Below, piece after piece: positions 1-23,462 of a DNA stretch of 23,462 bases. A program made the position numbers and the translations under genes. The DNA comes from Candidatus Vogelbacteria bacterium (lineage in GTDB: Bacteria > Patescibacteria > Paceibacteria > UBA9973 > UBA12445): the NCBI GenBank assembly GCA_016201425.1, contig JACQCW010000001.1, positions 1-23,462 on the forward strand, given 5' to 3'. Within the stretch, counting starts at the first letter, position 1, and each line of letters begins with the position of its first letter. Under the pieces are notes generated by a model. It saw nothing but the letters and a program-made list of their open reading frames with translations. It did not search any database and was not told the DNA's origin.

Positions 1-84
1 GCACCCATTTTGGAGTTAACCCTGGATCGTGGTGAAAACGGATCCACGAAAGAACTTTTTGGTCCACAGCCGGTAACCTATTAA
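1..84 (+). CDS. 3' end of an unidentified gene (partial)
   Basis: Frame 1 is open from the window edge to a TAA at 82-84 and gives 27 residues ending in FGPQPVTY. The reading frame ends just before a good intrinsic terminator, which supports a real gene end. The rest of the gene lies outside the window. The tail alone does not identify a family. Confidence 0.6.
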   Translation, partial: APILELTLDRGENGSTKELFGPQPVTY

Positions 85-92
85 ATGATATC

Positions 93-116
93 CCCCCTTT
101 TTTTGAAGGGGGTTTT
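93..116 (+). terminator. Intrinsic terminator after the partial gene
   Basis: Stem CCCCCTT (93-99) pairs with AAGGGGG (106-112), with a short T-rich loop, followed by TTTT at 113-116. It lies 8 bases after the stop codon of the upstream gene and separates it from the tRNA genes. Confidence 0.75.
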
Positions 117-123
117 GCATTTC

Positions 124-215
124 TGGCGGAGCCGGAGGGATTCGAACCCTCGAGGAGCTTTAAGACCCCTGCGACTTTAGCAAAGTCGTACGTTAGACCG
201 CTCTGACACGGCTCC
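124..215 (-). tRNA. tRNA-Ser (anticodon GCT)
   Basis: On the minus strand the acceptor stem GGAGCCG (215-209) pairs with CGGCTCC (134-128), followed by discriminator G (127) and an encoded CCA (126-124). The anticodon arm is CGACT-TTGCTAA-AGTCG, so the anticodon is GCT. The long variable arm and the T arm (GAGGG-TTCGAAT-CCCTC) are those of a class II tRNA-Ser. It reads AGC and AGT codons. Confidence 0.95.
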
Positions 216-241
216 TTAATTTACTTAACTTAGCATCTTTT

Positions 242-270
242 TTGCCTTTTTTCTAGCTTCTCGCTATATT
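242..270 (+). promoter_or_regulatory. Promoter of the tRNA-Ser(ACT) gene
   Basis: TTGCCT (242-247) and TATATT (265-270) are separated by exactly 17 bases. Initiation about 7 bases downstream would give a 5' leader of roughly 18 bases before the mature tRNA at 295. Confidence 0.6.
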
Positions 271-294
271 GTTGTAACATGTAAATTAATACAT

Positions 295-381
295 GGAGGA
301 GTGGCCGAGTGGTTTAAGGCAGCGGTTTACTAAACCGCCGTCCCTTAATTGGGACCATGAGTTCGAATCTCATCTCCTCCG
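295..381 (+). tRNA. tRNA-Ser with unusual anticodon ACT
   Basis: The acceptor stem GGAGGAG (295-301) pairs with CTCCTCC (374-380), discriminator G at 381. The D stem is GCC/GGC (304-306/318-320). The anticodon arm is GCGGT-TTACTAA-ACCGC (322-338), placing ACT at 329-331. A long variable arm (GTCCC/GGGAC) and T arm ATGAG-TTCGAAT-CTCAT make it class II, and the discriminator G favours Ser over Leu. CCA is not encoded: the bases after G381 are CAA. The fold is complete with no mismatches, so it does not look like a pseudogene. An A at position 34 for the AGT codon is rare in bacteria, and the standard GCT isoacceptor lies next to it on the other strand. Confidence 0.9.
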
Positions 382-407
382 CAAATAGTACTTAGTATCG
401 TACCCGA

Positions 408-436
408 TTGTCTAGTGAAAGAAATATTTTTTTAAA
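408..436 (+). promoter_or_regulatory. Possible promoter of the dinD-like gene
   Basis: TTGTCT (408-413) and TTTAAA (431-436) lie 17 bases apart, with the -10 ending 11 bases before the ATG at 448. The leader would be only about 5 bases. No LexA-type palindrome was seen in 382-447. The -10 match is weak. Confidence 0.35.
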
Positions 437-447
437 CACAATTAATT

Positions 448-1269
448 ATGAAAGAAAATAAGTTTGAAGCAATTAAAAAACTAGATGGTAATAGTAGAGA
501 GTACTGGTCGTCACGTGAACTTGCAGAAGTTTTAGAGTATACAGACTATCGCAAGTTTTTAAATGTTATAAGCAAGGCAAAAATTGCGTGTGAAAATAGC
601 GGGGAAGATATCCACAACCATTTTGTCCACATGGACGAAATGGTTCAGATTGGCTCAGGAGCAGAAAGACCCGTTGAGACTATTAATCTTTCACGATACG
701 CTTGTTACCTAATTGTCCAAAATTCAGATCCAACCAAAGTAGTAGTGGCAAAAGGGCAAACCTACTTTGCTATCCAGACTAGACGTCAAGAACGATCAGA
801 TAATTTGATAGAGGCAAACAGTCGCGTATTCTTGCGCGGAGAGATGAGGAAGCATAATACGAGTTTGATGCATACTGCCTCTCAAGCGGGCGTTGAAAGT
901 TTTGCTATTTTTCAAAATTCTGGTTACAGGGGTTTGTATGGCGGACTTACTGTGCAAGATATTCATGCAAAAAAGAAGTTGAAAAAGTCACAAAAGATTT
1001 TAGATCATATGAATAGTGAGGAGCTTGCTGCTAATTTATTTCGTGCAACTCAAACTGACGCAAAGATAAAACGTGAAAATATAAAGGGGCAAGTAAAAGC
1101 GAACTTGGCACACTATGAAGTTGGTCAAAAAGTACGTAACACCATATCAAACCTGGGTGGTACTATGCCAGAAGAACTCCCCACCCCTGACGCGATTGAA
1201 AAGGTACAAAAAAGAATTAGTAAAACAGGAAAAATTAGGATGACTGAGAACAGTAAAACTAAAAAGTAG
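448..1269 (+). CDS. dinD: DinD-like DNA-damage-inducible protein
   Basis: The 273-aa product matches the DinD family along most of its length. Recognised blocks are SSRELAEVLEYTDYRKF near residue 20, a GSGAERPVETINLSRYACYL stretch near residue 70 and GQTYFAIQTRRQE near residue 103, which form a BRO-N-like fold. E. coli DinD is SOS-induced and inhibits RecA filament activity in vitro; the role in CPR bacteria is unknown. The length matches the family. It is the first gene after the tRNA-Ser(ACT) gene and leads a co-directional block of four genes with gaps of a few bases. No Shine-Dalgarno precedes the ATG. No SOS operator was recognised, so damage induction cannot be claimed here. Confidence 0.85.
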   Translation: MKENKFEAIKKLDGNSREYWSSRELAEVLEYTDYRKFLNVISKAKIACENSGEDIHNHFVHMDEMVQIGSGAERPVETINLSRYACYLIVQNSDPTKVVVAKGQTYFAIQTRRQERSDNLIEANSRVFLRGEMRKHNTSLMHTASQAGVESFAIFQNSGYRGLYGGLTVQDIHAKKKLKKSQKILDHMNSEELAANLFRATQTDAKIKRENIKGQVKANLAHYEVGQKVRNTISNLGGTMPEELPTPDAIEKVQKRISKTGKIRMTENSKTKK

Positions 1270-1274
1270 AAAAT

Positions 1275-1508
1275 ATGGAACTATTTAAATTTTTAGTAGC
1301 TAACACATATGGCGGCGTCATGGGCCACGGATTCTTTCTTCCTGCCCTTATTATTCTGCTTATTGTGTGGTCGCTCATATGGAAGGGGATGGCACTTTGG
1401 AGGGCTGCCCGACTTGGTCATAAGGAGTGGTTTGTATTCCATCGCGTAAGGCTTACTTTTTATTTTTATTTTGGGCTGCGGTATAATACCTGCAGCAAGT
1501 TTAATTAA
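1275..1508 (+). CDS. Small DUF5652-like membrane protein, altered C-terminus
   Basis: The 77-aa product has one hydrophobic segment (about residues 20-38) followed by WKGMALWRAARLGHKEWF, which I recognise as the core of the DUF5652 family common in Patescibacteria. In that family the core is normally followed by a second membrane segment. Here it is replaced by FHRVRLTFYFYFGLRYN, which does not resemble it, so the C-terminus is diverged, truncated or frameshifted. The gene starts 5 bases after dinD ends. A TATAAT that may serve the next gene lies inside its 3' end. Function is unknown. Confidence 0.55.
   Translation: MELFKFLVANTYGGVMGHGFFLPALIILLIVWSLIWKGMALWRAARLGHKEWFVFHRVRLTFYFYFGLRYNTCSKFN
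1482..1487 (+). promoter_or_regulatory. Candidate -10 element for the 1517 gene
   Basis: A perfect TATAAT lies 29 bases before the ATG at 1517 and inside the 3' end of the preceding gene. No good -35 is visible at the expected distance. Confidence 0.35.
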
Positions 1509-1516
1509 ATTAATCT

Positions 1517-1774
1517 ATGTTACACAATCATAAGGTTGGATTAGCGTTTGGAGGGATTATATCACTTTTTCATGCAGTGTGGACGATATTAGTTGCATCA
1601 GGTACGGCGCAGCCAATTTTAGATTTTATTTTTTACTTGCACATGGTGGGTAATCCATATGTTATAGCGCCGTTTAATCCAATGCTAGCTATTTTCTTAA
1701 TTATTTTTACTGGTGTTGTAGGTTACATCGTCGGCTACATTTTTTCCGCAATCTATAACTTGGCACATAAATAG
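1517..1774 (+). CDS. Small two-helix membrane protein, DUF5676-like
   Basis: The 85-aa product has two hydrophobic helices, about residues 8-30 and 55-80, joined by a loop with the pattern AQPILDFIFYLHMVGNPY. This pattern (HxVW at the first helix, AQPxxDFIFxLHM, NPY, then GYxxGYxFxxxxN at the end) is what I associate with the DUF5676 family of membrane proteins, frequent in Patescibacteria. Function is unknown. It ends 2 bases before the next gene, so the two are likely cotranscribed. No Shine-Dalgarno is present. Confidence 0.6.
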   Translation: MLHNHKVGLAFGGIISLFHAVWTILVASGTAQPILDFIFYLHMVGNPYVIAPFNPMLAIFLIIFTGVVGYIVGYIFSAIYNLAHK

Positions 1775-1776
1775 AA

Positions 1777-3468
1777 ATGAAAGAAAAAAATTTTGATTTT
1801 ATTCTTGATAAGGCTGGGACAAAGAACGAGCAACAAGTATCTGCAATAAGTCCTAAGGAGATTTTGGATGAGCACACAGAAGAGTTGATCGCGGAAAACG
1901 ATCGATTGGATGCACGAATGACGGAGTTGAAGAAAAAATTCGGTATATATGGTTTGGTTGTGCAAAAGGAGTTTGTTGATGACGAAACATTTGGAATGTT
2001 TGTTGAAAAGTGGTTGAGGAGAGTTCGAAAAGAGACTGATTACCTAAAGCCGCTGGATGCACTGGGTATCAGGATTTTTTGTGAAGATCTTGAAAATCAG
2101 CCGTCGTTTCCCGGCATAGATATTCAGTTTGATGTAAAGAGTATAAGGCAAGAGAATATAAAGAAATTAGCTGGTATTGGGGGACTTGCGAAGTGGCGCG
2201 AAAAAAAGTTAGAGGTTGTGATATCTAAACCTTTACTTCGTGAGCAGGTATATAACTTTATGGTGGATGGGAAACTGGATTTTGCATCAGCTGCAGTAAT
2301 TCATGAGTTGATTCATCACGAACATTTTAATCGTAACAAAGATGTAACTTTTGTAGCCACGGAGGTTCAGGCTCACTTTTCTGGTCTTTTTTATTATGGT
2401 AACGATTTTTCGCCAACTGATATAGTTGACGTTTTAACGAAAGAGGAAGCTTCATATAATTTTGACAAAGTACTCGTTAAAAAAGTCATTCGAGCCGTTG
2501 TCGTTTTGTATGGTTTGGGTGTTGATTACAACACCGTGGCGTCCTTAATTGCTGATTCAACTTGGGACAACAAAACGAATAGATATGACCCGATCGAATC
2601 TGTGGCGGAAGAGAGGTTAAAAGAGCTTGGTTTGGATGCACTTGATGAGAAGGGTTTAGATTATCTTTATAGGTTACACGCGGAGAATCAACAACTCAAA
2701 GCGAGGATAGCCTTATATGAATTAATAGATGAAGTGTTTACCTTAGATACTCTTAAGGGCGCTAAGATTGAGACTGCTGGGCAAAAGATAATGATGCCAA
2801 TTCAGTTTGATGAAGATGGTAAGCCAATGAAGGATTTCCCACCAATATATCAGTCGTGTATTACTCCGGTAAGCGAAGAGTTTCCTTATGATGGCGATAA
2901 GATAAAAACCGGTGTTATATTTGGTCCTGTTCCACATGGAAAAGAGGTTACTTTTAGGATAGGTAGATTTCAAAACAATGAAGGAGAAGAACCCGGTGCT
3001 ACTTGGGCGCGTAACGATTTTGAAGTGAACTATCTTTTGGACACGATAAAGTCTCAGTCTTCTAAAATAAATTTTGAAGAAAAGCGGGTATTTTTCTTCA
3101 ATTATGCAAGACTAGCTGATTTGGGCCGGATTGACGAGAATTTTGTTAAAGTCTTTAACGTATTAGTTACACAGGAAGAAGACAGGGCTGCTTTATTTAG
3201 AACGTACATACAAGCGATGGAAGAGAGTTATCGGCTAGCGCTGGAGTCGATCGAGGAAAGTAGAGCAAATCGACCCGGTTGGTCGCTCGATAAGAATAAT
3301 GAAAAGAGAATAGAGGTATATGGCGCCTGGGTTAGTGCCTATGAAAATCTAAAGGAGGTTTTTGGGCCCACTTTTAAAAAGGCTGCTGGAGAGTCGGACG
3401 ATGTTGTTGAGAGATTAAAATATCTTCTGAGTTTCAAGGATAAAATAGATACTAGCCTTTATAATTAA
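1777..3468 (+). CDS. Hypothetical 563-aa protein with zinc-peptidase-like HELIH motif
   Basis: I do not recognise a named family for the whole protein. Residues 29-55 look like a short coiled coil (EELIAENDRLDARMTELKKK). AAVIHELIHHEHF places a HExxH motif at 176-180 (His176, Glu177, His180), and TEVQAHF supplies Glu196 as a possible third zinc ligand, the arrangement of gluzincin-like peptidases, although the 15-residue spacing is shorter than in thermolysin. No signal peptide or membrane segment is seen, so it is probably cytoplasmic. The C-terminal half is charged, mixed helix and strand. Its stop codon overlaps the relic comF tail at 3465-3491, and it converges with the 1213-aa gene, the two stop codons being 19 bases apart. 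Peptidase activity is an inference from the motif only. Confidence 0.75.
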   Translation: MKEKNFDFILDKAGTKNEQQVSAISPKEILDEHTEELIAENDRLDARMTELKKKFGIYGLVVQKEFVDDETFGMFVEKWLRRVRKETDYLKPLDALGIRIFCEDLENQPSFPGIDIQFDVKSIRQENIKKLAGIGGLAKWREKKLEVVISKPLLREQVYNFMVDGKLDFASAAVIHELIHHEHFNRNKDVTFVATEVQAHFSGLFYYGNDFSPTDIVDVLTKEEASYNFDKVLVKKVIRAVVVLYGLGVDYNTVASLIADSTWDNKTNRYDPIESVAEERLKELGLDALDEKGLDYLYRLHAENQQLKARIALYELIDEVFTLDTLKGAKIETAGQKIMMPIQFDEDGKPMKDFPPIYQSCITPVSEEFPYDGDKIKTGVIFGPVPHGKEVTFRIGRFQNNEGEEPGATWARNDFEVNYLLDTIKSQSSKINFEEKRVFFFNYARLADLGRIDENFVKVFNVLVTQEEDRAALFRTYIQAMEESYRLALESIEESRANRPGWSLDKNNEKRIEVYGAWVSAYENLKEVFGPTFKKAAGESDDVVERLKYLLSFKDKIDTSLYN

Positions 3469-3491
3469 TGCGCCAGTGCGAGCTTGATTAT
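3465..3491 (-). repeat. Relic of the comF 3' end (left direct repeat)
   Basis: These 27 bases match 7192-7218 at 24 positions in the same orientation. Read on the minus strand in the comF frame they encode IIKLALAH and a stop, identical to the ComF C-terminus. The three differences (3474, 3477, 3489) fall at third codon positions and are all synonymous. The copy is detached from comF by the 1213-aa gene. It holds the stop codons of both converging genes. Confidence 0.85.
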
Positions 3492-6400
3492 ATTAGATAC
3501 ACATCGTTGACAATATAATAGCCATTGACTGTTGAGTCGTCTTCGGATCCTAATTCGATTGGTGTAAGTTTATCGCTAAGTCCTGCCAAATGATTATACA
3601 GAATGGGTCTATTCGATGCTGCGCCACCGCAATGATCATCGATAACGATTGCCAATTTGCGCCCTTGTTTGTCTGCAATAGAGCGTACATAGGCTGTGAA
3701 TTTCTCCATATAATCTTCTACAGAAAGCTCGTTTATAACGTTCTCTAGTGGATTAAGACCGCGGATTACCAAGAGGGGCGTTCCGTCACTTGCCTCTGTT
3801 TCTAGGAGAAAGCAGGCGCCAGCTAGACGCTCAAATTTGGTGCTTTTATTTTGCACCATAATAAGTGAGGTAAAGTTAGGAAAACTTTCTGCCATAGTTG
3901 CACCATAATCATCCTCTTCTTCATATTCGTCGTATGTGCGTTCTGGGTTATATGCCCAACAGGCATCAGCGATATGCCCGGATAACTCCATGAGCATGCC
4001 TCTTGTTGGTATAAAATCTAGTGTAGTCCTGCCGCGTAACCCCTGATTTTGGGCTCGCGCAAGCTCCTCTTGTAGTGCCAATACGCTGTTTATTTTTGTA
4101 AACTTTTTCCAGGCCTCTTTGTCGGGAAAGTATTTTTTCCAAGTTTCCTCGTTTGTTGTGTGCGCCACGAAGTTTATAAGCCAGCTGTTGTTTTCAAAAG
4201 AAATTCCTTCACGAACTAATTTCTTCGCCTCTTCCAGTTTTGTTGGATTTTCGAATAGTGATATGGCAAATACGATCTGTCGCAAAACCTCATACAATTC
4301 AGGGAAGTCAGCTAGTTTCGTAAAGTTTGTTTGTATGGCCGACAAATTACGAGTATCAGTATTTTTTAGGTCCCGAATTTGTCCCGATATATTTTCTCGG
4401 GCTTTCTCATGTAGATTTTCTGAATTCTGTAATTTTTCTTCTAGTCCAGATATGACGCTTTTTCGTAGCTCCTCAACTTTTGTATATAATCTATTAAATA
4501 CTGGGCCTTGTTTATCCGAGAAGAGTTTGGTGGCCTCCAAAAGGGATTGTTTTAGTATATTAAAGCGATGGATGAATTGCTCTGAGTAAACAAATTCGCT
4601 TCGTGCCTCGGCATCTACTTTATTGATAAGTAATGTACCGCTGGGCGTATATGTCTCGTCTAGTTTCAGAAGAGGGTTCTCCTTGTTGTGATCGTAGTGA
4701 TTGTATCGGCGAATCAATGATTCGAAAGAGCTTTCACTGTGCCCTCCCCACTCACTTTCTTCATAGCGGACGTATTTCTTAAAGAATTGTCGAAAAATTT
4801 GATCTTTATCTAACCAATTAACGACCAATGCTTCTTTAAATAAATCCTTTTTGAATCTGTCGAATGCTAATCTCAGGTCATTAATACCACGTTCGCCGGA
4901 TTGTTTAATACCCAAATTTTTCATACGATCTACATCGATCGTGCCATTTAGTATGGATCGAAGACATTTGTATTCAACACCCGTAAAATATGCACCAAAC
5001 ATTTCAATTCCGACTGAAAATGCGCGGTCTGGATTTTCCCTGCGCTCATTTATTATTCCAGCAAGGTAAAATTTATTAGAACTCTCCAACAGCTTTTTAA
5101 ACAAAGCTTCGATATCAAGGCCAGGGAATCGCTCTATGTTGTCTACTAACGATTCGAAATCTTTAGCCCTAATTAGAGCTTCTGCAATTTCATTGGGAAT
5201 TTGATTGAATGCAGTAAGAACTGGTTTTATGTAATCCAATTCTCCGCCTAGAGCTTTTTCTAAACAGAATGTCTTGGCCTTCTCGTACGTAAGAGGAAAA
5301 ATTTCCCCAAAATTATTATTGGATATTATTAATCTCACTTTCTCTGCTTTAAATTTGATCTGTTCCAGAGTCGAACGTTTGTCAATTGCATGTAACATTT
5401 CGGGAGAAAGTTTAAATGCGGAAAGAAGATCAACCACTTTTTCTATATTACCCTTGCACAGGAGGTTACTAAGTAAGTCGCTCATTTTTTCTTCCATGCC
5501 CTCAGGGAGTTGTTCTAGTTTCTGTCCAATCTTTATCATAGCCACAATCTTTTTATGTTGTTCTTTTTCTCCTAACATATCATTCAGCGCGCTCGAATAT
5601 GCTGTACGTATAAGTTTGTCTGGATCGCCGGCCGCAGGAGTGATATGTTTAATAACTTCCTCGTTTACTGTTTGAGCAACCTTAGCACCGACCCCTGGTC
5701 CAATTTCTTTGTCTGGAAAAAGATCTCTTTCTACTTTTGTTCGGAAGACTGCTTGCACGACATCTGGATCATCTATACTTTTTTCTTTGGCTAGTATATT
5801 GAGAATATGCCCATTAAGTACTCCATTTTTTGCAGAAGTGCAAAGGTATTTCGCAAATTCTTTTCTATGGTGTTCATCCCAACGACTTATGACATCTAAT
5901 ATCTTGTTGGGTATTGCATGAAAGTAATTTGTACTGCACTCGTTCGCTAATATCCACATGTTTTTATACTGGAACTCGATCGGCAATGCCGCAACGGCGT
6001 TAATAGATATTGTATCGAACCCGTCTCTTCCTGTTTTTGCCAGTGCTGGTGCCACTGCCGCAAAATTCTCAGGGTGAGCCACCAGGGCTTCATAGCCTTC
6101 TTTTACATCATAACCTCGAGCTAGTTGATATGAATCACGAGTTGCGTCTCTGACGTTGCACCACTTCACAAAACGATCAACCATCTTTTTGGTGAGTGGT
6201 TTTGTACGATATTTCATTAGTGTAAACCATTTTGCCGTTTCTTCTTCGTTTTTGTCTGACGGCATCAACTTTTTTATTTCCTCTTCGTCCCAGTTTGCGG
6301 CAGCAAGCATTATATGGTTTCCATATTTGTCATCACGATCAGATACTTGAAGCATCTTTTTGACCAGCGGCATTCCCTCTGATTGCGGCCAAGTTCTAAT

Positions 6401-7129
6401 CAGTTGTGCTACTTCTTCCAGATCAAAACGATTGAGGTCTTTTTTTTGTTTATCAATAATCTGATTGAGAATTTCAGACTGCTTATCTTGATCCCAGTGT
6501 TTTACAACAGTAACAATATACCTGGTTCTATAGTTTTTTGAAAATAACCATTTTACGGCACTTAGGCCATCTTTGTACGTCCAATTTTGTGCAGCCTTAC
6601 AGTATTCCTCTAGTTCAACTAGATTCTTGTTTAAAAGATTTTTTGCTTGTTGTGGGTCTATTGCGCCCAACACCCTTTCTTTAAAAGGTAAAAAACATTC
6701 TTTTGCACCACTGTACCTATCCCAGTCGTCGCCTCCCTCATTATTTAATTTTTCTAAAATCTCCGGTGTACAGAGGTCGGATGATAGCTTAGCACTAAGT
6801 GTCTTACTTGATTGAACAAGACGTTCTCTGCCTCCTGTTTGATTCTTGTACCATTTAGGGTCTGAGTCTGCGTGAGGAATCCTGGACCCATCTTTTGCTA
6901 CTTTTAAAAGCAGTCTGACGGCGTCTTGAGAGTTAGGATCAACCGTTTCAAGTAATTGGCATGCCTCGTTATAAAATTCCGCAATTTCATCCGCATCCCA
7001 GCGCTCTCCCTTAGGATAAGCCCTGCTGAAAAACTCCGGCTTAGGCTTTGGTTCCGGTGGCTTAATTTCTTTAGTCTGTCTGTGATTATTTCGCCCGTTA
7101 TCTGCGTTTTCAAATTTATTTTTGCTCAT
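3488..7129 (-). CDS. Giant 1213-aa protein of unknown function, alpha-helical with a conserved-looking C-terminal domain
   Basis: No named family is recognised. Residues 1-35 are polar and Pro/Lys/Glu-rich (EIKPPEPKPKPEFF) and probably disordered. About 36-1020 appear almost entirely helical, with repeat-like helix pairs and a coiled-coil-prone stretch near 880-950. Residues 1032-1213 change character to mixed alpha/beta, with blocks MELSGHIADACWA, RLAGACFLLET, LLVIRGLNPLENVINELS and IVIDDHCGGAASNRP. The strand-strand-helix-strand order resembles a GNAT-type acyltransferase, which is a weak inference. No signal peptide or membrane segment is seen. An extended -10 (TGCTAAAAT) ends 6 bases before the ATG, so the mRNA is probably leaderless. 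The gene is flanked by the comF-tail repeat and is likely an insertion. Confidence 0.8.
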   Translation of the reverse strand: MSKNKFENADNGRNNHRQTKEIKPPEPKPKPEFFSRAYPKGERWDADEIAEFYNEACQLLETVDPNSQDAVRLLLKVAKDGSRIPHADSDPKWYKNQTGGRERLVQSSKTLSAKLSSDLCTPEILEKLNNEGGDDWDRYSGAKECFLPFKERVLGAIDPQQAKNLLNKNLVELEEYCKAAQNWTYKDGLSAVKWLFSKNYRTRYIVTVVKHWDQDKQSEILNQIIDKQKKDLNRFDLEEVAQLIRTWPQSEGMPLVKKMLQVSDRDDKYGNHIMLAAANWDEEEIKKLMPSDKNEEETAKWFTLMKYRTKPLTKKMVDRFVKWCNVRDATRDSYQLARGYDVKEGYEALVAHPENFAAVAPALAKTGRDGFDTISINAVAALPIEFQYKNMWILANECSTNYFHAIPNKILDVISRWDEHHRKEFAKYLCTSAKNGVLNGHILNILAKEKSIDDPDVVQAVFRTKVERDLFPDKEIGPGVGAKVAQTVNEEVIKHITPAAGDPDKLIRTAYSSALNDMLGEKEQHKKIVAMIKIGQKLEQLPEGMEEKMSDLLSNLLCKGNIEKVVDLLSAFKLSPEMLHAIDKRSTLEQIKFKAEKVRLIISNNNFGEIFPLTYEKAKTFCLEKALGGELDYIKPVLTAFNQIPNEIAEALIRAKDFESLVDNIERFPGLDIEALFKKLLESSNKFYLAGIINERRENPDRAFSVGIEMFGAYFTGVEYKCLRSILNGTIDVDRMKNLGIKQSGERGINDLRLAFDRFKKDLFKEALVVNWLDKDQIFRQFFKKYVRYEESEWGGHSESSFESLIRRYNHYDHNKENPLLKLDETYTPSGTLLINKVDAEARSEFVYSEQFIHRFNILKQSLLEATKLFSDKQGPVFNRLYTKVEELRKSVISGLEEKLQNSENLHEKARENISGQIRDLKNTDTRNLSAIQTNFTKLADFPELYEVLRQIVFAISLFENPTKLEEAKKLVREGISFENNSWLINFVAHTTNEETWKKYFPDKEAWKKFTKINSVLALQEELARAQNQGLRGRTTLDFIPTRGMLMELSGHIADACWAYNPERTYDEYEEEDDYGATMAESFPNFTSLIMVQNKSTKFERLAGACFLLETEASDGTPLLVIRGLNPLENVINELSVEDYMEKFTAYVRSIADKQGRKLAIVIDDHCGGAASNRPILYNHLAGLSDKLTPIELGSEDDSTVNGYYIVNDVYLI

Positions 7130-7135
7130 GGAAGA

Positions 7136-7144
7136 ATTTTAGCA
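7136..7144 (-). promoter_or_regulatory. Extended -10 promoter of the 1213-aa gene, predicted leaderless
   Basis: On the minus strand TGC (7144-7142) and TAAAAT (7141-7136) form an extended -10. Six bases separate it from the ATG at 7129, so the start site would be the A of the ATG. No Shine-Dalgarno is present and no clear -35 is seen. Confidence 0.5.
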
Positions 7145-7191
7145 TGGCACTCGGATTTTAAAAATCAACAGTGCATACATTATATTTTATT

Positions 7192-7218
7192 TTAATGCGC
7201 TAGCGCGAGCTTGATGAT
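7192..7218 (-). repeat. comF 3' end forming the right direct repeat
   Basis: This is the in-gene copy of the repeat also found at 3465-3491. It encodes ComF residues 216-223 (IIKLALAH) and the TAA stop. Together the copies bracket a segment of about 3.7 kb that holds only the 1213-aa gene and its promoter. Confidence 0.85.
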
Positions 7219-7863
7219 CTTGCGGGGTTTGGCACGCTTGAGAACGCGGGAGCATTCTTCTATGGTGGCGCCGGTAGTAGTGACATCGTCTAAAAGAATT
7301 ATTATTCTATCTTTAATTTTTTCAGGATTATTTATTGTGAACGCGCCTTTTAGGTTATGTAGCCGGTCAGTTTTATTTCTTGTTTCTACTTGACTCTTGG
7401 TGTGTCTAGTTTTGATTAAAACAGAATTTTCTAGCTCAAATGAGTTACCCAGATCATAACCTAAGATTGCTTTGGCAATTACCTCTGCCTGATTAAATCC
7501 ACGCTCTTTTTGGCGTTCTTTGGAGAGAGGGACTGGGACGAGGAGTATCTTTTGCTCTCCATTCAGTAGAAGTTCATTCGTATCAGACAGCTCCTCAATA
7601 ATTCTGTCGTGCATGGCGCGCGCCAAAGGCTTGATTACGGCTGTTCCGCCTCTATATTTCAGGAGCCAAATGGCCTTGCGGATCACTGGGTCAGAATATG
7701 CAAAAATTGTCGTTATCCCATAGGGGCTCGATTCATGCGGAAGCATATCTAAACACTCTTTACAGATAGATTCGCCAAGTTTCTGGCAGGACAAACATCT
7801 TTGAGGCAGAATAATATCCAGAATTGAGTTTAAATATGTGGATAACCTATCTATTAAGTGCAT
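7192..7863 (-). CDS. comF: ComF family phosphoribosyltransferase-like competence protein
   Basis: The 223-aa product has the ComF layout: an N-terminal zinc-binding cysteine set (CLSC at 23-26 and CKEC at 34-37), KYRGG in the middle, RGFNQAE near residue 124, and the PRPP-binding loop IIILLDDVTTTGAT in the last third. ComF proteins are needed for transfer of incoming DNA across the inner membrane in competent bacteria and have been linked to primosomal helicase function. It is divergent from the pilus operon that starts at 7912, which fits a shared role in DNA uptake. Its last eight codons and stop are duplicated at 3465-3491. The start at 7863 gives the usual short lead before the cysteines. 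Confidence 0.92.
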   Translation of the reverse strand: MHLIDRLSTYLNSILDIILPQRCLSCQKLGESICKECLDMLPHESSPYGITTIFAYSDPVIRKAIWLLKYRGGTAVIKPLARAMHDRIIEELSDTNELLLNGEQKILLVPVPLSKERQKERGFNQAEVIAKAILGYDLGNSFELENSVLIKTRHTKSQVETRNKTDRLHNLKGAFTINNPEKIKDRIIILLDDVTTTGATIEECSRVLKRAKPRKIIKLALAH

Positions 7864-7880
7864 ATGTGGCTATCTATATA

Positions 7881-7889
7881 TGCTATAAT
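7881..7889 (+). promoter_or_regulatory. Extended -10 promoter of the pilus operon
   Basis: TGC (7881-7883) plus TATAAT (7884-7889) form a consensus extended -10. Transcription would start near 7896, 16 bases before the ATG at 7912. This excludes the further upstream in-frame ATG at 7858. The region is shared with the divergent comF promoter. Confidence 0.65.
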
Positions 7890-7911
7890 TTATAATCATC
7901 GGGTATTATGT

Positions 7912-9048
7912 ATGGCAAATATTTTCAGCAGTTTAATGGGTTCTTTGCAGTCAGGTCTTTTCAAAAAAAAGGATGAGAGCATTGTCGGTATCGATATAGG
8001 TTCTTCGTCAATTAAGGCTATTCAGATCAGGAAGGAGAAGGGTCAGGCGGTGCTCGAGACATATGGAGAGCTCGCCCTTGGGCCTTATAAAAATGTCGAG
8101 ATCGGAAGGTCTGCTGTTTTGCCGCCCGAAAAGATAGTTGAGGCTCTGTCGGATCTTTTCCGCGAGGCTAATATTACCACTAAAAGGGCGGCTATAGCTA
8201 TCCCTTTTAAATCCAGTTTGATCTCCTTGATTGAGCTACCGGCGCTTGAAAAGGCCAAGATAGATGAAATGATACCGATTGAAGCTCGAAAATATATTCC
8301 GGTACCTATGTCCGAGGTTATCCTGGACTGGTCGGTGATCCCAAATAGGGAAAAGGAGTTGGGTGATGAGCCCGGAACGTTTGAGGAGCCAGCATACTCA
8401 AAAAAGAAGGTTGAGACCACCGAGGTTTTGGTTGTGGCGATTCACAAGAATATTCTTGAAGATTACAAAGTTATAGTCGACAAGTTGGGATTGACTACTG
8501 GGCCATTTGAAATAGAAACTTTCAGTGCGATCAGATCAATTTTTTTGCACGATCTCTCCGCTACGGTGATCATCGACATCGGAAGCGGCGCAACGAGGGT
8601 GATTATTGTAGATTATGGAGTGACGAAAATGGCTCATACCATCAACAAGGGTTCTCAGGACATCACGATTGCACTGTCAAAATCTCTCGGAATGGACTTT
8701 TCCAAGGCCGAAGAGGTTAAAAGAAGTGTGGGAGCGGTTGGCAAGGTAGAAGGCGGCGATCTACTTGGCGTTATAAATCCGACCCTCGAGTTTATTTTAT
8801 TCGAAGCGTCACGAATCATTCTTGGTTATCAAAAAAAGTATTCCAGAGCTATTGGTAAAGTAATTCTGATTGGTGGTGGGTCTCTGCTTCGTGGGCTGCC
8901 CGAGATAGCGGCTAAGAACTTAGAGATTGATGTCAAATTAGGTGATCCATTTAAGAAGGTTGAGGCCCCGGTCTTCCTTGAGCCAGTTCTAAAAGAAGCT
9001 GGGCCGAGCTTCGCGGTTGCCATCGGTGTCGCGCTTCGAGAGTTATAA
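7912..9048 (+). CDS. pilM: Type IV pilus inner-membrane platform ATPase-like protein PilM
   Basis: The 378-aa product is an actin/FtsA-fold protein of the PilM family. It has the phosphate-1 motif IVGIDIGSSSIKAIQ near the start, the IPVPMSEVILDW segment, the second phosphate motif VIIDIGSGATRVIIVD in the middle, and the adenosine motif KVILIGGGSLLRGLPE near the C-terminus. PilM sits on the cytoplasmic face of the membrane, binds the PilN N-terminus and couples the PilNO complex to the ATPases. The reading frame is open from ATG 7858, but that codon lies upstream of the extended -10 at 7881-7889, so ATG 7912 (MANIFSSL) is chosen. It is the first gene of the pilus operon. Confidence 0.93.
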   Translation: MANIFSSLMGSLQSGLFKKKDESIVGIDIGSSSIKAIQIRKEKGQAVLETYGELALGPYKNVEIGRSAVLPPEKIVEALSDLFREANITTKRAAIAIPFKSSLISLIELPALEKAKIDEMIPIEARKYIPVPMSEVILDWSVIPNREKELGDEPGTFEEPAYSKKKVETTEVLVVAIHKNILEDYKVIVDKLGLTTGPFEIETFSAIRSIFLHDLSATVIIDIGSGATRVIIVDYGVTKMAHTINKGSQDITIALSKSLGMDFSKAEEVKRSVGAVGKVEGGDLLGVINPTLEFILFEASRIILGYQKKYSRAIGKVILIGGGSLLRGLPEIAAKNLEIDVKLGDPFKKVEAPVFLEPVLKEAGPSFAVAIGVALREL

Positions 9049-9059
9049 ATATTTAATTA

Positions 9060-9713
9060 ATGGACGGTATAGATATTGGAACAACTTCATTTATTCCCAA
9101 AAAGCCTTTAGTACAAAGGACTGCTTTTGGAGTTAATGTTTCTGGAGTTTTTTTGTTTCTTTCTATCGCTCTTTTAATAATTTCCATTGGAGGATACGCT
9201 TATGCGGTTTTGCGCGAAAAGAGTGTTTTGGCGGATACAGAAAATTTAAAAATAATTTTAAAGGCAGCACAGGATCAGTTTCAGCCTGGGCAAGTAGTCA
9301 ACATGGCTCGATTCGATACCAAGATCAAGATTGCCAAAGATCTGTTGTATCTTTCTCATGACCCACGAAATCCGGATACAACAATGCACTCAACCTTGCT
9401 TCCCCTGCTCGACCTCTTGTCAAAAAACACTTTAAAGTCAGTCCGATTTAGAGACTTCAAATTTACAAATGTGGATAATCAAAAAATTCAAATTAGAATG
9501 AGTGGTGAGGCTAGGAGCGCAGGAAGCGTTGCTAATTATGCAGCTGTTGCTCAGCAAGCAAGAACCTTTTCGGATACAGGTGAACTCATAAATGTAATCG
9601 TTTCGGATCTTAATCTCGGTGCGAACAATAATGTCGTGTTTAACTTAGCGGCGGACGTAAAGCCAGAGTTAATTTCGTACACCGATTCGCTATTACGTGC
9701 TAATTCGCAATAG
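9060..9713 (+). CDS. pilN: PilN-like pilus assembly protein
   Basis: The 217-aa product has a short cytoplasmic N-terminus, one membrane helix at about residues 27-51, a coiled-coil-prone stretch, then a periplasmic/extracytoplasmic alpha/beta domain. This topology and its place between pilM and a PilO-like gene identify it as the PilN position. The usual PilM-binding INLLP motif at the N-terminus is not evident; DIGTTSFIPKKP takes its place, so the PilM contact may be divergent. It follows pilM by 11 bases and has no Shine-Dalgarno. Sequence similarity to classic PilN is low, and position carries much of the call. Confidence 0.7.
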   Translation: MDGIDIGTTSFIPKKPLVQRTAFGVNVSGVFLFLSIALLIISIGGYAYAVLREKSVLADTENLKIILKAAQDQFQPGQVVNMARFDTKIKIAKDLLYLSHDPRNPDTTMHSTLLPLLDLLSKNTLKSVRFRDFKFTNVDNQKIQIRMSGEARSAGSVANYAAVAQQARTFSDTGELINVIVSDLNLGANNNVVFNLAADVKPELISYTDSLLRANSQ

Positions 9714-9724
9714 AGAATTATAAT

Positions 9725-10258
9725 ATGTTTAAAATATTGGCACCAATTATAATCACAGCAGCCGCGGCAGGACTTTTCTTTTTACAGACTAGTCCAACAA
9801 TGGATCGAGTTCGTGTGGCTGAGAGCGAAAGAGTTGCATATAGCGATGCGGAAAAAAGCAGCGAGCAGTACCAAGAGCTATTGAAGGCCAAAAACGCGGT
9901 GTTCAACAATATTGATGATTCAAAGAAGGAGTCTCTTAAGAAGTTTTTACCCGACAGCATTGATAATGTTAAACTCATAATTGATATCAACCAAATTGCC
10001 TCAGACAAGGGTATGACAATCAGAAATATTTCCATAAAAGGTGGGAATGGCAGTTCTGTTGGGCCGGATACAAGACCATATGGCGTTGCCACCCTTGGAT
10101 TTTCTGTGACTGGAACGTACCAGACTTTTAAGGACTTTTTGAAGGATCTTGAGACTAGTTTACGTTTAATCGATGTTACTTCAGTCTCCTTTTCCTCTGG
10201 TGACAAAGACCAAAACGAGTACAACATCGAGGTTAATTCGTATTGGCTAAAACAATAA
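9725..10258 (+). CDS. pilO: PilO-like pilus assembly protein
   Basis: The 177-aa product begins with one hydrophobic segment (about residues 2-18), then a helical stretch, then a ferredoxin-like domain with the PilO-type block GVATLGFSVTGTYQTFKDFLKDLETSLRLIDV. PilO forms a membrane heterodimer with PilN. The hydrophobic helix is right at the N-terminus, with only a few cytoplasmic residues. The stop codon overlaps the ATG of the next gene (TAATG at 10256-10260), which indicates translational coupling. Confidence 0.75.
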   Translation: MFKILAPIIITAAAAGLFFLQTSPTMDRVRVAESERVAYSDAEKSSEQYQELLKAKNAVFNNIDDSKKESLKKFLPDSIDNVKLIIDINQIASDKGMTIRNISIKGGNGSSVGPDTRPYGVATLGFSVTGTYQTFKDFLKDLETSLRLIDVTSVSFSSGDKDQNEYNIEVNSYWLKQ

Positions 10259-10749
10259 TGATGAATTCAAAGAATACAATAACAGTTGCGATCGTAGTTG
10301 TTGTGGCTGCTTTGGTAATAGCTATTTTTGTCTTTTTTGGAGGTTCAAACTCTAACGTTTCTGGTGGCTTACAGACGGTTGCGCCACTTTCACCACAAGA
10401 ATCAAACGCGCTCTCTAGAGACTTTTTGCAGGCCCTATCTTCTCTCAATAGTTTGGATCTTGATGCATCTTTCTTTGATGATAAGACTTTCAAACTTCTG
10501 GTTGATTACAGCAAAGATATTAAAGATGAGGCCGTCGGGAGAGATAATCCATTTTTGCCTGTTAGCGGGGATATCACACCCGTTACCCAGTCTATTGTGA
10601 TTCCGGTACCGCCAACTCTGATTCCGCCAGCACATGCTTCTAAAATTATCGTGCCACTTCCTCCTGTCAGTAGTTCGAAGGCTAGCACCACTAAGGCAGT
10701 AATAGTTCAACCTACTAAGGCGGCGACTTCGACAAAGGCCTCGATTTAA
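10258..10749 (+). CDS. Membrane-anchored protein in the PilP position
   Basis: The 163-aa product has an N-terminal membrane helix (about residues 9-27), a soluble helical stretch, a GRDNPFLPV block and a long low-complexity Pro/Ser/Thr/Lys tail. The RDNPF block recalls the RDPF motif of PilP, and the gene occupies the PilP position after pilO, but there is no lipobox cysteine and no beta domain, so I do not give it a symbol. ATG 10258 overlaps the pilO stop; the frame is open further up to a TTG at 10243, which is less likely as a start. Confidence 0.65.
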   Translation: MMNSKNTITVAIVVVVAALVIAIFVFFGGSNSNVSGGLQTVAPLSPQESNALSRDFLQALSSLNSLDLDASFFDDKTFKLLVDYSKDIKDEAVGRDNPFLPVSGDITPVTQSIVIPVPPTLIPPAHASKIIVPLPPVSSSKASTTKAVIVQPTKAATSTKASI

Positions 10750-10762
10750 TTTGAATGAATAA

Positions 10763-12361
10763 ATGATTTTTTCTAAGAACTTGGATATTCCTGTCAGAGC
10801 CCTTGGTGATAAGAGGATTCCTTTCGATGTTCTTAAGTATGTTCCGGAAGAATCGGCTGTTCATTATGGGTTTGTGCCGCTGGACACAAAAGATGGAGTT
10901 TTAGAACTTGGAATTGTGGATCCCGACAACATTGAGGCTAGGGACGCCATCGCGTTTATCGCCTCGCGTGTCGGCATGCCGTTTAAGATATTTTTGATTT
11001 CTCAGGGTGATTTCGACGCGGTCCTACAGAGCTACAAAGGTATTACTGGACAGGTTGATAAGGCTCTCACGCAAATAAATGTTGAAAAAAAGAAGGAGGC
11101 TGATTTAAAAGGAGGTGTGAAAGAAGATGTTTCGGACGAACTTTTAAAAGAGATTGCCGTAAAACCTGGTTCTGGTTTTGTGGAAGAGGCGCCCGTCACA
11201 AAAATTGTGGCGGTTATCATTCAAAATGCCGTTGAGGGACTTGCTTCTGATATCCATGTTGAGCCAACTGGCGATAAAGTCCGCGTCAGATTTCGTGTAG
11301 ACGGGGTTTTGTACACAAGCTTGTTTTTGCCGATTTCTGTTCACGAAGCTGTCGTTGCAAGAATTAAAATCTTAACAAGCATGAAGCTGGACGAAAAGAG
11401 GAAGCCTCAAGATGGTAGATTTTCCGCAAGGATTGAGGGGCGGCAAGTTGACTTTAGAGTTTCAACATTTCCAACCTATTTCGGAGAGAAGGTGGTGATA
11501 AGAATTTTGGATACTGAGAAGGGGTTGAAGAAGCTTGATCAGTTTGGATTTACTGAGAAAAATTTGGCATTAATTCGAGAAGCAATCACCCGACCATATG
11601 GATTGATTTTATTGACTGGGCCAACTGGTTCTGGTAAGACCACCACACTCTATTCTATGTTGAATGAGACAGACAAAGAAAAAAATAACGTTGTGAGCTT
11701 GGAAGATCCAATTGAATATAATATGTCAGGAGTGAGTCAATCGCAGGTCAGACCTGAGATTAAGTACACGTTTGCAAGCGGTCTCCGGTCTATTTTGAGA
11801 CAGGATCCAGATATAATAATGGTTGGCGAGATCCGAGATGCCGTGACAGCTCGATTGGCGATACAGGCTGCGCTAACGGGACATCTTGTTTTTTCTACAT
11901 TGCACACGAATAACGCTGTTGCGGCCATCCCGCGTCTCATTGATATGGGAATTGAGCCGTATCTTATAGCTCCGACCTTATCGCTTGTAATAGCTCAGAG
12001 GTTGGTTGGAGTTTTGTGCGAGGAGTCAAAGTCTCCAATCCCGGTTACCCAAGATATTAAAGATATGGCCGAGAAGCACTTCTCTGATCTGCCTGAATCG
12101 GTAAAAAAACAGTTGGTGATTCCCCAAAATGTTTACAACGCTGTGCCGTCGCCAACTTGCTCGACTGGTACGCGTGGCCGCACGGCGGTTATTGAGATAC
12201 TGGATGTGGATAAGGAGATTAGAAATACAATTCTAAGGAGCCCAACCGAGCAAGATATTCGCAAGGTTGCACGAGCAAATGGAATGATCACAATGAAAGA
12301 AGATGCTATGATTAAAGCGTTCAAAGGAATTATTCCAATGGAGGAGGTTCTTAAAATTTAA
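10763..12361 (+). CDS. pilB: Type IV pilus extension ATPase PilB/GspE
   Basis: The 532-aa product has the N-terminal GspE-like domain, then the secretion ATPase core with Walker A GPTGSGKT at 286-293, the Asp box, a Walker B region RQDPDIIMVGEIRD and the His box LVFSTLHTNNA. It powers pilin polymerisation. Classic PilB proteins carry a four-cysteine zinc site between the His box and the GRTAVIEIL segment. Here only LCEES and PTCST remain, with one cysteine each, so the zinc site appears lost. The start at 10763 is followed by a normal N-domain (VPEESAVHYGFVPL). It lies 13 bases after the PilP-position gene. Confidence 0.95.
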   Translation: MIFSKNLDIPVRALGDKRIPFDVLKYVPEESAVHYGFVPLDTKDGVLELGIVDPDNIEARDAIAFIASRVGMPFKIFLISQGDFDAVLQSYKGITGQVDKALTQINVEKKKEADLKGGVKEDVSDELLKEIAVKPGSGFVEEAPVTKIVAVIIQNAVEGLASDIHVEPTGDKVRVRFRVDGVLYTSLFLPISVHEAVVARIKILTSMKLDEKRKPQDGRFSARIEGRQVDFRVSTFPTYFGEKVVIRILDTEKGLKKLDQFGFTEKNLALIREAITRPYGLILLTGPTGSGKTTTLYSMLNETDKEKNNVVSLEDPIEYNMSGVSQSQVRPEIKYTFASGLRSILRQDPDIIMVGEIRDAVTARLAIQAALTGHLVFSTLHTNNAVAAIPRLIDMGIEPYLIAPTLSLVIAQRLVGVLCEESKSPIPVTQDIKDMAEKHFSDLPESVKKQLVIPQNVYNAVPSPTCSTGTRGRTAVIEILDVDKEIRNTILRSPTEQDIRKVARANGMITMKEDAMIKAFKGIIPMEEVLKI

Positions 12362-12370
12362 TTTTAATGT

Positions 12371-13438
12371 ATGACTGATTATAAAAAAGAATTAAATGAG
12401 TTGATCGATGTAGTTTTAAAAGAAGGGGCTTCTGATTTACATATATCGGCATTTCGAAAACCATCGATTCGAGTATCAGGAGAATTGATACCCCTAGTTA
12501 GCCGAGAAGTCCTTTCACCAGAAGATTCTGCTGGGTTGGTGTTTGAAATGATGGGTGAGAGCAATAAAAAAATATTCTTAGAGAATAAGGATATTGACTT
12601 CGCGTACTCTGGGCCAGATAGTATTCGGTTCAGAGCCAACGCCTTTTTCCAAAGAGGGTTTGTTGGCTGTGCTCTACGTGCAATTCAAACCAAAATTAAG
12701 ACGATTGAGGAGCTTGTTTTGCCATCTATTTTAAAAGATTTTGTCCGCAAAAAACAAGGTTTTTTCCTAGTTGTTGGACCTGTTGGCCAGGGAAAGTCAA
12801 CGACCTTGGCATCAATGATCGATCTTATAAATAAAGAGAGAGCGGAGCACATATTAACCATCGAGGACCCAATCGAATACATTTTTACTGGCGACAGATC
12901 GATTATAGATCAGCGAGAGGTCCGTTTTGACACTGCGAGTTTTCAAACTGCCCTGCGGTCCATGTTTAGGGAGGATATAAACGTGGCCATGATCGGAGAG
13001 ATGCGAACTTCCGAAACCATTTCCGCTGCTGTTACCGCAGCAGAAACTGGCCATTTGATCTTTTCAACACTGCATACAAACAATGCCGCACAAACAATTG
13101 ATAGAATCATAGACTCCTTTCCCGCAGAACAACAAAATCAGATTAGGGCGCAGTTGGCTGGAAGCTTGCTTGGCGTATTCTCACAACGCTTGATTCCTCG
13201 AATTTCCGGTGGATTGGTTCCAGCATATGAACTCTTGATTAACAACAGCGCCGTTTCTAACCTGATACGCGAAGGCCGGGTGAGTGAAATAAATGTTGTA
13301 ATAGAAACAGGTTCTGAGTCTGGCATGATTGATATGAATCACTCGTTGGCAGAATTAGTGAGGAGCGGAGAGATAAGTCAGGAAATAGCGAGGACATATT
13401 CTCTAAATCCTAGGGCACTTGAACGCTTTCTGCAATAA
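12371..13438 (+). CDS. pilT: Pilus retraction ATPase PilT
   Basis: The 355-aa product has the PilT layout: SDLHISAFRKPSIRVSGEL at the N-terminus, Walker A GPVGQGKS at 136-143 (Gln in place of the common Ser), an Asp-box segment TIEDPIEYIF, Walker B REDINVAMIGEMRTSET and the His box LIFSTLHTNNA. The C-terminal block GVFSQRLIPRISGGLVPAYE is typical for PilT. PilT depolymerises the pilus and drives twitching and DNA uptake. It starts 9 bases after pilB and has no Shine-Dalgarno. Confidence 0.94.
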   Translation: MTDYKKELNELIDVVLKEGASDLHISAFRKPSIRVSGELIPLVSREVLSPEDSAGLVFEMMGESNKKIFLENKDIDFAYSGPDSIRFRANAFFQRGFVGCALRAIQTKIKTIEELVLPSILKDFVRKKQGFFLVVGPVGQGKSTTLASMIDLINKERAEHILTIEDPIEYIFTGDRSIIDQREVRFDTASFQTALRSMFREDINVAMIGEMRTSETISAAVTAAETGHLIFSTLHTNNAAQTIDRIIDSFPAEQQNQIRAQLAGSLLGVFSQRLIPRISGGLVPAYELLINNSAVSNLIREGRVSEINVVIETGSESGMIDMNHSLAELVRSGEISQEIARTYSLNPRALERFLQ

Positions 13439-13457
13439 AAATTAATTTCAAAACTGG

Positions 13458-14663
13458 ATGCTTTTTAAATATAAAGCCACAACAAGAGAGGGTGAAGAGC
13501 GTAATGGAACAATTGACGCCTTTGGAGTTGATGCCGCAATTGGAGCGCTACAAAAGCGAGATTTAATTATCGTTTCTATCCAGCCTGCCGATGTGGTACC
13601 TTTTTATCGGCAGATCGTTAATTCTTTTCAGGGGGTAAGCAACAGAGACATCGTTATTCTCTCTCGTCAGTTGGCAACGTTATTCGAGGCCAAAGTTTCA
13701 GTGCTAGATACATTTAAACTTCTCTCTTCCGAAACTGAAAATGCCATTTTAAGAAAGAGTTTGAGTGAGATGACTGACGACATCCAGAGCGGTGTGCCGA
13801 TTTCCACTGCGATGAGTAAACATTCTTCCATATTCTCACCTTTTTTTGTGAGTTTGGTTCGTTCGGGTGAGGAATCGGGTAAATTATCCGAAGCCTTCAA
13901 CTATTTAGCAGATTATCTCGAGCGTCAATTCGCTATCGTTTCCAAGGCCAAAAGTGCCCTAATTTATCCAGCTTTCATCGTGGTCTCCTTTTTGGTTGTT
14001 ATGGTTTTGATGCTGGTTTTGGTTATTCCAAGATTAGGTGAAATTTTGACAGAAACTGGCCAACAGGTGCCTTTGTATACTCGATTTATTATAGGCTTAT
14101 CCGCTTTCTTCGTTAATTACGGGATATTTATTGTCGTCGCATTTATAATTGCAATAATTGTCTTCTGGCGATTTATTATTTCTGCGTCGGGTCAAAAAAT
14201 AATTGACGAGCTTAGATTGAAGACACCATATGTAGGAACTCTTTACAAAAGATTCTACTTGTCTCGTATTGCAGACAACATGGATACACTTATAACGAGC
14301 GGGGTATCGATGATTCGGTCCCTTGAAGTTACGGCTGATGTTGTAGGAAGTGAGGTGTACAAAAAGGTATTGATTGATGCTGTCACCGCGATAAAAGGAG
14401 GAAGCCCGCTCTCGGCGGCACTCGCTGAAAGTTCTATTGTTCCACAGATTATGGTGCAAATGACCAAAATTGGGGAAGAGACCGGAAACTTAGGATTTGT
14501 TTTGAAAACAATGTCGCGTTTTTATAAAAGAGAGGTCGATAATGCTGTCGACACCATGGTCGCATTGATCGAACCCCTAATGATCGTCTTCTTGGGTGTC
14601 GCCGTCGGCTTGTTGCTTGTGTCTGTGCTGGGTCCGATTTACAATATTACCGCGGGCATTTAG
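13458..14663 (+). CDS. pilC: Inner-membrane platform protein PilC/GspF
   Basis: The 401-aa product carries two GspF/T2SSF domains. The first has LSRQLATLFEAKVSVLDTF and SPFFVSLVRSGEESGKL; the second has YLSRIADNMDTLITSGVS and PQIMVQMTKIGEETGNL. Three membrane segments are seen, near residues 170-192, 218-240 and 375-397. PilC is the rotor-like membrane platform that PilB and PilT act upon. It closes the first pilus gene run; the pilins have their own promoter downstream. Confidence 0.95.
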   Translation: MLFKYKATTREGEERNGTIDAFGVDAAIGALQKRDLIIVSIQPADVVPFYRQIVNSFQGVSNRDIVILSRQLATLFEAKVSVLDTFKLLSSETENAILRKSLSEMTDDIQSGVPISTAMSKHSSIFSPFFVSLVRSGEESGKLSEAFNYLADYLERQFAIVSKAKSALIYPAFIVVSFLVVMVLMLVLVIPRLGEILTETGQQVPLYTRFIIGLSAFFVNYGIFIVVAFIIAIIVFWRFIISASGQKIIDELRLKTPYVGTLYKRFYLSRIADNMDTLITSGVSMIRSLEVTADVVGSEVYKKVLIDAVTAIKGGSPLSAALAESSIVPQIMVQMTKIGEETGNLGFVLKTMSRFYKREVDNAVDTMVALIEPLMIVFLGVAVGLLLVSVLGPIYNITAGI

Positions 14664-14690
14664 CCGGATGTTATCCACACAAGAAATCCT

Positions 14691-14718
14691 TTGAATTTAT
14701 TGACTACAATAGTATTAT
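14691..14718 (+). promoter_or_regulatory. Promoter of the pilin genes
   Basis: TTGAAT (14691-14696) and TATTAT (14713-14718) are 16 bases apart in the gap after pilC. Transcription from about 14725 would leave a leader of roughly 49 bases before the ATG at 14774. A separate promoter fits the high expression expected of major pilins. Confidence 0.5.
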
Positions 14719-14773
14719 AGACCCATACAGCTATCCACTGATCAATTTTTACTATTAAATAATTTTGCAGACA

Positions 14774-15403
14774 ATGTATAAAAATAGGGGAAAAGGTTTT
14801 ACACTTATTGAACTTCTAGTTGTTGTCGCGATCATTGGAATTCTGGCTTCTGTGATTTTAGTTTCATTAGGTAGCGCTAGGGCGAAGGCGAGAGATGCCA
14901 AGAGAATTTCAGATATTAAGCAGCTACAGACTGCCTTGGAGCTATATAATAGTAGTTATGGTAGGTACCCGATACATGACGAAATTTATCCTAGCGATCC
15001 TGGCGCGGGCCAAAAATATTCAGTTCCAGCGGGCTTTACTTGTCCAACAACAGCCGGCTACCACTGTATGTTCCCCGAGTTCATACCAGCACCCCCAACC
15101 GATCCATCTACGGGTGCCGCGTATTTCTATGCGGGACTTCAGATTAAAACACAGGGTACAACTGCCGGTCTCAGTTGCTTGACCTACCATCTTGGAGGAA
15201 ATATGGAGCAGGTGAATTCTGATTCACCTATCATGAAAAGTGCTCCACATGCAGCTCCGAATACAGGTGGTGGCAATGCCACGAGTCTTTCTTGCTCGGG
15301 AGGTACTGATTTTGACGCAAGTGCCAAACAGAGTTTTTGTTTCGGTGGAGTAATTAGTAGTTTGGATGCGAACACTTACTACTGTTATGACGCAACACCA
15401 TAA
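14774..15403 (+). CDS. Type IV pilin, first of a tandem pair
   Basis: The 209-aa product has a class III signal, KNRGKG|FTLIELLVVVAI, with cleavage expected after Gly8 and Glu at +5 of the mature protein. The hydrophobic helix is followed by SARAKARDAKRISDIKQLQ, as in other CPR pilins. The globular part has many cysteines (TCP, HCMF, LSCL, LSCSG, FCFGG, YYCYD), which suggests disulfides outside the cell. A block TYHLGGNMEQV and the ending YCYDATP recur in the next gene. An in-frame TTG lies 9 bases upstream, but the ATG gives the usual short basic leader. It is probably the major pilin or one of two. Confidence 0.93.
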   Translation: MYKNRGKGFTLIELLVVVAIIGILASVILVSLGSARAKARDAKRISDIKQLQTALELYNSSYGRYPIHDEIYPSDPGAGQKYSVPAGFTCPTTAGYHCMFPEFIPAPPTDPSTGAAYFYAGLQIKTQGTTAGLSCLTYHLGGNMEQVNSDSPIMKSAPHAAPNTGGGNATSLSCSGGTDFDASAKQSFCFGGVISSLDANTYYCYDATP

Positions 15404-15444
15404 TTAATTATCAAGTATTATTAGTATTTAAGTTTATTAAAGAC

Positions 15445-15951
15445 ATGTTTAAGAAAATAACGAATAAAAAGGGATTCACCTTGATAGAACTTCTTGTGGT
15501 TATTGCAATCATTGGAATTCTGTCGTCAGTGGTGTTAGTTTCTCTCCAGAGCTCTAGGGCTAAGGCGAGAGACGCTAAGAGAATTGCCGATGTCGGATCA
15601 ATTCAGCAGGCGTTGGCTCTATATTATGATTCTAACAATCAGTATCCTGCAAACTTTGGCGCGTTGGTGAGTGCTGGTCTGTTGCCGGCAGTTCCAGTTG
15701 GTCCAAATGTCGGAGAAACATATCACTATGTTCCGTCAAGTGACAACTTGAGTTATCATCTTGGTGCTTCACTTGAGCAAGTATCGGCTGGTACCGGTGT
15801 GTTGGGTAGCGATAAGGACTGTACTTCTGTAGTTGGTGGCACGCCGTTGTGTAACGGTTTTAGTGCTGGAGTCTCGGGCGGATTTAGTGGAGCTGATACC
15901 GCAAAGTGCGATGGAACATCAGGTGGCGCGTGTTATGACGTTACACCTTAG
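15445..15951 (+). CDS. Type IV pilin, second of a tandem pair
   Basis: The 168-aa product starts with a class III signal, KKITNKKG|FTLIELLVVIAI, cleaved after Gly10 with Glu at +5. The helix and the SSRAKARDAKRIADVGSIQ stretch closely match the preceding pilin. The globular domain is shorter, with block SYHLGASLEQV and the ending ACYDVTP that parallel TYHLGGNMEQV and YCYDATP of the first pilin. The pair looks like a duplication followed by divergence of the middle part. It is followed by a strong hairpin without a T-tract. Confidence 0.94.
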   Translation: MFKKITNKKGFTLIELLVVIAIIGILSSVVLVSLQSSRAKARDAKRIADVGSIQQALALYYDSNNQYPANFGALVSAGLLPAVPVGPNVGETYHYVPSSDNLSYHLGASLEQVSAGTGVLGSDKDCTSVVGGTPLCNGFSAGVSGGFSGADTAKCDGTSGGACYDVTP

Positions 15952-15978
15952 TAGACCTCAAACATCTCTGTTTATGGG

Positions 15979-16008
15979 CAAATCCTCCACATGAGCGTGG
16001 AGGATTTG
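15979..16008 (+). promoter_or_regulatory. Strong 12-bp hairpin between the pilin and pilD genes
   Basis: CAAATCCTCCAC (15979-15990) pairs perfectly with GTGGAGGATTTG (15997-16008) around a 6-base loop. No T-run follows, so it is not a canonical intrinsic terminator. It begins 27 bases after the pilin stop and ends where the extended -10 of pilD begins. It could block or stabilise the 3' end of the pilin mRNA. Confidence 0.7.
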
Positions 16009-16017
16009 TGTTATAAT
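16009..16017 (+). promoter_or_regulatory. Extended -10 promoter of pilD, predicted leaderless
   Basis: TGT (16009-16011) and TATAAT (16012-16017) form an extended -10 that ends exactly 6 bases before the ATG at 16024, so transcription should start on the ATG. The in-frame ATG at 15991 lies in the loop of the hairpin upstream of this promoter and is rejected as a start. Confidence 0.6.
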
Positions 16018-16023
16018 TATCCC

Positions 16024-16737
16024 ATGGATATCATTTTATATTTGTTCACTTTTATTTTTGGCGCGATAGTTGGTAGTTTCTTGAATGTTGTAGTTTTTCG
16101 TTATAACACCGGTCGTTCAATTGTAACTGGTAGGTCCGCCTGCATGTCATGTGCGCGACAGCTTGAATGGTACAATATGCTACCGCTTCTCAGTTTTACA
16201 CTTCAAAAAGGAAGGTGTACAAACTGTTATTCCAAAATCTCCGGGCAATACTTTATCGTGGAGCTCCTTACCGCAATAATAGCCGTAGCTTTGTATGGTA
16301 GATTCGGATTAAGTCCGTTGATGTTACTTTATTCTTTAATTTTCTCTATCTTAATCGTCATTGCTGTATATGATATTCGACACCAGATTATTCCTGATGG
16401 ATTAGTTTACCTTCTCACAATAGTTGCTGCTCTGCGACTCATATATTTATTTCTAAATGTTTCTCAGGGTTTAGCTATCTCTGGTGTGGAGAGCGGTTTT
16501 TTTGGGTTTTTATTTCTTGGCTCGTTTTGGTTTGTTTCTTCTGGAACATGGATGGGATTCGGTGATGCGAAGTTGGCTTTAGGTCTAGGAATGTTAAATT
16601 CCCTCTGTTTTGGTTTAACTGCTATGATTTTCGCTTTTTGGATTGGGGCTGTTATTGGCGTTTTGTTTAACTTTTTTGTAAAGAAAAATTTTTTTGATAA
16701 TTACGTCAATTACTCTTGTAAATTACCCAAAGTTTAG
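16024..16737 (+). CDS. pilD: Prepilin peptidase PilD, probably truncated at the C-terminus
   Basis: The 237-aa product is a membrane aspartyl protease that cleaves and N-methylates prepilins. FGAIVGSFLNVVVFR opens the N-terminal domain. Cys40, Cys43, Cys65 and Cys68 form the zinc site of the methylase loop. The catalytic Asp117 (VYDIRHQIIPD) and Asp181 (GFGDAKL) are present. After IGAVIGVLFNFFVKK the sequence no longer resembles the family: the usual last loop and membrane helix with a PFGPFLALG-like block are missing and replaced by NFFDNYVNYSCKLPKV. The end overlaps, in another frame, the remains of a minor pilin that lacks its own N-terminus. A deletion across the two genes explains both. 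Activity is uncertain, since both aspartates remain. Confidence 0.85.
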   Translation: MDIILYLFTFIFGAIVGSFLNVVVFRYNTGRSIVTGRSACMSCARQLEWYNMLPLLSFTLQKGRCTNCYSKISGQYFIVELLTAIIAVALYGRFGLSPLMLLYSLIFSILIVIAVYDIRHQIIPDGLVYLLTIVAALRLIYLFLNVSQGLAISGVESGFFGFLFLGSFWFVSSGTWMGFGDAKLALGLGMLNSLCFGLTAMIFAFWIGAVIGVLFNFFVKKNFFDNYVNYSCKLPKV

Positions 16738-17317
16738 CAACAAACTTTCCCTGGACCTTTTGGCGGAGGACATTGCGCTCTCTGTTAGACAGGCTCAAAT
16801 TTACGGCTCCTCAGTTCTTGGGGCAAGGAGTGGCTCTGGTACCACAAAGGCTTTTAGTGCTTACGGTGTACATTTTGACGACCCTGCAAATTATCCAACA
16901 GAGTATAACTACATTTTATTTGCCGATATTAATGGATCAAGGACGTACAATGGCCTGGAGGCGGGGACTCGGGGTTTTGTTTGCCCTCTTTTTGGTGGCC
17001 CGGTGGAAGACCAAGAGTGTTTACAGATTTTTAAGGTTACCGGGTTCAACAGGGTGAGGTCGTTGTGTCTGGGATACGCAGATGAAGTGCCAGACCAAAG
17101 AGTGGCTGCGTGCGATAGAAGTGACAAGCAGATTGGGTCAATGGACATTGTCTTCATCAGACCCAACCTTAACCCCAAGTTTTCTCTTAAAAATAAATTA
17201 GGCATCGATATTCCCTCGGTCAATGTGTCTAATGTGGGTATAATTCTGGAGTCATCCGGTGGTGAATATACGAAGACGATTGTAATATGGAAAACTGGCC
17301 AAATATCAGTGGAATAA
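16694..17317 (+). pseudogene. Minor pilin (FimT/GspH-like) lacking its signal and N-terminal helix
   Basis: The readable protein is about 207 aa from a TTG at 16694. IITSITLVNYPKFSNKL followed by DLLAEDIALSVRQAQIYG is what normally follows the GFTLIE hydrophobic helix in FimT/GspH-like minor pilins, and the ending WKTGQISVE is also typical. The prepilin signal (G|FTLIE and the first part of the helix) is absent; the frame is closed upstream by TAA at 16679-16681. There is no ATG and no Shine-Dalgarno near the start, and the 5' part overlaps the pilD 3' end by 44 bases. It is best read as a gene that lost its 5' end in the deletion that also cut pilD. A frameshift fusion with pilD at the A5T7 run is an alternative. 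Confidence 0.6.
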
Positions 17318-17319
17318 AT

Positions 17320-17928
17320 ATGAAGAACGGATTTACGTTAATTGAAATTATTGTCTCAGTCGCAATCTTCACGGTGGTTATGACTGTAACTATGGGAGCT
17401 CTTTTGACGCTTAATGATTCAAGCCGCAAAGCTCAAGCACTTCGGACAGTTATAGACAATTTAAATTTTTCTCTTGAGGACATGAATAGAAAAGTGAGAA
17501 CAGGGGACAACTACCAATGTTTTGTTTTACCTAGCGATGTTATTGATACCATAACGCAGAAGATTACGGATTGCCCTGGTGGTGGAGGTCAGGCTGTTCT
17601 TTTGCGTACTCAGGAGATGTTTGACGATACTCATCCTCTGTGGATTGTGTATATGTTTGACGTCGATGCTGCTGGGAAAGGGAGCATTTATCTTAGGTCT
17701 GGAACGGAAGATGGTGGACAGATCCATTTGGTGCCTGGTAAGTTTGCGATAACAGCTCCACAGGTCGACGTGAGGCGAGCAGAGTTTAGGGTTGTTGGCG
17801 CAGAAAGTCATGTACCAAAAACTAAACCTATGATCATCGTAAATATTGCTGGCGTTGTCGATCTGGCAAAAGAGAAACTCAGAACGGATTTTAGTCTACA
17901 AACAGCAATATCTCAAAGGGGTATTTAA
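17320..17928 (+). CDS. Minor pilin (PulG/ComGF-like prepilin)
   Basis: The 202-aa product begins MKNG|FTLIEIIVSVAIFTVV, a short class III signal with cleavage after Gly4 and Glu at +5. A globular domain of mixed strands follows, with cysteines at FVLP-flanking and DCPGGG positions. The ORF is open up to an ATG at 17287, but that start would add 11 residues overlapping the previous gene and displace the signal, so 17320 is chosen. It begins 2 bases after the previous stop. It is likely a minor pilin that helps start pilus assembly. Confidence 0.85.
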   Translation: MKNGFTLIEIIVSVAIFTVVMTVTMGALLTLNDSSRKAQALRTVIDNLNFSLEDMNRKVRTGDNYQCFVLPSDVIDTITQKITDCPGGGGQAVLLRTQEMFDDTHPLWIVYMFDVDAAGKGSIYLRSGTEDGGQIHLVPGKFAITAPQVDVRRAEFRVVGAESHVPKTKPMIIVNIAGVVDLAKEKLRTDFSLQTAISQRGI

Positions 17929-17940
17929 TAAAGTCTTTAT

Positions 17941-18633
17941 ATGAAAGATCATACGATTAAAAAACAAAACACCGTGTACGGCTTTTCTCTCTTAGAAACA
18001 CTTGTTGCTATATCTATTCTTATGATGACAATCGTTGGGCCGCTTGAGCTGGCATCGAAAGGCATTGTATTTGCCGATTATGTTAAGGATGAAATAACTG
18101 GTTTTTATTTGGCACAGGAAGCGATTGAGGCCATTAGAAATATTCGTGATACAAATATAAAAAATAGTAGTTCGTGGCTCTCGGGAATAAGAGAAAAGTG
18201 CATTAATAGTGCAGGTGTAGCGAGTGTCCCGTGCCGGATCGATATTTGGGACTTTTCTCCTAACAAAGGTTATGGCCTGGAAAAGTGTCCAGGGGCGTGT
18301 CTCCTGGATGATCAAAAAAAATGGGAAAAGATGGAGGTCGTTGATGTTGGAGACAGTCGTGGAACAGTTAAATTATACGGCTATAATTTTACCGATGATA
18401 TAAAGAGTAGCGCGACGCCCGGTGATTCCATGTTTTCAAGAAGGATTACTATCACACCAATTAGTTATATGGGAAAGGGTTTGACCGCTGAGCAGGTGGC
18501 AGAGACCCAGTTTGATCCTTCTGGAATAGATGAGGTGAATGTAACCGTTGAGGTTTATTGGAGTCGGTCGTCACTTCAAGGTATTTACGCAGAGAGAAAT
18601 GTGACTGTCAGTGAAAATATGTTTAGTATATAA
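17941..18633 (+). CDS. Minor pilin (PilV-like prepilin)
   Basis: The 230-aa product has leader MKDHTIKKQNTVYG and cleavage site G14|FSLLETLVAISILMM with Glu at +5, followed by GFYLAQEAIEAIRNIRD, which is the usual PilV/PulI-like continuation (AQEAIE, RNIRD). The globular domain contains several cysteines and WDFSPNKGYG. It lies 12 bases after the previous minor pilin and 3 bases before the next, so the genes form one transcription unit. Minor pilins of this type form the priming tip complex. Confidence 0.85.
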   Translation: MKDHTIKKQNTVYGFSLLETLVAISILMMTIVGPLELASKGIVFADYVKDEITGFYLAQEAIEAIRNIRDTNIKNSSSWLSGIREKCINSAGVASVPCRIDIWDFSPNKGYGLEKCPGACLLDDQKKWEKMEVVDVGDSRGTVKLYGYNFTDDIKSSATPGDSMFSRRITITPISYMGKGLTAEQVAETQFDPSGIDEVNVTVEVYWSRSSLQGIYAERNVTVSENMFSI

Positions 18634-18636
18634 AAA

Positions 18637-19215
18637 ATGAACATTACAAAAAAACATAATACTGGATTTGTTTTGCTTTTCGCTCTTTTGATATCAAGTA
18701 TATTGCTTGCAACTGGACTCGGCATATCTCGTCTTATGGTCCGGCAAATTTCTCTGGCATCACTCAGTCGAGAATCGCAAGTCGCTTTTTTTGCTGCAGA
18801 TAGCGGAATGGAGTGTGCCGTACACTGGAGAATATTTGGTAAATTCAATCCCGTGGTTCCGCCGGCCACGGCCGACTCGCGATCAATCTATTGTAACGGA
18901 TATGTGATTAAAGATACTTTGCCGACTAAAGATGGTCTTTTACTTGGAACAAACACGAGCTGTAATGCGTACGGCGAACCGCCAGAGAAAAATATTATTA
19001 ATGGTAGCAGTATGAGCTGTTTTATCTTTCCAATCTCGGTTGATCCAAATGCGACTATAGATGGTCTCAGGCGTGGTGCATGTGCGTTCGTGGTGGTTGA
19101 TGAGTCTGATCCAACAGGGTTGACTACCAAAATTACATCGAATGGTTATAATAAGTGCGACCTGTCTCTTCCTGATGCTCTTCAGAGGACGTTGGAATTG
19201 ACCTTGGTGAATTAG
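18637..19215 (+). CDS. PilX-like minor pilus protein
   Basis: The 192-aa product starts MNITKKHNTG|FVLLFALLISSILLATGLG. It has the basic leader, Gly before Phe and the hydrophobic helix of a prepilin but no Glu at +5 (Phe15 instead), which matches PilX/GspK-type proteins that sit at the pilus tip. SRESQVAFFAADSGMECA follows, the usual PilX-N continuation (AFFAADSGxECA). Six or more cysteines are seen in the globular part. It is the last pilus gene, 13 bases before ligA. Confidence 0.83.
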   Translation: MNITKKHNTGFVLLFALLISSILLATGLGISRLMVRQISLASLSRESQVAFFAADSGMECAVHWRIFGKFNPVVPPATADSRSIYCNGYVIKDTLPTKDGLLLGTNTSCNAYGEPPEKNIINGSSMSCFIFPISVDPNATIDGLRRGACAFVVVDESDPTGLTTKITSNGYNKCDLSLPDALQRTLELTLVN

Positions 19216-19228
19216 TCGTTGTAATCGG

Positions 19229-21241
19229 ATGGCAGAGGACTTAAAAAAAATTAAAGAAAGAATTGAAAAGCTACGTGAGGTTATAAACCGGGAGCGGTAT
19301 TTGTATCATGTCCTTGATAAGCAGGGGATGTCTGACGAGGCGCTCGACTCGCTTAAGTATGAATTGGCAAATCTAGAGAGCCACTATCCACAATTTATAA
19401 CTCCTGATTCTCCCACGCAACGCGTAGCGGGTAAGGCACTCGATAAGTTTGAGAAGGTCAAGCACGATGTTTCGCAATGGTCATTTAATGATGCCTTTAG
19501 CGAAGAGGATATTAGAGAATTTGATGCGCGTGTAAAAAAATTTCTATCCGATGAGGGTGTTCATGCTAAGGATATTGCGTACACATGCGAGCTCAAGATC
19601 GATGGATTTAAAGTGGTTTTAACTTATGAAAAAGGATTTTTGAAGACGGCGGCCACGCGCGGTGATGGAGTGGTTGGTGAAAATGTGACAGCCAATGTTA
19701 GAACTATAGAATCAATTCCCCTTAAACTTGAAAAGTCTCTCAACTTAACCGCCGAAGGAGAAGTTTGGATGGGTAAAAAAGATTTTGATAAGTTGAACAA
19801 GAGACAAGAGAAGAAGGGGTTGTTGACATTTGCTAATCCCAGAAATGTTTCAGCTGGCACAATTCGGCAACTTGACCCGAAGATAGTTTCAGAGAGGAAA
19901 CTCCAAGCATTTGTTTATGACTTGCCAAAATCAGATGGACACATTCCGGATTCGCAGCTTGATGAGTTAAGGTTGCTTCAGGATCTTGGATTTAAAATAA
20001 ATAAAAATTTTAGATACTGTAAGAATGTTGATGAGGCTGTTGCATACTGGAGAGAGTGGGGCAAGAAACACGAGAAGGAGGACTACTGGATAGACGGTGT
20101 TGTACTTAAGGTGGATAGCAGGAAGTATCAAAATATTTTGGGATATACAGGCAAGGCTCCCAGGTGGGCGATCGCTTTCAAATTTCGTGCAAAACAGGCG
20201 ACAACAAAGTTACTCGAGATTAAGGTGCAGGTCGGTAGGACTGGTAAATTGACTCCAGTGGCAGTTCTTGAGCCGGTGCTTTTGGCGGGCTCGACGGTTT
20301 CACACGCAACTTTACACAATGAAGACGAAATTGGTCGTCTCGATGTTAGGGTTGGTGACACCGTGATAATTGAGAAGGCTGGTGATGTTATCCCGAGTGT
20401 CGTTTCTGTGATCAAAGATTTGCGCATTGGCCACGAAAAAAAGTTTGCCTTCCCGACGCACTGCCCGGTTTGCGGAAGTAAGGCGGTTAGACTTCCCGGC
20501 GAAGCCGATCACAAATGTATCAATCCTCATTGTTTCGCGAAGGAGAGGAGAAAGCTTTACTACTTCACATCAAAAAGTGCCTTCGATATTAATCATTTGG
20601 GCCCAGCGATTATAGATCTTCTTGCCGACAATGATCTTATCTCTACGCCAGCTGATATATTTAGACTTGAGAAAGTGGGGATTGAGGCTTTGCCGAGAAT
20701 GGGAGAGAAGTCAGCACAAAATTTACTTGATGCGATACATGCGCGGAGAAAAATAAGCCTGGCAAGATTAATTATTTCATTAGGTATCCCACAGGTTGGT
20801 GAAGAAACAGCTTACGATATTGCGAAACATTTTAGAACGATCGGAAATTTAAAGAAAGCCACCCAAGAAGAACTTTTATCGGTCTATGGGGTTGGTGAAG
20901 TTACTGCTAAATCTATTTTTGAATGGTTTAAGAATCAGGTGAACCAGAATCTGCTTAGTGACCTATTGAGTGTGGTGAAAGTCGAGGGTGAGGAGATTAT
21001 TAAGGAGAAGACTGGTCCGCTTGCCGGGAAGAGTTTTGTATTTACTGGCACTCTTCAGGGCCTGGAACGTGAACAAGCCAAACAGCTTGTTCGAAATAGT
21101 GGAGGCGAAGTTTCAGAGTCGGTTTCAAAAGAAACAAGTTACGTTGTTGTTGGCGCAAATCCTGGATCAAAATACGACAAAGCTCAAAAGCTTGGAGTAA
21201 AAGTTTTGAATGAGAAGGAGTTTTTGAAATTCGTTGGTTAA
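19229..21241 (+). CDS. ligA: NAD-dependent DNA ligase LigA
   Basis: The 670-aa product has the full LigA order: domain Ia (NRERYLYHVLDKQGMSDEALD), adenylation domain with the active lysine Lys123 in CELKIDGFKV, OB fold (GRTGKLTPVAVLEPV), Cys4 zinc finger (Cys412, Cys415, Cys430, Cys435), helix-hairpin-helix region (ARLIISLGIPQVGEETA) and a C-terminal BRCT domain from about residue 590 (GKSFVFTGTLQGLEREQAK). Length is normal. It seals nicks in replication and repair using NAD+. It follows the last pilus gene by 13 bases, so it may be read through from the pilus operon. Confidence 0.97.
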   Translation: MAEDLKKIKERIEKLREVINRERYLYHVLDKQGMSDEALDSLKYELANLESHYPQFITPDSPTQRVAGKALDKFEKVKHDVSQWSFNDAFSEEDIREFDARVKKFLSDEGVHAKDIAYTCELKIDGFKVVLTYEKGFLKTAATRGDGVVGENVTANVRTIESIPLKLEKSLNLTAEGEVWMGKKDFDKLNKRQEKKGLLTFANPRNVSAGTIRQLDPKIVSERKLQAFVYDLPKSDGHIPDSQLDELRLLQDLGFKINKNFRYCKNVDEAVAYWREWGKKHEKEDYWIDGVVLKVDSRKYQNILGYTGKAPRWAIAFKFRAKQATTKLLEIKVQVGRTGKLTPVAVLEPVLLAGSTVSHATLHNEDEIGRLDVRVGDTVIIEKAGDVIPSVVSVIKDLRIGHEKKFAFPTHCPVCGSKAVRLPGEADHKCINPHCFAKERRKLYYFTSKSAFDINHLGPAIIDLLADNDLISTPADIFRLEKVGIEALPRMGEKSAQNLLDAIHARRKISLARLIISLGIPQVGEETAYDIAKHFRTIGNLKKATQEELLSVYGVGEVTAKSIFEWFKNQVNQNLLSDLLSVVKVEGEEIIKEKTGPLAGKSFVFTGTLQGLEREQAKQLVRNSGGEVSESVSKETSYVVVGANPGSKYDKAQKLGVKVLNEKEFLKFVG

Positions 21242-21242
21242 T

Positions 21243-21271
21243 TTGCGTCAAGTCTCTCAATTTGTTAGGAT
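21243..21271 (+). promoter_or_regulatory. Promoter of hicBA, predicted leaderless
   Basis: TTGCGT (21243-21248) and TAGGAT (21266-21271) are 17 bases apart, with TGT directly before the -10. The -10 ends 6 bases before the ATG at 21278, so the transcript should start on the ATG. Confidence 0.5.
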
Positions 21272-21277
21272 GTGACC

Positions 21278-21541
21278 ATGAAATTGATCGTGGAACAATA
21301 CGTAAATAATCGTCTTAAGCAGGCCAAATATGAATTGGATAAGGATATTAATGACTGGATTGGTTGGGTTGACAGTGTGCCTGGAGTGTATGCTCAGGCC
21401 GGCACGCTTGAGGATGTTAGGGAGCAGTTAGGCGAAATTCTTGAGGAACAATTGTTGTTGTCACTACACGATGGAGCAATCCCCGGTGATTTAGGTGTTG
21501 AATTTAAAAACTTCCATGTTGAAACCGCTATCGCGTCGTGA
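21278..21541 (+). CDS. hicB: HicB-like antitoxin
   Basis: The 87-aa product has the HicB partial RNase-H-like fold: an N-terminal strand region, then DWIGWVDSVPGVYAQAGTLEDVREQL, the typical GxVxxxPGxxAxGxTxExA pattern, then a helix EILEEQLLLSLHDG. HicB binds and blocks the HicA mRNA nuclease. No helix-turn-helix or ribbon-helix-helix extension is present, so DNA binding is not evident. The frame is also open to a GTG at 21272, but the ATG at 21278 coincides with the predicted transcription start. It overlaps hicA by 26 bases. The order antitoxin-toxin and overlap support a TA operon. Confidence 0.8.
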   Translation: MKLIVEQYVNNRLKQAKYELDKDINDWIGWVDSVPGVYAQAGTLEDVREQLGEILEEQLLLSLHDGAIPGDLGVEFKNFHVETAIAS

Positions 21542-21701
21542 GTTAATTCGCCAACTGAAGAATCTTGGTTTTCGCGGCCCGTTCAGTGGTGGAAAACACG
21601 AATATATGGAGCGCGATGGACTTAATATTACAATTCCGAATCCTCACAAAAAAGATATTTCTGGTAAGTTAGTTCAAATAATTTTCAAACAGATTAAATA
21701 A
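21516..21701 (+). CDS. hicA: HicA-like mRNA interferase toxin
   Basis: The 61-aa product has the HicA/YcfA double-stranded RNA-binding-like fold: LSRRELIRQLKNLGFRG, GGKHEYM with His28 in the catalytic position, and TIPNPHKKDISGKLVQIIFKQ at the end. Length is usual for HicA. HicA cleaves mRNA and halts translation when free of HicB. The start ATG 21516 lies inside hicB in another frame; upstream in-frame codons reach 21495 but the N-terminus beginning at 21516 matches the family. Confidence 0.85.
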   Translation: MLKPLSRRELIRQLKNLGFRGPFSGGKHEYMERDGLNITIPNPHKKDISGKLVQIIFKQIK

Positions 21702-21714
21702 ATCCCGGTCTTTC

Positions 21715-21744
21715 TTGACTGTACTCGGCCACAAATGGTAGTTT
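21715..21744 (+). promoter_or_regulatory. Possible promoter of the 21803 gene
   Basis: TTGACT (21715-21720) lies 18 bases before TAGTTT (21739-21744), which is preceded by TGG. The -10 match is modest. A leader of about 50 bases with a Shine-Dalgarno would result. Confidence 0.3.
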
Positions 21745-21784
21745 GATTGCGGACTCAAGTTTGTTTTTTGTAAATTATTGACCG

Positions 21785-21794
21785 AAGGAGGAGG
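21785..21794 (+). promoter_or_regulatory. Strong Shine-Dalgarno of the 21803 gene
   Basis: AAGGAGGAGG lies 8 bases before the ATG at 21803. It is the only extended match to the anti-Shine-Dalgarno seen directly before a gene in this window. Confidence 0.75.
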
Positions 21795-21802
21795 TTAATT
21801 AG

Positions 21803-22180
21803 ATGAAGAGACTTGTTTTTGGTGAAGGATTGATGTCGCCGTCGCTTGACGGAAGTAAAAGATTTACGATTCGTAAATATCGTGAGGGTTCTCATGATTT
21901 TAAGAAGGATGAAGTCGTTCTCGGTGAGTTCAAGGATGGTCTCTCTATTGTTCTCAGAATTACTGATGATATTTTGAAAGACAGTTTTCGAAAGTTGCAA
22001 AGACCCAAAAAGAATGTAAACAAGAACGGATACTATTTCGATAAATCTTATTTCAATGATTTGGCAGCCTGGTATCCTGATTTAAGCTGGGACGATACGG
22101 GGGCAGTTATCTGTTTTGAGATCTTGAGAGTTGAAGGTGTGCCTGTTGTAAGTTTCAACGATCACGCTCCAAAGGAGTAA
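21803..22180 (+). CDS. Small ASCH/PUA-like domain protein
   Basis: The 125-aa product has no recognised closest family, but GSKRFTIRKYREGSHDFKKDEVVLGEF followed by strands (SIVLRITDD) recalls the ASCH fold of the PUA superfamily, in which a TIR block and a later GE-containing strand line a nucleic-acid-binding groove. The C-terminal half has conserved-looking aromatics (YYFDKSYFNDLAAWYPDLSWDD). It is a single-gene unit with its own Shine-Dalgarno and terminator, lying between hicBA and gatC. ASCH proteins are thought to bind RNA or modified nucleosides. Confidence in the gene is high, in the domain moderate. Confidence 0.7.
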   Translation: MKRLVFGEGLMSPSLDGSKRFTIRKYREGSHDFKKDEVVLGEFKDGLSIVLRITDDILKDSFRKLQRPKKNVNKNGYYFDKSYFNDLAAWYPDLSWDDTGAVICFEILRVEGVPVVSFNDHAPKE

Positions 22181-22191
22181 TATCGATAGGT

Positions 22192-22215
22192 GGCCTGATT
22201 AATTTCAGGCCTTTT
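22192..22215 (+). terminator. Intrinsic terminator after the ASCH-like gene
   Basis: GGCCTGA (22192-22198) pairs with TCAGGCC (22205-22211) around TTAATT, followed by TTTT and further A/T-rich bases. It lies 11 bases after the stop codon and isolates the unit from gatC. Confidence 0.9.
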
Positions 22216-22248
22216 AATTTTTAACCAACCTTTATAATTCGTTGTTCT

Positions 22249-22257
22249 TGTGATAAT
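22249..22257 (+). promoter_or_regulatory. Extended -10 promoter of gatCA
   Basis: TGT (22249-22251) plus GATAAT (22252-22257) form an extended -10 ending 8 bases before the ATG at 22266. The leader would be about 2 bases. No -35 or Shine-Dalgarno is visible. Confidence 0.45.
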
Positions 22258-22265
22258 ATTTAAAA

Positions 22266-22568
22266 ATGATCACCAAGGAGGAGATAGATAAATTGGCGAT
22301 ATTGGCCAGAATTGAGATGGATGACGAAGAGAAAAATTCCCTAATGGGGGATTTGGAATCTATTTTGGGCTATGTATCGGAGTTGGCGAACGCACCGATT
22401 GTTGAGGGAGAGATGGATCTGGGTGATCATGTAAATATTTTTAGGGAAGATGAGGGCGTGATCGAACCGGGTCTTTACACTGACAAGATTTTGGCTGATG
22501 CTCCAAGAGTTGAAAATTGGTATCTAGTTGTAAAACAAATAATTGGCGAAAAGGGCGAGAGAAAATAA
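22266..22568 (+). CDS. gatC: Asp/Glu-tRNA amidotransferase subunit C
   Basis: The 100-aa product has the GatC pattern: ITKEEIDKLAILARIEMDDEE at the start, LESILGYVSEL in the middle, and a C-terminal DAPRVENWYLVVKQII segment that wraps around GatA. GatC stabilises the GatCAB complex, which converts Glu-tRNA(Gln) to Gln-tRNA(Gln) and, in many bacteria, Asp-tRNA(Asn) to Asn-tRNA(Asn). Length is normal. It ends one base before gatA, an operon arrangement. Confidence 0.95.
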   Translation: MITKEEIDKLAILARIEMDDEEKNSLMGDLESILGYVSELANAPIVEGEMDLGDHVNIFREDEGVIEPGLYTDKILADAPRVENWYLVVKQIIGEKGERK

Positions 22569-22569
22569 T

Positions 22570-23462
22570 ATGGCTGATCTAAAAAATTTAACAATTAAGG
22601 ATGCCCGCAGGTTGCTTGACAGTAAACAGATCTCGGCTTTGCAGCTGACGGAGTATTATCTTCAAAATATCGCGGCTTCAAATAAGAATATAAACGCTTA
22701 TCTTGAAGTTTTTGAGGATTGTAAAGATAGCGCTCTTGAAGTAGATAAAAGAATTATTTCTGGAAAAACTCTAGGATTTTTGGACGGCATTCCGTTAGCG
22801 ATTAAGGATAATATTTTGATTGACGGCAAGATTTCTTCTGCGAGTTCAAAAATTTTATCTAATCACAGGGCAGTTTACGATGCGACGGTAATAAACAAAC
22901 TTAAAAAAGAGGGAGTTGTGTTTTTGGGTCGTACGAACATGGATGAGTTCGCCATGGGGAGCTCAACAGAGAATTCGGCATATGGCGCTACAAAAAATCC
23001 CATAGACATAACTAGAGTCTCTGGTGGTTCATCAGGCGGATCTGCTGCGGCAGTGGCTGCCGATATGTCTCTCGCCTCTCTTGGTTCTGACACCGGCGGA
23101 TCTGTGAGGCAACCAGCAAGCCTTTGCGGTATCGTTGGATTGAAGACGACCTATGGCTCAGTTTCACGTCACGGTCTTATGGCAATGGGTAGTTCTCTCG
23201 ATCAGATCGGACCGCTCACAAAAACGGTTGAAGATGCTGAAATAATTTTCAAAGCAATTCGCGGTCATGATCAAATGGATTCAACGAGTCAGCATTACCC
23301 GACAAATGTGGAAGTAGCAAATAAGAGAATTGGCGTGCCAAAAGGATTTGTTGGAGAGGGTATGGCACCAGATGTTCTCAGAGTTTTTAACGATACTCTT
23401 GATCGGCTGAAAAATGTAGGATATGAAATAGTAGATATAAATATTCCAAATATGAAGTATGC
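22570..23462 (+). CDS. gatA: Asp/Glu-tRNA amidotransferase subunit A (5' part)
   Basis: The frame is open from ATG 22570 to the window edge (297 codons; the full protein is usually about 480 aa). It is an amidase-signature protein with the complete Ser-cisSer-Lys triad: Lys79 in LAIKDN, Ser154 in SGGSSGGS and Ser178 in GSDTGGSVRQPA, the same positions as in Staphylococcus aureus GatA. The protein releases ammonia from glutamine and passes it to GatB. gatB is not in the window. Confidence 0.97.
   Translation, partial: MADLKNLTIKDARRLLDSKQISALQLTEYYLQNIAASNKNINAYLEVFEDCKDSALEVDKRIISGKTLGFLDGIPLAIKDNILIDGKISSASSKILSNHRAVYDATVINKLKKEGVVFLGRTNMDEFAMGSSTENSAYGATKNPIDITRVSGGSSGGSAAAVAADMSLASLGSDTGGSVRQPASLCGIVGLKTTYGSVSRHGLMAMGSSLDQIGPLTKTVEDAEIIFKAIRGHDQMDSTSQHYPTNVEVANKRIGVPKGFVGEGMAPDVLRVFNDTLDRLKNVGYEIVDINIPNMKY

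Follow-up and report, generated by a model that had tools for sequence, protein, structure and literature searches.

Displaced comF tails beside unrelated inserted genes in Patescibacteria

Introduction

Integrative elements, and the integrase-less, att-flanked elements known as CIMEs, insert in the 3' ends of genes, where the gene gains a new tail and the insert separates it from the old one. In integron gene cassettes, a repeated sequence bounds each single gene. Foreign DNA can also be trapped at the border of a homologous block when homology exists on one side only, as in HFIR and partial-homology single crossover; in the cited part of the study describing them, HFIR generally deletes resident DNA of about the size of the insert, and partial-homology single crossover left 14 E. 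coli clones, all sequenced, with a duplication of 109–950 bp of the target locus that includes part of the target gene (PMC3240628). Saccharibacteria are naturally competent and require comEC for this, according to the cited part of a second study (PMC10633639).

Here we analyze a stretch of 23,462 nucleotides from a Candidatus Vogelbacteria genome (the window), whose sequence supports the insertion of a gene of 1213 amino acids at the 3' end of comF together with a second comF tail. The locus shares with integrative elements and CIMEs the displacement of the tail and the direct repeats on either side of the insert, of which one forms the end of the target gene. Unlike those elements, however, it shows no integrase, the inserts hold one or two genes, and a constant attachment core is lacking. 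In contrast to integron cassettes, the repeat is the coding tail of comF, and neither an integrase nor an array was found. With HFIR and partial-homology single crossover the locus shares one-sided homology and foreign DNA placed where that homology stops, and with the single-crossover form the duplication of part of the target gene. Compared with the cases in the cited part of PMC3240628, the events described here are natural, the displaced copies measure 24–176 nt and the target gene still has a functional end; the deletion of resident DNA by HFIR proper is a further difference.

Patescibacteria are ultra-small, and their small genomes leave little room for new genes. Beside comF we find a recurrent, readable scar where single genes have been added with neither neighbor broken; it reveals that an insertion took place, where its boundary lies and which two comF alleles were the parents. 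Displaced comF tails could be used to count gene captures in metagenomic sequence, and they connect competence with gene gain in a testable manner in a group where transformation already serves as an experimental tool. The literature searched yielded no description of comF as a site of insertion, which is not proof of absence.

Results

A Second comF Tail Lies beyond a 1213-Amino-Acid Gene

The window contains a conserved pilus block beginning with a pilM-like gene (7891..9048, plus strand), followed on the other side by a divergent comF-like gene of 223 amino acids (7192..7863, minus strand), the 1213 amino acid cargo gene (3488..7129, minus strand), the far comF tail, and a convergent gene of 563 amino acids (1777..3468, plus strand) with a gene of 85 amino acids beside it (1517..1774, plus strand). 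We use the name comF because TIGR00201 (ComF) is the best NCBIfam match of the product (E-value 1.9e-28) and because of the pilM context (comF adjoins pilM in 20 of 20 loci from the same order); the score of 99.7 bits does not reach the curated cut-off of 233.55. The Pfam domain Pribosyltran is found above its cut-off.

The original prediction started from a direct repeat of the end of comF, and we confirm it: positions 3465..3491 and 7192..7218 share 24 of 27 bases and run in the same direction. The near tail (7192..7218) is the last 27 nt of the comF-like ORF, the far tail (3465..3491) is the displaced copy, and on the minus strand both encode IIKLALAH followed by a stop codon. The repeat occurs at exactly two places in the window and in none of 100 dinucleotide shuffles, and a composition-only estimate puts the chance of a 24/27 match within the 7.1 kb beyond comF at approximately 7e-8. 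All three differences (ATC/ATA, GCG/GCA and CTA/CTG) are synonymous in the comF frame, as had been claimed. Extending the repeat to 30 bases gives 26 matches, and the added codon (AAG/AAT) differs non-synonymously. By themselves, the three silent changes in the window would be weak evidence for coding constraint.

The far tail contains the stop codon of the 1213 amino acid ORF and overlaps the stop codon of the 563 amino acid ORF. The gap between the stop of the latter and that of the far tail is −4, as it is between comF and the ORF that follows it at 6 of 126 other loci. The far tail is probably the original comF end of the resident genome and the 563 amino acid gene its original neighbor, while the near tail, which is joined to the insert, would have arrived with the cargo.

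For the N-terminal part of the 1213 amino acid protein we detected no relatives, and the C-terminal part (approximately 514 amino acids) belongs to a patchily distributed family of Patescibacteria. The protein ends in a GNAT-like fold; neither Pfam nor NCBIfam gives a GNAT match. It is a putative GNAT acetyltransferase by fold, not by sequence family, and differs from known GNAT acetyltransferases in that the GNAT-like end is attached to a long helical region. Two other readings were considered and rejected. For a phage or virus origin, neither the whole protein, nor its C-terminal part, nor either of two comF-tail patterns was found on IMG/VR; for a defense system, PADLOC gave no match for the 1213 or the 563 amino acid protein.

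Displaced Tails Recur at Other comF Loci

We searched the window and 161 comF loci from the same order and class, which were picked by match strength and downstream room and not at random, for copies of each comF gene's own last 27 nt in the same direction (threshold at least 23/27). After loci with less than 5 kb downstream of comF were dropped (11 of 62, 7 of 40 and 13 of 60), 131 were kept (51, 33 and 47). Five of these have a displaced tail: the window, L114 (genome G153), L128 (G151), L196 (G804) and L241 (G760). The search for such tails beside unrelated cargo, as originally proposed, thus added to the window four comF loci from other genomes. In the rest of the 131 loci, the best copy of the comF tail matches at 20 of 27 positions or fewer. 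A peptide-level scan of the first 84 comF loci scored three displaced-tail loci at 58, 57 and 31, and the next at 19; two control matches at the peptide level, in L113 and L168, come from paralogues and were set aside. None of the five comF cases has a third tail copy.

As a control we used 823 other genes of at least 150 amino acids in the same loci (590 and 233). Three of them reached 23/27 (L125, L193 and L229), compared to 5 of 131 for comF (Fisher p-value 0.0018, with same-loci controls and no correction for phylogeny). Leaving out the window, whose selection rested on this very feature, the p-value is 0.008. On inspection, only the recG-like gene of L125 has a true displaced tail (recG, ftsH, trmD, fusA and the KH-domain gene were named by eye, not by family search). 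The L193 match is a long coding repeat and the L229 match a 16-nt hairpin. A further control, L171 (22/27, under the final threshold), is a tandem duplication of a whole unit. Copies of gene heads were found in 2 of 642 genes, both pilin-like paralogues, and in 0 of 215. True displaced tails (6 of 953 genes) exceed true head copies (0 of 857; p-value 0.03), while for the uninspected counts of 8 tail and 2 head matches the excess is not significant (p-value 0.11).

Over the five tail pairs, 14 of 16 codon differences are synonymous, against approximately 27% expected for neutral change (binomial p-value 6e-7); without the window the count is 12 of 14, and both non-silent differences belong to L128. 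That nearly all differences are silent shows that both copies ended working comF genes while they diverged. The claim of coding constraint, first made for the window, becomes firm once these cases are added. By best-scoring match the displaced copy is 24 nt long in the window, 57 nt in L241, 60 nt in L128, 61 nt in L196 and 176 nt in L114. By eye, the near tails of the five cases have no obvious common DNA motif beyond the encoded residues.

Inserts Carry One or Two Unrelated Genes

The cargoes at the five comF loci (ORFs of at least 80 amino acids) are mutually unrelated, and both orientations occur. The insert of the window is the one 1213 amino acid gene with its GNAT-like end; that of L128 is one gene of 1290 amino acids, which runs the opposite way and whose product has a Pfam GNAT domain (residues 1154–1235). 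L114 has a histidine kinase and an ORF of 114 amino acids. L196 and L241 each have one ORF (184 and 183 amino acids, respectively) with no Pfam match above cut-off. The insert beside the recG-like gene of L125 is a HicA/HicB pair. Pfam found no recombinase among the insert proteins scanned (all but the 114 amino acid ORF of L114, and with one L196 ORF shortened). An integrase regular expression of unchecked sensitivity gave zero matches of any kind in 102 comF loci (1.38 Mb).

We also looked for flanking repeats around other members of the 1213 amino acid family. One of 13 other member genes has such a repeat (genome G090, 24/27), and the other 12 reach at most 21/27. The G090 repeat is a duplicated terminator-like hairpin, inverted in its loop, and was not counted; a general flanking repeat for the family was thus rejected. 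Loci from eight relatives of G090 showed no exact empty site for this case: in four, another small gene separates the KH-domain gene from trmD, and for the other four we found no KH-domain gene nearby.

Relatives Have a Single comF Tail

The nearest relative found by scanning genome contigs with the PilM protein is the Vogelbacteria MAG locus L001, in which pilM is 84% identical to that of the window. L001 has a single comF tail, and no match to the 1213 amino acid gene is listed for its genome (G001). Beyond comF it has a gene 59% identical to the 85 amino acid gene and two homologues of the 563 amino acid gene (38–39% identical). An empty site had been expected among relatives, and L001 provides it in part: it has one tail and lacks the 1213 amino acid gene, but two unknown genes intervene between comF and the 563 amino acid homologues. 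The DNA beyond comF differs between the two loci, and L001 is an inexact empty site.

A second comparison is similar. In L151 (genome G133), comF has one tail and is followed after 15 bp by orthologues of two genes (144 and 998 amino acids) that in L114 of G153 lie beyond the insert (66% over part of the length, and 49%, respectively). Here too the expected junction is seen only in part: L114 has approximately 1 kb of extra DNA between the far tail and these genes, an arrangement that may have taken more than one event. Among the outcomes that the original prediction named as contrary to it, such as two tails in relatives without the 1213 amino acid gene, none was seen, and the one close relative without that gene has a single tail. 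The genome G153 gives two comF matches, the second of which may be the displaced fragment itself.

comF Is the Edge of a Conserved Block

Upstream of comF the neighbors are conserved in all 22 loci that extend far enough on that side. Downstream, 58 of 137 loci share a neighbor with any other locus (median number of partners, 0). The conserved pilus block stops at comF and gives way to variable DNA, i.e., homology ends at one border, as in HFIR and partial-homology single crossover. A convergent gene lies within 15 nt of the far tail in three of five cases, compared to 21 of 126 other comF loci (p-value 0.04).

Discussion

What brought a second comF tail to these loci? Our preferred explanation, to which we give about an even chance, is that the 1213 amino acid gene was captured beside comF by homologous recombination with the DNA of a relative. 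A DNA fragment with a related comF end and a gene beyond it would enter the cell, probably by natural transformation, and recombine by homology within comF on one side. The other side would be closed by end-joining, with the resident end falling within the last few dozen bases of comF; alternatively, the fragment would circularize and integrate by a single crossover. By either route comF would gain a new tail and the cargo, and the resident tail would be left behind. comF may be reused since the conserved block ends with it, which leaves incoming fragments homologous on one side only. Where a convergent gene ends only a few bases from comF, hardly any joint other than one in the comF tail would spare both genes.

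The displaced lengths, which range from 24 to 176 nt, argue for such a capture and against a fixed attachment core, and the idea of homologous import in the original prediction fits them better than a fixed attachment site does. Capture is also favored by the unrelated cargoes in both orientations, the mostly silent divergence of the tails, the lack of a recombinase among the insert proteins scanned and of a third tail copy, the border position of comF and the convergent neighbors, as well as by the single-crossover duplications in E. coli and the competence of Saccharibacteria. Several observations count against capture, and the five cases are a small set. General recombination explains the enrichment at comF only by way of the border argument. 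Three of the five boundaries fall at 57–61 nt, as a fixed site would give. The homology of 24–30 nt in the window is short for RecA. We found no donor with an undisturbed junction of comF and cargo, HFIR generally deletes resident DNA (PMC3240628), and the extra DNA in L114 may call for more than one event.

The main rival to capture is a recombinase acting in trans, which is possible. The insert would then be a small integrative element or what is left of one, its attachment site would include a comF tail, and the recombinase that moved it would be encoded elsewhere or have since been lost. We hold this to be a reasonable but less probable explanation. The geometry is that of integration in the 3' end of a gene by an element that carries the tail with it; the enrichment at comF, the duplication of tails rather than heads and the three similar boundaries, which could be a shared one, all agree with it. 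However, the insert proteins scanned include no recombinase, the lengths vary as described, and the near tails lack an evident common motif. In addition, two patterns that cover some lineages only found no comF tail on IMG/VR contigs, and there are no arrays with a third tail copy. A lineage-specific attachment site is possible. Of the original interpretation, then, the insertion at the 3' end of comF with a second tail and the divergence of the tails in working comF genes have stood, and the mobile module acting in trans has not become the favored account. It is tempting to go further and imagine one-gene cassettes in Patescibacteria, each consisting of a cargo and a spare comF tail, that dock at the end of comF by means of a recombinase in trans. 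We consider such cassettes unlikely; if they exist, a gene for DNA uptake would itself be the landing place for newly imported genes.

An old tandem duplication of comF, in which the second copy decayed from its 5' side to a 3' remnant and other genes later came to lie between, is quite improbable. It would yield synonymous divergence and remnants of variable length with no need for a recombinase, and two comF matches are present in 7 of the 168 comF-bearing genomes of the order, G153 among them. However, the remnants retain intact last codons and a stop and have abrupt 5' edges, whereas a decaying copy should accumulate non-synonymous changes and indels, and the relatives L001 and G133 have one comF tail. 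That the tail match is due to chance or to a functional sequence such as a shared terminator, as the hairpin around the G090 family member might suggest, has a negligible likelihood, since chance is excluded and other genomes likewise show synonymous differences in the comF frame.

Like comF, recG borders variable DNA: where recG and ftsH converge, between 126 nt and approximately 7 kb separate the stop codon of recG from the portion of ftsH that aligns. The two tails of recG in L125 are identical, as are the two comF tails in L196, and these events may therefore be recent.

Displaced recG-like tail and other duplications

Here we give an example in which the tail of a gene is found twice, the second copy stranded beyond an insert. 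In L125, a locus from the related Patescibacteria genome G081, a 586-bp insert with a HicA/HicB pair displaces the tail of a recG-like gene (named by eye), the two copies of which lie at 3361-3387 and 3947-3973; a tRNA-Ile comes directly after. Just beyond comF in L043 (G165), a 91-bp direct repeat (12155-12245 and 13553-13643; 90/91 identical) encloses two small genes of 172 and 181 amino acids. The tail of a gene that by eye is fusA-like, together with a terminator and the next gene, is tandemly duplicated in L171, with one copy at 36-884 and the other 1136 nt further on.

Hairpins bracketing genes

Between a KH-domain gene and trmD (both named by eye), L073 (G090) carries a broken gene of the 1213-aa family. 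A perfect terminator-like hairpin stands on either side of it (5886-5924 and 7956-7994); these two copies are the only ones in the whole G090 genome, and their loops are inverted relative to each other. Similar hairpins flank L037 2579-3301 (24/27) and L052 1188-7984 (25/27), stretches containing genes that resemble, by eye, REP-associated (Y1) transposases.

Neighboring genes

The family of the convergent 563-aa gene (window 1777-3468) has an HExxH-like motif, as judged by eye; the window protein matches no curated family above cut-off. L001, from the nearest relative found, has two such genes in tandem (4388-7722). A short distance past its variable region lie phage-like genes (757-2539), by eye terminase- and ParB/methylase-like. 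In the window, two divergent tRNA-Ser genes adjoin a gene for a DinD-like protein (448-1269; NCBIfam PRK11525 above cut-off).
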